64,000 bases of DNA from contig NZ_CP080623.1 of the NCBI RefSeq assembly GCF_019599045.1, positions 1,200,501-1,264,500 of the forward strand. Direction: 5' to 3'. Every line of letters starts with the position of its first letter. Position 1 is the first letter of the stretch. This DNA is from Roseovarius sp. SCSIO 43702 (GTDB lineage: Bacteria; Pseudomonadota; Alphaproteobacteria; Rhodobacterales; Rhodobacteraceae). This document shows, piece by piece, positions 1 through 64,000 of the stretch. The notes beneath the pieces are model-generated. The model ran no database searches and was not told the DNA's origin. It was given only the letters and a program-made list of their open reading frames with translations. The translations under genes were made by a program, and so were the position numbers.

Positions 1-152
1 ACGCGGGCGATCCGATAGAGGCGCTTCGGCTCAGGCCGGACAGGCTGTGCGTCGTGTCGAAGGGCAAGGTCGTCTCGGAGAAGGCTCGAAACGACGCGCG
101 GCTCAGCATTGCGGGGCGGCCCGGGCGCGTGAGGCGGCGGCACGCGGTCTGA
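1..152 (+). CDS. C-terminal end of an amidohydrolase (cytosine deaminase-like), partial
   Basis: An open frame entering from the left edge (codons in phase with position 3) ends at a TGA at 150-152 and gives about 49 residues. The stretch GDPIEALRLRPDRLCVVSKG followed by a basic tail resembles the end of cytosine deaminase-type metal-dependent amidohydrolases, where the last beta strands carry a 'residue-D-R-L-x-V-x-x-G-x-V-V' segment. These enzymes deaminate or hydrolyse cyclic amides in the cytoplasm with a divalent metal. The catalytic part lies outside the window, so the substrate cannot be judged. The assignment rests on a short tail only. Confidence 0.45.
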   Translation, partial: AGDPIEALRLRPDRLCVVSKGKVVSEKARNDARLSIAGRPGRVRRRHAV

Positions 153-191
153 CCCGGCGCGCGGATCGCGCCGGGACGCGCGGCGGCCGGC

Positions 192-836
192 CTACCTCGA
201 CCGCCAAGTGTCGCGCCAGCGTTTGAAGCGCGAGCGCCGGTCGACATAGGCGTCCCCCGCCGCATCCCAGCGGGCGTCGATATCATCGAGCATGGGGTCG
301 ATCCGACGTGCGCGGAAGCGGCGCCAGCGCGCCCAGATCGCCCAGACGAATGCGAAGAAGAGCGTCAGGATGATCGTGTTGACCCAGGGAAACCGCCAGT
401 AATCGGGGCCGGGGACGGGCTTGATCGAGATGGCATTGGGAAAGATCGTCAAGAACTCGTTGCGCCAGCCGTAATGCTTGATCGAGACCCATTCGGGATC
501 GGCCTTGGTCGAAATGGCATCGTTGGCATCGGTATAGAGATTGGCGGTGTCGAACTTGAAGTAGGGCGGCCAGTTCCAGCCCGTATCCTCGTTGCGGTAG
601 ACGATGGGCTTGCCGTTGGGACGCACGGCCTGGATGAACTGCACGTAGCGGCTGTCACGGACGCCCGAGGAGTCGTCGGGTTCGGACCAGAAGATGCGCG
701 TCCAGTCGTCGAGGTTGATGTTTTCCTCGTAGGTGTTGACGATGCGCACCGTGTCGCGTTGCGGCAGCGTATAGTGGAAGAAGGCGGCGACGATGACCCA
801 GAAGGTGATCCAGAACGCCCATTTCACATAGACCAT
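192..836 (-). CDS. DUF1523 family membrane protein
   Basis: This 214-residue protein has an N-terminal membrane segment (about residues 5-22), a roughly 125-residue hydrophilic region rich in Trp and Tyr, and a second membrane segment near residues 150-170. A basic cytoplasmic tail follows (RARWRRFRARR and later). The layout puts the middle part on the periplasmic face. It resembles the alphaproteobacterial family DUF1523, whose function is unknown. It is the last gene of a minus-strand run starting near 7489 and lies 10 bases after the preceding small membrane gene, so it is probably co-transcribed. Family assignment is from memory of the sequence pattern; the role is unknown. Confidence 0.7.
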   Translation of the reverse strand: MVYVKWAFWITFWVIVAAFFHYTLPQRDTVRIVNTYEENINLDDWTRIFWSEPDDSSGVRDSRYVQFIQAVRPNGKPIVYRNEDTGWNWPPYFKFDTANLYTDANDAISTKADPEWVSIKHYGWRNEFLTIFPNAISIKPVPGPDYWRFPWVNTIILTLFFAFVWAIWARWRRFRARRIDPMLDDIDARWDAAGDAYVDRRSRFKRWRDTWRSR

Positions 837-846
837 GACGACCCTT

Positions 847-1113
847 TCAGTGGAAATTGGTCAGATAGATGATGATCCCGACAAGGCAGATGGGGATGAT
901 GTAGACCCCGAGGATCAGCTTGCGACGCACCGAGCCGTCGTATTCCTTGAGCCCCTTCTCGATGAACGCGTCGTAATCCCCTTCGTGGCCGCCTTCCTCC
1001 CATTCTCGCTTGAGCTTGCCACGGCGCACGGAGCGGGACCAGAGCGACAGGATCACGTAGATGATCGTGAGCACCACGAAACCGATGACAACGAGCCGGG
1101 CCAGTGCGAACAT
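847..1113 (-). CDS. small two-TM membrane protein, unknown
   Basis: The 88-residue product has hydrophobic helices at about residues 4-23 and 67-86. Between them is a highly charged loop containing the acidic stretch EWEEGGHEGDYDAF and the basic stretch RRGKLKREW. It sits 4 bases after the DUF6638-like gene and 10 bases before the DUF1523 gene, so it belongs to the same transcript. I do not recognise a named family. The hairpin topology and context suggest a membrane anchor or accessory subunit for the neighbouring proteins, which is inference. Confidence 0.65.
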   Translation of the reverse strand: MFALARLVVIGFVVLTIIYVILSLWSRSVRRGKLKREWEEGGHEGDYDAFIEKGLKEYDGSVRRKLILGVYIIPICLVGIIIYLTNFH

Positions 1114-1117
1114 TCCT

Positions 1118-2467
1118 CTACCTCCTCACCGGGCCCCAAGGGCCCACGCGCGCGATGGTCGCCTCGGAGACGGGCGGCGGCGGGGCGGGGTCCTCCATCG
1201 GTGCGTCATGGCCGAAAAGGGCCTTGCGCGTGCCGAGCTTGTCCACCTGATACTCGTTCACGAGGAAATCGACCACATATTCCTTCTTGGTTTCCGACCA
1301 CGTGCGGTAGCGGTCGTAGAAGGCCTGCTTGTGACAGATGAAGAGCTGCCGGATATCCTTGGGGGCAAGCTCGGCCAGCAGCATGTTGACGAGGTCGGCA
1401 TCGGGCGTGTCGGCGGCGCGGAGCGTGTGGAAATAGGCCGGATGCTCGGAGGTGATGGCGGGCCATGGGCCGTCGTTCTCGGCCCAGTTGACGAGGGCGG
1501 CGAGCGCGTGGAACTCCTGCGGCAGGCGCTCGGCGTTCTGGCGCGCGAGGCGGCGCATGTCGATGCGGGTGAGCCCGGCGAGGTCGAGGCCGCTGTCGGC
1601 CAGCGCGTCGACCACGATGAAATCCATCTTCTGCCGCAGGATCGCGCCCGCGTCGATGCCTCGCGCCTTGACGATGGGCTCGGCCAGCGCGTTGTCTTCG
1701 AGGAAGCGCGCGATGCGGTTGCGGTCGTCGAAGCCGAGCACCTGCGCGATGGGCGCACCGTCGAAGGTGGCGGGGTCGCCGGGGGTGACGAGGGCGGGGT
1801 GCGGCACGGCCTGGAATATGTAGGCGCCGCCGAAATGGGCGGTCCAGAAATTGCGCTGTTCGAAGCTCATCTCGGCCAGCGTCACGGGATTGCGCACGAT
1901 GTCGCCCGTTTCCTGGGCGAGGCCGATCATCTCGGCGATGAGCACGTCATCGAACCAGGCATCCTGCTCGTTGAGGAAGCGGTCGATCTTCTTCTCGAGC
2001 GCGCGAGCCTGACGGAGGGCGCCGCCGGTGGTGTCGGCCTCCACCGTCACGCGGCGGATGTCGAAAAGGCGGGCGGGGGTGGCCATGTCATAGACCGAGT
2101 TGGCCAGCTCGCCCGCCACCGCGTCGCGGGTGGTGAGGGCAAAGAGCGCCGCTTCGTTCGCCTCGATGAACTGCCGCAGGACGCCGCGCGAGGTGGAGAA
2201 CTTGGCATTGAGCAGCGGGGCGGTCTTCTGCTGGGTGGTGAGCAGGATGAACTGCCGGTTGACGCCCGCGTGGTTGAGGTAGTCGTGATCGCCGAACTCG
2301 TGACCCACCTCGGGGGAGTAGCCGGAAATGTCGATGTAGAAATCGGTGAGGGCGGTGGTGCGGCCGGTCAGGTGCTCGAGCGCGCGGTTGTAGCGCTCCA
2401 CGAGGGCGGGGGAGGCCACGTGGATGAGGTTGCCGAACATGAGGCCGGTGCGGATGAGGCGGTTCAT
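1118..2467 (-). CDS. DUF6638-like protein, unknown function
   Basis: A 449-residue soluble protein without signal peptide or membrane segment. It resembles proteins annotated as DUF6638 in Rhodobacteraceae genomes; no enzymatic motif is visible. The first 60 residues are well ordered (TGLMFGNLIHVASPALVERY), the middle is helical and charged, and the last 30 residues are Pro-rich and probably disordered. Its ATG follows directly on the TAA of the upstream orphan gene (TAAATG at 2465-2470), so translational coupling is likely. Family membership is moderately sure. A function together with the AAA ATPase upstream is inferred from gene order only. Confidence 0.6.
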   Translation of the reverse strand: MNRLIRTGLMFGNLIHVASPALVERYNRALEHLTGRTTALTDFYIDISGYSPEVGHEFGDHDYLNHAGVNRQFILLTTQQKTAPLLNAKFSTSRGVLRQFIEANEAALFALTTRDAVAGELANSVYDMATPARLFDIRRVTVEADTTGGALRQARALEKKIDRFLNEQDAWFDDVLIAEMIGLAQETGDIVRNPVTLAEMSFEQRNFWTAHFGGAYIFQAVPHPALVTPGDPATFDGAPIAQVLGFDDRNRIARFLEDNALAEPIVKARGIDAGAILRQKMDFIVVDALADSGLDLAGLTRIDMRRLARQNAERLPQEFHALAALVNWAENDGPWPAITSEHPAYFHTLRAADTPDADLVNMLLAELAPKDIRQLFICHKQAFYDRYRTWSETKKEYVVDFLVNEYQVDKLGTRKALFGHDAPMEDPAPPPPVSEATIARVGPWGPVRR

Positions 2468-2932
2468 TTAATCTTCGCGCTCCACCAGAAGGTCGCACTT
2501 CTTTTCTCGATAGGCTTCTTCAGCCGTTATCATCTGCAACTCTCTGAGCTCTTCGTAGGGAGCTTGTAGGTCAGAATCGAAAGTTTTCTCTTCTGCTTCT
2601 GCGAGAAACTGTGCCCACATGTAACCCAGCGAAAAATCAACAGTTGGACCCCGGATCAATCGTAAGCTGATTCCAATAGGCACTTCGTCAGTGTCTTCTT
2701 CGGTGAGTTTGCCTTCATTCCAAGCGGTAACGAAACCCGTTAGTTTTTGGTGTCCACTCTCAAAAAGGTACAGGCCTATTTTTTGATATTTTTCGGTTTT
2801 GGCGGCCAATGCTGCACATTCCCATTGGGCGTACGCTAACTTACCCATCTTGTTGTAATCCCCGTCTGCGTCCTGCGCTTCCGACGGCATCGCGAATGAG
2901 GCGAGCGCGAAAATAGATAGGGCAACTTTCAA
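2468..2932 (-). CDS. secreted orphan protein in an AT-richer island
   Basis: The likely start is the TTG at 2930-2932, because it is followed at once by a textbook signal peptide (MKVALSIFALASFAMPSEA, cleavage probable before QDADG). That gives 154 residues. Upstream codons in the same frame only translate the palindromic repeats, so the longer frame is rejected. The mature part is acidic, with two Cys (one in QWECAALAA, one in KKCDLL), and matches no family I know. Base composition and codon use are markedly more AT-rich than the flanking genes, which suggests acquisition from elsewhere. The stop abuts the next ATG, so it is embedded in the operon. No clear Shine-Dalgarno precedes the TTG. 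Confidence 0.5.
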   Translation of the reverse strand: MKVALSIFALASFAMPSEAQDADGDYNKMGKLAYAQWECAALAAKTEKYQKIGLYLFESGHQKLTGFVTAWNEGKLTEEDTDEVPIGISLRLIRGPTVDFSLGYMWAQFLAEAEEKTFDSDLQAPYEELRELQMITAEEAYREKKCDLLVERED

Positions 2933-2987
2933 CTTGTGGTTCTGAAACAGTGGTAATGATCTCGTTGAGATATCATGCAAACCACTC

Positions 2988-3259
2988 GCCCGGCCCCCGG
3001 CCGGGCCGCGCCCTCCCTCCCCCAGGAGGGCGCGTTGGCGACGTCGTGCCTCGCTCGTGCGGCGTGTGAGCTTTGGGATGTGCGCTCTGAATATCCGTTC
3101 CGCACGCGCCCACCAGGGAGGGCACGGCCCGACCGGGGACCTTACAAGATGCACGCCCCGGGCTTGACCCGGGGCCTCCTTCAGCGATCGCAGAGGCCCC
3201 GGGTCAAGCCCGGGGCGGGCGGGGATAGGATCAGGTAGGTCCCGGGTCAGGCCCGGGAC
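2988..3259 (-). repeat. cluster of REP-like palindromic elements
   Basis: Four perfect inverted repeats are packed into about 270 bases between the orphan gene and the AAA ATPase gene. They are: 8-base arms at 2988-2995/2999-3006; 10-base arms at 3007-3016/3025-3034; 24-base arms at 3155-3178/3193-3216 with a 14-base loop; and 8-base arms at 3239-3246/3252-3259. The last two share the core CCCGGGTCA(A/G)GCCCGGG. This is the form of the intergenic palindromes common in GC-rich alphaproteobacteria. No coding signal is seen here beyond accidental open frames. They may act as mRNA-stabilising or attenuating hairpins inside the operon. Confidence 0.75.
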
Positions 3260-3273
3260 GGGTGGCACGGGGG

Positions 3274-5208
3274 TCATTTCTTCCCCTCCAGATACCGTTT
3301 CTTAGCCTCTTCCGTTCGCCCATACTCCCGCACCATGGCCTCGATGGCGGCTTCGTCGGACTTGTCGGCATAGCGGAATTCGCTGTCGGCGTAGCGGTTG
3401 ATCTCCTGGATGACCATCTCGACTGTGATCGGCTGGCGCAGCTCCTCGATCATGGCTTTCTTCTCGTCGTAGCTCTTGAAGAGGAACAGGTCGGGCTCTT
3501 CCATCCACTCGTCCGGCAGTTCGAAATCCATCGCGCGGACCTTCACCGCGTCGGTGATGTTCTTGATCGCGCGGCCGGTGAAGCGGGGGTCGGCCTCCTG
3601 GATGGCCTTGAGATAGGTGCCGAGCTTGGCGATCGTGTCGAGTTGCCCGAGATCGTCCGCCACGCGCTCGTAGACGCGCAGGAGCCTGTCCTCGTGGGGC
3701 CTCATGTGGCTCTCGAAGCTCTTGGCGACGGCCTTCTTGATCTCCTGCGCGGCATAGACCTCGTGATCGCCCAGCGGGATGTCGTGGTTGCGGCCCATGA
3801 GCAGGTGGAGGATGTCGATGTAATCCTCGCGCGTCTGCGGCCCGTCGACGAGGAAGCGCGCGCCGGCGCGTTGGCGGAGCGCGTCGTCCACGTTCTCGGG
3901 GTAGTTGGAGAACATGCCGAAGGTGCAGTTGCCGCGCACCACCGTGTTGGCGCCCGCGAAGCTCTCCATCAGCACGGCGGTGATCTCGAGCTGGCCCGCC
4001 GAGGACTGGCGGTCGCCGCGCTTCCCCGCAAGCTGGTCGATGTCGTCGATGGTGCCGAAGCCGATTACGCCGGGATCGAGGACGTTGTTGATGAACGCCT
4101 TGGCGTTCTGCGCCGACTTGCCCTGGTAGCTGTCGATGCTCTCGGTCGAGAGGTTCTGGTAGCGGAAGGGATAGCCCGCGGTGTCGCAATAGCCCTTGAT
4201 GAGCCCCGCCATCATCTGAATGAGCGTGGTCTTGCCCGTGCCCGGCATCCCGTCGCCCATGAAGGTGAAGATGAAGCCGCCCAGTTCGGCGAACGGGTTG
4301 AGGCGGCGGTCGAAATCGTAGGCCATCAACATCTTGGAAAGCTTCAGCGCCTGGTATTTCGCGATGTGGTTGCCCACGACCTCGTGCGGTTTCTTGAAGG
4401 TCATGGTGAGGGTCGAGGATTTTCCCTTGGACGAGGGGGTGAAGCCGCGAATGGTGAAATCATCCGCCTCGACGCGCCAGGAGGCGCCGGTGAAGGGGGC
4501 CGTGCGCTGCGCGGTCTGGGCGCGCTGGGCGGCCTTCTCCATGAGCGCCTCGGAATAGGCGAGCGCGGTGGCAACGAGATGGGCGTCGTCGGGGGCGTGG
4601 CGCGCGATCTTCTGGTCAAGCTCCCACAGTGCGCCGTGAAGGGCCATCTGGGCGTTGTCGGTCAGAAGTTCCTCGGCCTCGCCCACCTCGACCGTGGTTT
4701 CGGAGCCGTGAGGCGCAAGCAGGAATGCCGTGGCATTGCCGAAGACATGCGCCACTATGAGTGCCTCGGCGGTCATGAGGTCGGTGAACTCGGTCTTGCG
4801 GTCGGCGGGAAGGGAGCCTGCCAGGTTCTTGCGGCGCAGGTCCGAAAGGCCCGTGGTCTCGGCGTAGGTTTCTCCCATCGCCATCGCGATGGAAAGCGCG
4901 CGGCGGAGCGCGTGCAGGAGCGTGGCCTGCAAGGGCGAGGTGAGCGGATCGTCGTCATCGGCGGAGGTGATCCGCCCGGCGAGGTGGACGCCCTCGGGGC
5001 GCGCGGTCTGGCGGGTGACGAGCCCCGGCGTGGTGGAGCGGAAGCGGCGGCGCGTGCCGATCCCGGAGGAGCGTTCGGAGGTATCGGTGGCCGCGGGTTT
5101 GCCGACCCGGGGCGCATGGTCGAAGCCCCCGAGCATCGCGTTGGCGGCCTCGTAGTGCTTGGTGATGTCGGCCTCGCGAAGCTCCATCGTGTCGGCGGTA
5201 AGGGTCAT
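3274..5208 (-). CDS. AAA family ATPase with an Asp-for-Glu Walker B
   Basis: A 644-residue cytoplasmic protein. The first ~290 residues are unlike any named domain. A single AAA module follows: Walker A GDGMPGTGKTT near 316-327; Walker B-like segment GTIDDIDQLAGKRGD near 382-396; a sensor-1 type Asn in FSNYPENVDDAL near 432-443; arginine-finger candidates in RQRAGARF. The pattern is that of classical AAA proteins ('IDEIDxLAxKR', 'xTNxPExxDxAL'), but the catalytic Glu position is Asp. It lies between two uncharacterised genes (43 bases after the 372-aa gene). By family it should be a ring-forming remodelling ATPase; substrate unknown. Confidence 0.75.
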   Translation of the reverse strand: MTLTADTMELREADITKHYEAANAMLGGFDHAPRVGKPAATDTSERSSGIGTRRRFRSTTPGLVTRQTARPEGVHLAGRITSADDDDPLTSPLQATLLHALRRALSIAMAMGETYAETTGLSDLRRKNLAGSLPADRKTEFTDLMTAEALIVAHVFGNATAFLLAPHGSETTVEVGEAEELLTDNAQMALHGALWELDQKIARHAPDDAHLVATALAYSEALMEKAAQRAQTAQRTAPFTGASWRVEADDFTIRGFTPSSKGKSSTLTMTFKKPHEVVGNHIAKYQALKLSKMLMAYDFDRRLNPFAELGGFIFTFMGDGMPGTGKTTLIQMMAGLIKGYCDTAGYPFRYQNLSTESIDSYQGKSAQNAKAFINNVLDPGVIGFGTIDDIDQLAGKRGDRQSSAGQLEITAVLMESFAGANTVVRGNCTFGMFSNYPENVDDALRQRAGARFLVDGPQTREDYIDILHLLMGRNHDIPLGDHEVYAAQEIKKAVAKSFESHMRPHEDRLLRVYERVADDLGQLDTIAKLGTYLKAIQEADPRFTGRAIKNITDAVKVRAMDFELPDEWMEEPDLFLFKSYDEKKAMIEELRQPITVEMVIQEINRYADSEFRYADKSDEAAIEAMVREYGRTEEAKKRYLEGKK

Positions 5209-5251
5209 GTCGTGTCTCTCTCAGGTGACCGGCCGAGGCCCGGCGGAGGTT

Positions 5252-6370
5252 TCAGTATCTCAGGACGCTGCCCGTGGGGCCGACCACGTATTTCGTCACG
5301 CTGGCGAAGCCCGCCGGGTTCTTCTCGGCCAGGATCTGGTAGGGGCGTTCGGGAAGGATGATCGCACGTTCCTGTCGCGTGGCGCCGGTATCGACGCCGC
5401 GGCCCGAGAAGGGGTCGAGCGCGAAGATCTCGCGTTCGACCGTGCCGAACCAGCCGGATTTCTCCTCCTCGACGCGTTCGCTTTCGAGCACTTCGTCGGT
5501 CCAGGCCAGCGCCCAATCCTGGTCGGACGCCGCGCTGGCTTCGGCCAGAACCTCGCGGAGGGGACCGGACTGCTGGGTGTATTCATGCGAATACATCGGC
5601 CCGATGTGCAGCCGGCGCAGGCGTTTGGGGTGCAGGTCGTCGAAGTCGCGATCGAAGGCGCGGGCGATGGTGACGAGCTTCAGCCCGCCCAGAGCCTGGC
5701 CCATGAGATGCGCCTGCACTTCGGGCCAGCGCGTCGTGTCGCGGCCCAGCGCGGTGCCGCCGGTGTCCTCGACCTCCATGAGATAGATCGTGGGCAGGTT
5801 GACCTGGCTGTCGTAGACGGCCCAGTGCAGCAGGTAGCGCAGGCGTCCGGGCGTCGCGTCGAGCACCTTGCCGCGCGGGTCGTTGCGCGCCCAGAAGAGT
5901 TCCCCGCGGGCGAGTTCCTCGTAGTAGAGACGCTGGGACATGGCGAATTGCAGGCGCGTCGGGATCTCGCGCCGGCCGACGATCTCCTCGATCATGCGCC
6001 GCTTGAGCGCGTCGCTGTCGGGCATGTTTTCGAGATGCTGCGCGGCCTGGTGCGCGTCGTTGGCCATGATCATCAACTCGTTGAAGACGGGAAAGCCGCT
6101 TTCGACCACGTCCATCGAGAGGGGGGCGACGGGCCGCCCCGTGTCGCGCCCGACGAGGAGGTATTTCATCGAGAGCGCGCGGAAGGTGTAGCCCAGTTGC
6201 TGAACGTAGGTGGTGAGCACCTCGATCTCGTGCGGGTCCAGATCGCCGCGCGCCTGCATGAGCGCGGCAACTCGCGGCAAATGGCCCATGATCCGCTCGA
6301 ACCGCGTGAAATAGCGGCGCGAGGCGTGCAGGTCGCGCAAGGGGAAGTGATCGGAAGTGACGTCGGTCAT
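5252..6370 (-). CDS. conserved hypothetical protein in the AAA operon
   Basis: A 372-residue soluble protein with no signal peptide or membrane helix and no motif I recognise. The first half is helical and rich in Met and Gln (residues 20-160). The C-terminal part contains strands and ends in SVTKYVVGPTGSVLRY. It lies 42 bases after the coiled-coil gene and 43 bases before the AAA ATPase gene on the same strand, so co-transcription is very likely. Gene position suggests an adaptor or substrate for the ATPase, but nothing in the sequence proves this. Confidence 0.6.
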   Translation of the reverse strand: MTDVTSDHFPLRDLHASRRYFTRFERIMGHLPRVAALMQARGDLDPHEIEVLTTYVQQLGYTFRALSMKYLLVGRDTGRPVAPLSMDVVESGFPVFNELMIMANDAHQAAQHLENMPDSDALKRRMIEEIVGRREIPTRLQFAMSQRLYYEELARGELFWARNDPRGKVLDATPGRLRYLLHWAVYDSQVNLPTIYLMEVEDTGGTALGRDTTRWPEVQAHLMGQALGGLKLVTIARAFDRDFDDLHPKRLRRLHIGPMYSHEYTQQSGPLREVLAEASAASDQDWALAWTDEVLESERVEEEKSGWFGTVEREIFALDPFSGRGVDTGATRQERAIILPERPYQILAEKNPAGFASVTKYVVGPTGSVLRY

Positions 6371-6412
6371 CTTGGTCGAACTGGCCCCGTCGCTCGCGAT
6401 GATTGAACCTCC

Positions 6413-7489
6413 TCAGCCTCCATAAAGGTTGCTGTCGTGCTTCTCGACGATCTCCTGGAAGCGGCGGGCGAAGCGTTCGTCGGCCTTGGCCTTCTGCTCG
6501 AGCACGTCGCGGGCGAAGACCATGTGGTCCTCGTGCGCCTCGAGCATGTCCGCCATCTTCTGATTGGTGGCGGCCCCTATGCCGGCCATGGCCGTTTGCG
6601 CCTCCTGGTCGGTCTGCACGCCGATCTCGTTGATGCGGTGGGCCACGTCCTGCTGCTGCGCGGTCTTGAGCGATTTCGACAGCGCGTCATAGAGCACCAC
6701 GCGCTGCTTGGTGTCGGTTTGCAACTTGTTGATGAGCACCATCTGGGTCGCCGCCTGGTTCTGGAGACTGTCGACCCAGGTCTTGCCCTTCTCGATATAG
6801 CGCTCCAGCGTCTGCGACTTGGCAAGCTTGACCTGCTCATCCTGCACCATGGCGTTGTAACGGGTGTTGAGGTCGGCCAGTTCGGTCTCGAGCTTGGTGC
6901 GCTTGGCCGCGTCGGTCTCGCTCGCGATGGCGTTCTCGAGGCGGATGATCTCGGGGTCCATCGCCTTGATCTCCTCGCGCACGCTTTCCAACTCGCCCAC
7001 GGTGAATTCGCGTTCGTCGAGGGTCTCGGTGAGGTTCGTCTCGACCTTTGCCTTCTGATCCTCGAGCACGGCGAGCTGGCTTTCCAGGAGCCTGGTGATG
7101 ACGTCGGACTTGGCGATGAGATCCTGCAACTTGTCGTCTATATTGGCGGTGCGCATCCGGTCCTGACGCATGCTGTCTGCCTTGGCCTTGGAGAAGATGC
7201 CCACGAAGCTTTCCCAGCCGGTCTTGTTGCGCATCTCGTCGAAATCGCGCGAGAAGGCGGCGGTCACGTCGTCGAGGCCCATGATCAACTCGGCGATGTT
7301 GGCGTTCATGATCTCGGTATGCGCATGCACGTCCTCGAGGGTGGCGTTCTCGATGTCGAGGGTGGCATCCTCGCCAGACTCGATCTTGGCGCGGGCGGCC
7401 TCGATGCGACTGGTGATCTCGGCGATCTTGGTCTGTGCCTCGGCGACCTGCGCCTGGCTTTCCTTCACCTGAGTTTCGAGATTGGCCAT
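6413..7489 (-). CDS. long coiled-coil protein heading the AAA operon
   Basis: The 358-residue product is almost entirely alpha-helical, with heptad-like patterns over residues 1-45 (METQVKES-type start, Ala/Glu/Lys-rich) and about 120-260. There is no Cys, no signal peptide and no membrane helix. The central part (around ERYIEKGKTWVDSLQNQAATQ) loosely recalls the helical bundle of TelA-type toxic anion resistance proteins and PspA-like proteins, but I cannot assign it to either. It is probably the first gene of the minus-strand operon; the region upstream (7490-7813) separates it from divergent yajC. A scaffold or filament role with the AAA ATPase is inference. Confidence 0.6.
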   Translation of the reverse strand: MANLETQVKESQAQVAEAQTKIAEITSRIEAARAKIESGEDATLDIENATLEDVHAHTEIMNANIAELIMGLDDVTAAFSRDFDEMRNKTGWESFVGIFSKAKADSMRQDRMRTANIDDKLQDLIAKSDVITRLLESQLAVLEDQKAKVETNLTETLDEREFTVGELESVREEIKAMDPEIIRLENAIASETDAAKRTKLETELADLNTRYNAMVQDEQVKLAKSQTLERYIEKGKTWVDSLQNQAATQMVLINKLQTDTKQRVVLYDALSKSLKTAQQQDVAHRINEIGVQTDQEAQTAMAGIGAATNQKMADMLEAHEDHMVFARDVLEQKAKADERFARRFQEIVEKHDSNLYGG

Positions 7490-7813
7490 CTGTCCCCCTG
7501 GGGCTGGGCGCGACGAGGCCGCGCGTGTTTGGTGATTGGCGGCAATATATGGTCATCGCGTGCGGGTTGAAACGATTTGATGGGGGCACGGCACAGAAAA
7601 GCGCCGAAAGGAGGCATGGCGATGCTCCCGAAAGCAAAGGAACCATGCAAGCGCGCCGCACGCGGCGAGGGCGCGGGCAGCACCGATCAGGAGACCGTGA
7701 CGCTGCGGCCCGTCCCGGCCCGCCTTTCCTGCCTTGCAAATAGGGGCGCGCGCCCATAGGTTCGCGCCAAATTTCGCGGGCGGGATCGCCCCCATCGGAC
7801 AAGGAGCATTCCC
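7490..7813. promoter_or_regulatory. divergent intergenic region between the AAA operon and yajC
   Basis: These 324 bases separate two divergent transcription units and must hold both promoters. No convincing -35/-10 pair stands out in this GC-rich stretch. The yajC Shine-Dalgarno (AAGGAGC) is at 7801-7807. The only other signal is a strong GGAGG at 7610-7614 leading into a small open frame described separately. Confidence 0.35.
7622..7759 (+). CDS. possible 45-aa peptide upstream of yajC
   Basis: An open frame from ATG 7622 (an alternative ATG lies at 7616) is preceded by AAAGGAGG with about 7 bases spacing, and ends 54 bases before yajC. The peptide is basic, with two Cys and Pro-rich stretches. 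No family is recognisable and the composition is not clearly coding. It is listed because of the strong ribosome binding site; it may equally be a chance frame. Confidence 0.2.
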   Translation: MLPKAKEPCKRAARGEGAGSTDQETVTLRPVPARLSCLANRGARP

Positions 7814-8098
7814 ATGGAAGGCGGCGCACTGGCCCAGTTTCTACCCCTCATCCTGATCTTCGCGATCATGTATTTCCTGCTGATCCGCCCGCAGCAGAAG
7901 AAACTCAAGGAACATCGCGCGATGGTCGAGGCGCTGCGCAAGGGCGACCGGGTGGTCACACAGGGCGGCCTGATCGGGAAGGTGACGCGCGTGCAGGACA
8001 ACGAACTCGAGATCGAGATCGCCACCGGCGTGAAGGTCCGCGTGGTGCGGCATACGATTGCCGAGGTGCGCTCGAAGACGGAGCCGGCGGAGAGCTGA
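7814..8098 (+). CDS. yajC: preprotein translocase subunit YajC
   Basis: A 94-residue inner-membrane protein with one N-terminal transmembrane helix (about residues 8-25, ending LLIRPQQKK) and a small cytoplasmic domain containing GDRVVTQGGLIGKV. These are the hallmarks of YajC, the accessory subunit that associates with SecD-SecF and SecYEG and assists protein export. Length is normal for the family. The start is supported by AAGGAGC six bases upstream. It precedes secDF by 66 bases, the usual arrangement. Confidence 0.95.
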   Translation: MEGGALAQFLPLILIFAIMYFLLIRPQQKKLKEHRAMVEALRKGDRVVTQGGLIGKVTRVQDNELEIEIATGVKVRVVRHTIAEVRSKTEPAES

Positions 8099-8164
8099 AC
8101 CGCGAAGCGGCGCGCATCGTCGCGCCACGTCTGATCCTGTCCCAAACCCGAAAGTCCCCGCGAC

Positions 8165-10798
8165 ATGCTGAAGATCGAGCTTTGGAAACGCGTTCTCATC
8201 TGGGGCACCGTGCTCCTCGGGCTTCTGCTTGCGACGCCGAATGCGTTCTATCCCCGCGTCGAGGCACATAACGACGCGGAGGCCGCGATCGAGCGGGGGG
8301 AGGATCCTGCGCAATATGCCGAGGCGCTCGAGGCATGGCCCGACTGGTTGCCCTCGGGGCTCGTCAACCTGGGGCTTGATCTGCGGGGTGGCGCGCATCT
8401 GCTGGTCGAGGTCAAGGTCGAGGAAGTCTACGAGGCGCGGCTCGAGGGAATGTGGCCCGAGGTGCGCGACGTCCTGCGCGAGAACCGCGACGAGGTGGGG
8501 CCGATCCGCCTTCAACAGGAAACCGGCGACAGGCTCGTGGTGCGGCTCGTGGAAAAGCCCGAAGCGGTGGGACAGGCGGCGCAGCTTGTCCGGGGCCTTG
8601 CGCGGCCCGTCACGTCGCTGACCGGGGCGGGGGCCAATGACATCGAGGTCACGACCGAGGGCGACAGCGTCATCGTGCGCCTGAGCGAAGCCGAACAGCG
8701 CGCCACCGACGAACGCACGGTGCGCCAGGCGCTCGAGATCATCCGCCGCCGGATCGACGAGGTGGGCACGCGCGAACCCACGATCCAGCGGCAGGGCGCC
8801 GATCGCATCCTGATCCAGGTGCCGGGTATCGGCAGCGCCGCGGAGTTGAAGGACATCATCGGCACAACCGCGCAACTCACCTTCCAGCCGGTCGTCGGAG
8901 CCACGACGAATCCCGATGAGCGGCCCGGTTCGGGCAACGAGATCCTGCCGTCGCTCGACGAGGAGGGGCAGTACTACATCCTCGAGCGCGCGCCGGTCGT
9001 CACCGGCGAGGAACTGGTCGATGCGCAACCCGATTTCGACCAGAACGGACGCCCCGCCGTGTCCTTCCGCTTCAACCCCACGGGCGCGCGGAAATTCGGT
9101 GACTACACCGCCGAGAATATCGGCAACCCCTTCGCCATCGTCCTCGACGACGAAGTCATCAGCGCCCCCGTCATCCAGAGCCACATTCCCGGCGGATCGG
9201 GGATCATCACCGGGCGTTTCACGGTCGAGGAATCGACCAATCTCGCCGTTCTCCTGCGCGCCGGTGCGCTGCCTGCGGGGCTCGACTTCCTCGAGGAGCG
9301 GACGATCGGGCCGGAACTCGGGGCCGACAGCATCGAGGCGGGGCAGATCGCCTGTATCGTGGCTTTCGTGCTGGTGCTGGCTTTCATGTGGGCGAGCTAT
9401 GGCACCTTCGGGTTGTTCGCGAATATCGCGCTCATCATCAACGTGGGGCTGATCTTCGGGCTGCTCAGCCTTATCGGGGCGACGCTGACACTGCCGGGGA
9501 TCGCGGGGATCGTGCTGACCATCGGGATGGCGGTCGACGCGAACGTGCTGGTCTTCGAGCGGATCCGCGAAGAGATGAAATCGGCCAAGGGGCCGGCGCG
9601 GGCCATCGAACTGGGCTACGAGAAGGCGCTGAGCGCCATCGTCGATGCCAACATTACCACGCTCATCACTGCCGTGATCCTCTTTGCCATGGGCTCGGGA
9701 CCGGTGCGCGGCTTCGCGATCACGCTGGGTCTCGGGATCATCACTTCGGTCTTCACGGCCATCTTCGTGACGCGCCTCCTCGTGATCATGTGGTTCGAGC
9801 GCAAGCGGCCGAAATCGGTGCTTCAGGGCAAGTACCTGAAGCTCGTGCCGAGCGAGACCGCCATCGACTTCTTCCGTCTGTGGAAGATCTGGCTTGGCAT
9901 CGCGGCGACGCTGATCGTGGTGGCCTTCGGATCGTTCATGCTGCAAGGCCTGAATTACGGCATCGACTTCAAGGGCGGCACCACGATCCGCACGCAGAGT
10001 GCCGAGCCGGTGGACGTGGGCCAATACCGCGACGCGGTGAACACTCTGGAGCTTGGCGACGTGTCGATCTCGGAGATCTTCGACCCGACCTTCGGGCCTG
10101 ACCAGAATGTCGCGATGGTTCGTATCCAGGCGCAGGACGACACGGAGAGCGTGAGCCCGGAGTTGATCCTCGCGGTCGAGGAGGCGCTGAAGGCGAGCGT
10201 GCCGGATATCGAGTTCACCTCGGTCGAGAGCGTGGGACCGAAGGTGTCGGGCGAGTTGATCCAGACCGCCGCCATCGCCGTCATGCTCGCCATAGGGGCG
10301 GTGCTTGTCTATATCTGGCTGAGGTTCGAATGGCAGTTCGCGCTGGGTGCGGTGATCGCGCTGGTCCATGACGTGATCCTGACCATCGGCATCTTCTCGG
10401 AGCTTCAGATCCAGTTCGACCTTGCCATCATCGCCGCGCTTCTGACCATCGTCGGCTATTCGTTGAACGATACGGTCGTGGTTTTCGACCGGGTGCGCGA
10501 GAACTTGCGGAAATACAAGAAAAAGCCCTTGGCCGAGGTGCTGAACCTGTCGATCAACGAAACGCTGAGCCGGACGATGATGACCTCGGTGACGACCCTT
10601 CTTGCGCTGGGCGCGCTCTTCGCGCTGGGCGGGGACGTGATCCGCGGCTTCGTCTTCGCGATGATCTGGGGCGTGATCGTCGGCACCTATTCGTCGGTTT
10701 TCGTGGCGTCGACGGTGCTTCTCTGGCTCGGGGTGAAGCGCGACTGGTCGAAGCCGGACGCGAGCGCGGGCACGAACTATGCCAACGTGGATGCCTGA
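8165..10798 (+). CDS. secDF: fused protein translocase subunit SecDF
   Basis: The 877-residue product joins SecD (residues about 1-540) and SecF (about 555-865) in one chain. The SecD hallmark GLDLRGG is near residue 69 and the SecF counterpart GIDFKGGT near residue 598. Each half carries a first membrane helix, a large periplasmic domain and five clustered helices, the second cluster containing SLNDTVVVFDRVREN. The protein uses the proton motive force to pull preproteins across the inner membrane after SecA. Fusion is common in Rhodobacteraceae. It is followed with overlap by a TauE-type gene. Confidence 0.95.
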   Translation: MLKIELWKRVLIWGTVLLGLLLATPNAFYPRVEAHNDAEAAIERGEDPAQYAEALEAWPDWLPSGLVNLGLDLRGGAHLLVEVKVEEVYEARLEGMWPEVRDVLRENRDEVGPIRLQQETGDRLVVRLVEKPEAVGQAAQLVRGLARPVTSLTGAGANDIEVTTEGDSVIVRLSEAEQRATDERTVRQALEIIRRRIDEVGTREPTIQRQGADRILIQVPGIGSAAELKDIIGTTAQLTFQPVVGATTNPDERPGSGNEILPSLDEEGQYYILERAPVVTGEELVDAQPDFDQNGRPAVSFRFNPTGARKFGDYTAENIGNPFAIVLDDEVISAPVIQSHIPGGSGIITGRFTVEESTNLAVLLRAGALPAGLDFLEERTIGPELGADSIEAGQIACIVAFVLVLAFMWASYGTFGLFANIALIINVGLIFGLLSLIGATLTLPGIAGIVLTIGMAVDANVLVFERIREEMKSAKGPARAIELGYEKALSAIVDANITTLITAVILFAMGSGPVRGFAITLGLGIITSVFTAIFVTRLLVIMWFERKRPKSVLQGKYLKLVPSETAIDFFRLWKIWLGIAATLIVVAFGSFMLQGLNYGIDFKGGTTIRTQSAEPVDVGQYRDAVNTLELGDVSISEIFDPTFGPDQNVAMVRIQAQDDTESVSPELILAVEEALKASVPDIEFTSVESVGPKVSGELIQTAAIAVMLAIGAVLVYIWLRFEWQFALGAVIALVHDVILTIGIFSELQIQFDLAIIAALLTIVGYSLNDTVVVFDRVRENLRKYKKKPLAEVLNLSINETLSRTMMTSVTTLLALGALFALGGDVIRGFVFAMIWGVIVGTYSSVFVASTVLLWLGVKRDWSKPDASAGTNYANVDA

Positions 10799-11546
10799 CG
10801 GTCTGCTCCAGACCTTTCAGACCAACGGCATCTGGTGGCTGATCCTGACCATGTCCGTCGCGGGGATCGTGCGCGGCTTCACCGGGTTCGGCACCGCGCT
10901 CATCTTCGTTCCGGTGGCGGGGCTGTTTCTCGGTCCGGCGCAGGTGGTGGGGACGATCACCATGACCGGAATCGCGAGCACGATCGCACTATTGCCCAAG
11001 GCGTGGCGGCATTCGGACCGGGGCGAAGTGGGCCTTCTGCTGCTCGCGGCGCTGCCGATGGTGCCGGCGGGCCTTTGGCTCATGCAGGCGATGGAGGCGA
11101 CCGCGGTGCGCTGGGTGGTCTCTGTGATCGCCGGCGGAACGCTGCTCGCGCTTGTCTCGGGCTGGCGCTATACGATGAAGGTCGGCCTGCTCGGGGCGGT
11201 TGCGATCGGGGCGGCGGCGGGCCTCATAGGTGGCATGACGGGGCTGACCGGCCCTGTGGTGATCCTGTTCTACCTTGCCGGTCAGTCGATGGTGCAATCG
11301 GTTCGGGCGAACACGATCCTCTTTCTCGCGGGGCTCGACATCGTGATCGTCGCCAACCTGTTTCTCACGGGCGGAGTCGAGACGCGGATCGTCTGGCTCG
11401 CCCTCGTGCTGGCCGTGCCCTATTTCATCACCACGATGATCGGGCAGGCGCTGTTTGATCCCGCGCGCGAGAAGAGCTATCGCTTGCTCGCGTTCACGCT
11501 GATCGGGCTGGCGGTGTTGGGCGGATTGCCGATCTGGCAGGGATGA
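10779..11546 (+). CDS. TauE/SafE family sulfite exporter-type permease
   Basis: A 255-residue integral membrane protein with about eight hydrophobic segments. It starts with the family-typical TM containing GIVRGFTGFGTAL and has a repeat of that motif in the second half (AAAGLIGGMTGLTGPVV). TauE/SafE proteins move small anions such as sulfite, sulfonates or organic acids across the inner membrane; the substrate here is not deducible. The frame begins at ATG 10779 inside the end of secDF; a second ATG at 10791 may be the real start. It is tightly linked to secDF and the Mth938-like gene. Confidence 0.8.
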   Translation: MPTWMPDGLLQTFQTNGIWWLILTMSVAGIVRGFTGFGTALIFVPVAGLFLGPAQVVGTITMTGIASTIALLPKAWRHSDRGEVGLLLLAALPMVPAGLWLMQAMEATAVRWVVSVIAGGTLLALVSGWRYTMKVGLLGAVAIGAAAGLIGGMTGLTGPVVILFYLAGQSMVQSVRANTILFLAGLDIVIVANLFLTGGVETRIVWLALVLAVPYFITTMIGQALFDPAREKSYRLLAFTLIGLAVLGGLPIWQG

Positions 11547-11562
11547 CGCGGAGGAGAGTATC

Positions 11563-11916
11563 GTGCAACTCAACGAGATGGAATTCCAGAGCGCCACGCC
11601 CATCGACGGCTATGGTCCCGGCTTCTTTCGCGTGGGGGGGCAGGTGCTCGAGGGGCCGATCGTCGTCACCGAAACCGGCGCGAAAAGCTGGGGCGGGCTG
11701 ATGGACGAGGCGATGCTCGTCGAACTGACGGATGTCGTCGACGTCATCTTCATCGGAACGGGCGCCCAGATCGCGCCCCTGCCCGAGGGGCTGCGCGAGA
11801 CGCTCGAGGGTCACGGGCTCGGCGTCGAGATCATGGCCTCGGGCGCGGCGTGCCGGACCTACAACGTGCTTCTCTCGGAAGGGCGCCGCGTGGCCGCGGC
11901 CCTCATCCCGGTCTGA
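11563..11916 (+). CDS. Mth938-like domain protein (NDUFAF3/DUF498 type)
   Basis: This 117-residue protein starts at GTG 11563 behind GGAGGAGA. It shows the Mth938 pattern: an N-terminal beta region with DGYGPGFFRVGG, a central VIFIGTGAQIAPLP segment and a C-terminal ACRTYNVLLSEGR helix. The fold is shared with the mitochondrial complex I assembly factor NDUFAF3. Bacterial members commonly sit between secDF and ccm genes, as here. The precise role in bacteria is not settled; a link to membrane complex assembly is inference. Confidence 0.85.
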   Translation: MQLNEMEFQSATPIDGYGPGFFRVGGQVLEGPIVVTETGAKSWGGLMDEAMLVELTDVVDVIFIGTGAQIAPLPEGLRETLEGHGLGVEIMASGAACRTYNVLLSEGRRVAAALIPV

Positions 11917-11922
11917 GCGCTC

Positions 11923-12552
11923 ATGCCGGTCGAGCCCCTTCTGTCGGCACGGTCCCTGCGCGTGGCGCGTGGTGGCGTCGATGTGCTGGAGGGGGTGGAC
12001 CTGAATGTCGCGCCGGGCGAGGCAGTCATCCTGCGTGGACCGAACGGGGTGGGCAAGACGACGTTGCTTCGGGTGCTCGCGGGCATACAGCCGCCACGGG
12101 CGGGAGCGATCGTCCGCGCGCCGGATTGCGCGGTGTTGGCGGGACACAAGGACGGGGTGAAACCGACGCTGAGCGTGGCCGAGAACCTGGGCTTCTGGGC
12201 GCAGGTATTCGGCGGACGTGACATTTCGCGCGCGCTCGGCGCCTTCGACCTTGCCGCGCTGCGGGACCGCCTGGCAGGGACGCTATCGGCCGGCCAGACG
12301 CGGCGGCTGGGCCTTGCGCGGCTGCTGGTGGCGGGGCGCAAGCTCTGGCTTCTGGACGAGCCGACCGTCTCGCTCGACACGCGGGCGGTGGCGATGTTCG
12401 CCGACGCCGTGCGCGCGCATCTCGCCGGTGGAGGCGCGGCGGTGATCGCCACCCATATCGAGCTGGGTCTTGCCGAGGCGCGCGAGATGGAACTCGAGCC
12501 GTTTCGTGCGAGGATCCCGGTCCCGGATGACCCGGACGAGGCATTCCTGTGA
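11923..12552 (+). CDS. ccmA: heme exporter ATP-binding protein CcmA
   Basis: A 209-residue ABC ATPase with Walker A GPNGVGKTT near residue 38, signature LSAGQTRR near residue 120 and Walker B KLWLLDEPT near residue 140. It powers the CcmABCD complex, which releases holo-CcmE for heme delivery to apocytochromes c in the periplasm. Length is normal. The start ATG follows six bases after the previous stop and its own end overlaps ccmB by four bases, so expression is coupled. Confidence 0.93.
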   Translation: MPVEPLLSARSLRVARGGVDVLEGVDLNVAPGEAVILRGPNGVGKTTLLRVLAGIQPPRAGAIVRAPDCAVLAGHKDGVKPTLSVAENLGFWAQVFGGRDISRALGAFDLAALRDRLAGTLSAGQTRRLGLARLLVAGRKLWLLDEPTVSLDTRAVAMFADAVRAHLAGGGAAVIATHIELGLAEAREMELEPFRARIPVPDDPDEAFL

Positions 12553-13205
12553 GGGCGATCCTCGTCCGTGACCTGCGCCTTGCGGTGCGCGCGGGTGGTG
12601 GCTTTGGCCTCGGCCTCGCCTTCTTTCTCATCGTCGTGATGCTGGTTCCCTTCGGCGTGGGGCCGCGCGCCGATCTGCATGGGGTGATCGCGCCGGGGAT
12701 CCTGTGGCTGGGCGCGCTTCTGGCCTGTCTTCTGTCGCTCGACCGGATCTTCGCGCTCGACTGGGAGGATGGAACGCTCGACCTGCTGGCGACGTCGCCC
12801 CTGCCGCTGGAAATGCTGGCGAGCGCCAAGGCGTTGGCGCATTGGATCACCACGGGCCTACCGCTTGTCCTTGCAGCGCCGGTGCTGGGGCTGCTGCTCA
12901 ACCTCGCCCCCGGCGCGTATGGCGCGCTTCTCCTGTCGCTTCTCATCGGCTCGCCCGCCTTGTCGGTCATCGGCACTTTCGGCGCGGCGCTGACCGTGGG
13001 TCTGCGGCGCGGTGGGCTGCTTCTGAGCCTGCTGGTGCTGCCGCTCTACGTGCCGACGCTCATCTTCGGCACGGAGCTGGTGCGCCGTGCCGGCGAGGGG
13101 GGCGACATCGTGACGCCGCTTCTGATGCTGGGCGGGATCACCTGCGGCGCAATCGCTCTTTTACCCTTCGCCTCGGCTGCGGTATTACGGGCCAACCTGA
13201 AATGA
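12549..13205 (+). CDS. ccmB: heme exporter permease CcmB
   Basis: A 218-residue polytopic membrane protein with about six helices. Its start (MRAILVRDLRLAVRAGGG) and the segment RIFALDWEDGTLDLLATSPL are typical of CcmB. It forms the membrane part of the CcmABCD complex for cytochrome c maturation. The ATG overlaps the ccmA stop by four bases (GTGAGG context at 12549), and ccmC follows after seven bases. Confidence 0.93.
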   Translation: MRAILVRDLRLAVRAGGGFGLGLAFFLIVVMLVPFGVGPRADLHGVIAPGILWLGALLACLLSLDRIFALDWEDGTLDLLATSPLPLEMLASAKALAHWITTGLPLVLAAPVLGLLLNLAPGAYGALLLSLLIGSPALSVIGTFGAALTVGLRRGGLLLSLLVLPLYVPTLIFGTELVRRAGEGGDIVTPLLMLGGITCGAIALLPFASAAVLRANLK

Positions 13206-13212
13206 GGACCGC

Positions 13213-13950
13213 ATGACCCTGACGTCGCTCTGGGAATACGCCAATCCGCGGAAGTTCATCGCGACCTCCGAGCGTGTCCTGCCCTACGTGGCGGGAGGGG
13301 CGGCGCTGTGCCTGGTCGTGGGGCTGGTCTGGGGTTATTTCTTCACGCCCGACGCCCAGCGGTTCGGCGCGACGGTCAAGATCATCTATCTCCACGTGCC
13401 CTCGGCGATGATGGCGATCAGCGCGTGGTTCATGATGCTGGCGGCGTCGCTCATCTGGATCGTGCGGCGCCATCACGTGAGCGCGCTGGCCGCCCGCGCC
13501 GCCGCCCCGGTAGGTGCGGTGATGACGGTGATCGGCCTCATCACCGGCGCCATCTGGGGGCAGCCCATGTGGGGCACCTGGTGGGCATGGGATCCGCGGC
13601 TGACCTCGTTCCTGATCCTGTTCCTGTTCTACCTTGGCTATATCGCGCTTTGGGAGGCGATCGAGGATGACGACACGGCCGCCGACCTCACGAGCATCCT
13701 GTGTCTCGTCGGGTCGGTTTTTGCGGTGCTGAGCCGATACGCGGTCAACTTCTGGAACCAAGGACTGCACCAGGGCGCGTCGCTCAGCCTCGACAAGAAG
13801 GAGAACGTGGCGGATGTGTTCTACCTGCCGCTTCTCGTCGCGATCGCGGGGTTCGTCCTTCTTTTCGTGGCGCTGGTGCTCTTGCGGACGGCGACCGAGA
13901 TCAGGCTGCGCCGTGCCAAGGTTCTGCTGGCGCGGGAGCGGATGAGATGA
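13213..13950 (+). CDS. ccmC: heme lyase/transfer protein CcmC
   Basis: The 245-residue product has six membrane helices and the tryptophan-rich heme-handling motif MWGTWWAWDPRLTS near residues 117-130, the signature of the CcmC/CcmF/CcsA superfamily. Periplasmic His residues needed for heme binding appear in KIIYLHVPSAMM and in NFWNQGLHQGAS. CcmC transfers heme to the chaperone CcmE. Its stop overlaps the ccmD start. Confidence 0.94.
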   Translation: MTLTSLWEYANPRKFIATSERVLPYVAGGAALCLVVGLVWGYFFTPDAQRFGATVKIIYLHVPSAMMAISAWFMMLAASLIWIVRRHHVSALAARAAAPVGAVMTVIGLITGAIWGQPMWGTWWAWDPRLTSFLILFLFYLGYIALWEAIEDDDTAADLTSILCLVGSVFAVLSRYAVNFWNQGLHQGASLSLDKKENVADVFYLPLLVAIAGFVLLFVALVLLRTATEIRLRRAKVLLARERMR

Positions 13951-14105
13951 TGCCGGATCTCGGGAAATACGCGGTCGAGGTCATGGCGTCCTATGCCGTG
14001 TCGCTGGCCCTGATCGCGGGCTTGGTGTGGCTGAGCCTGCACCGGGCCCGGAAGGCGCGTCGGGCACTTGAGGAAATCGAGACGCGGAGGCGCGAAGATG
14101 TCTAG
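13947..14105 (+). CDS. ccmD: heme exporter subunit CcmD
   Basis: A 52-residue membrane protein from ATG 13947 (a second in-frame ATG follows directly at 13950). It has one helix (about residues 15-34, ASYAVSLALIAGLVWLSL) followed by a charged tail RARKARRALEEIETRRRED, the usual CcmD layout. CcmD stabilises the CcmABC complex around heme-loaded CcmE. The start overlaps the ccmC stop and the end overlaps the thiol-disulfide reductase gene. Confidence 0.9.
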   Translation: MMPDLGKYAVEVMASYAVSLALIAGLVWLSLHRARKARRALEEIETRRREDV

Positions 14106-14640
14106 GATTTCACCGCTGATGATCGCGCCGCCGCTCATCTTCGTGGCGATCGCGGTGCTTTTCTATCTCGGCATGCAGCGCGAGGATCCCAATTCGTTCG
14201 AGTCGGTGATCGTGGGACGGAAGGCGCCGCCGTTGCCCGAGGACGGGCTGCCCGGCCGCCCCGTGCTGACGGCCGACGATCTGCGCGGAAACGACCTGAC
14301 GGTGGTGAACTTCTGGGCGAGCTGGTGCCCGCCATGCCGGGCCGAGCATCCGACGTTGGAGGCGCTGAGCGAGGAGGGATTCCGGGTGGCCGGTGTCAAC
14401 TTCAAGGACACGCTGGACCAGGCGGACCAGTATCTCGAGGGAGAGGGCGACCCGTTCTTCGCGCATGGGTTCGACCCCAAGGGGCGTGCGGCGCTTGACT
14501 GGGGGGTGACGGCGCCACCCGAGACGTTCATCGTCGATGCGGAGGGCACGGTGCTTTTCCGTTTCGCGGGACCGCTGGTCGGCAGTGACTACGAGCAGAG
14601 GTTCCGCCCCGCTCTGGAGGAGGCGCTTGGCGCGCAATAG
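14098..14640 (+). CDS. ccmG: thiol:disulfide interchange protein CcmG/DsbE
   Basis: A 180-residue membrane-anchored thioredoxin. The start at ATG 14098 inside the ccmD end is preferred, because it puts one anchor helix at residues 8-24 and leaves out a basic leader. The active site WASWCPPC lies near residues 73-80, and the cis-Pro region APPETFIVD follows near 140. DsbE-type proteins keep the CXXCH cysteines of apocytochrome c reduced in the periplasm before heme ligation. It is the last gene of the ccm run; ccmE, ccmF and ccmH are not in the window. Confidence 0.93.
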   Translation: MSRISPLMIAPPLIFVAIAVLFYLGMQREDPNSFESVIVGRKAPPLPEDGLPGRPVLTADDLRGNDLTVVNFWASWCPPCRAEHPTLEALSEEGFRVAGVNFKDTLDQADQYLEGEGDPFFAHGFDPKGRAALDWGVTAPPETFIVDAEGTVLFRFAGPLVGSDYEQRFRPALEEALGAQ

Positions 14641-14677
14641 GAGCGCCTTCTGCAAGCGTTTCGCGAGCGTTGTCCGG

Positions 14678-14812
14678 TCAGACGTCGCAGAACTCTGTGC
14701 TCGCCACCTCGGCGCCGGGGCAGTTCGCCTTGGTCTCGCCATCGCCATGGGCACCCATCACGGCGAGTAGAACGAGCAATCCTGCCTGTATCGCAATCAG
14801 AAGTCCGCGCAT
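14678..14812 (-). CDS. 44-aa secreted or membrane-anchored peptide
   Basis: From ATG 14812 the frame encodes a Lys-free hydrophobic leader (MRGLLIAIQAGLLVLLAVMG) and a short acidic tail with two Cys (GETKANCPGAEVASTEFCDV). AAAGGACAGG precedes the start. The two tail Cys could form a disulfide or bind a ligand. No family is recognised. A perfect dyad lies 21-44 bases upstream of the start, suggesting regulated expression. It is convergent with ccmG and too short for usual gene callers. Confidence 0.5.
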   Translation of the reverse strand: MRGLLIAIQAGLLVLLAVMGAHGDGETKANCPGAEVASTEFCDV

Positions 14813-14832
14813 GACCCTGTCCTTTTTTCTTG

Positions 14833-14856
14833 TTCGTTCATTGTGAAATGAACGAA
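14833..14856. promoter_or_regulatory. perfect 10+4+10 dyad, candidate operator
   Basis: TTCGTTCATT (14833-14842) and AATGAACGAA (14847-14856) are perfect inverted repeats separated by GTGA. The site is more AT-rich than the surroundings and lies just upstream of the 44-aa gene on the minus strand. The length and symmetry fit a TetR- or MarR-type operator; as RNA it would also make a hairpin. No regulator gene is adjacent. Confidence 0.5.
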
Positions 14857-15004
14857 AGCACGCGGTCTGAAAAGTGGGGAAAACCGCACCACGGGCGCGG
14901 CAGGGCGCGATCGGCGAAATCCCGGCATGCGGACGGTCGCGAATTGGCGGGCTTTCGCCCAAGCCGGCCCCACCCCGTCGGGGTGGAGCACAATCTCGTG
15001 AGGA

Positions 15005-16312
15005 TCAGAGGAAGGTCAGGCCCACCGCGATGATGAGGCCCGAGAGGATCAGGTGCATCATGCAGAACCCCATGATGTCCTTCGCCCGAAGCCCCGCGAT
15101 CCCGAGAATCGGAAGCGCCCAGAAGGGTTGCACCATGTTGGTCCAGGCATCGCCCCAGGCCACCGCCATCGACACGCGCGCAAGATCGGTGCCGAGCGCC
15201 TCGGCCGCGGGCAGGATCACGGGGGCCTGAACGGCCCATTGACCACCGCCCGACGGCACGAAGAAGTTGACGATACCCGCCGATATGAACGTCCAGAACG
15301 GCAGGGTCGCATCGGAGGCGATGCCCACGAGCGCCTCGGAAATGCTGGCGGCGAGGCCGGATTGCACCATGATCGCCATGATCCCGGCGTAGAACGGGAA
15401 CTGGATCACGATGCCCGCGCCGCCCTTGACCGCCTCGGTCAGCGCGTTGAGCAGGTTTCGCGGGGTGCCGTGCAGCAGGATCGCGAGCGTGAGGAACAGG
15501 AAGTTGATGACGTTGAGCGAAAGACCGTTGCCGGCCGCGAAATACTGGATGAGCCACGCCACGCCCGCAGCGCCGATGAGCATGGAGAGCACGGGGCTTC
15601 GTTCGATCCGTTCGGCCGGGGTGGAGGCGGCCCCGATGCCCTCGGCGCTTTCGTCGAGGAGCGCGGGATCGACATAGACGCTATCCTCGTCCTTCGGCAT
15701 CATCGCGCGATTGATGAGCGGCACGGCGATGAAGAGCGCGACCACGATGATGATGTTGTAGCTCGCGAAGATCGTCTCGGAGGTGGGGATCACGCCCATG
15801 ATATCGGAAAAGGGATGATCCGCCGTGGCGATCGAGAGCGGGACCGACCCGGCGAGGCCGCCGTGCCAGACGATGAAGCCCGAATAGGCCGAGGCGACGA
15901 GCAGGCGGTAGTCCACCCTGATCGTGCGGGCGAGTTCCTTGGCGAAGAGCGCGCCCACGACGAGCCCGAAACCCCAGTTGATCCAGGACGCGGCCAGAGA
16001 CACCACGCTGACCAGAAGAATCGCGCCGCCCGCGCTTCCGGCGAGGGAGGCGAGCGCCGAAAGACCGCGCCGGACGAGCGGGGTCGAGGCCATCATGTAG
16101 CCCGTGACCAGCACGAGAAGCATCTGCATCGAGAAGGACAGGAGCGACCAGAACCCGTCACCCCACATGGTGACGACCTCGAGCGGGCCGGTGCCCTGCC
16201 CGAAGACGGCTGCGAGACCGGCGATGAGCGTGAGAATGACGACGAAAACGAAGGGGTCGGGCAGGTAGCGGTCGACGACGCGCACCATCGGCCGTGAGAT
16301 TGCAGCGAGCAT
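15005..16312 (-). CDS. atoE: short-chain fatty acid transporter (AtoE family)
   Basis: A 435-residue carrier with about twelve membrane helices. Conserved stretches include PDPFVFVVILTLIA, WINWGFGLVVGALFAKE, GGLAGSVPLSIAT, NFFVPSGGGQWAVQAPV and WGDAWTNMVQPFWALP, all typical of the AtoE (TIGR00366) family that imports short-chain fatty acids such as butyrate or acetoacetate. The start at ATG 16312 is preferred over an upstream extension to 16360 because AAAGGGA precedes it and the membrane protein starts right there. It is transcribed alone, after the acnA terminator. Confidence 0.87.
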   Translation of the reverse strand: MLAAISRPMVRVVDRYLPDPFVFVVILTLIAGLAAVFGQGTGPLEVVTMWGDGFWSLLSFSMQMLLVLVTGYMMASTPLVRRGLSALASLAGSAGGAILLVSVVSLAASWINWGFGLVVGALFAKELARTIRVDYRLLVASAYSGFIVWHGGLAGSVPLSIATADHPFSDIMGVIPTSETIFASYNIIIVVALFIAVPLINRAMMPKDEDSVYVDPALLDESAEGIGAASTPAERIERSPVLSMLIGAAGVAWLIQYFAAGNGLSLNVINFLFLTLAILLHGTPRNLLNALTEAVKGGAGIVIQFPFYAGIMAIMVQSGLAASISEALVGIASDATLPFWTFISAGIVNFFVPSGGGQWAVQAPVILPAAEALGTDLARVSMAVAWGDAWTNMVQPFWALPILGIAGLRAKDIMGFCMMHLILSGLIIAVGLTFL

Positions 16313-16412
16313 GACACATATCCCTTTCAGGTTGAAACCGGGTAAAGACGCGACCGGCATAGCATGACGCTGCGGAAGGTGGAACGGTTCGTTACCCGCT
16401 GCGGCGCAATGA

Positions 16413-16438
16413 AAAAGCGGCCCGGGAGGGCCGCTTTT
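16413..16438 (-). terminator. rho-independent terminator of acnA
   Basis: Perfect 10-base arms AAAAGCGGCC (16413-16422) and GGCCGCTTTT (16429-16438) with a 6-base loop. On the minus strand the hairpin is followed by TTTTTC. It lies 24 bases beyond the acnA stop. The run of A/T on both sides would allow some function in both directions. Confidence 0.85.
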
Positions 16439-16461
16439 CCGATCCGGTCAGGACAGTTCCG

Positions 16462-19236
<2,775 letters not shown>

Positions 19237-19456
19237 GACAGTCTTGTCCTCCGGGGCTGGGAATTCATCTGGCTTGTTATTTCACGATATGAAGCACACG
19301 ATCAACAGGGCAAGCCGCGCGTATGTATACAACGGTATGCAGAGACGTGCAATCGGTCAGTTGGTTACACTCCATCGCGCAAGAGTGATTGGTGCGGGCG
19401 GGGGCGGGCAACTAGGTTTGCGAGGCGCCGGGGCCGTCCCGAACGGAGGAGATCAC
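19237..19456. promoter_or_regulatory. divergent acnA / DUF1223 control region
   Basis: A 220-base gap that is AT-richer than the flanking genes. It contains the 8-base palindrome TGTATACA at 19324-19331, in the context GTATGTATACAACGGTATGC. Such TGTATACA cores occur in operators of GntR-family regulators. It is a candidate control element for acnA; no promoter pair is certain. Confidence 0.3.
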
Positions 19457-20155
19457 ATGTTTCGCAAGATGTTCGCGCCTCTTCTGGCCCTTTGCCTTTT
19501 CGGAGGGACCGCGCAGGCCGAAGAACAGCCTGTGCTGGTGGAACTTTTCACGTCGCAAGGCTGTTCCTCCTGTCCGCCTGCCGACGCGTTTCTGCACGAT
19601 CTGGCGGCGCGGGAAGATGTGATCGCGCTCGCGCTGCATGTCGATATCTGGGATTACATCGGTTGGAAGGACAGGTTCGCCAGCCCGCGCTACAGCGCGC
19701 GACAGCGCGGATACGCGGACGCCTGGAACCAGCGGATGGTCTATACTCCGCAAATGGTGATCGACGGCGCGGCGGGTGTCGTGGGCAACAAGCCCCGCGA
19801 CGTCGAGGCGATGATCGCGCGCGAGCGCGCGAAGGCCGATCGTGTCGATCTCCGGTTGTCGCGCGATGCGGGGGTCCTGACCATCGAGGCAACGCCGTTG
19901 ACCGAAACGGAGGGCGATCTCGACATCATGGTCGCGCGGTTCGATCCCGAGCGCACGATCGAGATCACGCGGGGCGAAAATGCCGGGCACCGTTTCAGCT
20001 ATGCCAACGTCGTCACCGACCTGCGCGACGTGGGCGACTGGTCAGCCGATGCGCCCATCCGAATGAACCTTCCGCTCGAGGGAGACGAGCCCGTCGCGGT
20101 CTTCGTTCAACAGAAGGGGATGGGCCGGGTCGAGGCCGCCGCCGCGCTGCGCTGA
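19457..20155 (+). CDS. DUF1223 secreted thioredoxin-like protein
   Basis: A 232-residue protein starting at ATG 19457 behind GGAGGAGATC. It has a signal peptide (KMFAPLLALCLFGGTAQA) and the DUF1223 core VELFTSQGCSSCPPADAFL with a CXXC pair near residues 35-38. The family has a thioredoxin-like fold and is periplasmic; biochemical role is unknown. The in-frame extension to 19196 is rejected because the signal peptide begins at 19457. metG follows after 78 bases. Confidence 0.85.
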   Translation: MFRKMFAPLLALCLFGGTAQAEEQPVLVELFTSQGCSSCPPADAFLHDLAAREDVIALALHVDIWDYIGWKDRFASPRYSARQRGYADAWNQRMVYTPQMVIDGAAGVVGNKPRDVEAMIARERAKADRVDLRLSRDAGVLTIEATPLTETEGDLDIMVARFDPERTIEITRGENAGHRFSYANVVTDLRDVGDWSADAPIRMNLPLEGDEPVAVFVQQKGMGRVEAAAALR

Positions 20156-20233
20156 GCCCGGACCCTCTGGCACACCCTTTCGCCTTGCGCTACACGGAGC
20201 CCCGCACGGCACCCGCGAAGGCACGGAACATCC

Positions 20234-21946
20234 ATGGCACGGCATCTCATCACCTCCGCGATCCCCTATATCAACGGGATCAAGCACTTGGGCAATCTTG
20301 TCGGAAGCCAGCTTCCGGCCGATCTTTTCGCGCGGTATCTGCGCGGGCGGGGGCACGAGGTGCTGTTCCTGTGCGCGACCGATGAACACGGCACCCCGGC
20401 CGAGCTGGCGGCCAAGAAGGCGGGCAAGCCCGTCGATCAATACTGCGCCGAGATGCACGCCATCCAGGCCGAGATCGCCAAGGGCTTCGCGCTCAGCTTC
20501 GATCATTTCGGCCGTTCGTCGAGCCCGCAGAACCACAAGCTGACCCAGCACTTCGCGGGGCGTCTGGCCGATGCGGGTCTGATCGAGGAGGTTTCCGAGA
20601 AACAGGTCTATTCCAACGCCGATGGCCGCTTCCTGCCTGACCGCTATATCGAAGGCACCTGTCCCAACTGCGGCTATGACAAGGCGCGCGGCGATCAGTG
20701 CGAGAACTGCACCAAGCAGCTCGACCCGACGGACCTGATCGAACCACGTAGCGCGATTTCGGGTTCGACCGACCTGGAGGTGCGCGAAACGCGGCATCTC
20801 TACCTCAAGCAGAGCCTGATGCGCGACGAGTTGAACGCGTGGATCGACAGCAAGACGAACTGGCCCATTCTCACCACCTCGATCGCTAAGAAATGGCTGA
20901 ATGACGGCGATGGGCTTCAGGATCGCGGCATTACCCGGGATCTCGACTGGGGCGTGCCGGTGAAACGCGGCGAAGAGGACTGGCCCGGCATGGAGGGCAA
21001 GGTCTTCTACGTCTGGTTCGACGCGCCCATCGAGTATATCGCCTCGGCGCAGGAATGGGTGGATGCGGGCAAGGGCGACAACTGGGAGCGCTGGTGGCGC
21101 ACCGACAAGGGCGCGGATGACGTCACCTACACGCAGTTCATGGGCAAGGACAACGTTCCCTTCCACACGCTCAGCTTCCCGGCCACCATCCTGGGAAGCG
21201 GCGAGCCGTGGAAACTGGTCGATTACATCAAGTCGTTCAACTACCTCAATTATGACGGAGGGCAGTTCAGCACGAGCCAGGGACGCGGGGTCTTCATGGA
21301 TCAGGCGCTCGACATCCTGCCGGCGGATTACTGGCGCTGGTGGCTGTTGAGCCATGCGCCGGAAAGCTCGGATTCCGAGTTCACGTGGGAGAACTTCCAG
21401 GCGTCGGTGAACAAGGACCTTGCCGATGTGCTGGGTAACTTCGTCAGCCGCGTGACAAAGTTCTGCCGCTCGAAATTCGGCGAAGAGGTTCCGGCAGGTG
21501 GCGAGCGTGGTGCGCGCGAGGCCGCCTTGATCGAGGAGTTGACCACCCGCATCCGTGCCTATGAGCGTCACATGGAGGCGATCGAGATCCGCAAGTCCGC
21601 CAGCGAACTTCGCGCGATCTGGGTCGCGGGCAACGAGTATCTGCAATCCGCCGCGCCCTGGGCCACGTTCAAGGAGGATCCCGACGCGGCCGCGATGCAG
21701 ATTCGCTTGGCGCTCAACCTCATCCGCCTTTACGCGGTGCTGAGCGCGCCCTTCATCCCGAACGCATCGGCGAAGATGCTCGAGGCGATGCGGACCGGGG
21801 ATACCGACTGGCCCGAAGATGTGCCGGCGGCGCTTGAACTGCTCGGCCCCGGCCACGCCTTCAACGTGCCCGATGTGCTTTTTGCCAAGATCAGCGACGA
21901 GGCGCGGGAGGGATGGCAGGAGCGGTTCTCGGGAACACGGGACTGA
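20234..21946 (+). CDS. metG: methionyl-tRNA synthetase
   Basis: A 570-residue class I aminoacyl-tRNA synthetase that charges tRNA-Met. The HIGH-type motif is HLGN near residue 18 ([17 protein letters not shown]). The zinc knuckle CPNC...CENC lies near 142-160. The KMSKS-loop equivalent reads [11 protein letters not shown] near 343, the variant usual in this MetG subtype. The C-terminal anticodon-binding helical domain is present and there is no extra tRNA-binding module. Length is normal for the MetG1-type short form. Confidence 0.95.
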
Positions 21947-22007
21947 ACCGTGCTGGGCCACATGGCGCGAGGCGGCGCGAGCTGCGCCTTGGCGCCGTGC
22001 TCATCTT

Positions 22008-22490
22008 CTACCCGGCGTCATCGGTGGGTTTGACGGTAAATCGTTGCATCGGAGTTAGTGGGCCGCCTGTTTTGGACACCTGACGACGATCATCGTAGAT
22101 GCACTCGATCCGGTAGTTCTTGCGCGCCCCCGATACGCGCCACCGGATTCGGAAACGAGGCCAGTGGTCGAAGTCATAGGTCACATGATACAAGTCCGGG
22201 TCGCACCAATGTTCGGTGCTACCGCCATCCGGCGGAACCTTGTGAAAGAAACGGCCGTCCTCGAAATAGACGGACAGGTCGTCTCGCCAGAAACAGGAAC
22301 GACGTGCGCTGATCGGTGCGGCATCCCCCAGCTTCAAGTAGCCGGATTCCGCGTACCTCATCCCGTCATCGTGCGTTCGCCAGACCGCCGAGCCGCGAAA
22401 CTCGCCATCGGGCGCGCCCTCCTGCGTTATGTATTTGCGCAGCGACCAGACCCCTTCGAAATCGCGCAATACACGGCCTTTTCGCTCCAC
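22008..22490 (-). CDS. DUF6314 family protein
   Basis: A 160-residue soluble protein, start taken at GTG 22490 (a TTG nearer the conserved region is an alternative). It has the family pattern DFEGVWSLRK at the start, a YAESGYLKLGD strand, CFWRDDLSVYFEDGRFFH and a central WCDPDLYHVTYDF segment. This looks like a lipocalin- or THAP4-like beta barrel. Function is unknown. It is transcribed opposite to its neighbours metG and purB. Confidence 0.7.
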   Translation of the reverse strand: MERKGRVLRDFEGVWSLRKYITQEGAPDGEFRGSAVWRTHDDGMRYAESGYLKLGDAAPISARRSCFWRDDLSVYFEDGRFFHKVPPDGGSTEHWCDPDLYHVTYDFDHWPRFRIRWRVSGARKNYRIECIYDDRRQVSKTGGPLTPMQRFTVKPTDDAG

Positions 22491-22570
22491 CTGACGGCTC
22501 CCGCCTTGTCCCGCGCCCTGCCGGGGTCTAAACCCCGCTCAAGCTCACAACTCCCGAGGACGCCGTTACC

Positions 22571-23875
22571 ATGATTCCCCGCTATTCGCGCCCCGAAATG
22601 GTCGCCATCTGGTCGCCCGAGACGAAATTCCGCATCTGGTACGAGATCGAGGCGCATGCCTGCGACGCGATGGCCGATCTCGGCGTGATCCCGCGCGAAA
22701 ACGCCGAAGCCGTCTGGAAGGCCAGGGACGTGGAGTTCGACGTGGCCCGTATCGACGAGATCGAGGCCGTGACCAAGCATGACGTGATCGCCTTCCTGAC
22801 TCACCTGGCAGAGCATGTGGGCAGCGACGAGGCGCGGTTCGTGCACCAGGGGATGACAAGTTCGGACGTCCTCGACACCTGCTTCAACGTGCAACTCGTG
22901 CGCGCGTCGGACATCCTGATCGAGGACATGAAGGCGCTTCTTGCCGCGCTCAAGCGGCGCGCATTTGAGCACAAGGACACCGTGCGCATCGGGCGCAGCC
23001 ACGGCATCCACGCGGAACCGACGACGATGGGCCTCACCTTCGCGCGCTTCTACGCCGAGATGGACCGCAACCTGAACCGGCTGGAAAAGGCGCGATACGA
23101 GATCGCCACCGGCGCCATTTCCGGCGCGGTGGGCACCTTCGCCAATATCGACCCGCGGGTCGAGGAGCATGTCTGCAAGCAATTGGGCCTCGAGCCCGAG
23201 CCGATCAGCACACAGGTCATCCCGCGCGACCGGCACGCGGCGTTCTTCGCCGCCCTCGGCGTGGTGGCCAGCAGCATCGAGAACATCGCCATCGAGATCC
23301 GGCACATGCAGCGCACCGAGGTGCTGGAGGCCGAGGAGTTCTTCTCCAAGGGTCAAAAGGGCAGTTCGGCCATGCCGCACAAGCGCAACCCGGTGCTGAC
23401 GGAGAACTTGACCGGCCTCGCGCGCCTCGTGCGCATGGCCGTGATCCCGGCTATGGAGAACGTGGCGCTCTGGCATGAGCGCGACATCTCGCACAGCTCG
23501 GTCGAGCGCAACATCGGCCCCGATACGACGGTCACCCTTGATTTCGCGCTGGCGCGGCTCACGCAGGTCGTGGACAAGCTGGTCGTCTATCCCGACAACA
23601 TGCTGGCCAACATGCACAAGTTTCGCGGTCTCGTGATGAGCCAGCGAGTGCTTCTGGCCCTGACCCAGGCGGGCGTGAGCCGCGAGGACGCCTACAAGCT
23701 CGTCCAGCGCAACGCGATGAAGGTCTGGGAGGAGGGCAAGGACTTCAAGACCGAGCTTCTGGCGGACGACGACGTGCTGAAGGCACTGACACCGGAGCAG
23801 ATCGAGGAGAAGTTCGACTTGGGCTATCACACCAAGCATGTCGACACGATCTTCCAGCGGGTGTTCGGGGAATAG
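22571..23875 (+). CDS. purB: adenylosuccinate lyase
   Basis: The 434-residue enzyme catalyses two steps of purine synthesis, releasing fumarate from SAICAR and from adenylosuccinate. The fumarase-superfamily signature GSSAMPHKRNP is near residue 264, and the catalytic His regions lie in VHQGMTSSDVLDT and GRSHGIHAEPTT. Length is normal. A small secreted protein gene follows after 81 bases. Confidence 0.96.
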   Translation: MIPRYSRPEMVAIWSPETKFRIWYEIEAHACDAMADLGVIPRENAEAVWKARDVEFDVARIDEIEAVTKHDVIAFLTHLAEHVGSDEARFVHQGMTSSDVLDTCFNVQLVRASDILIEDMKALLAALKRRAFEHKDTVRIGRSHGIHAEPTTMGLTFARFYAEMDRNLNRLEKARYEIATGAISGAVGTFANIDPRVEEHVCKQLGLEPEPISTQVIPRDRHAAFFAALGVVASSIENIAIEIRHMQRTEVLEAEEFFSKGQKGSSAMPHKRNPVLTENLTGLARLVRMAVIPAMENVALWHERDISHSSVERNIGPDTTVTLDFALARLTQVVDKLVVYPDNMLANMHKFRGLVMSQRVLLALTQAGVSREDAYKLVQRNAMKVWEEGKDFKTELLADDDVLKALTPEQIEEKFDLGYHTKHVDTIFQRVFGE

Positions 23876-23956
23876 TCGCGTCACTCGCGAGCGTGCCGAT
23901 TTGGTGAAACTCGGAGGATGTGGTAGACTTGCCCCTATCCAATCAGGAGTTCCGTC

Positions 23957-24121
23957 ATGTTCAGGCTTATCGCAACGGCGGTGATCGCCGCAGGTCTTGC
24001 TACCCCGGCGCTTGCCGGGCCGGGATGCAGCGGCAGTCACGAGAAGCAGGTGATGACCTGCACCGAAGGCAGCACCTGGGACAGCGAAACCGGCACCTGC
24101 ACCGCCCTTCCCACGGGCTGA
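23957..24121 (+). CDS. 54-aa secreted Cys-rich protein, CBM14/peritrophin-like
   Basis: ATG 23957 follows AATCAGGAG. A clear signal peptide (MFRLIATAVIAAGLATPALA) precedes a 34-residue mature part with three Cys: GCSG, MTCTEGSTWD and TGTCTAL. The 'C..GSTWDSETGTC' pattern resembles half of a chitin-binding type 2 (CBM14) domain. A link to carbohydrate binding is only suggested by this resemblance. Similar very short genes are often overlooked. It lies between purB and the FliG-like gene. Confidence 0.65.
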   Translation: MFRLIATAVIAAGLATPALAGPGCSGSHEKQVMTCTEGSTWDSETGTCTALPTG

Positions 24122-24151
24122 GGCGGCAGAGGCCGTAAATTCTGTCCGCGC

Positions 24152-24173
24152 CCCGCCGGATTTTCGCGGCGGG
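24152..24173 (+). terminator. stem-loop after the small secreted gene
   Basis: Arms CCCGCCG (24152-24158) and CGGCGGG (24167-24173) close a loop containing ATTTT. No run of T follows the stem, so intrinsic termination is doubtful; it may be a processing or stabilising hairpin. Confidence 0.35.
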
Positions 24174-24233
24174 CCTTAGAACTTGTTTACGTCTCGTCGG
24201 GTATGGTCCTCGCGACCACGTCCGGGGAGAGGC

Positions 24234-25307
24234 ATGAGCAGCACGAGCATCGCACGTATCACGCCAGTTCAGGCGACGCGTCCCGCGTCGGCCGCGGCCG
24301 CGCGCCTGACGCGCAGGCAAAAGGCCGCGATCATCGTGCGTTTCCTGCTGAATGAAGGGGCCGACATCCGGCTGACCGACCTGCCCGAGGATTTGCAGGA
24401 GGCATTGACCGCCCAGATGGGCGCCATGCGTTACGTGGATCGTGACACGCTGGTCGAGGTGGTGGCCGAATTCGCCGGCGAACTCGAGGCGATGGGCCTC
24501 ACCTTCCCACATGGAATGGCGGGCGCGCTTTCGGCACTCGACGGGCGGATCAGCGCCCAGACCGCTGCGCGCCTGCGCAAGGAGGCGGGCGTGCGCCAGA
24601 TCGGCGATCCCTGGGAGCAGGTGCGCGCGGCGCCGCTCGACGACCTGTTGCCGATCGTCGAGGCCGAGAGCGCCGAGGTCGCCGCCGTGATGTTGTCGAA
24701 GCTCGACGTCGCGCATGCGGCCGAGCTTCTTTCGCGGCTACCGGGGCAGGTGGCCCGCCGGATCACCTACGCCGTCTCGCAGACCGAAGCCGTCACACCG
24801 GTTGCGGTCGACCGGATCGGCCTTGCCCTTGCCACGCAACTCTCGGAAAAGCCGCCCGTGGCCTTCGACCATGGCCCTGTGGAACGGGTGGGCGCGATCC
24901 TCAATTCCTCGCCCTCGGCCACGCGCGACGATGTGCTTTCGGGCCTCGAGGAGGAGGACCGTGACTTCGCCGCGCGCGTGCGCCGCGCGATCTTCACCTT
25001 CGTCCATATCCCACAACGCCTCGCCCCGAGCGACGTGCCCCGCGTCATGCGGGAGGTCGATCAGACGCGCCTCGTCTCCGCGCTGGCGGCGGCGGGTCCG
25101 GCGGGGCTGGGCGAGGCGGCGGAGTTCATTCTCGAGAATCTCTCGAAGCGCATGGCCGGCACGCTGCGTGAAGAGATGGAGGAGGCGGGATCCGTCAAGC
25201 CGAAGACCGGAGAGGAGGCGATGACCGAGATCGTGAACGCGATCAGGCGGCTGGAGGCGGCGGGGGAGATCACGCTGATCATGCCGGACGAGGGGGAGGG
25301 GGGATGA
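24234..25307 (+). CDS. orphan FliG-like flagellar switch homologue
   Basis: A 357-residue protein starting at ATG 24234 behind GGGGAGA. It aligns with FliG over its length: an N-terminal helical segment starting RRQKAAIIVRFLL, a middle armadillo-like part with AAVMLSKLDVAHAAELLSRLP, and a C-terminal domain with REVDQTRLVSALAAAG and ILENLSKRMAGTLREEM. FliG couples the flagellar rotor to the stator. No other flagellar gene is near, and the middle-domain EHPQ motif is not evident, so it may be a diverged paralogue. The short tail past LIMPDEG is acidic. Confidence 0.7.
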   Translation: MSSTSIARITPVQATRPASAAAARLTRRQKAAIIVRFLLNEGADIRLTDLPEDLQEALTAQMGAMRYVDRDTLVEVVAEFAGELEAMGLTFPHGMAGALSALDGRISAQTAARLRKEAGVRQIGDPWEQVRAAPLDDLLPIVEAESAEVAAVMLSKLDVAHAAELLSRLPGQVARRITYAVSQTEAVTPVAVDRIGLALATQLSEKPPVAFDHGPVERVGAILNSSPSATRDDVLSGLEEEDRDFAARVRRAIFTFVHIPQRLAPSDVPRVMREVDQTRLVSALAAAGPAGLGEAAEFILENLSKRMAGTLREEMEEAGSVKPKTGEEAMTEIVNAIRRLEAAGEITLIMPDEGEGG

Positions 25308-25522
25308 CGTGACGGCGAGCGACGGGATGTCCGGTCGGGGCGTTCCTTATCGAGGGCCGCGCGATTTCACGCCTTGTCAGACATGTGGGCGGCCCCGATC
25401 ATGCGAGGCCGGACGTCATTGGCCCGGCGGACGCGATGGGGGGAGCGCGAACGGAACCCGCTTGTTCCTGCATCGCCCGTTGCCTATGACCAAGGGCGAC
25501 GCACAACGCCGGATACGACCCG

Positions 25523-26485
25523 ATGAGCCGCCCGAAGGATCCGTTTCTTCCCCGACTGTCCGAATATCTCGTGAACCTTCTGCTGCGCGGGCTCATCGGG
25601 CTCGCGCTTCTGTTGCCTTATCGCTTTCGCGTGCCCACCATGGGCTGGCTTACATCGCATGTCGTGGCGCCGCTGGCCGGATATACCCGCCGGGTGCGCG
25701 AAAACCTCGATCACGTCCTGCCCGACCTGTCCGAGGAAGAACGCCGGCGCCTGGGGCGTGCGGTACCCGACAATGCAGGTCGCAACATGGCCGAGCTCTA
25801 TTCGCCCCGCGCCTTCGCCGAACGGGCGCGGAAAGCGCGCGTATCGGGACCCGGCCTGCCCGCGATCCGTGCCGCGCGGGCCGAGAACCGTCCCGTCATC
25901 TTCGTCACCGGTCATTTCGGAAATTTCAACGCGGCGCGGATCGCCATGATCGAACAGGGGTTCGACATGGGTGTCTTCTATCGGCCGCTGAAGAACCGGT
26001 ATTTCAACCGGCATTACATCGCCTCGATGGCCGCGCTGAGCGAGCCGATGTTCGAGCAGGGCAAGCGTGGGATGGTGCAGATGGTGAAGCATGTGCGCGG
26101 CGGCGGCGTTCTGGCGATTCTCGCCGATCTCAACGCGCATGACGGCTACCCGCTCGACTTCTTCGGCAAACCCGCGCTCACTTCGCTTACGACCGGTGAA
26201 CTCGCCCTCAAGTTCGATGCGCCGCTGGTGCCCGTCTGGGGCCTGCGGGCCGACAACGGGATCGACTTCGATGTGATCGTGGAGGAGCCCATAGCGCCCG
26301 GCGATCCCAAGGTGATGTTGCAGGAGTTCAACGATCGTCTGGAGGCGCGGGTTCGCCAGAACATGGATCAGTGGCTATGGATCCATCGCCGTTGGAAGGA
26401 TGGCGAGGGCCCGCTGGCCGACGCGCGGCTCGCCCGCGAGGAGGCGCGAGCGGCGGCGAATGGAGAGGGCGCCGAAGCCCGGTGA
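25523..26485 (+). CDS. LpxL/HtrB-family acyltransferase with altered active site
   Basis: A 320-residue membrane-associated protein with an N-terminal hydrophobic region (residues 12-35). The family pattern for lipid A or lysophospholipid acyltransferases is present: RVRENLDHVLPDLSEEE, VTGHFGNFNAAR, GVFYRPLKNRYFNRHY and AILADLNAHDG. Such enzymes transfer acyl chains from ACP to lipid A precursors at the inner membrane. The catalytic H-X4-D/E dyad reads H-F-G-N-F-N here, so the acidic partner is replaced by Asn. A 213-base gap to the FliG-like gene holds nothing recognisable. Confidence 0.8.
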   Translation: MSRPKDPFLPRLSEYLVNLLLRGLIGLALLLPYRFRVPTMGWLTSHVVAPLAGYTRRVRENLDHVLPDLSEEERRRLGRAVPDNAGRNMAELYSPRAFAERARKARVSGPGLPAIRAARAENRPVIFVTGHFGNFNAARIAMIEQGFDMGVFYRPLKNRYFNRHYIASMAALSEPMFEQGKRGMVQMVKHVRGGGVLAILADLNAHDGYPLDFFGKPALTSLTTGELALKFDAPLVPVWGLRADNGIDFDVIVEEPIAPGDPKVMLQEFNDRLEARVRQNMDQWLWIHRRWKDGEGPLADARLAREEARAAANGEGAEAR

Positions 26486-26573
26486 AAGTGCTGGCGAGCG
26501 ATGTCGCTGTGTCACCGGCGGGCTATGCAAGTGACTCTGCCCATGGCCGCGCCATGCCCGAGGAAAGCGCGCA

Positions 26574-27803
26574 CTACCGCGTGGACTTGTCCCGACTCTG
26601 ACGCGTGAGGCGGCCGATGATGAAGCTCGTGCGTGGCGACCAGACATAGCGCGTCCGGTCGGTGCGCGTGGGCCGGACACGGGCGCGGACGATCCCGAAG
26701 ATGATGAGCGCGAGGTGGCCCACCGCGATCATGTAGAACATCGCCTGTGGTCCATACCCGTCTATCAACGCCGCGGCGAAGTAGGGTGCCGCAATGGCAC
26801 CCAGAGCGTAGAAGAACATCAGCGCGGCCGAAAGCTCGACCCGCTCGGCGCTGCTTGCGAAGTCGTTGGCATGGGCTGCCGAGATCGAGAAGATGGGGAA
26901 GGACGTGAGCCCGAAAAGAAAGGCGGTGAGCATCACGCCCGATGTGTCGAGGCCGGTGACGAGCGCTGTGCCGAGGCAGCTGAGGATCGCGGCGACCGAG
27001 AAGCCGATCAGCACCGCCCGGCGGTCGAACTTGTCCGCGAGCCAGCCGGCCGGGTATTGCGCCACCGCCCCGCCCAGCACGAAGCTCGCGAGGAACCACG
27101 CGATCTGGTCGACGGCGAGGCCCACCTGTTCACCGTAGAGCGGGCCCACCATGCGGAAGGTCGCGCTCGACAGGGCCGCCACGACCACGCCCGCGGCGGC
27201 AAGCGGCGAGCAGCGGATCGCAAGCATGGGGCGCAAGCGCGGCGCGGTCGGTGTTTCGGGTTGCCGGCGGCGGGTGAGGGTGAGCGGGAGAAGCGACGCG
27301 CAACAGAGAATGGCGAGCAGGTTGTAGGAGACGTAGGAGGCCGGCTCGAGCACCGAGATGAGCATCTGCGCCATCAGCGACGCGCCCATGTCGGCGACGC
27401 GATAGGTGCCCATCGCGCGGCCGCGCGTCTCGTTCGTGAGCGTGGCCTGGAGCCAGGCCTCGATGATCGTGTAGCACCCCGCAACGCAAAGCCCGGTGGC
27501 CATGCGCATCAGCAGCCACGCGGTCGGATCCACGATGATCATGTGGGACATGAGCCCGATCGCCCCTGTCGCGGTGAACGCCGCGAAGGCGCGCGAGTGG
27601 CCGATGCTGCCCATAAGGCGCGGCGCCCACCAGCACCCGACGAAGAACCCGAGAAAATGCGCCGAGCCCAGAAGGCCGATCTCTTCGGTGGTGAAATCGA
27701 GCGCCAGGCCCGAAAGCGCGTCAAGCGGTCCCACGCCACCCGAGGAGAGCTGAAGAAGGATGACCGAAAGAAAGAGGGCGGCGAAGGAAATGATCATGCG
27801 CAT
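26574..27803 (-). CDS. MFS transporter (YcaD-like)
   Basis: A 409-residue carrier with twelve predicted helices and a basic C-terminal tail. The loop 2-3 motif region (GFFVGCWWAPRLMGSIGHSR) and the second-half counterpart (AVAQYPAGWLADKFDRR) are typical of the major facilitator superfamily. The segment GLCVAGCYTIIEAWLQ and following TRGRAMGTYRVADMGA resembles the YcaD subgroup. Substrate cannot be predicted. It is transcribed alone, divergent from the aldo/keto reductase gene. Confidence 0.82.
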   Translation of the reverse strand: MRMIISFAALFLSVILLQLSSGGVGPLDALSGLALDFTTEEIGLLGSAHFLGFFVGCWWAPRLMGSIGHSRAFAAFTATGAIGLMSHMIIVDPTAWLLMRMATGLCVAGCYTIIEAWLQATLTNETRGRAMGTYRVADMGASLMAQMLISVLEPASYVSYNLLAILCCASLLPLTLTRRRQPETPTAPRLRPMLAIRCSPLAAAGVVVAALSSATFRMVGPLYGEQVGLAVDQIAWFLASFVLGGAVAQYPAGWLADKFDRRAVLIGFSVAAILSCLGTALVTGLDTSGVMLTAFLFGLTSFPIFSISAAHANDFASSAERVELSAALMFFYALGAIAAPYFAAALIDGYGPQAMFYMIAVGHLALIIFGIVRARVRPTRTDRTRYVWSPRTSFIIGRLTRQSRDKSTR

Positions 27804-27955
27804 GATGGCCGCACCATGTCAGAGCGGGTGGGGAATACCCGTGAGAAATCGACAAAATGCGGTCGCAAATGCGTCGTCCGACATGGGGTCTTCCATCCGC
27901 CGCGCATCCGGGTAGGGTCTGCCGCGAACGGGGAGCGGAGAAAAGGTGAACGACG

Positions 27956-28999
27956 ATGAAACGGAACGAACTGGGCCGCACGGGCATCGAGGTGAGCGCG
28001 CTCTGCCTCGGGACCATGACCTACGGGACGCAGACCGATCCGGCGGATGCCCATGCCCAGATCGACCGCGCGCTCGATGCGGGGATCGACTTCCTCGACA
28101 CCGCCGAGATGTACCCCGTGAACCCGACCCGCCCCGAGACGACGGGCCGCTCGGAAGAGATCATCGGCGACTGGATCAGGGCGAGCGGGCGACGTGACGA
28201 GGTGGTGATCGCCACGAAACACTCGGGCGAGGGGTTCAAGGGCGCGCGCGACGGGGCGCCCATTTCGTCGGCCACGATCCCCGACGCGATCGAGGGATCG
28301 CTCCGGCGCCTGGCGACCGACCGGATCGACCTCTACCAGTTCCACTGGCCCAATCGCGGCAGCTACATGTTTCGCAAGAACTGGAGGTTCCGCCCTTGGG
28401 AGCAGGACCGCGAGGCCACGCGGCAGCACATGGAGGATGCGTTGGGCGCGCTTGCCAGGGAGGTGGACCGCGGGACGATACGGGCCTTCGGTCTTTCGAA
28501 CGAGAGCGCGTGGGGCACGTCGGAATGGCTGCGCCTTGCCGAGGCGGGGCATGGGCCGCGGGTGGCGACGGTGCAGAACGAGTACTCGCTGATGTGCCGG
28601 CTCTACGATACGGACATGGCCGAGTTGAGCGTCAACGAGGATGTCGGGCTCTTGCCGTTCTCACCCCTTGCGGCGGGATTGCTGACGGGGAAATACCAGG
28701 ACGGGAAGGTGCCCGAAGGCTCGCGGATGACCTTCGTGGACAATCTCGGCGGCCGCAAGACGGCGCGGGCCTTCGAGGCGGTCGATGCCTATCTGGGCGT
28801 GGCGCGCGAGGCGGGGCTCGACCCGGTTCACATGGCGCTGGCCTGGACGATGCAGCGGCCTTTCGTTGCGTCGTCGATCTTCGGCGCGACGACGAACGCG
28901 CAGCTCGAGCACGTGATCGCGGGCAAGGACCTGGTGCTGAGCGAGGACGTGATGGAGGAACTGGACCGCGTTCACGAAGCGCATCCGATGCCCTATTGA
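27956..28999 (+). CDS. NADP(H)-dependent aldo/keto reductase (Tas-like)
   Basis: The 347-residue TIM-barrel oxidoreductase carries the AKR tetrad: Asp in DFLDTAEMY, Tyr in that same segment, Lys in VIATKHSGEGF and His in LYQFHWPNRG. The C-terminal cofactor-binding segment SIFGATTNAQLEHVI is typical. Length and the MYPVNP segment after the Tyr match the Tas/YghZ-like subgroup. It reduces carbonyl compounds with NADPH; the substrate is unknown. Confidence 0.88.
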   Translation: MKRNELGRTGIEVSALCLGTMTYGTQTDPADAHAQIDRALDAGIDFLDTAEMYPVNPTRPETTGRSEEIIGDWIRASGRRDEVVIATKHSGEGFKGARDGAPISSATIPDAIEGSLRRLATDRIDLYQFHWPNRGSYMFRKNWRFRPWEQDREATRQHMEDALGALAREVDRGTIRAFGLSNESAWGTSEWLRLAEAGHGPRVATVQNEYSLMCRLYDTDMAELSVNEDVGLLPFSPLAAGLLTGKYQDGKVPEGSRMTFVDNLGGRKTARAFEAVDAYLGVAREAGLDPVHMALAWTMQRPFVASSIFGATTNAQLEHVIAGKDLVLSEDVMEELDRVHEAHPMPY

Positions 29000-29091
29000 A
29001 GCGAAAGTCAAGGCTGCGCGCGGTGCGGTGGCCCCCTTGCTTCGCGGCGTCGCCAGTGGCCGCTTAACGGGAGGTAAGGACGCGGAACGGG

Positions 29092-29127
29092 ACGTCGGTA
29101 TCTACGTCGGTATCCACGTCGGTATCG
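29092..29127. repeat. 12-bp tandem repeat, three copies
   Basis: Units ACGTCGGTATCT, ACGTCGGTATCC and ACGTCGGTATCG lie head to tail, followed by a degenerate fourth (CGTCGGTGCG). They sit just downstream of the broken XRE regulator gene and outside any gene I accept. Copy number may vary by slippage. Confidence 0.85.
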
Positions 29128-29139
29128 CGTCGGTGCGAT

Positions 29140-30000
29140 TCAGGAGGTTCCGGTCCAGATGGCGCGCAGATGGTCGGCAAAGCCACGCGCCGTGACATGG
29201 GCCTCGCGCACCAGGTGGTCGAAATGGTCGGTGAGGGCGCGCACACGCTCGGTATCGCGAAAGACGATGTAGGATTGTCCCATGTAGATCGCGCCCAGAA
29301 GCGGGCCGAAGATCGTGACCGGCGCCGAGTAGAGCCGGCGCGCGTCGAAGAGCGTGATGCGCAGACGCGGATAGAGCTGTTCCGTCTCGGTTATGAACTG
29401 CTGCACCTGCGCGTCGCGCAGATCGCGCGAGAGGCCGGTGTAGTATCCTTCGCCGCGCACGAAGGAATGAATCTCGTAAAGGGGCATGGCGATCTCGTAA
29501 TCGGATTGCGTGCGCCTGATCCAGCCCATGCGATCCTGTGACGCGCCGACGGCCTGATCGATGGAGCGGCCGAGGTGGGGAGCGTATTCCCATTCCAGCA
29601 CCTCGCGCGTCTTGAGCATGTCGGGCAGACCCGCCGGAACGTGGCGGATCTTGTAGCCCTCGGCCTCCTGGTGCCAGCGGAAGATCTGTTCGTCCGCCGC
29701 CGCGCGGCGGGCGCGGGTAAGAGTCAGGGAATGGGCGAGGATATCGGCGGCGGTCTCGGGCCGGTCGGTAAGACCGAGGAGCCAGTCGGCGGAAATCCCG
29801 AGGGCCGCGGCGCATTCTCCGACCACCTAGGCATTGGGGAGCCGTGCGCCGTCGCCTCCGAGAAGTTGCGACACGGTGGAGCGGTCGACGCCGATCTGTC
29901 GCGCGAGCGCGCTCTGGGACATGCTTCGTTCGGCCATCGCCTCGCGGAGCCGGGACCGGAAGAGCCGCGCGCGGGCACGTTTGTCCATTTTCTCATTCAT
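29140..30000 (-). pseudogene. XRE-type regulator interrupted by an in-frame amber codon
   Basis: Reading from ATG 30000, the frame gives a Cro/C1-type helix-turn-helix (MSQSALARQIGVDRSTVSQLL) and then meets TAG at 29827-29829, after residue 57. The same frame continues without any shift to 29140 with VVGECAAALGISADWLLGL and a ~200-residue effector-type domain. The two pieces join perfectly as one protein of about 286 residues, so a single point mutation (for example CAG to TAG) explains it. Reinitiation at the GTG after the stop would lack the DNA-binding domain. It is divergent from a fatty acid desaturase gene, its probable target. A sequencing error cannot be excluded. Confidence 0.85.
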
Positions 30001-30024
30001 ATGATGATTAATATCACCATGGTG

Positions 30025-30199
30025 GTCAGAAGTTAACTGCTTTCGCAGCTCGCGAGACGCGGCGACAGCACGTCCTGACATGCAAAACGGCCAAATTCAC
30101 CCGGCGGGTTCAATGGGTCCAGCGCATTGGAGAGATGAATTAAAGCAGCAGAAGATTATAAAAATCAACAAACGAGGGTAATGTTAACCACATTCTGAC
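30025..30199. promoter_or_regulatory. divergent control region of regulator and desaturase
   Basis: An AT-richer stretch. GTCAGAAGTTAAC at 30025-30037 is mirrored by GTTAACCACATTCTGAC at 30183-30199, so each divergent start has the pair GTTAAC and TTCTGAC in symmetrical orientation. A further perfect 10-base palindrome CACCATGGTG lies at 30016-30025. A TATAAA hexamer for the desaturase occurs near 30156. These are candidate binding sites for the XRE-type regulator. Confidence 0.4.
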
Positions 30200-30209
30200 T
30201 GCTCGGGAC

Positions 30210-31265
30210 ATGTCGCGTGACGTAGGCTTCTTCGCGGGGAAGAACGGGAACATCATGACACATCCAACCGATGCGCCGTGTGACGGCGCGATGAAGAATG
30301 GAACCGCGGCGATGACGGAAGCGGTCGAGCAATCCGCCTTCTCGGGGCTCGAGCATATCCTGCGCGACGCGCGCGAGATGGAGCGCGCGGTCGAGTGGCC
30401 GACCGTGGCGCTTCTGGCCGGGGTCTATGGCGCCTTCGTGCTGACAACGCTTTCGCTCAGCACGATCTCGCTTGCGCTGGCGACGCTGCTCCTGGTGCCG
30501 CTGGTGGCGCTGCATTCGTCGCTGACCCACGAGGCGGTCCATGGCCATCCCACGCGCAGCGCGCGCCTCAACGCGGCCTTGCTTTTTCCCTGTCTCATCA
30601 TCGCGATCCCCTACCTGCGGTTCAAGGATCAGCACCTTGCGCATCACGTGGACAGCGTCCTGACCGACCCTTACGACGACCCGGAATCGAACTTTCACGA
30701 TCCGGCGGTCTGGGCGCGGTTGCCGCGCTGGTTCAGGGCGGTGCTGAGTTTCAACAACACGCTCCTGGGCCGGTTGATCGTGGGGCCGGCGGTGGCGCTG
30801 GCGAGTTTCCTGCGCGATGACTGGCGCGCCATCCGCAGCGGCGACGCAGGGGTGTTGCGCGGTTGGCTCTGGCATGGTCCGGCGGCGGGTCTCGTGCTGG
30901 CGTGGGTCGCGTGGACGCCGATGCCGATATGGGCTTATCTCGTGGCGTGTTACGGGGCGATGTCGGTCCTCAAGATCCGCACGTTCCTCGAACATCGTGC
31001 GCATGAGCGCGCCAGCGGCCGGACCGTGGTGATCGAGGACCGGGGGATTCTGGCCTTCCTCTTTCTGAACAACAACCTGCACGTCGTTCATCACATGCAT
31101 CCGCGCGTCGCGTGGTATCGGCTTTGGGACGTCTACGAGGCCGATCCCGAGAAGTATCTGCGCCGAAATGACGGGTATCGCTACGGCTCCTACGGCGAGA
31201 TTTTCCGCAAGTACTTCCTGCGCGCCAAGGATCCGGTGCCGCATCCGCTCTGGGAGAAGCGGTAG
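30210..31265 (+). CDS. membrane fatty acid desaturase
   Basis: A 351-residue di-iron membrane enzyme with the three histidine boxes HEAVHGH (near residue 106), HLAHH (near 141) and HVVHHMHP (near 291) and four hydrophobic segments between and around them. It would introduce a double bond into membrane lipid acyl chains with O2 and an electron donor. Start uncertain: ATG 30210 gives a hydrophilic leader, and ATG 30255 is also possible. The adjacent broken regulator and mirrored sites suggest it was once controlled by an XRE protein. Confidence 0.87.
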   Translation: MSRDVGFFAGKNGNIMTHPTDAPCDGAMKNGTAAMTEAVEQSAFSGLEHILRDAREMERAVEWPTVALLAGVYGAFVLTTLSLSTISLALATLLLVPLVALHSSLTHEAVHGHPTRSARLNAALLFPCLIIAIPYLRFKDQHLAHHVDSVLTDPYDDPESNFHDPAVWARLPRWFRAVLSFNNTLLGRLIVGPAVALASFLRDDWRAIRSGDAGVLRGWLWHGPAAGLVLAWVAWTPMPIWAYLVACYGAMSVLKIRTFLEHRAHERASGRTVVIEDRGILAFLFLNNNLHVVHHMHPRVAWYRLWDVYEADPEKYLRRNDGYRYGSYGEIFRKYFLRAKDPVPHPLWEKR

Positions 31266-31284
31266 GCCGGATGGCGCCGCGCGG

Positions 31285-32001
31285 TCAGTCCGCCGCGCCG
31301 GGGGCGTGGCCGCGCAAACGCAGGAAGAGGCTTTCCTCGTCATCGTTGCGGAAAAAGGGCACGGAAGCGGGCGGCGCGGGGTTTCGCGCGTAGTCGGCCA
31401 GTTCGGCCAGCACGACCTCGGTGATGAAGGGCAGGTCGATCTCGCGCACGCGGGAGAGCGGCACCCATTGCAGGTGGCTGAGCTCGTCGCTGGCGGCCGA
31501 GAAATCGTCGAGGTCGCCGGTGATCTCGGACGCGTCCACCACGAAGAAGCGCGCGTCGAAGCGGCGGGGCCGGCCCGGCGGCGTGATGGCGCGGAAGAAG
31601 AAGCGCAGCGCGTGCGCGCTGGGAAGGTGGCCGCGGCGGGCATAGTCGCGCCAGTCGGGGGCGGGTGTGCCGGGCCACGTGCCGGGCGTGCCGAGGATGA
31701 GGCCGGTCTCCTCCCAAAGTTCGCGGATGGCCGTGACCGGGAGCACGCGGGAGAGATCGCGCGCGCAGTCCTCGCGCAGGCGTTCCGCGCAGAGATCGGG
31801 GAGCGGCCGGGCGAGGGGGACATCGGCATCCTCGGCGTCGACGGCGCCACCCGGGAAGACGAACTTGCTGGGCATGAAGGCCGCCGCCGAGCCGCGCTGG
31901 CCCATCAGCACGCGCGGCTCGGTCGCGGCATCGCGCAGGACGATGACGGTGGCCGCATCGCGCAGCGCGGTCTTGTCGACGGGGGGCGTGGGGGCTGTCA
32001 T
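31285..32001 (-). CDS. Nudix hydrolase, NUDT19-like split box
   Basis: A 238-residue protein. The Nudix box is split: GGAVDAEDAD near residue 50 and RELWEETGLIL near residue 93, with about 35 residues between. An insertion within the box is known from the NUDT19 (RP2) group of CoA diphosphatases, so a CoA- or acyl-CoA-cleaving role is possible. The catalytic REXXEE residues are intact. The N-terminal strand ATVIVLRD and MGQRGSAAAFMPSKFVFPGG are typical. It is convergent with the desaturase and followed on the same strand by DUF983. Confidence 0.85.
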   Translation of the reverse strand: MTAPTPPVDKTALRDAATVIVLRDAATEPRVLMGQRGSAAAFMPSKFVFPGGAVDAEDADVPLARPLPDLCAERLREDCARDLSRVLPVTAIRELWEETGLILGTPGTWPGTPAPDWRDYARRGHLPSAHALRFFFRAITPPGRPRRFDARFFVVDASEITGDLDDFSAASDELSHLQWVPLSRVREIDLPFITEVVLAELADYARNPAPPASVPFFRNDDEESLFLRLRGHAPGAAD

Positions 32002-32038
32002 CGCGTCCTCGGGTTTCGTGGGCGGGCGCGCTGTGCCG

Positions 32039-32455
32039 TCAGTCGCCGTCGCGTCCGAACCCGTGCATGCGTCGGGCCCACTGGAACGCGACGACCGCGC
32101 CCTTCAATCGTGGCAGAAGGTAGAGCGAAAGGCCGACGCAGCCAATGGTGAAGGTCGTGGCGAGGACGAGCGGATCGGGGCGGAACTGCACGAACATGAC
32201 GTGCAGGAGGGGTGCCATGATGTGCCCCACGAGGAGGATCGTGAGATAGGCCGGCCCGTCATCGGCGCGCTGCGGGGTGAGGTCCTGCCGGCAGACGGGG
32301 CAGGCGTCGCGCACCTTGAGATAGCTTCGGAACATCGGTCCCGAGCCGCAATTGGGGCATTTGCGCCGGAAGCCGCACCAGAGCGCCGCGCCGAGCGGAC
32401 GGTCCTCTTCGGGGGCGGCGGGAGCGGTCGTGACGGCGATCGTGTCGTCTGCCAT
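32039..32455 (-). CDS. DUF983 zinc-ribbon membrane protein
   Basis: A 138-residue protein from ATG 32455 (GAGGATTCC upstream). It has a zinc-ribbon-like pair of CXXC knuckles (KCPNCGSGPMF and ACPVCRQDL), then two membrane helices (about residues 70-90 and 95-118). This is the DUF983 pattern. Function is unknown; in many alphaproteobacteria the gene sits beside a Nudix gene, as here. The longer frame to 32614 is rejected for lack of ribosome binding site and odd composition. Confidence 0.85.
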   Translation of the reverse strand: MADDTIAVTTAPAAPEEDRPLGAALWCGFRRKCPNCGSGPMFRSYLKVRDACPVCRQDLTPQRADDGPAYLTILLVGHIMAPLLHVMFVQFRPDPLVLATTFTIGCVGLSLYLLPRLKGAVVAFQWARRMHGFGRDGD

Positions 32456-32659
32456 GGAATCCTCGTTGCGATTTCGGCGCAATGTGGTCGAAACGGGCGA
32501 AAATAGGAAGGCTCGAGGGCCCTCTTGCGGCGGGATGTCGCGCGGTGAGGGATTTTCCGCGCGGGTGGCGACGGAAACCGGGGCCGGGTGCGTGTAAGGA
32601 GGGACATCGGACAAGAGGCCGGTGTTTCAACCCGAATGCAAAAGACGGAGACTTGAGAC

Positions 32660-33133
32660 ATGACGAGCAATGCAACGAAGTCCAATATCGGCCGGATGAT
32701 CCTTCTGGCGACCGCGGTGAGCCTGGGATATGCCGGGACGGCACAGGCGGGACCGGGCGGCGAGCGGCCGACCTTCGAGGCGCTGGACGCCGATGGCGAT
32801 GGCAAGATCACCCGCGCCGAGATGCAGGCGCATCGCGATGCGCGCTTTGCCGAGGTCGACAGCGACGGCGACGGCAAGCTGAGTGCGGCCGAGCTCGAAG
32901 CCCGGATGAAGGCCCGTGCCGAGCGCCGCGCCGCGCGCATGCTGGAGCGGCTGGACACGGATGGCGATGGTGCGGTGAGCAAGGCCGAGATGGAGGCGCG
33001 CCGGGGGGGCGATCACATGATGCGCGCCGACGGCGATGGCGACGGTGCGATCTCGAAGGCGGAGTTCGACGCGATGAAGGCGCAGATGAAGAAGCGGCAC
33101 GGCAAGAAGGCCGACAAGTCGCAAGGCGAGTGA
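32660..33133 (+). CDS. secreted EF-hand protein
   Basis: A 157-residue protein with a signal peptide (ILLATAVSLGYAGTAQA) and four EF-hand loops: DADGDGKITRAE, DSDGDGKLSAAE, DTDGDGAVSKAE and DGDGDGAISKAE, starting near residues 43, 66, 99 and 124. Each has the Asp/Asp/Asp/Glu ligand pattern for Ca2+. A basic Lys-rich tail ends the protein. It lies just upstream of an ECF sigma gene and may be part of an envelope calcium or metal sensing module, which is inference. Confidence 0.88.
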   Translation: MTSNATKSNIGRMILLATAVSLGYAGTAQAGPGGERPTFEALDADGDGKITRAEMQAHRDARFAEVDSDGDGKLSAAELEARMKARAERRAARMLERLDTDGDGAVSKAEMEARRGGDHMMRADGDGDGAISKAEFDAMKAQMKKRHGKKADKSQGE

Positions 33134-33162
33134 CGCGGGAAGGCGGCGCGGCGGCGGGGAGC

Positions 33163-33807
33163 ATGGTCTCCCCGCTCCGTGGCCGCCTTGCCGGCAGGAT
33201 GGAAACGGGCCGCGAGAGCATGGTGACGGGTGCGAGCGACGAACCGGGCGGAACGGATGACGACGCGTTGCTCGCGGCCTTCGCCGCCGGGGACGTGGCC
33301 GCCGCGCGGCTGCTGACCGACCGTCATCTGCCGCGCGTTCTGGCGCATGCGGCCCGTCTGCTGGGGCAAAGGGCCGAGGCGGAGGACGTGGCGCAAGAGG
33401 CGATGCTGCGGCTTTGGCGCAAGGCGCCGGAGTGGGAGCCGGGCGGCGCCCGCGTGTCGACCTGGCTCTACCGCGTGGTGGCCAATCTCTGCGCGGACAG
33501 GACGCGGCGGGCGCGCGAGGTGGCGCTGGAGGCCGCGCCCGAACCGCGGGACGGCGCACCCACGGTCGTGGCGCGTATGGAGGCGGAGGATCGCGCGGCC
33601 GCCCTGCAAGCCGCGCTGATGCGATTGCCGGAGCGACAGCGCGAGGCCGTGGTGCTGCGGCATATCGAGGGTTTGGGCAATGGCGAGATCGCGCGCATCA
33701 TGGAGACGAGCATCGAGGCGATAGAAAGCCTGATCGCGCGGGGCAAGCGTGCGCTGGCTGCGGATCTGACGGATAAACGCGAGGCATTGGGGTTGGACGA
33801 TGAGTGA
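33163..33807 (+). CDS. ECF-type RNA polymerase sigma factor
   Basis: A 214-residue sigma-70 family protein if started at ATG 33163; ATGs at 33199 and 33220 are alternatives and would remove only non-conserved residues. Region 2 contains RAEAEDVAQEAMLRLWRKAP and VSTWLYRVVANLCADRTRR. Region 4 contains LPERQREAVVLRHIEGLGNGEIA followed by the recognition-helix segment MSIEAIESLIARGKRAL (first residue Thr in the sequence). It directs RNA polymerase to its own regulon. The next gene overlaps by eight bases and is the likely membrane regulator. Confidence 0.88.
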   Translation: MVSPLRGRLAGRMETGRESMVTGASDEPGGTDDDALLAAFAAGDVAAARLLTDRHLPRVLAHAARLLGQRAEAEDVAQEAMLRLWRKAPEWEPGGARVSTWLYRVVANLCADRTRRAREVALEAAPEPRDGAPTVVARMEAEDRAAALQAALMRLPERQREAVVLRHIEGLGNGEIARIMETSIEAIESLIARGKRALAADLTDKREALGLDDE

Positions 33808-34177
33808 ACATGACACGGAAAAGCGGCACGAGGCGGCCGGGTTGGACCCCTTCTTCGCCGCGGCACGGGAGAGGTCTGAACGGCCCGATGCGGCTCTGCG
33901 GGGCCGGGTGATGGCCGACGCCATGCGCGAAATGGAGACGCGGCGACCGCTGTCGCGGCGCGCGTGGGAGCGGCTGCGGGCCATTGCGGCGGCCATGGGC
34001 GGCGCACCGGCCTTCGCGACGCTGACCCTGGCCGCGATCGCGGGCGTGTGGGTGGGGCTGGCACAGCCCGGCGGAGCGGACGCGGTGGCCGCGCTTCTGG
34101 GGTACGGGGATACCGACGGCCTCACGCTCGAAATCGGCGCGGGCGACGCGTTCGCGAACCTGGAAGGAGCGTTCTGA
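33800..34177 (+). CDS. single-pass membrane protein, putative anti-sigma partner
   Basis: A 125-residue protein with an acidic/basic N-terminal half (residues 1-65), one membrane helix (about residues 72-92, APAFATLTLAAIAGVWVGLA) and a short periplasmic end. The ATG overlaps the sigma-factor stop, which is the classic arrangement for an anti-sigma factor. No zinc HXXXCXXC motif is present, so it is not of the ZAS type. The function is inferred from position and topology. Confidence 0.7.
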   Translation: MSEHDTEKRHEAAGLDPFFAAARERSERPDAALRGRVMADAMREMETRRPLSRRAWERLRAIAAAMGGAPAFATLTLAAIAGVWVGLAQPGGADAVAALLGYGDTDGLTLEIGAGDAFANLEGAF

Positions 34178-34659
34178 TGACGAAGACGGCAGGGAATGGC
34201 CGGACGAAACGCTGGCTGGGGGTGCTTCTGACCGCGTCGCTCGCGCTCAACCTCGCGGTGGCCGGGGCGATCGGTGGCGCGCTCTGGATGCGGGGCGGTG
34301 CCGGGGGCGGGCATGGTGGCAAGGCGGTGGCCGGCGGGCCGCTGACCCGCGCGCTGGAACCCGAGGACCGGCGCGAGATCGCGCGCGCGTTGAGGGCGGA
34401 GCGACGCGCGGCGGGCGCCACGCGCGCCGCACGGACGGAGTCGTTCGACGCGGTGATGGCGGCGGTGAGACAGGTGCCGTTCGACGCGGACGCGCTGAGC
34501 CGCGCGATGGAGGCGCATCGCGCCTTCTTCGAGCGAGACCTCGCGGTCGGACAGCGTCTCCTGATCGAGCGCCTTTCGCAGATGAGCGACGCCGAGCGCG
34601 CAGCGTTCGCGGAGAGGGTGGAGGCACATCACGCAGGCCGCGGCAGAAACGGGCACTGA
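34177..34659 (+). CDS. periplasmic heavy-metal sensor-like protein (CnrX/Spy type)
   Basis: A 160-residue protein with an N-terminal anchor (RWLGVLLTASLALNLAVAGAI) and a helical periplasmic part containing LTRALEPEDRREIARALRAE and a final MSDAERAAFAERVEAHH. This matches the 'periplasmic heavy metal sensor' family related to CnrX and Spy. The start shares one base with the previous stop (TGATG). With the sigma factor and membrane partner it forms a probable sensing cassette, with metal as a possible signal. Confidence 0.75.
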   Translation: MTKTAGNGRTKRWLGVLLTASLALNLAVAGAIGGALWMRGGAGGGHGGKAVAGGPLTRALEPEDRREIARALRAERRAAGATRAARTESFDAVMAAVRQVPFDADALSRAMEAHRAFFERDLAVGQRLLIERLSQMSDAERAAFAERVEAHHAGRGRNGH

Positions 34660-34672
34660 CCGCGCCGTTTGA

Positions 34673-36079
34673 TCAGGCGGCGGGTCGCGTGCTTTGGAAG
34701 GTGACGGTGTTGCGCCCCTGCGCCTTGGAGGCGTAGAGCGCGCGATCTGCCTGGGCCAGCAGGGCCTCGGCCCCGCCGGCGGCGCCGGTCCGGGCGCCGC
34801 CCATGACGACACCCACCGAAATCGTCACGGGAACCGATTGAGGCTCACCGGTCACGCGCATCGGTATCTCGGCCACGCGGCGGCACAGACGGTCGGCCGC
34901 CATGCGGGCGGCGGAAGCCTCGAGACCGGGACAGATGACGAGGAATTCCTCACCGCCGATGCGTGCGACGACATCCTCGTGCCGGAGGCTGCCGAGCAGC
35001 AGATCGGAGACCTGCGCGAGAACCTCGTCGCCGGCCGCGTGCCCGTAGCGGTCGTTGATACGCTTGAAATGGTCGAGATCGGCCAGCATGACCGCGAAGG
35101 GAGGGCCGCCGCGATCGTCCGTTCGCCCTTCGCAGAGACGTTGGAGGAAGGGCAGCGCGAAGCGCCGGTTGTAGAGCCCGGTCAGCGGATCGGTGATCGA
35201 GGCGCGCAGCCCGTCGCGCAGCCGCGTGCGCAGAACATGTGCGGTCTGCGCCTGCCGCACGAGCCGGTCGAGACGCAGGGCGATGTGGTCGGGCGCGACC
35301 GGCCCCAGCATCACGTCGTCGAGCCCCGCGTCGAGCAGCTGCGCCGCCGTCTCCTCGTCCTCGGTGTCGAGAAGGGCGAGGACAGCGGCCTGCCGCGTGT
35401 CGGGTGCCGCCCGAAGCTCGGCCAGGAGGCGCAGGGCGTCACCGTGCGGCAGGTCGGCCAGGTGCAGCAGAAGCGCGTCGGGACGCGGCGCGCGCGAGAG
35501 GGCGGGAAAGGGGCGGGTGGCATCGACGAGGCGCAGCCGGTGGGACAGCCGGCCCTCGAGCCCACGCATCAGGATCGAGCCGGGGGCGCCTTCGGGTGCG
35601 ACGAGAGCGATGTGGCCGGGCCGGTCGAGCGCCGCCGGCTCCTCGGCGAAGCCCGCGGTGCCGGTGGTGGCCTGTTGCCGCAAGTCGCGCAGGCTGTTGC
35701 GGCGGAAAAGCAGGCCGCGCAACCGCGCAAGCAGGAGTGCATCGTGGAAGGGCCGGGTGATCACCGCGTCGGCACGCGCCAAGAGACGTGCGCGCAGGTC
35801 CGCGTCCGCCGCCGCGTCGGCGCCCCCGTCGAGCAGGACCGCGATGGGAATGTCGGGCAGGTCGGGCCGCGCGCGCAGCGCGTCGATCAGCCCCGCCGCG
35901 TCGCGGTCGGGCAGCGCGTTGCTGATCAAAATGAGATCGGGCGAGATGTCGCGCGCAAGGCGCATCGTATCGGCCGCCGTGCCCGCCTGGGACACGTCGA
36001 AATGCCCCGCCGAGAGCTTCACCTTCAGGATGATCCTGTTGGTGGCCACCGGATCGGCGATGAGAATCTTCCCTGGCAT
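34673..36079 (-). CDS. pleD: PleD-like diguanylate cyclase with degenerate receiver
   Basis: A 468-residue protein with two receiver-like domains (about 1-130 and 150-285) and a GGDEF domain at the end. The active site is GGEEF near residue 374, and an RHED inhibitory I-site lies just before it, so the cyclase should be active and product-inhibited. In the first receiver the usual phospho-acceptor segment reads LILISNALPDRD, with Ser where Asp is expected, and the acidic pair is ADP. Control by phosphorylation is therefore doubtful. PleD makes cyclic-di-GMP for the switch between motile and attached life. Confidence 0.85.
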   Translation of the reverse strand: MPGKILIADPVATNRIILKVKLSAGHFDVSQAGTAADTMRLARDISPDLILISNALPDRDAAGLIDALRARPDLPDIPIAVLLDGGADAAADADLRARLLARADAVITRPFHDALLLARLRGLLFRRNSLRDLRQQATTGTAGFAEEPAALDRPGHIALVAPEGAPGSILMRGLEGRLSHRLRLVDATRPFPALSRAPRPDALLLHLADLPHGDALRLLAELRAAPDTRQAAVLALLDTEDEETAAQLLDAGLDDVMLGPVAPDHIALRLDRLVRQAQTAHVLRTRLRDGLRASITDPLTGLYNRRFALPFLQRLCEGRTDDRGGPPFAVMLADLDHFKRINDRYGHAAGDEVLAQVSDLLLGSLRHEDVVARIGGEEFLVICPGLEASAARMAADRLCRRVAEIPMRVTGEPQSVPVTISVGVVMGGARTGAAGGAEALLAQADRALYASKAQGRNTVTFQSTRPAA

Positions 36080-36164
36080 CGACGGCTCGCCTTTCTGACT
36101 TGCCCTTTTGTTTGTCTCGACTATCCATGCGAGGGGTTAAGAAATCCTTTCCAAGGTCTTTACG

Positions 36165-36452
36165 ATGCGATCAGATGAGCCGAAATCCGCCGACACCCTG
36201 GGGCTCGAAGCGCTGGCATGGCTGGTGGGCAATGATGAGCTTCTGCCGGTCTTCCTGGGATCGACCGGCGCCTCCGAGGATGACCTGCGCGCGGGTGCCA
36301 CGGATCCCTCGTTCCTCGCGGCGGTGCTCGATTTCGTGATGCTGGACGACGCGTGGGTTCTCGGATTCGCGCGGGATACCGGCCATGCGCCCGAGGCGGT
36401 GCTTCGGGCGCGCCGCGCCCTGCCGGGGGGTGCGCATGTCGAGTGGACCTGA
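36165..36452 (+). CDS. DUF3572 family protein
   Basis: A 95-residue helical protein with LEALAWLVGNDELLPVFLGSTG and FLAAVLDFVMLDDAWVLGFA, the family pattern of alphaproteobacterial DUF3572. The function is unknown; the gene is often near pleD, as here (divergent, 85 bases apart). Its end overlaps the start of the HAD phosphatase gene by 17 bases. Confidence 0.85.
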   Translation: MRSDEPKSADTLGLEALAWLVGNDELLPVFLGSTGASEDDLRAGATDPSFLAAVLDFVMLDDAWVLGFARDTGHAPEAVLRARRALPGGAHVEWT

Positions 36453-37155
36453 GGACCGCGCCGCCACCCCGATAGAGGCGGTCGTCTTCGACAAGGACGG
36501 CACGCTCTTCGACTTCCACGCGACGTGGAGCACCTGGGCGGGAGAGATCATCCGGGACCTGGCCGGAGGGGTGCCCGCGCGCGAGGCGGCGCTGGCGCGG
36601 GAGATGGCGTTCGACCTCGAGGCGGGAAGGTTCCGCGCCGAAAGCCCCATCGTCGCCTGCACCCACCGGGAGGCCACGCGGATCGTCGCGAAGGGCCTGG
36701 GCCGGGAAGCGACGGAGGATCTCGAGACCTATCTCGCGATGACGGCGTCGAGGATCCCGCAGGTCGAGGCGGTGCCGCTCGGCGCGCTTCTCGATGGGCT
36801 GAAGGCGCGCGGGCTGCGCCTTGGCGTCATGACGAATGACACCGAAGAGGGCGCCTGGGCGCATCTGGGCGGGGCGGACGTCGCGGACAGGTTCGATTTC
36901 GTCGCCGGGTTCGACAGCGGGCACGGGGCCAAGCCCGATCCCGACCCGCTGCTGGCCTTTGCGCGCGCCGTGGGCGTCGCGCCCGCGCGGGTGGCCATGG
37001 TGGGCGACAGCCTCCATGACCTGCATTCGGGCCGCGCGGCGGGGATGCGCACGGTGGGGGTGCTGACCGGGACCGCCACGCGAGGCGAGCTGGCGCCCCA
37101 TGCGGACGTGGTGTTGCCGGATATCGGCCATCTGCCGGCATGGCTCGACCGGTGA
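36436..37155 (+). CDS. HAD-superfamily phosphatase (Gph-like)
   Basis: The 239-residue protein has the HAD motifs: I, FDKDGTLFDF (residues 18-27, nucleophile Asp19); II, MTNDT; III, GAKPDPDP; IV, MVGDSLHDL near residue 189. A helical cap follows motif I. It is related to phosphoglycolate phosphatases; the substrate is not certain. ATG 36436 is chosen, as motif I then lies at a normal distance. The next gene overlaps its 3' end. Confidence 0.88.
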   Translation: MSSGPEDRAATPIEAVVFDKDGTLFDFHATWSTWAGEIIRDLAGGVPAREAALAREMAFDLEAGRFRAESPIVACTHREATRIVAKGLGREATEDLETYLAMTASRIPQVEAVPLGALLDGLKARGLRLGVMTNDTEEGAWAHLGGADVADRFDFVAGFDSGHGAKPDPDPLLAFARAVGVAPARVAMVGDSLHDLHSGRAAGMRTVGVLTGTATRGELAPHADVVLPDIGHLPAWLDR

Positions 37156-38054
37156 GCGCGGGGTCGCGCCTCGGGCTGTGGATGGCGCTTGTCGGGACGC
37201 TGATCCTGACGCCCGACGCGATGCTGATGCGCCTGTCGGGGATGGACGGGTTGCAGATGGTCGCGTGGCGCGGGCTTTGCATGGGGTCGGTGATGGTGGC
37301 CGGGTGGGCGATCCTGTCGCGCGGCCGGGCGGCCGATGCCCGCGCGCTGGCCAGCCGGGCGGGCGCGGGCGTGATGGCCTGCCAGTTCCTAAACTCGCTT
37401 CTGTTCTGCACCGGCATCGCGATCGCACCGGCGGCGGTGGTGCTTCTGGGCATCGCGACGGTCCCGGTCTGCGCGGCGGTGCTGGGCTGGCTCATCATGG
37501 GCGAGCGGACGCGGGCCGCGACGTGGCTGGCCATCGCGGCGGTGATGGCGGGCATCGTCTATGCCGTGTCCGAGCAGGCGGGGGGCGCGGGCGTGACGCT
37601 CGACACCACTTCGGCGCTTGGCGCGCTGCTGGGGGTGGGGGTGGCGATGGTGCTCGCGCTCAATTTCGTCATCCTGCGCGCGAATCCCGGGATACCGATC
37701 CCGCTTGCCATCGGGGGCGGGGCACTGACGGCGGGGGTGGTCTTCACGCTCGTCACCGGGCCGGAGCAGATGATGCAGGGCGAGCCCTGGGCGATGATGA
37801 CGACGGGGCTCGTGGTCCTGCCGGTGTCCTTCACGCTCCTGTCCTTTGCATCGCGGCACACGGCGGCGGCGAATGTGAGCCTCCTGATGCTGCTCGAGAC
37901 GGTGCTTGGCCCGCTTTGGGTATGGGTGGGGGTCGGCGAGGCACCGACCGCGCGGATGCTGATCGGGGGGGCGTTCGTGGTGATGGTGCTGGCCGTCTAC
38001 ATCGGCACGCAGTCGCGCCGGCGTAGACGCGCGCCGCGGATCGGCGGGCCATAG
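37140..38054 (+). CDS. EamA/DMT family transporter
   Basis: A 304-residue membrane protein with ten helices arranged as two EamA repeats (about residues 8-140 and 155-290). Conserved parts are MVAWRGLCMGSVMV, LIMGERTRAATWLAI and LLMLLETVLGPLWVWVGVGE. DMT carriers export metabolites such as amino acids or take up small molecules. The substrate is not deducible. ATG 37140 overlaps the HAD gene; a GTG at 37152 is an alternative start. Confidence 0.87.
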   Translation: MARPVSAGSRLGLWMALVGTLILTPDAMLMRLSGMDGLQMVAWRGLCMGSVMVAGWAILSRGRAADARALASRAGAGVMACQFLNSLLFCTGIAIAPAAVVLLGIATVPVCAAVLGWLIMGERTRAATWLAIAAVMAGIVYAVSEQAGGAGVTLDTTSALGALLGVGVAMVLALNFVILRANPGIPIPLAIGGGALTAGVVFTLVTGPEQMMQGEPWAMMTTGLVVLPVSFTLLSFASRHTAAANVSLLMLLETVLGPLWVWVGVGEAPTARMLIGGAFVVMVLAVYIGTQSRRRRRAPRIGGP

Positions 38055-38172
38055 CCGGATCAGCGCCGCCCGCGCGCCAAGGTGAAAACACGACATATCC
38101 TGTCGCAAAACCGCGCTACGGCGGCGGTGAGCTGGTGTTCTCTGGACTCGCAACGCGGTGAGGAGAGCGGAG

Positions 38173-39735
38173 ATGGTCCAGAGTGGCGCACGCAGGAAAC
38201 GGGGCGGAGGGCACGCTGGCAACGCCGAGCGGCGCGGGACGGCGACGATCGAGCAGATGCCATGGAATCCGCCGCTCAACATCGACCGCCCGACCGAGCC
38301 GCTCGATCCCGAGGGCGTCGAAGCCATACATCAGGGCGCCATGCGTATCCTAGAGGAGATCGGCATCGAGATCCTGAATCCCGAGGCGCTCGAGATTTTC
38401 CGGAACTCCACGGGGTGCATCATCGACGGCGAGAACCTGAGGATGGAGCGCGATTTCGTGATGGAGCAGATCAAGCTTGCCCCGAGCGAGTGGACGATCA
38501 CGCCACGCAACCCCGATCGCGCCATCACGATCGGCGGCCGGCATCTCAACTTCGGCAACGTGTCTTCGCCGCCGAGCTACTGGGACATGAGCCTTGGCAA
38601 GAAGGTGACGGGCACGCGCGAGATGTGCGCGAACCTCCTGAAGCTGAGCCAGTATTTCAACTGCATCCATTTCACCGGCGGCTATCCGGTGGAGCCGCAG
38701 GACATCCACCCCGGCATCCGGCATCTCGATGTGCTCTACGACAAGCTAACGCTGACCGACAAGGTGACTCACGCCTATTGCCTGGGCCGCGAGCGCGTCG
38801 AGGACGTGATGGAGATGGTGCGCATCGCCGGCGGTCACAGCCACGAGGAGTTCGAGGAAGGTCCGAAGCTTTTCGCCAACATCAATTCGACCTCGCCGCT
38901 CAAGCACGACCTGCCGATGCTGGACGGCTGGATGCGGATGGCGCGACGCAACCAGGCGCTGATCGTGACGCCCTTCACGCTGGCCGGGGCGATGGCCCCC
39001 GTGACCATGGCGGGCGCGGTTGCGCAAAGCATCGCCGAGGCGCTGGTCGCGGTGGTGCTGGCCCAACTGGTGCGGCCGGGCGCCCCGGTGGCGATCGGCA
39101 CTTTCACCTCGAACGTGGACATGAAATCGGGGGCCCCCGCCTTCGGCACGCCGGAATACATGCGCGCCACGCAGATGACAGGGCAACTCGCGCGGTTCTA
39201 CGGCCTGCCGATGCGGGCAAGCGGCGTCTGCGCGGCAAATGTCCCGGACGCTCAGGCGACGTGGGAGACCTCCAACAGCCTCTGGTCGGCGGTGCAGGCC
39301 GGCGCGCACATGGTCTATCACGCCGCCGGCTGGCTCGAGGGCGGACTGATCGCGAGCCCGGAGAAACTCGTCATGGATTGCGAGATATTGCAGCATATCC
39401 AACGCTACATGGACCCGGCGCTGACCGCGACCGGGCCCGACGAAATCGCCATCGACGCGATCCGCGAAGTGGGCGACAAGGGGCATTTCTTCGGCATTCA
39501 GCACACGCAGGATCGCTATACCACCGCGTTCTACCAACCGTTCCTGAGCGATTGGCGGAACTTCGAGGCGTGGGAGGCCGCGGGCGGTGTCTGGACCGCG
39601 CAGCGCGCGCACCAGATGTTCCGCGACATCATCGCGAGCTTCGAGGCGCCGCCGATGGACGAGGCACGCCACGAGGAGCTTCTGGCCTTCGTTGCCCGGC
39701 GCAAGGCCGAGGGCGGCGCGCCGACCGATTTCTGA
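38173..39735 (+). CDS. MttB family methyltransferase, non-pyrrolysine type
   Basis: A 520-residue homologue of trimethylamine methyltransferase MttB, starting at ATG 38173 behind AGGAGAGCGGAG. The TIM-barrel pattern is clear: IGIEILNPEALEIF, FGNVSSPPSYWDM, YFNCIHFTGGYPVEPQDI, TPFTLAGAMAPVTMAGA and GAHMVYHAAGWLEGGL. No in-frame UAG occurs, so it lacks pyrrolysine; such homologues include glycine betaine:corrinoid methyltransferase (MtgB). The partner corrinoid protein is not in the window. A GFA-family gene follows after 11 bases. Confidence 0.88.
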   Translation: MVQSGARRKRGGGHAGNAERRGTATIEQMPWNPPLNIDRPTEPLDPEGVEAIHQGAMRILEEIGIEILNPEALEIFRNSTGCIIDGENLRMERDFVMEQIKLAPSEWTITPRNPDRAITIGGRHLNFGNVSSPPSYWDMSLGKKVTGTREMCANLLKLSQYFNCIHFTGGYPVEPQDIHPGIRHLDVLYDKLTLTDKVTHAYCLGRERVEDVMEMVRIAGGHSHEEFEEGPKLFANINSTSPLKHDLPMLDGWMRMARRNQALIVTPFTLAGAMAPVTMAGAVAQSIAEALVAVVLAQLVRPGAPVAIGTFTSNVDMKSGAPAFGTPEYMRATQMTGQLARFYGLPMRASGVCAANVPDAQATWETSNSLWSAVQAGAHMVYHAAGWLEGGLIASPEKLVMDCEILQHIQRYMDPALTATGPDEIAIDAIREVGDKGHFFGIQHTQDRYTTAFYQPFLSDWRNFEAWEAAGGVWTAQRAHQMFRDIIASFEAPPMDEARHEELLAFVARRKAEGGAPTDF

Positions 39736-39746
39736 GGGCGTTCGAG

Positions 39747-40124
39747 ATGGGCGGCAAGCGCGGAAGCTGTCTTTGCGGACAGGTCACATACCGGGTGGAT
39801 GGGCCGTTGCGGGAGGTCGTGGCGTGCCACTGCACCCAGTGCCGGAAGACGAGCGGGCACTACGTCGCCGCCACCTCCGCCGCGGCGGATGACCTGGCGA
39901 TCTCGGGGGAGGTGACGTGGTACCGCGCCTCCACCACCGCGCGGCGGGGTTTCTGCGCGACATGCGGCAGCAGCCTTTTCTGGGCCCCGGATGGTGAAGC
40001 GCGCTTTTCGATATTCGCAGGCACGCTCGACGGGGCGACCGGTCTTCGGATGACGTCGCAGATCTGCACCCGGAACAAGGGCGACTATTACGACCTGCCG
40101 GACGTGCCGGTCGGGGACGACTGA
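39747..40124 (+). CDS. GFA family zinc protein
   Basis: A 125-residue protein of the glutathione-dependent formaldehyde-activating (GFA) family. It has zinc-ligand cysteines at C8 and C10 (SCLCGQ), C27, C29, C32 (CHCTQC) and C70, C73 (FCATCGSS). Members may bind glutathione or thiol adducts. Being next to an MttB homologue, a role with one-carbon or methylated amine metabolism is possible but unproven. The start is ATG 39747, 12 bases after the upstream stop. Confidence 0.87.
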   Translation: MGGKRGSCLCGQVTYRVDGPLREVVACHCTQCRKTSGHYVAATSAAADDLAISGEVTWYRASTTARRGFCATCGSSLFWAPDGEARFSIFAGTLDGATGLRMTSQICTRNKGDYYDLPDVPVGDD

Positions 40125-40248
40125 GGTCTGCCTGCGCACGGGGCGGTGAGCCGCCGGCCGGGCGGTTCGGGGAGGTGCCGCAGGGTGTCGTTGCGCCTCG
40201 CCCCATCGCGGCCTAGATTGCCCGGCACATGAAGCGGAGGGATGGCCC

Positions 40249-41991
40249 ATGAGCACGCGGCCCGAAGAAAATGTCGCCGATCGCCTCTCGCTTGCCGTGG
40301 TGGGTGCCGTCGCGGGCGTCGCGCTCTACCTGCTGTTCGATCTCGTGCCGGAGATGGTATCGAACCGTCGGCTCGTGCTGCTGCTGGCCACGGTGGGAGC
40401 GAGCTTCTTTGCGGTGCTTCTGGCGCTTCTGGGACCGCAGCCGCTGAGGCGCGCGGCGAGCGCCGCCGGTGCGCTGGCCCTGCCGGCGACGGCGCTTTTC
40501 GTCTGGGCGAGCTTTCGCTTCGACGAGCCGGAACGCTACCTGGAAAGCGGACATGCAGTCGGGGCGCTGGGCTTGCTTCTGGCCATCGCGGCGCCGTTCC
40601 TTGCTTCCGCGCTCGAGGTCGAGGGGGGATGGCGGCGCTATCCGCTTCTTTTCGACACCGCCTGGAGCATCGTCGTGCGATATTCGGCGGCGGGCCTCTT
40701 CGTGGGTGTCGTGTGGGCCGTGCTGCTGCTCTCCGATGCGCTTCTGAGCCTTGTCGGCGTGACGGTGATCGAGGACCTGATCGAGCTCGATCCGGTGCCG
40801 TGGCTCATCAGCGGGATCGCGCTGGGCCTCGGCCTTGCCATCGTCCACGAGCTTCGGGATTACATCTCGGCCTTTCTCTTCATCCAGCTTCTCCGCGTCC
40901 TCCTGCCGCTGCTGCTGATCGTTCTGGTGGTGTTCATCCTCGCCCTGCCGATCCAGGGGCTTTCGGGGCTTTTCGGCACTCTTTCGCCCGCGGCGACGCT
41001 CGCGGGTGTGACCCTCGCCGCCGTGACGCTGATCAGCGCAGTGTTGCACCGGGACGCGGGCGCCGAGGCGGAAGGGCGCATCCTGCGTCGGTCGGCGCAG
41101 GTGCTTTCGGTGCTGATCGTGGTGCCGGCCTCGCTCGCCGTCTATGCCGTGGCGGTGCGGATCGGGCAATACGGTCTCACCCCGGACCGGATCGCCGCGA
41201 TGACCGTCGCGCTCGTCATCCTTGCCTATGCGCTGGGCTACGCCGGGTCGGTGGTGCTGCGCGCGGGGTGGATGGCGCGGATGCGGCGGGTCAATCTGGG
41301 GCTGGCGCTGGTGACGATCGCGGTCGCGGCGCTCTGGCTGACGCCCGTGCTGAACCCCGAACGGATGAGCGCGGCGAGCCAGCTTGCCCGCGCGGAGCGT
41401 GGGGCGGCGCCTGAATCCCTTCCCATATGGGAGTTCACGCATGAGTGGGGTCGCCCCGGAAAGCGCGCGCTCGCGCAGCTTCGCGCCATGGAGGCGCACC
41501 CGCAGCATGAGCGGATCCTCGCGCTTATCGGGCACGCGCGGAATGTCGAGTATCGCTACCAGTTCGAGCTCGAGGCGGACGGGGACACGGCTCCGGGCCT
41601 TGACGGGCTGATCCCGGTGCAACCCGCGGGCGCGACGCTTCCCGAAGGCGCGCTTGACGGACTCTCGGCCCCGCAGCGGCGCAGTCTGAGAGAGGCCTGT
41701 GCGCGGCGGCTGCCCGGCGGGGGGGCGGGCTGCGTGATGGTGGTGGCGGATTTCGACAGCCGCGTCGAAGGGCGGCAGGCGATACTCTTCCTGTTGCACG
41801 CGGGCGGGTTCGTCCAGGTGTCCTCGTATCATTTCCGCGACGACGGTGCGCCCTGGATACGCGGGGTCAACGGGCTCGAGAGCCGTATCGCGCCCGAGAC
41901 GATGGAGCGTATCCAGGCGGGCGAGTTCTCGCTCGAGCCGAGCGAGGGCCGGGTCCTGTCGATCGGGGAACACCGGCTTTACCCCGATTAG
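40249..41991 (+). CDS. DUF4153 membrane protein
   Basis: A 580-residue protein. The first ~370 residues contain about ten membrane helices; the last ~200 residues (from about NPERMSAASQLARAERG) are soluble and probably periplasmic. The helical part has the DUF4153 pattern (RYSAAGLFVGVVWAVLLL, LDPVPWLISGIALGLGLAI). The function is unknown. The gene stands alone, with 124 bases upstream and 67 bases downstream to the H-NOX gene. Confidence 0.82.
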   Translation: MSTRPEENVADRLSLAVVGAVAGVALYLLFDLVPEMVSNRRLVLLLATVGASFFAVLLALLGPQPLRRAASAAGALALPATALFVWASFRFDEPERYLESGHAVGALGLLLAIAAPFLASALEVEGGWRRYPLLFDTAWSIVVRYSAAGLFVGVVWAVLLLSDALLSLVGVTVIEDLIELDPVPWLISGIALGLGLAIVHELRDYISAFLFIQLLRVLLPLLLIVLVVFILALPIQGLSGLFGTLSPAATLAGVTLAAVTLISAVLHRDAGAEAEGRILRRSAQVLSVLIVVPASLAVYAVAVRIGQYGLTPDRIAAMTVALVILAYALGYAGSVVLRAGWMARMRRVNLGLALVTIAVAALWLTPVLNPERMSAASQLARAERGAAPESLPIWEFTHEWGRPGKRALAQLRAMEAHPQHERILALIGHARNVEYRYQFELEADGDTAPGLDGLIPVQPAGATLPEGALDGLSAPQRRSLREACARRLPGGGAGCVMVVADFDSRVEGRQAILFLLHAGGFVQVSSYHFRDDGAPWIRGVNGLESRIAPETMERIQAGEFSLEPSEGRVLSIGEHRLYPD

Positions 41992-42058
41992 TGCAGCTGT
42001 TGAGCGCCTGTTAAGGTTTTGCGGCGATACTCTGCGCCATAAAGGACGGAGACGCGGC

Positions 42059-42646
42059 ATGCATGGGATGATCAATCGCGCGGTGGAGCGCTTCGTGCGC
42101 GATACCTACGGGCGCAGTGCCTGGGGCAGGGTCACGCAGCGGGCGGCGCTGGGGTTTTCCGAGTTCGAGGCGATGCTGAGCTATGACGACGCGCTGACGG
42201 ACCGGGTGATCGCGGCTGCCTCGGCCGTGCTCGGCAAGCCCCGAGACGAGATGCTCGAGGATATCGGCACCTATCTCGTCTCGCATCCGAACGTCGAGGC
42301 GCTCAGGCGCCTCCTGCGCTTCGGGGGCGTGGATTTTCCGGAGTTCCTGCATTCGCTCGACGAGCTTCCGGGCCGCGCGCGGCTGGCGGTGCCGGACCTC
42401 GTGATCCCCGATCTCGACCTGCGCGAACATGGCGCGCAGTTCTACACCCTGCGCGTCCGGCACGAGATGCCGGGTTTCGGTCACGTGATCGTGGGGCTGC
42501 TGCGGGCGATGGCGGATGACTACGGCGCGCTCGTGATGCTCGACCACAAGGGGCGGCGCGAAGGCTGCGAGGTGGTGGAGATACGTCTCCTGTCGGTGAC
42601 CCATGCCGAGGGGCGCAGTTTCGCGCTGAGCGCGGGGGCCATGTGA
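42059..42646 (+). CDS. H-NOX (heme NO-binding) sensor protein
   Basis: A 195-residue cytoplasmic gas sensor. The family start MHGMINRAVERFVRDTYG, the segment DIGTYLVSHPNVEALRRLLRFGG and the proximal-His region FPEFLHSLDEL are typical. The usual YxSxR heme-propionate motif seems replaced by YTLRVRH. H-NOX proteins bind NO through heme and control a partner enzyme. The stop TGA at 42644-42646 touches the ATG of a GGDEF gene, so the two are translationally coupled, the classic H-NOX/diguanylate cyclase pair. Confidence 0.88.
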   Translation: MHGMINRAVERFVRDTYGRSAWGRVTQRAALGFSEFEAMLSYDDALTDRVIAAASAVLGKPRDEMLEDIGTYLVSHPNVEALRRLLRFGGVDFPEFLHSLDELPGRARLAVPDLVIPDLDLREHGAQFYTLRVRHEMPGFGHVIVGLLRAMADDYGALVMLDHKGRREGCEVVEIRLLSVTHAEGRSFALSAGAM

Positions 42647-43687
42647 ATGGACGATGCGCGATTGCCCCTGGCAGAAGCGCTCGAGGTGATCTGCCCCATG
42701 CATCTGCTGGTCGATGCCACGGGGCACGTGGCCCATGCCGGGCCCACGATGCGCAAGCTCTGCGGCGGGAGCGACCCGCGCGGAAGCAGGTTTCTCGAAC
42801 TATTCGAACTGCGGCGGCCGAAACCCGGTGCCACCATGGCCGAGCTGCGGGCGGTTGCGGGGCGCAAGCTGCACCTGCGGATGCGGGCGGCGCCACGAAC
42901 CGACGTGAAGGGCGTGCTGTGGGCCATTCCCGAAACGGGGGCGATGGAGCCGCGCGGCGGGCTGTTGGTGAACCTGTCCTTCGGGATCTCGGTGGTGGAG
43001 GCGATCCGGGACTTCTCGCTCACCAGCGGGGATTTCGCCGCGACCGACCTCACGATCGAGATGCTCTACCTGATCGAGGCGAAGGCGGCGGCGATGGAGG
43101 CGTCGCGGCTGCTCAACCTGCGGCTTCAGGGCGCGAAGATCGCGGCGGAGGAGCAAGCGTTCACGGATCGACTCACGGGTCTTCGCAATCGCCGCGCGCT
43201 CGATCACGTGCTGGGCCAGCTGGCGGGGGCCGAGCAGGATTTCGCGATGGTGCATCTCGACCTCGATCACTTCAAGGCGGTGAACGATACCTACGGTCAC
43301 GCGGCAGGCGATCACGTCCTGCGCGAGGTTGCGCGGATCATGCGCCAGCAGACGCGCGCGGACGATACGTTGGTGCGCACGGGCGGTGACGAATTCGTGC
43401 TGATCCTCGCGCGGCTGACCGAGGCCGAGCGTGTGCACGATATCGCGAGCAGGATCATCGCCCGGCTCGAAGAGCCCATCGCGTTCGGCGGCCGAACCTG
43501 TCGGATCTCGGCCAGCGCGGGATCGGCGCTTTCATGCGACTACGCGCGGCCCGAGCGGGACGTGGCGCGCATGATGGCGGATGCCGACGCGGCGCTCTAC
43601 GCCGCGAAGGCGGCGGGTCGGGGGAGACACGTCTCCTTCACGGAGGGCTTGCGGCAGACGGGCGCCGACAGGGCCTGGCCACCATGA
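42647..43687 (+). CDS. HNOBA-GGDEF diguanylate cyclase, H-NOX partner
   Basis: A 346-residue protein. The N-terminal ~150 residues are of the heme-NO-binding-associated (HNOBA) type, with HLLVDATGHVAHAG, LLVNLSFGISVVEAIRDF and TIEMLYLIEAKAAAMEA. A short coiled helix follows, then a GGDEF domain with active site RTGGDEFVL near residue 246 and DLDHFKAVNDTYGHAAGD. No RxxD inhibitory site is visible before it. It should synthesise cyclic-di-GMP in response to the H-NOX protein's NO state. Confidence 0.9.
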   Translation: MDDARLPLAEALEVICPMHLLVDATGHVAHAGPTMRKLCGGSDPRGSRFLELFELRRPKPGATMAELRAVAGRKLHLRMRAAPRTDVKGVLWAIPETGAMEPRGGLLVNLSFGISVVEAIRDFSLTSGDFAATDLTIEMLYLIEAKAAAMEASRLLNLRLQGAKIAAEEQAFTDRLTGLRNRRALDHVLGQLAGAEQDFAMVHLDLDHFKAVNDTYGHAAGDHVLREVARIMRQQTRADDTLVRTGGDEFVLILARLTEAERVHDIASRIIARLEEPIAFGGRTCRISASAGSALSCDYARPERDVARMMADADAALYAAKAAGRGRHVSFTEGLRQTGADRAWPP

Positions 43688-43989
43688 CGAGAAGGGTGCG
43701 AGACCTCCCTTAACCCGTCCCGGGTCATGGGAGCAACGCCAATCGCCGTCGCGAAAGCTGCGGGGGCTTTCACGGGTCTCCCGAATATCTATCGCAGTAA
43801 GAGGCGCATGGGCTGGACTCGGATGGATAGTTTTCTCTTTCCGGATAGTCGGTCACCTCGGAGAGCCAATCCGCCTCGTGGCCCGTTGGTCGACGGCTTG
43901 CGCCCCACGGTCTCGGTGGCGAAGAGGATGAACCATCGGGGAGCTGTCTCCAATGGCCGTGAACGACGATGGATCCACGCGCCTGCGGG
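43688..43989. other. gene-free flank of the IS relic
   Basis: No open frame here has coding-like composition or a usable ribosome binding site. Positions 43727-44137 contain an accidental plus-strand frame that runs into the IS relic. Nothing is recognised. Confidence 0.4.
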
Positions 43990-44482
43990 GAACGGGTTCG
44001 CGCAACTGGATGCGGAGCCGGCGCATCCAGCACCGTGCGGAGGCGACGATCACGGCGGCGAGGTCGGTGCGTGCAGAGTCTTCGTAGCGGGTCACGATCT
44101 AGTTGGGATGCGCGAGGGTCGGAGGACTTTTCCATAAGATTGCGCCGGCGGTGGATCGTGGGATCGGCGGCATGTCGCAGCTTGCGGTCGCGCTGGCTTG
44201 GGATGTGGCCCGCCCGCCACGCGCGGTGACAAGTCGAGGACGGCTCGGGTGCCGTAGCCGCGGTTCACCGCCACATCGCCCGGCATCGGATGTGCAGCGG
44301 GCGGTTCCGCCGCCGCCTCATCCTGGCCTTGCCGGACGAGAGAGGGATCGCGCGACGCAGGCCCCTGTGGTCCGCCGCCACGTCGACGGCGAGTTGGACG
44401 CGCTTACGAGCACGGGTGTGATCCGCGCCCCCCTTGTTCGTGCCGCCTGCTGGTGCGTGCGGATGATGGAACTCTCGATGAC
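43990..44482 (-). pseudogene. decayed IS5-type transposase fragment
   Basis: On the minus strand, pieces of an IS5-superfamily DDE transposase appear in successive frames. QVIESSIIRTHQQAA (about 44435-44482) corresponds to the first catalytic Asp region, usually QVIDSTxxRAHQHAAG. VNRGYGTRAVLDL (about 44230-44275) corresponds to the second Asp region, usually ADRGYD. Then HIPSQRDRKLRHAADPTIHR (about 44140-44212) and RYEDSARTDLAAVIVASAR (about 44030-44090) match the C-terminal end. At least two frameshifts separate them and both catalytic Asp are changed, so it is inactive. Terminal repeats were not found. Confidence 0.65.
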
Positions 44483-44485
44483 TTG

Positions 44486-44865
44486 AAGTCCGGTGATTTG
44501 TCTCAGGCGGTCAGATGCCTGCACCGAGCCCCCGCCGTGACCCGGCGATGACCCGGAACCGTCACGTGAGGGCATGGCGATTGGTCAGATCGTGCGAAAG
44601 TGCACCATCGGTCATCCATCCGGGGCAACGTGTTCGGGAGAAGCGCCTGTTACTCCCTTTTCAGAACCGTTCAGCCGGAGATCCGCCATGCAAATTCATA
44701 TCGCTGCCGGCGGTGCTCCGAGATCGGCGGTCCCAAGGCACCCCGTTCAGGAGGACGGTTCCGGGCGAGCGGAGCCGATGACCTCTCGGGCGCCCGGTGA
44801 TTGAGCCAGGCGAGACCTGCGCATAGGCTGGTCACAGCGACGCAGGGTATGAGAGGTCGGGGCGG
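44486..44865. other. gene-free stretch before the ADP-ribosylglycohydrolase-like gene
   Basis: This 380-base stretch shows only accidental short frames. On the minus strand the part next to 44482 may once have been the 5' half of the transposase, but I see no convincing similarity. The promoter of the next gene must lie near its right end. Confidence 0.35.
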
Positions 44866-45684
44866 ATGATGCGGAAACCCTTCAGCGAGGATCAGGCCCA
44901 TGGCATGCTTGTCGGGCTGGCGGTGGGCGAAGGGATCGCGGCCCGTGCTTCGGGCCGGAGCGGTCCCCCGGATGGCACGATGCCCCTCGCCCCCGCGCCG
45001 TGGGCGTCGGTCACCTCCCAGACCTTCTGCATTGCGCAGATGTTGCGATCGGCCAACGGGTGGGACGCCGAGGACGCCATGAAACGCCTGATCAACTGGC
45101 GCGACTTCGGATACCTTGCCGGCGCGGCCGGCCGCGCGACCCCGGACTCCGAAACCGGCGCGGCGCTCGCGGCATTCGAGGCGACGGGAAATCCCTACGG
45201 CGCCGGTGACAGCGCGGGACGCCACGCGGCGCTGGCGGTGGCGCGGGTGGCTCCGGTCGTTCTGGCCTATGGCGCGATGCGCGAAAGCGCCATGGCCGTG
45301 GCGCAGCTGCAGGCGCGGCTCACGCATCCAGACCGGCCGTCGCAGGCTGCGGCGGCCAACCTGGCCGAGGTCCTGGCCAGCGGGGATCGTGGCCTGATGC
45401 CGCGGCCCGACGCGCCGTCCGAGCCGGTTTCGGAGGAGCTCAGAAGCACGTTGCATGCCGCGTTCTGGGCGCTCGCACAGGCCGATACATTCCCGGACGC
45501 GATGGAGGCCATCGCCCGGCTGGACGGCGAGACGCGGGCGGCGGGTGCGATCGTGGGCCAGGTCGCGGGACGGCTCTGGGGCTACGCCGGTATTCCCGAA
45601 TCCTGGCGCGAGGCGTTGCACGATCATGACAAGATCCTTGTCACCGCCGACGATCTTCATGCTATGCGGCCCATAGATGTCTGA
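44866..45684 (+). CDS. ADP-ribosylglycohydrolase-like protein without metal ligands
   Basis: A 272-residue protein of the ADP-ribosylglycohydrolase fold. The N-terminal AHGMLVGLAVGEGI and C-terminal GAIVGQVAGRLWGYAGIPESWR match the family. The Mg2+-binding motifs do not: the usual TDDT is TSQT (in SVTSQTF) and the usual GGDTDT is DGETRA. All the metal-ligand Asp residues seen there are replaced, so hydrolysis of ADP-ribose is unlikely. It may be a binding pseudoenzyme. The next gene follows after 15 bases, so they are co-transcribed. Confidence 0.75.
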   Translation: MMRKPFSEDQAHGMLVGLAVGEGIAARASGRSGPPDGTMPLAPAPWASVTSQTFCIAQMLRSANGWDAEDAMKRLINWRDFGYLAGAAGRATPDSETGAALAAFEATGNPYGAGDSAGRHAALAVARVAPVVLAYGAMRESAMAVAQLQARLTHPDRPSQAAAANLAEVLASGDRGLMPRPDAPSEPVSEELRSTLHAAFWALAQADTFPDAMEAIARLDGETRAAGAIVGQVAGRLWGYAGIPESWREALHDHDKILVTADDLHAMRPIDV

Positions 45685-45699
45685 TTGAAAGGAAATGCC

Positions 45700-46089
45700 A
45701 TGAGCGTGTTCGACGAGGATCTGTTCAGGAAAGGGCTCGAGCAGCGCAAGGCGACGCTCGGGGCCGAGTATGTCGAGGCCAACCTCGCCAAGGCGGATGA
45801 TTTCACCCGGCCGTTCCAGGAGGCGATGACCGCGTGGTGCTGGGGCTTCGGCTGGGGTGACGAGGTGATTGCGCCCAAGACCCGCTCGATGATGAACCTC
45901 GCGATGCTGGGCGCGTTGGGCAAGCTCCACGAGTGGGAGACGCATTGCCGCGGCGCCCTCACAAACGGGGTGAGCGTCGAGGAAATCCGCGCGATCTGTC
46001 ACGTGATCGCGATCTATTGCGGTGTGCCGCAGGGGCTTGAGTGTTTCCGGGTGGCCCGGAAAGTCCTCGAAGCGGAGGGGCGCATATAA
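45700..46089 (+). CDS. carboxymuconolactone decarboxylase family protein
   Basis: A 129-residue helical protein starting at ATG 45700 behind AAAGGAAATGCC. It has the PcaC-like pattern AWCWGFGWGDEVIAPKTRSMMNLAMLGALG and HCRGALTNGVSVEEIRAICHVIAIYCGVPQG. PcaC acts in protocatechuate degradation, but no other pca gene is here, so this is better called a family member. No CXXC peroxidase motif of the AhpD type is present. It is paired with the ADP-ribosylglycohydrolase-like gene. Confidence 0.85.
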   Translation: MSVFDEDLFRKGLEQRKATLGAEYVEANLAKADDFTRPFQEAMTAWCWGFGWGDEVIAPKTRSMMNLAMLGALGKLHEWETHCRGALTNGVSVEEIRAICHVIAIYCGVPQGLECFRVARKVLEAEGRI

Positions 46090-46113
46090 AGCGCGGCGGA
46101 TCCGCGCGAGCGG

Positions 46114-46758
46114 TCAGGGGATCGGCGCCATCAGCGCGTCGGTCATCCGGCAGTCGATGATCGCGTCGCGCCCGCAGGGGACGGGACCGAGATCGCGCGA
46201 AAGGCAGATGCGCACCTCCTGGATGCGGTCCGCGCGGCAGGTCACGGTGATCATGTCGCGTGTGAGACCGGGATTGGCCTTGAGAAACGCTTCTTCGACC
46301 ACGCGCGCAGGCAGTCGGACGGGATCGGTCAGCTTGCGGAAGACGGGCGGGCGGGCGATGCGGTCGTAGGCATCGCGCGAAAGGGCGTAATAGGCGGACG
46401 CCGAAAGGCCCGAGCAGGTGCCGTGTTTCTTCCATTGATACCAGGCGAGACCGGAGGTGCCCATGATGTCGGCCATCGCGTCCGTCATGGCACGGGAGGG
46501 GGGACGCTCGGCCGTCGGGCAATGCGAGGGCCAGCCGCGATGGTATTGCGGCCAGAGCCCGTGCAGGACCCAGCCGTGATCCGCCCCGGCCCGGCATTGT
46601 GGCGAGCCGCGCGCATCCCCTTCGAGGGCGCACCAGGTGGGCGACCAGCTGAGCGAGAGAATGTAGTAGTCGAATTCCCCCGCACGATCCCCGTCCGCGA
46701 AGGCGGCGGTCGCGCAGAGACACCAGAGCAGCGCGGCGCGGATCATTTTCACTTTCAT
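46114..46758 (-). CDS. secreted ribonuclease T2 family enzyme
   Basis: A 214-residue protein with a signal peptide (MIRAALLWCLCATAAFA). The two catalytic segments of RNase T2 are intact: CAS I, HGWVLHGLWPQ near residue 61, and CAS II, WKKHGTCSG near residue 109. Eight or more Cys may form disulfides. It cuts single-stranded RNA in the periplasm or outside the cell, perhaps for nutrient recovery. It is convergent with the carboxymuconolactone decarboxylase-family gene and divergent from trcR. Confidence 0.92.
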   Translation of the reverse strand: MKVKMIRAALLWCLCATAAFADGDRAGEFDYYILSLSWSPTWCALEGDARGSPQCRAGADHGWVLHGLWPQYHRGWPSHCPTAERPPSRAMTDAMADIMGTSGLAWYQWKKHGTCSGLSASAYYALSRDAYDRIARPPVFRKLTDPVRLPARVVEEAFLKANPGLTRDMITVTCRADRIQEVRICLSRDLGPVPCGRDAIIDCRMTDALMAPIP

Positions 46759-46873
46759 TTCCTCCCGGTCCTGACTATATAGCGCGCGAGTTCCCCGACA
46801 ACGGAAACCGTCCCGGCCCCCGGGACAGCCATTTCAGGCGACGGGACAGATTTGCGCGAAGGAGGCGCGAGAC

Positions 46874-47635
46874 ATGGCAAAACCGCTCATGGCGAAGGCC
46901 ACGGCCGTCTGGCTGGTGGACAACACGACGATCAGCTTCAAGCAGATTGCCGATTTCACCGGCATGCACGAGCTCGAGATTCAGGGCATCGCGGATGGTG
47001 ACGTGGCGCAGGGCGTGAAAGGGTTCGACCCGATCGCGAACAACCAGCTCACGCAGGAAGAGATCGAGGCGGCCGAGAAGGATCCGCAGCACAAGCTGAA
47101 GCTCAAGCACAATCCCGCCGCCGAGGGCGAGGAGAAGCGCCGCGGCCCGCGCTACACGCCCCTCTCGAAGCGGCAGGATCGCCCCGCGTCGATCCTGTGG
47201 CTGGTGAAGTTCCACCCGGAGCTGGCCGATAGCCAGATCGCCAAGCTCGTCGGCACCACCAAGCCCACGATCCAGGCAATCCGCGAGCGCACGCACTGGA
47301 ACATCGCCAACATCCAGCCGATCGACCCCGTGGCGCTTGGCCTGTGCAAGCAGTCCGAGCTGGATGCCGCGGTCCAGAAGGCCGCTGCCAAAAAGGCCAA
47401 GGAAGGCGCCTCGATGAGCGATGACGAGCGTCGCAAGCTCCTGTCGACCGAGCAGAGCCTTGCGATGGAGGACGAGCCGAAGATCCCGACCGCGATCGAA
47501 GGGCTCGAGACCTTCACGCTGAGCGAGACCAGCGCGAAGGATGACAGTGACGAGAAGGACGACGTGCCGGACGCCGAGAGCTTCTTCAACCTGCCCGAGG
47601 GTGACGACGAGGACGAGGACGACGACAAGTCCTGA
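46874..47635 (+). CDS. trcR: cell cycle transcriptional regulator TrcR (DUF1013)
   Basis: A 253-residue cytoplasmic protein. The conserved first ~150 residues (AVWLVDNTTISFKQIADFTG, LVGTTKPTIQAIRERTHWN) contain helix-turn-helix-like segments. The C-terminal ~80 residues are acidic, ending in a run of Asp/Glu. This is DUF1013, described as TrcR in the alphaproteobacterial CtrA cell cycle network. It is a single gene closed by a strong terminator. Confidence 0.9.
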   Translation: MAKPLMAKATAVWLVDNTTISFKQIADFTGMHELEIQGIADGDVAQGVKGFDPIANNQLTQEEIEAAEKDPQHKLKLKHNPAAEGEEKRRGPRYTPLSKRQDRPASILWLVKFHPELADSQIAKLVGTTKPTIQAIRERTHWNIANIQPIDPVALGLCKQSELDAAVQKAAAKKAKEGASMSDDERRKLLSTEQSLAMEDEPKIPTAIEGLETFTLSETSAKDDSDEKDDVPDAESFFNLPEGDDEDEDDDKS

Positions 47636-47664
47636 GACCTCGGGCGAGCCGCCATGTTGCACCG

Positions 47665-47696
47665 AAACCCCGGCGGTCCGATCGCCGGGGTTTTTT
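47665..47696 (+). terminator. rho-independent terminator of trcR
   Basis: Perfect 11-base arms AAACCCCGGCG (47665-47675) and CGCCGGGGTTT (47683-47693) with a 7-base loop and a following TTT run. It lies 30 bases after the trcR stop. Confidence 0.93.
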
Positions 47697-47719
47697 CGTG
47701 GCCCTTGCAAGATTCCATC

Positions 47720-47876
47720 TTGCGTATTTCCGGCGGCAGTATAAATGCGCGCCTGAAGACGCCAACGCACGCGCCTCTGGCCGGTCCGGCAAGGACCTCG
47801 GACCCGCGTTTACGTAGCGACGGTAACGTCTCTGACTGATGATCCCCCCCGATGAGCCGGGGGGTTCCTTTTGGAG
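47720..47876 (+). promoter_or_regulatory. structured leader of the ornithine/lysine decarboxylase gene
   Basis: A TATAAAT element at 47740-47746 could be a -10 box. The following ~125 bases hold a small hairpin (GGTCC/GGACC at 47783-47787/47793-47797, with an alternative longer pairing) and a strong one, CCCCCCG (47845-47851) with CGGGGGG (47858-47864). The latter ends eight bases before the GGAG ribosome binding site (47873-47876). A speF-type leader RNA is known upstream of ornithine decarboxylase genes in alphaproteobacteria. This leader has the right place; structural identity is unproven. Confidence 0.45.
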
Positions 47877-47882
47877 ATGACC

Positions 47883-49055
47883 ATGACCGCTATGATCCCC
47901 GGCGCGCTTTGCGCCGACCATCCCGTTCAATCCGACGATGTCGCCGATTTCATCGCGGCCTCGAGCTTCGAGCGACCCACGCTTGTGGTGAGCCGCGCCA
48001 AGGTGGCCGCGCAATACGACGCCCTGGCGCGGGGCCTGGGACGCGCGCGCATCCACTACGCGGTCAAGGCGAACCCGGCGCCCGAGATCATCCGTACCCT
48101 CGTCCAGAAGGGCGCGCGCTTCGACGCGGCAAGCCGGGGCGAGATCGAGCTTTGCCTGAGCCAGGGCGCGCGCGGTCGCGACATTTCCTTCGGGAACACC
48201 GTGAAGCGGCCGTCGGACATCGCCTTTGCCCATGACGCGGGCGTCACGCTTTTCGCGGTGGACAGCGAGGCCGAGATCGACAAGATCCGCGATCACGCGC
48301 CCGGCGCCGAGGTTTATATTCGCGTGATCGTCGAGAATTCGGCCGCCGACTGGCCGCTCAGCCGCAAGTTCGGCTGTGCGCATGGCGCGGTGCCGGCGCT
48401 GATGGAACATGCGCGCGCCGAGGGCGTGCAGGTTGCGGGCCTGTCTTTCCACGTGGGCAGCCAGACGCGTCTGGCGGAGTACTGGGGGCCGGTGCTCGAC
48501 CAGGTGGCCACACTTTGGCACGCCGCGCGCGCCGCCGGGCACGACCTGCGGGTTCTGAACCTCGGCGGCGGGTTTCCAGCGAGTTATGAAAGCGCGGTGG
48601 AAGGGGCCGAATCCTATGCCGCGAAGGTGATGGCGCAGGTGGACGAGCGGTTCGGCGAGGTGCCCTACGTGATGGCCGAGCCGGGACGGGGCCTTGTGGC
48701 CGAGGCGGGACATATCGTGGCCGAGGTGCTGCTTGTCTCGCGCAAGTCAGCGGACGACCTGCATCGTTGGGTTTATCTCGACATTGGCATGTTCTCGGGG
48801 CTGGCGGAGACGATGGGTGAGGCCATACGCTACCGTATTGACACGCCGGGCCGCGGCGGCGAGATGGGAGCGTGTATCCTGGCCGGTCCTTCCTGCGACA
48901 GTGCCGATATTCTCTACGAGCAGCGTCCGGTGATGCTTCCGCTGGACCTGCGGGCCGGCGACCGCGTCGTGATCCGCCATTGCGGCGCCTACACGAGCAG
49001 CTATTCCTCGGTGGGATTCAACGGGTTTCCGCCACTGGACGTGGTGGTGCTCTGA
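47883..49055 (+). CDS. type III PLP-dependent ornithine/lysine decarboxylase
   Basis: A 390-residue fold-type III enzyme. The PLP lysine is in YAVKANP near residue 62, the phosphate-binding Gly-rich loop is LNLGGGFP near 224, and the substrate-binding Cys-Asp pair is in GPSCDSAD near 336. It produces putrescine or cadaverine for polyamine synthesis. Start at ATG 47883 is chosen because GGAG stands six bases upstream; an ATG at 47877 and a TTG at 47871 are alternatives. Length is typical for the short, ODC-like forms of Rhodobacteraceae. Confidence 0.9.
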   Translation: MTAMIPGALCADHPVQSDDVADFIAASSFERPTLVVSRAKVAAQYDALARGLGRARIHYAVKANPAPEIIRTLVQKGARFDAASRGEIELCLSQGARGRDISFGNTVKRPSDIAFAHDAGVTLFAVDSEAEIDKIRDHAPGAEVYIRVIVENSAADWPLSRKFGCAHGAVPALMEHARAEGVQVAGLSFHVGSQTRLAEYWGPVLDQVATLWHAARAAGHDLRVLNLGGGFPASYESAVEGAESYAAKVMAQVDERFGEVPYVMAEPGRGLVAEAGHIVAEVLLVSRKSADDLHRWVYLDIGMFSGLAETMGEAIRYRIDTPGRGGEMGACILAGPSCDSADILYEQRPVMLPLDLRAGDRVVIRHCGAYTSSYSSVGFNGFPPLDVVVL

Positions 49056-49098
49056 CCGCGAGGCCGGACTGCAAAGGGTTCGTGCATTTTCTTCCGCG

Positions 49099-49502
49099 TC
49101 AAGCGCCGCGCGTGTGGCCCTGCAGCCAGGGGATGAGGGCAAAGGCGACCTGACCGGCAAGGCCCAGCAGTCCCGGCGTCGTGGTGAGGCTCGACAGGAG
49201 GGCGCTGAGGGACTGTTCGAAGGCGAGAATTGCCAGCGCGGTCTCTGCACAGAGGAGCAGGGCGAGCGCCGCTGCGCCCATCGCAAAACGCGCCGAGGCT
49301 GAGGAGAGGCGAAAGCGCGAGCGCGCGATGCGCTCCGCCACCATCCACGAGAGCGCCAGCATGATCGGCAGTTCCAGTGCCACCGCGGCCAAGGGCCAAG
49401 CGCGGGCTCCAGCATGAGGACGCGGACCGTGCCCAACCCGAAGCCCGCGATGAAGATGGTGGCGAAATAGATTGCGGCCGCGGCGAGGATGCGCCCTGTC
49501 AT
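49099..49502 (-). pseudogene. frameshifted small membrane protein gene
   Basis: From ATG 49502 the frame encodes AAAIYFATIFIAGFGLGTVRVLMLEPALG (split over the limit of one helix plus loop) and then leaves the coding path near 49395. The neighbouring frame continues with WPLAAVALELPIMLALSWM and ends SLTTTPGLLGLAGQVAFALI at a stop at 49099. Joined, the two would give about 134 residues with four helices, a pattern I know from Rhodobacteraceae hypothetical proteins. The sequence CTTGGCCCTTGGCC lacks one base compared with an intact frame. It is either a recent loss or a sequencing error. Confidence 0.75.
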
Positions 49503-49510
49503 ACCCTGCC

Positions 49511-50104
49511 TCAGAATGTCTTGCGTGCGGAGAGGGCGGCGGTGATCGTGCCGTCGTCGAGATAATCCAGTTCGCCGCCGATGGGCACGCCCTTGGCAAG
49601 CGAGGTGAGCGTCACGCGGTCCTCGACCTGGTCGGCGATATAGTGGGCCGTCGTCTGGCCATCGACCGTGGCATTGAGCGCGAGGATGATCTCGGTGATG
49701 TTCTCCTCGGGGATGCGCGCGACCAGCGAGGGAATGCGCAGCTCGTCCGGGCCGACCTGATCAAGGGCCGAGAGCGTGCCGCCCAGCACGTGGTAGCGCC
49801 CCTTGAACGCACCCGCGCGCTCCATCGCCCATAGGTCCGCCACGTCCTCCACCACGCAGAGCTGACCGTTGGCGCGTTTCTCGGAGGCGCAGATGTCGCA
49901 GATCTCGGTCGTGCCGACATTGCCGCAGCGGGCGCATTCGCGGGCCGTGGCGGCGACGATCTGCATGAGGTCGGCCAGCGGCGTCAGTTTCAGTTCGCGC
50001 TTGGCGATGAGATGCAGGACCGCGCGCCGTGCGGACCGCGGGCCGAGGCCGGGAAGCTTGGCCATCATGTCGATGAGGGCGTCGATGTCGCGGGTGGAAG
50101 TCAT
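49511..50104 (-). CDS. recR: recombination mediator RecR
   Basis: The 197-residue protein starts at ATG 50104. It has the helix-hairpin-helix [16 protein letters not shown] near residue 18, the C4 zinc finger [16 protein letters not shown] near 55-70, and a Toprim domain ([15 protein letters not shown]). RecR works with RecO and RecF to load RecA on gapped DNA. The frame extending to 50149 is rejected as non-homologous. It follows ybaB by 89 bases on the same strand, the classic cluster. Confidence 0.95.
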
Positions 50105-50193
50105 TCGGGTGCCCCGGCTTCGGCGGCGGGAGTGGGGGCCAGCCCCCACGCCCCCGGGATATTTTTCGCAAGAAGAAGTGACGCGGGATTTGG

Positions 50194-50538
50194 TCAGAAG
50201 GGAAGTTTCATGTCCTTGGGCAGGCCCATCCCCTCGGTCAGCTTGCCGACCTCCTCCTGCGCCTTGTCGGAGGCCTTGCCCTGTGCATCCTTGATGGCGG
50301 CGAGGATCAGGTCCTCGACGACCTCCTTCTCGTCGGCGTTGAAGATCGACGGGTCGATGTCGAGCGCTTTCAACTCGCCCTTGTAGGTGGCCGTCGCCTT
50401 GACCAGCCCCGCGCCGCTTTCGCCGGTGACCGTCAGGTTATGCATCTCCTCCTGGAGATCGGCCATCTTCTGCTGCATTTCCTGGGCGGCCTTCATCATC
50501 TTGGCCATGTCGCCCATCTGCCCCAGTCCCTTGAACAT
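50194..50538 (-). CDS. ybaB: YbaB/EbfC nucleoid-associated protein
   Basis: A 114-residue DNA-binding protein from ATG 50538, with GGGAGAGC upstream. The pattern is typical: [40 protein letters not shown] and LDIDPSIF, followed by [17 protein letters not shown]. EbfC-type proteins form dimeric tweezers that bind duplex DNA. It lies between the TM2 gene and recR, next to dnaX. Confidence 0.93.
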
Positions 50539-50604
50539 GTCTGCTCTCCCGTTGTTCGGTGTCACGACCTAGATACGGGTGCGGAAGGCGCGGGACAAGG
50601 GTGC

Positions 50605-50961
50605 TCAGGTCATTGCCGGGGGCGTGGCGGGCGCGGAGACGAGCCCGAGTTCACCGGCGATGATGGCGCGGCGCGCCTTGGCGTCGCGTTCGACGAGACC
50701 GGGGATGCGGAAGGCATCGACAAGAAGCCAGATCATCACGGGAATGAGAAGCAGCAGGCCAAGACCGTAGACGACAAGGAGCAGGAAGCCGAAGACCGTC
50801 ATCAGCAGCATGGCGATCGCGCTTCCGGTGAGGCCCATGTAGAAGCGGTGCACCCCGAGGCCGCCGAAGAAGAACCACAGGAGGTAGGCGACGCCCACGG
50901 ATTTCTTCTCGTTGGAGAGGCGCTGCTCGACGAGCATCTGCTGTTCGGTGGTCAAACTCAT
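50605..50961 (-). CDS. TM2 domain protein
   Basis: A 118-residue protein. A charged N-terminus (residues 1-22) is followed by the TM2 hallmark VGVAYLLWFFFGGLGVHRFY and a second helix, AIAMLLMTVFGFLLLVVY, then a third hydrophobic stretch with LLVDAFRIPGLV. TM2 proteins are small membrane proteins of unclear function. It is inserted between dnaX and ybaB in an otherwise conserved cluster. Confidence 0.87.
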   Translation of the reverse strand: MSLTTEQQMLVEQRLSNEKKSVGVAYLLWFFFGGLGVHRFYMGLTGSAIAMLLMTVFGFLLLVVYGLGLLLLIPVMIWLLVDAFRIPGLVERDAKARRAIIAGELGLVSAPATPPAMT

Positions 50962-51047
50962 GTCCCGTGGTCCCTTGGAAGGTTTCTCATTGCCCTCAGA
51001 TTGCGTGGGTCAACCGGTGGTGGCAAGAAAAATCTGGACCGGGGGGA

Positions 51048-52823
51048 TCAGCCGTCCTCGAACGGGTCCCATTCGTCCTCGACCTCGGGGAGGGCTTCGG
51101 CCCGGGCCTCCTGCGCCATGTCGTCAGGGGTCCGGATCTGGATGATCTTCGCGTCGGGAAAACTCTGAAGCACCGCCTGGACGAGCTCGTGCCGGCCCGC
51201 CTCTTCGCGCAGCGCGCGTTCGGCGGCATCTCGGCGCTCGGCGATGGTCTCGCCCCCGCCGGAATTCACGACCGTGACCGCCCAGCGGTTGCCGGTCCAG
51301 CGTTGCAGCGCGGAGCCGAGCCGCTGTGCCAGGTCGCGCGGGGCCGCGTCGGTGGGGACGAATTCGATGCGGCCCGGGCGATAGGCGGCGAGGCGCAGGG
51401 TCGTCTCGATCTCGATCAGGAGCTTGGCATCGCGGTTGGCGCGCACGAGTTCGACCACGTGCTCGAAGGTCGGGTAACGCGCGAGGGCCTGTTCGGCGGC
51501 CTGGGCCGGGGCGGGTGCTGCGGAGGCGCTGGGCGCGCCGGTCGGCTCGCTCGTCCGCGGCGGCGGTGGCGCCGATCTGGCATCGGTCGAGCCGTTGTGC
51601 GAGGCCGGGGGTGCGCCGCCGCCGGAGGGCGGCGAAGCGGGTGCGGGCGCGGGGGCGGGCGTGTCGCGCAGCTTGCGCAGAAGATCCTCGGGGCTGGGCA
51701 GGTCGGCCACGTGGGTGAGGCGGATGATCGCCATCTCGGCCGCCATCATCGCGTTCGGGGCCTGCGAGACCTCGTCGAGCGCCTTGAGGAGCATCTGCCA
51801 CATACGGGTCAGGACGCGCATCGGAAGCGCCTCGGCCATGGCCTGGCCGCGCGCGCGCTCGTCGGGGCCGATGGTCGGATCGTCGGCGGCGTCGGGCGTG
51901 ATCTGCACGACCGAGACCCAGTGCGTCACCTCGGCGAGGTCGCGCAACACGGCCAGCGGGTCGGCACCGTCGGCGTATTGCGTGCCGATCTCGGTCAGCG
52001 CACCCGCGGCGTCGCCCTTGAGGATCAGGTCGAAAAGGTCGAGCACGCGGCCACGGTCCGCAAGGCCCAGCATGGCGCGCACCTGCTCGGCCGTTGTTTC
52101 GCCCGCGCCATGCGAGATGGCCTGGTCGAGGAGCGAGGTGGCGTCGCGCGCGGAGCCCTCGGCGGCGCGGGTGATGAGTGCGAGCGCGTCCTCGGCGATC
52201 TGGGCACCCTCGGCATCGGCGATGCGGCGCAGGAGACCGATCATCACCTCGGGCTCGATCCGGCGCAGGTCGAAGCGCTGGCAACGCGAGAGCACGGTCA
52301 CCGGCACCTTGCGGATCTCGGTCGTCGCGAAGATGAATTTCACATGCGCCGGCGGCTCCTCGAGCGTCTTGAGGAGCGCGTTGAAGGCCGAGGTGCTGAG
52401 CATGTGCACCTCGTCGATGATGTAGATCTTGTAGCGGGCCGAGGCCGCGCGATAGGCCACGGAGTCGATGATCTCGCGGATGTCGCCAACGCCGGTGCGC
52501 GAGGCGGCGTCAATCTCGAGCACGTCGACGTGACGGCCCTCCATGATGGCCACGCAATGCTCGCACTGCCCGCAGGGTTCGGTCGTCGGGCCGCCGTTGC
52601 CATCGGGGCCGATGCAATTCATCCCCTTGGCGATGATGCGTGCCGTCGTTGTCTTTCCTGTGCCGCGGATGCCGGTCATGATGAAGGCCTGCGCGATGCG
52701 GTCGGCCTGAAACGCGTTCTTGAGCGTGCGCACCATCGCGTCCTGACCGACGAGGTCGGCGAAGGTCTCGGGCCGGTATTTTCGGGCGAGAACCTGGTAG
52801 GCGCCCGTGTCGCTGTCTTGCAT
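51048..52823 (-). CDS. dnaX: DNA polymerase III subunit gamma/tau
   Basis: The 591-residue clamp-loader ATPase has Walker A GIRGTGKTTTAR near residue 46, a zinc motif CGQCEHC near 80, Walker B YIIDEVHMLS near 130 and sensor-1 TTEIRKVPVTVLSRCQRFD. The linker around residues 390-440 is rich in Pro, Ala and Ser, then a tau-type C-terminal domain follows. It loads the beta clamp and ties the replisome together. No obvious A-rich slippery sequence for a gamma form was noticed. Confidence 0.96.
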   Translation of the reverse strand: MQDSDTGAYQVLARKYRPETFADLVGQDAMVRTLKNAFQADRIAQAFIMTGIRGTGKTTTARIIAKGMNCIGPDGNGGPTTEPCGQCEHCVAIMEGRHVDVLEIDAASRTGVGDIREIIDSVAYRAASARYKIYIIDEVHMLSTSAFNALLKTLEEPPAHVKFIFATTEIRKVPVTVLSRCQRFDLRRIEPEVMIGLLRRIADAEGAQIAEDALALITRAAEGSARDATSLLDQAISHGAGETTAEQVRAMLGLADRGRVLDLFDLILKGDAAGALTEIGTQYADGADPLAVLRDLAEVTHWVSVVQITPDAADDPTIGPDERARGQAMAEALPMRVLTRMWQMLLKALDEVSQAPNAMMAAEMAIIRLTHVADLPSPEDLLRKLRDTPAPAPAPASPPSGGGAPPASHNGSTDARSAPPPPRTSEPTGAPSASAAPAPAQAAEQALARYPTFEHVVELVRANRDAKLLIEIETTLRLAAYRPGRIEFVPTDAAPRDLAQRLGSALQRWTGNRWAVTVVNSGGGETIAERRDAAERALREEAGRHELVQAVLQSFPDAKIIQIRTPDDMAQEARAEALPEVEDEWDPFEDG

Positions 52824-52900
52824 CCTGGGGTCCGCTTCGGGGATTCGATCTGGCGCGAGGTTACGCGCTGGTGTCGCCGGGGTCCATGGGGGCCGGCCGG

Positions 52901-53311
52901 TCAGAGCATCCAGAGCACGGCGCCTGTCGCCAGCGTGGCCACGCCCATCACCAGGGTAATGAGCGAGAAGTTCTTGGTGGGCATGGGTTCGCTGTCATAC
53001 CCGTTGAGACGGTCGAGCGTCTTGAGCGCCTGACTCCGCGCGAACCAGAAGATGAGAAGGGCGGTGAGTAAGAAGGTGCTTGCCACGAGCTTGGCCGCCC
53101 AGGTGGGGTCGAAATCGCCGAAGACCGCCTTGAGACCGATGGCCACGCCCACGGCCCCGAGGCCCGTGCCCATCCACGAGTTGAAGGTCCGCTCGTTGGC
53201 CATGATGGTCCGGTCCTCGGCCCAGTCGGTGCGTTTCTCGGCCTTCTCGGTGCGTTCTTCGGCCTTCTCGGTGCGCTGCTGCGCCTGGTCGGTCTTGTTG
53301 TCGCTCATCAT
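52901..53311 (-). CDS. DUF202 (YidH-like) membrane protein with heptad repeats
   Basis: A 136-residue protein. The N-terminal part is a charged helix with near-identical heptads (RTEKAEE, RTEKAEK, RTDWAED). It then has the DUF202 hallmark RTIMANERTFNSWMGTGLGAVGVA and three membrane helices (about 45-62, 75-92 and 115-134). YidH-like proteins are small inner-membrane proteins of unknown role. The first ATG (53311) and the second (53308) are adjacent. It lies upstream of dnaX on the same strand. Confidence 0.82.
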   Translation of the reverse strand: MMSDNKTDQAQQRTEKAEERTEKAEKRTDWAEDRTIMANERTFNSWMGTGLGAVGVAIGLKAVFGDFDPTWAAKLVASTFLLTALLIFWFARSQALKTLDRLNGYDSEPMPTKNFSLITLVMGVATLATGAVLWML

Positions 53312-53467
53312 TCGCTCCGGTCGGGTGGGGTGATCTTACGGGTTTGTGGCTCGGCAGCCAGAGAATTTCGCGGCTCCGTCCGCCACCGGCAGCAGCGCGG
53401 TTTGTCATTGTCGATTGCGGTCGTATAGTGCGGATTGTGGGTGCGGCCTGCGGTCGGGGGAAATGAC

Positions 53468-54307
53468 ATGCGGTTGAGACGGGTCCGGGGAAGCCGGAAC
53501 ATCGAGGACCGGCGCGGACGCGGGCGGGGCGCGAAAGCAGGTCTCGGCGGTGTCGGCCTATTGGTCGTGCTCGCCATCGGATATTTCGCGGGGATCGATG
53601 TCACGCCGCTCCTGCAGGATCAGGTTGCGCCGCGCGAGGCGAGCGCGCCGCGCGAGCTTTCGCCAGCCGAGAAGCGGGCGGGCGAGTTCACCTCGCGGGT
53701 GCTGGCCACGACGGAGGATGTCTGGGCCGATATTTTCGACCGCCAGCTCGGGCGCGACTACCGCGCGCCGGTCCTCGTCCTGTTCGCGGGCGTGACCCAA
53801 AGCCCCTGCGGCGGGGCGTCGGGTGCGACGGGGCCGTTCTATTGTCCGGCGGATCGCAAGGCGTATCTCGACACGGCGTTCTTCGCCACGCTTGCCGAGA
53901 GGCTGGGCGCCGGGGGCGATTTCGCCGCCGCCTACGTGATCGCGCACGAGGTGGCGCATCACGTGCAGAACGAACTCGGCATCCTGCCCGAGGTCAACCG
54001 GCTGCGGCAGGGCGCGGGCGAACGGGAGGCCAACGCGCTCACCGTGCGTCTCGAACTTCAGGCCGATTGCCTCAGCGGGGTGTGGGCGGCGTCGGTCGAG
54101 GGCCTGCTGGAGCCGGGCGACATCGAGGAGGCGCTGAACGCCGCGCGCCGGATCGGCGACGACTATCTCCAGCGCCGGGCCGGGCAGGTGCCGCAGCCGC
54201 ATACCTTCACCCATGGCACATCGCAACAGCGCGCGGGCTGGTTCCGGCGTGGATACGAAAGCGGCGACGTGACGCAATGCGACACGTTCGGCGCCGACAG
54301 GCTGTAA
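53468..54307 (+). CDS. YpfJ-type neutral zinc metallopeptidase
   Basis: A 279-residue protein from ATG 53468. A basic N-terminus and one membrane helix (about residues 27-46) precede a periplasmic peptidase domain with the zinc motif HEVAHH near residue 159. The third ligand region ELQADCLSGVWAAS follows, and the end reads GYESGDVTQCDTF. This is the 'putative neutral zinc metallopeptidase' family. Substrate is unknown. The next gene follows after 12 bases. Confidence 0.9.
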   Translation: MRLRRVRGSRNIEDRRGRGRGAKAGLGGVGLLVVLAIGYFAGIDVTPLLQDQVAPREASAPRELSPAEKRAGEFTSRVLATTEDVWADIFDRQLGRDYRAPVLVLFAGVTQSPCGGASGATGPFYCPADRKAYLDTAFFATLAERLGAGGDFAAAYVIAHEVAHHVQNELGILPEVNRLRQGAGEREANALTVRLELQADCLSGVWAASVEGLLEPGDIEEALNAARRIGDDYLQRRAGQVPQPHTFTHGTSQQRAGWFRRGYESGDVTQCDTFGADRL

Positions 54308-54319
54308 GGGGCGCCTGTC

Positions 54320-54802
54320 GTGTCGTTCGTGATCCACGCGGTTCCGGTGGCCGGCGGGATCGTCGCGCTGGCGCCGTTTCCCGGCCGCGGCGCACAGAGC
54401 TTCGAGGACGACATGGCGCATGTCCGCGACTGGAAGCCCGCGATCGTGATGACGCTCACCACCGATCCCGAGATGGTGAGCCTCGGGCATCCCGACCTGG
54501 GCCATCGATTCGTGGGGATGGGCGCGCGCTGGATCCACTTGCCGATCGAGGATTACGGGGTACCAGAGGGCGCGGTGCTGAAGGCCTGGCCCGGCGCGGC
54601 GCGCGCCGCGCTCAAGGCGCTGGGCGGCGGCGGCCGGGTGCTCGTGCATTGCAAGGGCGGATGCGGGCGGTCGGGCATGATCGTCCTCAAGCTCATGATC
54701 GCGGCGGGCGAGGCCCCGATAAGTGCGCTCGAACGGTTGAGAGCGGTGAAGCCGGAGGCTGTCGAGACTTCGGGACAGATGAACTGGGCGACCGCGAAGT
54801 GA
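54320..54802 (+). CDS. dual-specificity-type protein phosphatase
   Basis: A 160-residue protein started at GTG 54320. The active-site P-loop is HCKGGCGRSG near residue 109, a C-X5-R motif of Cys-based phosphatases, and the general-acid loop is probably LPIEDYGVPEG near 74. It could dephosphorylate tyrosine, serine or a small phosphoester. It is paired with the zinc metallopeptidase gene. No signal peptide, so cytoplasmic. Confidence 0.82.
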   Translation: MSFVIHAVPVAGGIVALAPFPGRGAQSFEDDMAHVRDWKPAIVMTLTTDPEMVSLGHPDLGHRFVGMGARWIHLPIEDYGVPEGAVLKAWPGAARAALKALGGGGRVLVHCKGGCGRSGMIVLKLMIAAGEAPISALERLRAVKPEAVETSGQMNWATAK

Positions 54803-54868
54803 GCGGTGCTTAACCCTTCCTCAAGACTGGCTGTGCAGGGTGGGGCGACCCGAGGATGGAGAGCCGCG

Positions 54869-54949
54869 ATGCGTGTCGATGCAAGTATATTCTGTCTCCT
54901 GATCGTGCTTTCATTGCCGCTTGTCGCCTTGGGCGGTGCGCTGCCCTGA
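54869..54949 (+). CDS. possible 26-aa hydrophobic peptide
   Basis: ATG 54869 opens a short frame encoding a single hydrophobic helix (IFCLLIVLSLPLVALGG) and a TGA at 54947-54949. GGAGAG lies about five bases upstream. It may be a small membrane peptide or a leader. No family is recognised and it could be accidental. Confidence 0.25.
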   Translation: MRVDASIFCLLIVLSLPLVALGGALP

Positions 54950-55063
54950 GGTGGCGAGACCGGCTCTTTGCCGGGACGGGAAAGGATTCGGGCAATTGCC
55001 CCCTCGCGCGGATGCGTTCGCTGGCCTATAACGCCCCCGAATACCCAAGGGGGAGTCGCTTTG

Positions 55064-55852
55064 ATGTCCGGAGAACTGTCGCCCATCGACAAGGCGAAAT
55101 TCGTCGCCGCCAAGAAGGCGGTGGACTATGTCGAGGACGGCATGAAGGTCGGGCTTGGCACCGGCAGCACCGCGGCCTGGATGGTGCGGTGCCTGGGTGA
55201 GCTGGTTCGCGAGGACGGGCTGCGGATCAAGGGGGTGCCCACGTCCACGCGCACGGCGGACCTTGCCCGCGAGGTGGGCATCGAGGTCATCAGCCTCGAC
55301 GAGGCGAAGTGGCTCGACGTCACGATCGACGGGGCGGACGAGTTCGATGGCGAGCTCAACCTGATCAAGGGCGGCGGTGGGGCGCTCTTGCAGGAGAAGA
55401 TCGTGGCGACGGCCAGCGACCAGATGATCGTGATCGCCGACGTCGGCAAGGAGGTCGAGACGCTGGGCGCCTTTCCCCTGCCGATCGAGGTCATCCCCTT
55501 CGGCTGGCAGACCACCCGTGCGCTTGTCGAGGAGATGCTGGTCTCGATGGACGTTCTGGGCCGCGACGTGAGCCTCAGGATGTCGGGCGATCATCCTTAC
55601 GTCACGGACGAGGGCAACCATATCCTCGACCTGCACCTTGGCCGGATCGGCAACCCGCGGCAGTTGTCCATGGTGCTCAACCAGGTGCCGGGCGTGGTGG
55701 AGAACGGGCTTTTCATCGACATCTGCGACGTGGTGTCCATCGGCTACGGCGACGGCCGGGTCGAGCTTCGCGACATCAACGAGGGCACGGTCGAGACCGA
55801 CCGGCTCGATTTCGTCGAGAGCGAGAACCTCTTTCGCGATCTGGCGGACTGA
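55064..55852 (+). CDS. rpiA: ribose-5-phosphate isomerase A
   Basis: A 262-residue enzyme from ATG 55064 behind AAGGGGGAG. It has the RpiA motifs GLGTGSTAAWM near residue 30, DGADEFD near 89 and KGGGGALLQEKI near 103. It interconverts ribose-5-phosphate and ribulose-5-phosphate in the pentose phosphate pathway. The upstream in-frame part from 54968 is rejected because the start is supported by the ribosome binding site. Confidence 0.96.
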   Translation: MSGELSPIDKAKFVAAKKAVDYVEDGMKVGLGTGSTAAWMVRCLGELVREDGLRIKGVPTSTRTADLAREVGIEVISLDEAKWLDVTIDGADEFDGELNLIKGGGGALLQEKIVATASDQMIVIADVGKEVETLGAFPLPIEVIPFGWQTTRALVEEMLVSMDVLGRDVSLRMSGDHPYVTDEGNHILDLHLGRIGNPRQLSMVLNQVPGVVENGLFIDICDVVSIGYGDGRVELRDINEGTVETDRLDFVESENLFRDLAD

Positions 55853-55854
55853 CC

Positions 55855-56310
55855 ATGATTCTGCGGCGGTCGCGAAAACAAGTGATGGCTAGCCTGGCGG
55901 TGCTGGTGACCGTCGCCGGCGTGGCCGTCTGGAGCCTGCGCGACGCGCGGGTCGAAGAATCGGTCGGACTGTTGGTATGGGGCGTGGTCTGTGCGATATG
56001 GGCGATGTTCATAGCGCTGGCGCAGATCCGCCGCTCGCCGCTGGGCGAGATCGACGAGCAGGGGATCACGCTGAACTACATCTTCAGCCGGATGCGCATC
56101 GGCTGGAACGATATTACATGGTTCTCGGCCCCGCCCGAAAAGCGCGCCGCGATCATCGCGGTTCGCAAGCCGGGTGATGCGAAGGAGCACTATGCGGTGG
56201 TGTCACGTAGTGTTTTCGGTGACGCGCAGGTGGCGGCGATCCGCGACGCCATCGCGGCAAAGAGGCCGGGCCTTCCGGACCAACCCAACGACGCACAGGT
56301 TTTCTCATGA
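55855..56310 (+). CDS. two-TM membrane protein with PH-like domain, unknown
   Basis: A 151-residue protein. Helices at about residues 10-27 and 38-57 are followed by a strand-rich domain (GEIDEQGITLNYIFSRMRIG, WNDITWFSAPPEK) recalling bacterial PH-like or STM3941-type proteins. The stop of rpiA is two bases before its ATG, and its end overlaps the glutathione reductase start by four bases, so it is co-expressed with both. Function unknown. Confidence 0.7.
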   Translation: MILRRSRKQVMASLAVLVTVAGVAVWSLRDARVEESVGLLVWGVVCAIWAMFIALAQIRRSPLGEIDEQGITLNYIFSRMRIGWNDITWFSAPPEKRAAIIAVRKPGDAKEHYAVVSRSVFGDAQVAAIRDAIAAKRPGLPDQPNDAQVFS

Positions 56311-57665
56311 CTTTCGATTATGACCTCTTTGTCATCGGTGGCGGATCGGGCGGCGTGCGGGCCGCGCGGGTCGCGGCGCAGGCCGGGGCGAAGGTGGCCC
56401 TTGCCGAGGAAGACCGCTACGGCGGAACCTGCGTGATCCGGGGCTGCGTGCCCAAGAAGCTCATGGTCTATGCCAGCAGCTATCCGCAGATGATGCGCGA
56501 GGCGCAGGAATACGGCTGGACCGTGCACGCGGGCGGCTTCGACTGGACGGCTTTCCGCGGGAAGCTGCATGCGGAGCTCGACCGGCTCGAGGGCATCTAT
56601 CGCAATATCCTGAGCAGCAACGGGGTCGAGACCTTCGATACACGGGCCACCGTCAAGGACGCGCACACGGTGCGCCTTGCGTCGGGCGGGGAGAAAACGG
56701 CGAAACATATCCTGATCGCTGTCGGCGGCCACCCGGTCAAGCCGGACCTGCCGGGGGCGGAGCATGGGTTGACCAGCAACGACATCTTCCATCTCGAGAC
56801 CCTGCCGCGCACGATGCTGATCATCGGGGGCGGCTATATCGCCTGCGAATTCGCCTGCATTCTCAATGGCCTGGGTGTTCATGTGACGCAGTATTACCAT
56901 CGCGAGACGCAGGTCCTGCGGGGCTTCGACGACGAGGCGCGCAACCTCGTCGCGGAGGGTATGAGGGCCTCGGGGGTCAATCTCGAGCTTGGTGCAGATA
57001 TCTCGGAAATGACGCCCATCGAGGGCGGATATCGCGTGACCTGCAGAGATGGCGAGACACGAGAGTTCGAGCAAGTCCTCTTCGCGACGGGGCGCAAGCC
57101 CAACACCGGTGCCCTTGGGCTCGAGGATACCGGGGTCGAGCTTGGGGACAGGGGCGAGATCGTGGTGGATGATTACAGCCAGACGGCGGTTCCGTCGATC
57201 TATGCCATCGGCGACGTGACGGACCGGGTGAACCTCACCCCCGTCGCGATCCGCGAGGGAATGGCATTTGTCGAGACCGTCTTCAACGGCCGTCCGACAC
57301 CCGTCGATCACAAACTCATCCCCACCGCGATCTTCACGCAGCCCGAGATGGGCACCATCGGCCTGACCGAGGAGGAGGCGCGCGAAGCGGGCGAGATCGA
57401 GGTGTATGCCACATCCTTCAAGCCGATGCGCCAGAGCTTCGCCGGGCAGGACGAGAAGGTGCTGATGAAGCTTGTCGTTTCGAAGAAGACGCGCAGGATC
57501 GTCGGATGCCACATTGTCGCACCGGAGGCGGGCGAAATGATCCAGCTTGTCGGGATTGCGATCAAGAACGGCGCGACGAAAGAGGAATTCGACCGCACAT
57601 GCGCGGTGCATCCGACGATGACCGAAGAGCTTGTCACGATGCGCGAACCGAGACAGGACGCTTGA
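56307..57665 (+). CDS. gor: glutathione reductase
   Basis: A 452-residue flavoenzyme reducing glutathione disulfide with NADPH. The FAD-binding start VIGGGSGGVRAARVAA, redox pair GGTCVIRGCVPKK (near residues 38-50), NADPH-binding IGGGYIACEFACIL and the C-terminal catalytic HPTMTEELVTM are all intact. The start overlaps the previous gene (ATGA). Length is normal. Confidence 0.95.
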   Translation: MTFDYDLFVIGGGSGGVRAARVAAQAGAKVALAEEDRYGGTCVIRGCVPKKLMVYASSYPQMMREAQEYGWTVHAGGFDWTAFRGKLHAELDRLEGIYRNILSSNGVETFDTRATVKDAHTVRLASGGEKTAKHILIAVGGHPVKPDLPGAEHGLTSNDIFHLETLPRTMLIIGGGYIACEFACILNGLGVHVTQYYHRETQVLRGFDDEARNLVAEGMRASGVNLELGADISEMTPIEGGYRVTCRDGETREFEQVLFATGRKPNTGALGLEDTGVELGDRGEIVVDDYSQTAVPSIYAIGDVTDRVNLTPVAIREGMAFVETVFNGRPTPVDHKLIPTAIFTQPEMGTIGLTEEEAREAGEIEVYATSFKPMRQSFAGQDEKVLMKLVVSKKTRRIVGCHIVAPEAGEMIQLVGIAIKNGATKEEFDRTCAVHPTMTEELVTMREPRQDA

Positions 57666-57742
57666 AATCTGGGCATTCGCCTACAGGTATGACACTAAGC
57701 TGGGGATGGGACCCGGTAAGACGGACAAGAGGAAAATAAGCG

Positions 57743-58894
57743 ATGGCTGGACACTCAGGCGGCCCTTGGGGCGGCGGCGGTTCGGGCGGTGGCGGCGGTG
57801 GAGACCGCGGCAACGGCAACGGACCGGGCAATAACGGCGGCAACCGGGGAGGACGCCGACCCCCCGAGGGCGGATTGCCCGAGATCGACGAACTGATGCG
57901 CAAGGGGCAGGATCAGCTTCGCGTGCTCATGGGCGGCAAGGGTGGAAACGGCAGCGGCCGTGGAACCGGCGGCTCCGGTGGGCCGGGTGTCACACGCGGG
58001 ACGGTCATCCTGGGGCTGCTCATCATCCTTGGCCTGTGGCTTTTCGCGAGCGTCTACACCGTGAAGCCCGAAGAGCGCGGCGTCGAACTTTTCCTCGGCG
58101 AATACAGCCAGACGACAGGGCCCGGGCTCAACTTCGCGCCTTGGCCGCTCATCACGGCGGAGGTGATCACCGTCTCGCGAGAGCAGAACGAGGATATCGG
58201 TGTTGGCGGCCGTGGCAGCGAAGCGGGCCTCATGCTGACCGGCGACGAGAACATCGTCGACATCGACTTCCAGGTCGTCTGGAACATCAACGATCCTGCG
58301 AAATACCTGTTCAACCTGCGTGATCCGCGCTCGACGATCCGCGCGGTGAGCGAATCGGCCATGCGCGAGATCATCGCTCAATCCGAGCTTTCGCCCATTC
58401 TGAACCGGGATCGTGGCCCGATCGCCGACCGGCTGGAGGACCTGATCCAGAACACGCTCGACAGCTATGACAGCGGCGTCAACATCGTGCGGGTGAACTT
58501 CGACAAGGCCGACCCGCCGCAGCAGGTGATCGACGCCTTCCGTGACGTGCAGGCTGCCGAGCAGCAGCGTGACCGTCTCGAGAAGGAGGCCGATGCCTAT
58601 GCCGCGCGCGTCCTGGCCGAGGCACGGGGCGAGGCCGCCCAGACGCTCGAGGAGGCCGAGGGGTATCGTGCGCAGGTGGTGAACGAGGCCGAGGGTGAGG
58701 CAAGCCGCTTTACCGCCGTCCTGAGCGAGTATCAGAAAGCGCCGCGGGTGACGCGCAAGCGTCTTTACCTGGAGGCCATGGAAGATGTCCTGGGCGATCT
58801 CGACAAGATCATCCTCGATGAACAGACGGGCGGGGAGGGCGGTGTCGTGCCCTATCTTCCGCTGAACGAATTGCGCCGGACGGGAGAGCAGTGA
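57743..58894 (+). CDS. hflK: FtsH protease modulator HflK
   Basis: A 383-residue membrane protein. The N-terminal ~85 residues are Gly-, Asn- and Arg-rich and disordered; one helix follows (about 90-108, VILGLLIILGLWLFASVY), then a band-7/SPFH domain starting VKPEERGVELFLGEY. A coiled-coil region (EQQRDRLEKEADAYAARV) is at the end. HflK and HflC form a cage around FtsH and limit its proteolysis. AAGAGG is the ribosome binding site. Confidence 0.95.
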   Translation: MAGHSGGPWGGGGSGGGGGGDRGNGNGPGNNGGNRGGRRPPEGGLPEIDELMRKGQDQLRVLMGGKGGNGSGRGTGGSGGPGVTRGTVILGLLIILGLWLFASVYTVKPEERGVELFLGEYSQTTGPGLNFAPWPLITAEVITVSREQNEDIGVGGRGSEAGLMLTGDENIVDIDFQVVWNINDPAKYLFNLRDPRSTIRAVSESAMREIIAQSELSPILNRDRGPIADRLEDLIQNTLDSYDSGVNIVRVNFDKADPPQQVIDAFRDVQAAEQQRDRLEKEADAYAARVLAEARGEAAQTLEEAEGYRAQVVNEAEGEASRFTAVLSEYQKAPRVTRKRLYLEAMEDVLGDLDKIILDEQTGGEGGVVPYLPLNELRRTGEQ

Positions 58895-58895
58895 G

Positions 58896-59948
58896 ATGAA
58901 AAAGACAACGATACTGATCGCCGTCGTCTTCGTCGCCATCGTGGGGCTTCTGTCGTCGATCTTCATCGTGGATGAGCGGGAGAATGCCCTTGTCCTGCAA
59001 TTCGGCAAGGTCGTCGGCGTGAAGGAAGAGCCGGGACTTGGTTTCAAGATCCCGATCGTTCAGAACGTGGTGCGCTATGACGACCGGATCCTGAGCCGGG
59101 ATATCGACCCGCTCGAGGTCACGCCGCTGGATGACCGGCGGCTGGTGGTCGACGCCTTCGCGCGCTACCGCATCGTCGATGTCGAGCAGTTCCGCCAGGC
59201 GGTCGGTGCGGGCGGTATCCCCGTCGCCGAAAGCCGGCTCGATTCCATCCTGCGCTCGCAGACGCGGGAGGTTCTGGGGTCCGTCAGTTCGAACGACATC
59301 CTGAGCACCGATCGCGCGACGCTCATGCTGCGCATTCGCAACGCGGCCATCGAGGAGGCCGAGGAGCTTGGTGTCGAGATCATCGACGTGCGGCTGAAGA
59401 AGACCGACCTGCCACGCGAGAACCTCGATGCCACCTTTGCCAGGATGCGTGCCGAGCGTGAGCGCGAGGCGGCTGACGAGGTGGCGCGCGGTAACGAGGC
59501 GGCACAGCGCGTGCGCGCGCAGGCCGACCGGACACAGGTGGAAATCGTGTCGGATGCGCGCCGCCAGGCCGAGATCATCCGAGGCGAGGCCGATGCGCGG
59601 CGCAACTCCGTCTTTGCCGAGGCTTTCGGTGCGGACGAGGAGTTCTTCGAGTTCTACCGCTCGCTCAACGCCTATCGCAAGGCGCTGAGGGGCGAGAATT
59701 CGAGCATGGTCATGTCGCCGGACAGCGAGTTCTTCGACTACCTGCGCAATCCCGACCCGACCGGCGCGAGCGGTTCCGCCGCGGCGGAGGCGATCCCCAC
59801 CGCGCCCGCGGCCGAATCGACCGCCGTGACCACCGAGGCGGAGGAACAGGCGATCGAGGAGGTGCAGGAACCCGAGACGGAGGCCGAAACCACCGGCGAT
59901 ACCGCCGCGACGGAGGATGCCGGCGCGGAGGATGAAACGGCGCAATGA
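58896..59948 (+). CDS. hflC: FtsH protease modulator HflC
   Basis: A 350-residue SPFH-family partner of HflK, one base downstream of it. It has an N-terminal anchor (TILIAVVFVAIVGLLSSIFI), a band-7 domain (VDERENALVLQFGKVV) and a helical part with ADEVARGNEAAQRVRAQADR. The last ~65 residues are an acidic, Ala/Glu/Thr-rich tail, longer than usual for HflC. Its stop overlaps the next ATG (ATGA). Confidence 0.95.
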   Translation: MKKTTILIAVVFVAIVGLLSSIFIVDERENALVLQFGKVVGVKEEPGLGFKIPIVQNVVRYDDRILSRDIDPLEVTPLDDRRLVVDAFARYRIVDVEQFRQAVGAGGIPVAESRLDSILRSQTREVLGSVSSNDILSTDRATLMLRIRNAAIEEAEELGVEIIDVRLKKTDLPRENLDATFARMRAEREREAADEVARGNEAAQRVRAQADRTQVEIVSDARRQAEIIRGEADARRNSVFAEAFGADEEFFEFYRSLNAYRKALRGENSSMVMSPDSEFFDYLRNPDPTGASGSAAAEAIPTAPAAESTAVTTEAEEQAIEEVQEPETEAETTGDTAATEDAGAEDETAQ

Positions 59949-60142
59949 TCGAGACGACACTTCTGGCCCTCGGGCTGGTCTTGGTGGTGGAGGGGCTGGT
60001 CTATGCGCTGGCCCCTTCGCTTGTGGAACAACTGCTCGTGGCGCTGAGGCAGATGCCGGTCGAGACACGGCGCATCGTTGGGGTCGTGGCGATGGCGCTT
60101 GGTCTCGTCCTCGTGTGGATGGCCAAGACGCTCGGGATGTGA
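59945..60142 (+). CDS. DUF2065 family membrane protein
   Basis: A 65-residue protein with two helices (about 5-21 and 40-58) separated by a short loop (VEQLLVALRQMPVETRR). It is DUF2065, found just downstream of hflKC in many proteobacteria, as here with a four-base overlap. The function is unknown; association with the HflKC-FtsH complex is suggested by position. Confidence 0.88.
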   Translation: MIETTLLALGLVLVVEGLVYALAPSLVEQLLVALRQMPVETRRIVGVVAMALGLVLVWMAKTLGM

Positions 60143-60193
60143 CCGGCGTCGGTGACACAGGCTTCACACACGCGTGACCGGGCGTTGCATCCT

Positions 60194-60221
60194 TTGCGTC
60201 TGCGCGATCCGACCCTACATT
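60194..60221 (+). promoter_or_regulatory. candidate sigma-70 promoter of degP
   Basis: TTGCGT (60194-60199) and TACATT (60216-60221) are separated by 16 bases, about 75 bases upstream of the degP GTG. This fits an ordinary housekeeping promoter within the 150-base gap after DUF2065. A heat-shock-type alternative cannot be excluded. Confidence 0.35.
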
Positions 60222-60294
60222 GTCGTCAGACGCAGGAGGCGTGCCGGATGTTTCGCGCCGCTGCAGCGACATCTAAACCCGAGAGGAGAGACGC

Positions 60295-61767
60295 GTGAGA
60301 GCAATTGCCTTACCCGCACAACAAGAGGCCACGAACCCGCTCAGGGCATTGTGGCTGGGCCTTGTGGCGCTGGCCCTCGTGATGGCGCAGGCCATCGCGG
60401 CGCAAGCCCGCCCCGAGAGTTTCGCCGATCTGGCCGAGCAGGTCAGCCCGGCGGTGGTCAACATCACGACCTCGACAGTCGTCGCCGCCAACAGTGACAC
60501 GATGCCGATGGTACCCGAAGGGTCGCCCTTCGAGGATTTCTTCCGCGAGTTTCGTGACCGGGGCGGCAACCAGGACCGTCCGCGCCGCACTTCGGCGCTG
60601 GGCTCGGGCTTCGTGATCAGCGAAGATGGCTACATCGTCACCAACAATCACGTGATCGAACGCGCAGACGAGATCATCATCGAATTCTACGAGGGCGGTG
60701 AGCTCGAGGCGGAAGTCATCGGCACCGACCCCAAGACCGACATCGCCCTTCTCAAGGTCGAGCCGGATGAGCCGCTGCCCTTCGTCAGCTTCGGTGACAG
60801 CGACGGTGCCCGCGTGGGCGACTGGGTCATGGCGATGGGCAACCCGCTGGGCCAGGGCTTCTCGGCGAGCGCCGGTATCGTGTCGGCGCGGAACCGCGCG
60901 CTGAGTGGCACCTATGACGACTACATCCAGACGGACGCGGCGATCAACCGGGGCAACTCCGGCGGTCCGCTCTTCAACATGGATGGCGAGGTCGTGGGCG
61001 TGAACACCGCGATCCTGTCGCCCAACGGCGGCTCGATCGGCATCGGCTTCTCGATGGCGTCGAACGTGGTCACCCGCGTCGTGAACCAGCTCAAGGAATA
61101 CGGCGAGACGCGGCGCGGCTGGCTCGGCGTCCACATTCAGGACGTGTCGGACGACGTGGCCGAGGCGATCGGCCTCGACGAGGCGCGCGGTGCGCTGGTG
61201 ACCGACGTGCCCGAAGGCCCGGCGCGTGAAGCCGGCATGGAAGCGGGCGACGTGATCCTGTCCTTCGACGGCGAAGATGTCGCCGACACGCGCGAGCTTG
61301 TGCGCCGCGTGGGCAACGCCGAGGTTGGCAAGACCGTGCGGATCGTGGTGTTCCGCAATGACGGGACCGAGACGCTCAAGGTGACGCTTGGCCGCCGCGA
61401 GGAAGCCGAAGGTGCCGTGCCCGCGGCGCAGCCCGGCGGTGGTGTCGATGGCGAAGCCGTGGAGGGCGAGGTGCTGGGAATGACCCTCAGCCCCGTCACC
61501 GACGAGCTGCGCGAGCAGCTTGAGCTTGATGATGACGCCACGGGCCTCGTCGTGAAGGATGTCGATCCGTTGGCCGAGGCCCACGAGAAGGGCATGCGCG
61601 CGGGCGATCTCGTGACTGAGGCCGGGCAGCAGAAGCTCATGTCGCTCAGCGATCTGGAAACGCGGATCGAGGAGGCGAGAGAGGCCGGTCGCAAGTCGCT
61701 CCTCCTGTTGGTGCGCCGGGCAGGCGAACCGCGGTTCGTGGCGCTTTCCCTCGATGCCGACGAGTAA
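60295..61767 (+). CDS. degP: Do-family periplasmic serine protease
   Basis: A 490-residue HtrA-type protease from GTG 60295. An N-terminal signal segment (LVALALVMAQAIAAQA) is followed by a trypsin-like domain with His in TNNHVIE (near 118), Asp in KTDIALLK (near 148) and Ser in GNSGGPLF (near 221). Two PDZ domains follow (about 270-370 and 395-480). It degrades or refolds misfolded envelope proteins. Located after hflKC, so membrane and periplasmic quality control are grouped. Confidence 0.94.
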   Translation: MRAIALPAQQEATNPLRALWLGLVALALVMAQAIAAQARPESFADLAEQVSPAVVNITTSTVVAANSDTMPMVPEGSPFEDFFREFRDRGGNQDRPRRTSALGSGFVISEDGYIVTNNHVIERADEIIIEFYEGGELEAEVIGTDPKTDIALLKVEPDEPLPFVSFGDSDGARVGDWVMAMGNPLGQGFSASAGIVSARNRALSGTYDDYIQTDAAINRGNSGGPLFNMDGEVVGVNTAILSPNGGSIGIGFSMASNVVTRVVNQLKEYGETRRGWLGVHIQDVSDDVAEAIGLDEARGALVTDVPEGPAREAGMEAGDVILSFDGEDVADTRELVRRVGNAEVGKTVRIVVFRNDGTETLKVTLGRREEAEGAVPAAQPGGGVDGEAVEGEVLGMTLSPVTDELREQLELDDDATGLVVKDVDPLAEAHEKGMRAGDLVTEAGQQKLMSLSDLETRIEEAREAGRKSLLLLVRRAGEPRFVALSLDADE

Positions 61768-61791
61768 GCCGCATCATCCCTGAAAATCCCG

Positions 61792-61820
61792 AAAGGCGCC
61801 GCGAATGCGGCGCCTTTTTT
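61792..61820 (+). terminator. rho-independent terminator of degP
   Basis: Perfect 11-base arms AAAGGCGCCGC (61792-61802) and GCGGCGCCTTT (61807-61817) with a GAAT loop and a run of six T. It lies 25 bases past the degP stop. Confidence 0.95.
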
Positions 61821-62012
61821 CATGCGTTTCGCCGGGTGCGCGGGGCCGTTTCGCAGCGCAGGATCCGGAACGGATCGGAACAGATCGGTTGAAACCGACA
61901 GGGAAATGTCGCAAACGGCGCGTTTCCGGACGGGGTTGGCGTGCTTTCGGTGAATTCCGTGCTAGTTTGCCAAGTGCCAAGCCATGCGATCCGTTCGGTG
62001 GTGACCAAAACA

Positions 62013-62042
62013 GATCGCTCCTGTTCGGACGAAAGAGCGATC
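62013..62042 (+). promoter_or_regulatory. 5' UTR hairpin ahead of the universal stress protein gene
   Basis: Perfect 8-base arms GATCGCTC (62013-62020) and GAGCGATC (62035-62042) lie directly before the AAGAAGGAGGG ribosome binding site (62046-62056). As RNA they form a stem-loop with a 14-base loop; as DNA they are a dyad. Possibly controls expression of the usp-BCCT unit. Confidence 0.45.
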
Positions 62043-62060
62043 ACAAGAAGGAGGGATCAG

Positions 62061-62483
62061 GTGTTCAAGAAAATCATGGTGCCGGTGGACCTGGCGCATA
62101 AGGAAGACCTGGGCAAGGCGCTGAACTGTGCCCGGGACCTCGCGCGCCACTATGGCGCCGAGATCGTCTACGTGGGCGTGACCACGACCACGCCGAGCCA
62201 GACGGCGCATAACCCGAAGGAATACCAGTCGAAGCTCGACGCCTTCGCGCAAGAGCAAGCGCGGGACGGCGATATCACGGCAAGTGCGAAGATGCTGCTG
62301 AGCCACGATCCACGCTCCGATGTCGACGACGTACTTCTCAAGGCGGTCGGGGATACCGGGGCTGACCTGGTCGTCATGGCGAGCCACATGCCCAACATCC
62401 TCGATTACGTCTGGCCATCCAACGGCGGCAAGATCGCGGAGCACGCGAAATGCTCGGTGATGGTCGTCAGGGGGCAAGTGTGA
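62061..62483 (+). CDS. universal stress protein (UspA family)
   Basis: A 140-residue protein from GTG 62061 behind AAGGAGGG. The alpha/beta Usp fold is seen in MFKKIMVPVDLAHKEDLGKA and the C-terminal ATP-binding type segment VMASHMPNILDYVWPSNGGK, followed by HAKCSVMVVRG. The usual G-2X-G-9X-GS loop is modified (GGKIAEHAKCS). A BCCT transporter gene follows after 54 bases, so the protein may act with the transporter, as TeaD does for an ectoine TRAP system (inference by analogy). Confidence 0.88.
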   Translation: MFKKIMVPVDLAHKEDLGKALNCARDLARHYGAEIVYVGVTTTTPSQTAHNPKEYQSKLDAFAQEQARDGDITASAKMLLSHDPRSDVDDVLLKAVGDTGADLVVMASHMPNILDYVWPSNGGKIAEHAKCSVMVVRGQV

Positions 62484-62537
62484 TCGCCGCGAGCGCGATC
62501 CGCATTCACAGGGACATGGACAAAAAGGAGGCCGAAC

Positions 62538-64000
62538 ATGGCCGATGAAACCACAAACCAAGGGATACCGGAGCCGGAAGGCGCCTCGGATGTCATCGAT
62601 ACGGATTACGAGGTCGGGCAGGACAACGTCTCGCCCTTCGGGCTCGATATTCACAACCCGGTCTTCTTCATCTCGGGATTGTCGATCGTTCTCTTCGTCT
62701 TCTACGCGCTCGCTCTGCCAGAGCAGGCCGAATCGGTCTTCAAATGGCTTTTCGATGCCGTGACCAAGGGGTTCGACTGGTTTTTCCTGAGCGCAGCGAA
62801 TGTCTTCGTGCTGTTCTGCCTCTTCCTGATCGTCAGCCCGTTCGGCTCGATCCGGTTGGGCGGGGCGGAGGCCACACCCGACTACAGCTATATCGGATGG
62901 TTCGCGATGCTCTTCGCGGCCGGGATGGGGATCGGCCTGATGTTCTTCGGCGTGTCCGAACCGATGAGCCATTTCTCAAGCTCGCTCGGCGGAACGTCGA
63001 TCGAGGACGGTGTGCGCACGGATTGGGCGCCGCTTGGTGCGGCCGCCGGTGACGAGGCGGCGGCGACGCGGCTCGGCATGGCGGCGACGATCTTTCACTG
63101 GGGTCTGCATCCGTGGGCGATCTATGCCGTGGTGGCCTTGGCGCTGGCGCTTTTCAGCTACAACAAGGGGCTGCCTCTGACGCTGCGCAGCGCCTTCTAT
63201 CCGATCTTCGGCGATGCCGTCTGGGGCTGGGTCGGGCATGTCATCGACACGCTGGCCGTTTTCGCCACGCTTTTCGGTCTGGCCACCTCGCTGGGGTTCG
63301 GCGCGGAGCAGGCGGCATCGGGTCTCACGTTCCTCTTCGGCTCGGGCGATGCGACGGAGGGGACGCGGACGCTTCTCGGGATCGCCTATAACAATACCGA
63401 GGAGTCGGGGGTCGAGGATTCCAGCACGCTCCTGGTGCTCCTTATCTCGGGGATCACCGCCATCGCGCTGATCTCGGTCGTACGGGGCCTCGACGGCGGC
63501 GTGAAAGTCCTGTCGGAGATCAACATGGGGCTTGCCGCGCTGCTGCTTCTCTTCACGCTCTTCGTGGGCGGGCCGATCTTCCTGCTGACCTTCTTTGCCG
63601 ACAGCCTCTGGGCCTATCTGCAGAACCTCATACCGCTCAGCAATCCGTTCGGGCGCGAGGACACGAACTTCATGCAGGGCTGGACGGCGTTCTACTGGGC
63701 GTGGTGGATCAGCTGGTCGCCCTTCGTGGGCATGTTCATCGCCCGCGTGAGCCGGGGCCGCAGCGTGCGTGAATTCCTGATCTGCGTGCTGCTGATCCCC
63801 AGCCTCGTCTGCGTGCTCTGGATGAGCGTCTTCGGCGGTACCGCGATCAATCAGGTGGTGGCCGACGGTTACACCGCGGCCAAGGATGCGGCGCTGGAGC
63901 TCAAGCTGTTCTACATGCTCGAACAGCTTCCGCTTGCCACGATCACCTCGACCATCGGGATCATTCTCGTCGTGGTGTTCTTCGTCACGTCTTCGGACTC
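62538..64000 (+). CDS. BCCT family osmolyte transporter, 3' end outside the window
   Basis: From ATG 62538 (AAAGGAGG upstream) the frame stays open to the window edge, 487 codons. It matches betaine/choline/carnitine transporters: the Gly-rich helix AAGMGIGLMFFGVSEPMSHF, FHWGLHPWAIYA, and the signature FYWAWWISWSPFVGMFIARV. BCCT carriers take up glycine betaine, choline or related compounds with Na+ or H+. The first ~30 residues are hydrophilic. An MttB homologue elsewhere in the window could use such substrates. Confidence 0.93.
   Translation, partial: MADETTNQGIPEPEGASDVIDTDYEVGQDNVSPFGLDIHNPVFFISGLSIVLFVFYALALPEQAESVFKWLFDAVTKGFDWFFLSAANVFVLFCLFLIVSPFGSIRLGGAEATPDYSYIGWFAMLFAAGMGIGLMFFGVSEPMSHFSSSLGGTSIEDGVRTDWAPLGAAAGDEAAATRLGMAATIFHWGLHPWAIYAVVALALALFSYNKGLPLTLRSAFYPIFGDAVWGWVGHVIDTLAVFATLFGLATSLGFGAEQAASGLTFLFGSGDATEGTRTLLGIAYNNTEESGVEDSSTLLVLLISGITAIALISVVRGLDGGVKVLSEINMGLAALLLLFTLFVGGPIFLLTFFADSLWAYLQNLIPLSNPFGREDTNFMQGWTAFYWAWWISWSPFVGMFIARVSRGRSVREFLICVLLIPSLVCVLWMSVFGGTAINQVVADGYTAAKDAALELKLFYMLEQLPLATITSTIGIILVVVFFVTSSD

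Follow-up and report, generated by a model that had tools for sequence, protein, structure and literature searches.

What kind of system is encoded by a seven-gene stretch of Roseovarius sp. SCSIO 43702 DNA, and why does an orphan gene interrupt it? All seven genes were found on the minus strand of the window (the whole 64,000-nucleotide stretch of DNA that was analysed) in the order CC, P372, AAA, orphan, DUF6638, TM88 and DUF1523, and this order is kept in relatives, in keeping with the multi-gene operon that the initial annotation had placed here. CC (6413–7489), the first core gene, encodes a 358-aa protein predicted to be all-helical; P372 (5252–6370), the second, encodes a 372-aa protein that matched no Pfam family; AAA (3274–5208), the third, encodes a 644-aa classical AAA ATPase (PF00004, 4e-12); and the fourth, at 1118–2467, encodes a DUF6638 protein that passes the gathering score of PF20343 (762 bits versus a cut-off of 27). 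Two accessory genes follow, namely TM88 (847–1113), whose 88-aa product shows the two transmembrane (TM) segments ascribed to it, and the gene for a DUF1523 membrane protein (192–836), which passes the gathering score of PF07509 (220 bits versus a cut-off of 23). Outside the orphan, the coordinates give gaps of 42 bases for CC-P372, 43 for P372-AAA, 4 for DUF6638-TM88 and 10 for TM88-DUF1523, as expected from the 4–43 bases first reported, and the gap between the orphan and DUF6638 is 0 bases. A promoter scan found 2 candidates versus 1.0 in shuffled sequences, both on the opposite strand, and a terminator scan found 6 versus 6.1.

Conservation of the arrangement was then assessed in 143 distinct loci, on which the locus counts rest after exclusion of four loci from duplicate genome sequences. 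Gene order was unbroken in 141 of 141 distinct loci holding at least two operon genes, an arrangement far beyond chance, and CC preceded P372 in all 137 distinct loci with both on the stretch. A scatter of single genes in most relatives, which had been named as the observation that would speak against an operon, was therefore not what we found; the exceptions were five stretches without DUF6638 beside AAA. In one of these (L068) AAA stood alone in the 10 kb examined on each side, and in the other four (L003, L205, L217 and L246) DUF6638 was absent within 5.7–10 kb beyond AAA. Across the phylum, AAA and DUF6638 were present in the identical 20 of 299 genomes. The AAA gene occurred in 50 of 120 genomes of the family (sampled genera) as well as in rhizobia and Vibrio, and a search of 50,697 phage records found no relative. 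TM88 and DUF1523 were not detected in 11 rhizobial-type and Vibrio loci, and the rhizobial-type loci have a DUF2333 membrane protein in their place. The core consists of four genes, CC, P372, AAA and DUF6638, to which the window's family adds two membrane genes. Since both membrane genes escaped detection in these 11 loci and the four core proteins are soluble by hydropathy, the membrane link proposed initially lacks support as a defining feature. In the open-licence PMC literature we found no mention of DUF6638, whereas DUF1523 appears in four papers and DUF2333 in one, and no description of the operon was seen among the matches listed.

The AAA protein passed the PF00004 gathering score (47.1 bits versus a cut-off of 21.2), and its Walker A motif and Arg-finger region were invariant in 144 distinct sequences, upholding the earlier call of a classical AAA ATPase; a sensor-like Asn is also kept. 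Its PDB neighbours were the i-AAA protease domain, fidgetin-like, katanin and Vps4, at weak sequence similarity (best E 5.6e-6). Walker B normally reads DE, the second acid being the catalytic glutamate. Unlike classical AAA ATPases, however, this protein has the Walker B motif IDDID, with D388 and D389 in 144 of 144 distinct sequences, so that Asp replaces Glu as the second acid, and its long N-terminal region matches no Pfam family. The helical partner foreseen by the initial annotation is matched by CC, whose predicted model (pLDDT 73) was all helix. The P372 model (pLDDT 84.6, pTM 0.84) gave weak matches to the T-fold at residues of about 173–336. TelA and ESCRT-III/PspA were tried as identities for CC and rejected; Pfam gave no match to either at E up to 1, and the fold matches, among them those to a ClyA-type alpha-pore-forming fold, were not decisive. 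A fold relation of CC to the TelA or PspA-Vipp1 helical proteins is possible.

The length of the orphan has to be revised, and so has the view that set it aside. The ORF as called (3277–2468, 269 aa) is over-long because its 5′ part runs through palindromic repeats (2992–3265), which comprise repA (2992–3141, with 27-nt inverted ends) and repB (3151–3265, with 28-nt inverted arms). The protein database entry has 154 aa and the starts of its two known relatives lie no more than a few residues away, so the gene most likely starts at TTG 2932, giving a 154-aa product (2468–2932) with a signal-peptide-like start. This product had no defence match in PADLOC. Far from being a gene to set aside, the orphan marks a systematic cargo slot.

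This slot, the AAA/DUF6638 junction (slot 3), is hypervariable. With a slot counted as filled when at least 180 bp separate the neighbouring genes, 115 of 137 distinct loci had a filled slot 3, which reached at most 2.4 kb, and its cargo is dispensable because the slot measured under 180 bp in the other 22. Spacing of at least 180 bp was seen in merely 2 of 121 loci at the DUF6638/TM88 junction and in 0 of 121 at the TM88/DUF1523 junction. For cargo ORFs that were 180 aa or longer, GC content lay below that of the core in 54 of 58 cases, with a mean 11 points lower. Among the 112 loci whose cargo was 90 aa or longer, overlaps of exactly 4 bases occurred at the cargo start in 51, at its end in 63 and at both in 30; unrelated genes are exchanged here with the overlapping start and stop codons often preserved. 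Furthermore, cargo turns over between sister species, being shared by 20 of 163 locus pairs at an AAA identity of 94–97% and by 1 of 11 pairs at 97–100%. The 256 slot ORFs fell into 139 clusters, and 40 recurring homologous clusters were found. A Pfam scan of 48 cargo proteins identified DUF559 (four), AbiJ_NTD4 and DUF2971 (two each), and Mrr, putAbiC, HNH and DUF433 (one each). Cargo also had NCBIfam matches, as well as PADLOC matches to PDC-S31, PDC-S02 and type IV REase, and soluble nucleases were among it. Most cargo, however, has no recognised family, and recognisable defence cargo is a minority.

The operon as a whole is an accessory, mobile unit. Twelve of 40 same-genus genomes had the full set of six operon genes; of the others, one had a copy cut by a contig end, one a partial copy and one a relic. 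The operon was found in at least four chromosomal contexts. At the window's own site no clean filled/empty pair was obtained because the window's transporter genes were absent beside yajC in 20 same-genus stretches upstream of it (two of them shorter than 3.4 kb), which yielded one distant match of 29%. The rlmB site was used for the comparison instead. There, the gap between the flanks was 8.2–17.8 kb in six genomes with the operon versus 0.25–2.7 kb in 16 without it at that site, while five genomes without the operon between the flanks had gaps of 5.8–24 kb and 12 further genomes gave no usable information. Moreover, genome G050, from another class, carries a copy with 72% AAA identity, exceeding the 60% of the family member G175.

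The operon was then compared with known defence systems. PADLOC contained no model specific to the core, as judged from five core proteins of the window and four of Vibrio. P372, DUF6638 and DUF1523 of the window had no matches; CC had weak ones (JetC, 3e-4; REase_II, 1e-3), and AAA matched generic models (TRIP13, 2e-4; IetA, 0.015). PADLOC hit counts do not decide the matter because control genes match as well: 46 control proteins hit 11 models, the best match being mad2 at 1.9e-17; the control genes represent 84 Pfam families, and the absence of defence families among them covers the first 25 of the 84 listed. IetAS pairs an AAA protein with a subtilisin-like protease partner. The AAA domain is common to IetA and the operon, and the Vibrio homologue of AAA matches the IetA model at 6.8e-7, but the window AAA does so at a mere 0.015, and Pfam (E up to 1) showed no protease family in the seven operon proteins. 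For BREX, no PADLOC match to BrxC, PglX or PglZ was obtained with the nine core proteins at E up to 0.1, and a Pfam search of the window's seven operon proteins gave no BREX core model either. According to PMC12839542, BREX and BREX-related loci carry unrelated nucleases (PD-(D/E)XK, HNH, HEPN and others) embedded in or beside the core genes, and in this respect they resemble the operon as multi-gene, ATPase-centred loci housing unrelated nucleases. The operon differs in that Pfam found no methyltransferase or PglZ among its proteins, and in that the insert occupies a single fixed junction and often overlaps both neighbours by 4 bases. The core defence hotspots cDHS1 and cDHS2 of Pseudomonas aeruginosa (PMC10250203) resemble slot 3 in form, with fixed flanking genes and variable, lower-GC contents in which defence and uncharacterised genes abound. 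Slot 3 likewise holds variable defence content between fixed genes, the defence part being a minority. According to the same paper, however, the flanks of cDHS1 are core genes in every isolate studied and the hotspot spans 1–224 kb, whereas slot 3 lies in an accessory mobile operon that is complete in less than a third of same-genus genomes, and does not exceed 2.4 kb.

We favour, at a probability of about 0.5, the reading that the operon is a horizontally moving AAA+ system with exchangeable effectors, probably directed against phages or other mobile elements; the nucleases embedded in BREX loci are a precedent. The core would act as an ATP-driven sensor or assembly that reacts to incoming phages or mobile DNA. 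The slot would house a gene expressed together with it, for an effector or for back-up defence (a nuclease, an Abi-type or a membrane protein), whose product may contact the core physically and which would be swapped as invaders adapt. More tentatively, at somewhat under even odds, the operon might represent a new class of mobile immune machine in which the four-protein AAA core is a platform for interchangeable effectors; with swaps at precise start/stop junctions, translation of a new effector would be coupled to that of the core from the outset, and the slot would amount to a stock of undescribed anti-phage genes. Against a defence function stand the slow evolution of the core (AAA identity mostly 71–81% across family genera), which differs from that of many defence genes, the five part-core stretches described above and the slots left empty. 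The lack of a core-specific PADLOC model, the share of cargo without a recognised family, the DUF2971 matches outside the slot, the window cargo's lack of a defence match and the absence of relatives from the phage records also count against it. Slow evolution and slots under 180 bp would suit a core that is a non-immune accessory physiological machine, for example in the envelope or stress response, its slot being a permissive transcribed landing site and thus a miniature defence hotspot. The same view draws on the DUF2971 cargo family, whose matches lay outside the slot in all three matching genomes, on the common flanks of the rhizobial-type copies (thymidine kinase, DUF2333 and FTHFS) and on the lack of a core-specific PADLOC model. 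We consider it possible yet on the unlikely side, since patchiness within one genus, several sites and a filled/empty site would be unusual for a physiological core operon, and two other cargo families kept almost entirely to the slot, which contained 2 of 2 and 2 of 3 of their genomic matches.

The membrane-linked remodelling machine of the initial annotation, if extended by a slot protein that is a fast-diverging adaptor or substrate and often membrane-located, fits the classical AAA domain with its predicted helical partner. It also fits the simple hydropathy counts for ORFs of at least 75 aa, in which a TM segment was predicted in 63 of 74 at the CC/P372 junction and 100 of 152 in slot 3, versus 10 of 46 among control proteins of greater length. 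Nevertheless, it is improbable, because 139 unrelated cargo clusters including soluble nucleases do not describe one diverging adaptor, and the Vibrio and rhizobial-type versions do without a detectable TM88 or DUF1523; moreover, with Asp for the usual Glu in Walker B, ATP hydrolysis is putative. It is very improbable that the cargo signal merely reflects ORFs miscalled in GC-rich repeats between genes. A number of high-GC slot ORFs probably do represent false frames, and slot repeats give spurious ORF stretches, such as residues 1–115 of the 269-aa ORF called in the window, but exact 4-base overlaps, the GC drop, Pfam and NCBIfam matches and 40 recurring clusters cannot arise from chance frames, and this explanation is largely refuted.

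If the core is a defence system, it has been overlooked although its AAA gene occurs in 50 of the 120 genera sampled from one family and also in rhizobia and Vibrio, and reading between AAA and DUF6638 would be a cheap route to new defence genes. If it is not, the operon would still be a remarkable example from nature of genes being swapped one at a time within an operon while their start and stop codons continue to overlap, and would raise the question of which recombination process makes the swaps. In both cases, DUF6638, DUF1523 and P372 acquire a context in which they can be tested.

Two lesser slots accompany the main one, both empty in the window. Slot 1 (CC/P372; 6371–6412) measured at least 180 bp in 78 of 137 distinct loci, mostly with small membrane-protein ORFs. 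Slot 2 (P372/AAA; 5209–5251) measured 180–5000 bp in 15 of 140 distinct loci and 5.6 kb in one, and 8 of 12 slot-2 ORFs carried a lipoprotein-like motif.

The seven genes that the initial annotation had grouped as one operon were all present in a single minus-strand block (7489-192), in the order coiled-coil protein (CC), 372-aa protein (P372), AAA ATPase, orphan (probably 154 aa, 2468..2932), DUF6638 protein, TM88, and DUF1523 protein. Pfam matches exceeded the cut-off only for AAA (PF00004), DUF6638 (PF20343), and DUF1523 (PF07509); those of CC were all subthreshold, P372 and the orphan had none, and no NCBIfam model passed its cut-off for any operon protein. Hydropathy analysis assigned two transmembrane (TM) segments each to TM88 and DUF1523, and indicated that CC, P372, AAA, and DUF6638 (the core) are soluble. 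ORF calling located part of a transporter block past DUF1523, and yajC and secDF past CC, all on the opposite strand; the genome carried one AAA copy.

To this locus were compared 80 named loci (the best 80 of 580 stretches encoding a relative), 19 stretches from phylum genomes, three plasmid records, and 45 stretches with AAA from genomes representing different genera of the family, giving 147 loci, 143 of them distinct by AAA DNA. All six genes occurred in 117 of the 143; 14 had the core without TM88 and DUF1523 (11 of rhizobial or Vibrio type and three truncated at contig ends), ten were otherwise incomplete, and two had AAA alone. The gene-neighbourhood check bore out the proposed unit, with gene order kept in 141/141 distinct loci having at least two of the genes. 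Contig ends do not fully explain a few incomplete loci. L068, an alphaproteobacterial MAG contig, carried a 76% identical AAA (10001-11929) with no partner gene within 10 kb on either side, possibly a rearranged, lost, or misassembled copy. DUF6638 was not found within 10, 5.9, and 5.7 kb past AAA in loci L003, L205, and L217, respectively, and TM88 was undetected in L018 and L122. PF20343 and the AAA protein each occurred in 20 of 299 phylum genomes, and these were the identical 20 (10 from the window's family, eight from genus g27, one other from the same class, and one from another class). In the examined g27 loci and Sinorhizobium pSymB, thymidine kinase lay upstream of the core, and genes for a DUF2333 protein and formate-THF ligase lay downstream; in the Vibrio records the core was followed by mfd, with no membrane gene. 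The Vibrio loci L140 (11936-16738) and L142, with mfd directly after the core operon, lie on large records classed as plasmids.

Within this fixed order, the AAA|DUF6638 junction (slot 3), which holds the window orphan, is a hypervariable slot. Counted on distinct loci, its gap was at least 180 bp in 115/137 loci, with a maximum of 2.4 kb; such gaps occurred in 78/137 at CC|P372 (slot 1), 15/140 at P372|AAA (slot 2; plus one of 5.6 kb), 2/121 at DUF6638|TM88, and 0/121 at TM88|DUF1523. The slots contained 256 ORFs in operon direction that were 65 aa or longer, of which some with high GC are likely false; they formed 139 clusters (99 singletons), and none of the 40 multimember clusters was found in more than one slot. 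Among the 58 slot 3 ORFs 180 aa or longer, 54 fell below the core genes of their own locus in GC content, and the full set of 58 averaged 11 points lower. In 112 loci the slot 3 genes (cargo) were 90 aa or longer. The first of them began between -30 and +25 relative to the AAA stop in 82 of these loci, the last ended between -14 and +12 relative to the DUF6638 start in 80, and 64 showed both. An overlap of exactly 4 bases was seen at the cargo start in 51 loci and at the cargo end in 63, with 30 loci having one at each side; the start was taken as the furthest-upstream permitted codon, so that some starts may be too early. The AAA|DUF6638 gap was below 150 bp in 18 of 136 measured loci, in three of which AAA and DUF6638 overlapped by 4 bases. 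These overlaps, with and without cargo, indicate that one overlapping junction is often replaced by two.

Slot 3 of the window also contains two palindromic repeats, repA (2992-3141) and repB (3151-3265). Across 2.9 Mb of related loci, repA matches were confined to slot 3 (six in five loci, two of them from the same genome), and repB matched 10 times in slot 3, seven in slot 1, and four elsewhere; these repeats may take part in cargo exchange or remain from it. Filled slots 2 carried a recurrent ~140-aa lipoprotein-like family (e.g., loci L008, L029, L031, L049, L067, and L194), and 8 of 12 slot 2 ORFs had a lipobox-like motif. The 5.6-kb insert at P372|AAA, in Roseovarius nubinhibens (L011, about 4413-10000), contained a 1144-aa ORF that we take to resemble DnaE2, with adjoining ORFs that are possibly ImuA/ImuB-like.

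Cargo turnover was examined in locus pairs with slot 3 filled in both, binned by AAA identity. A common cargo cluster was found in 1/11 pairs at 97-100% identity, 20/163 at 94-97%, 6/15 at 90-94%, 5/62 at 85-90%, 227/3339 at 75-85%, and 105/2735 at 50-75%. Same-genus operons at one chromosomal site differed in cargo: three loci had proteins of 122-153 aa from a single cluster, and others a protein of 249 or 309 aa. The window cargo was not detected in any other of 120 family genomes, and searching the protein database gave a single relative (P0243, 43%); a 44% relative fills this slot in Leisingera aquaemixtae (L063). Among the 120 genomes, the cargo family of L033 occurred in two, both in slot 3, that of L037 in three, two of them in slot 3, and that of L004 (DUF2971) in three, none in slot 3.

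Forty-eight cargo proteins 140 aa or longer (53 candidates minus six presumed false frames or second ORFs, plus the window orphan) were then scanned. Pfam returned 18 families, including DUF559 (four), AbiJ_NTD4 (two), DUF2971 (two), DUF4145 (two, weak), and Mrr, putAbiC, DUF433, and HNH (one each); the named families other than DUF4145 cover at most 12 of the 48, and fewer if a single protein carries two of them. PADLOC matched PDC-S37, Hhe, PDC-S31, PDC-S02, and type IV restriction models, and NCBIfam matched DUF559, antiphage ProA, Hhe, and STM4504/CBY_0614. Representative cargo are Mrr (L016), DUF2971/PDC-S31 (L004), DUF559 (L131), AbiJ_NTD4 (L032), DUF433 (L045), and an HNH-type protein by PADLOC (L059); PADLOC gave no match for the cargo of L033, L037, L025, L029, L069, and L032. 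Slot 3 of Sinorhizobium held an annotated endonuclease-domain gene and an IS element. In comparison, 46 control genes of similar size (140-345 aa), taken from the flanks of these loci, yielded 84 Pfam families, mostly ordinary enzymes among the first 25 families listed, and 11 PADLOC models, mostly generic (MotB, RtcR, TnsC), yet including mad2 at 1.9e-17. Thus, cargo is poor in known families, most of it having no recognised one, and its recognised part leans to defence. TM segments were predicted in 100/152 slot 3 ORFs of at least 75 aa versus 10/46 control proteins, so many cargo proteins are predicted small membrane proteins.

The operon itself was patchily distributed, with AAA in 50/120 family genomes of different genera and 15/40 same-genus genomes. 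Of the latter 15, 12 including the window had the six-gene operon, one had five genes cut by a contig end, and one (L246) had only CC-P372-AAA within its stretch. The fifteenth was a decayed relic, L247 (and L233), that keeps parts of four genes: CC, P372, DUF6638, and AAA, the last interrupted by an in-frame stop. It indicates that the operon is also lost by decay, besides being absent. Within the genus it occupied at least four contexts: beside rlmB in six genomes, two others common to three and two genomes, and the yajC context of the window, which recurred in the named R. nubinhibens (L011). At the rlmB site, the two flanking genes were 8.2-17.8 kb apart in the six operon genomes. Where the operon was missing from this site, the distance was 0.25-2.7 kb in 16 genomes and 5.8-24 kb in five more; 12 genomes were uninformative. 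The AAA of the other-class genome was 72% identical to the window's, versus 60% for family member G175. Together, these comparisons point to the operon being transferred and lost as a unit.

A patchy distribution, movement as a unit, and gene exchange at an internal slot would fit a defence system with exchangeable effectors, to which we assign a probability of about 0.5; exchanged genes that are mostly unrecognised and partly nuclease/Abi-type are consistent with it. Two published accounts offer likenesses: nuclease genes embedded among core genes in BREX loci (PMC12839542), and variable defence content between fixed core genes at Pseudomonas aeruginosa hotspots (PMC10250203). In the main rival reading, which we consider less likely, the core serves some other function and merely supplies a transcribed landing site; slow core evolution, slots that are empty in some loci, and loci lacking part of the core speak for it. 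The hypervariable slot as such is well established by these data.

As for the core proteins, Walker A, a sensor-like Asn, and three following Arg were invariant in 144 distinct AAA sequences including the window's, all with D-D at Walker B, which is D-E in most AAA proteins. PDB sequence neighbours were distant (i-AAA domain, 5.6e-6; fidgetin-like; katanin; Vps4). The CC model was all-helical with moderate confidence (pLDDT 73), and its matches to known folds, ClyA-type pore formers and SMC coiled coils among them, fell below informative levels. The P372 model was good (pLDDT 84.6, pTM 0.84) and had no significant fold match, its T-fold rows being weak. Several JGI protein-database entries label homologues of the window AAA "EcfA2," which looks like a misannotation.
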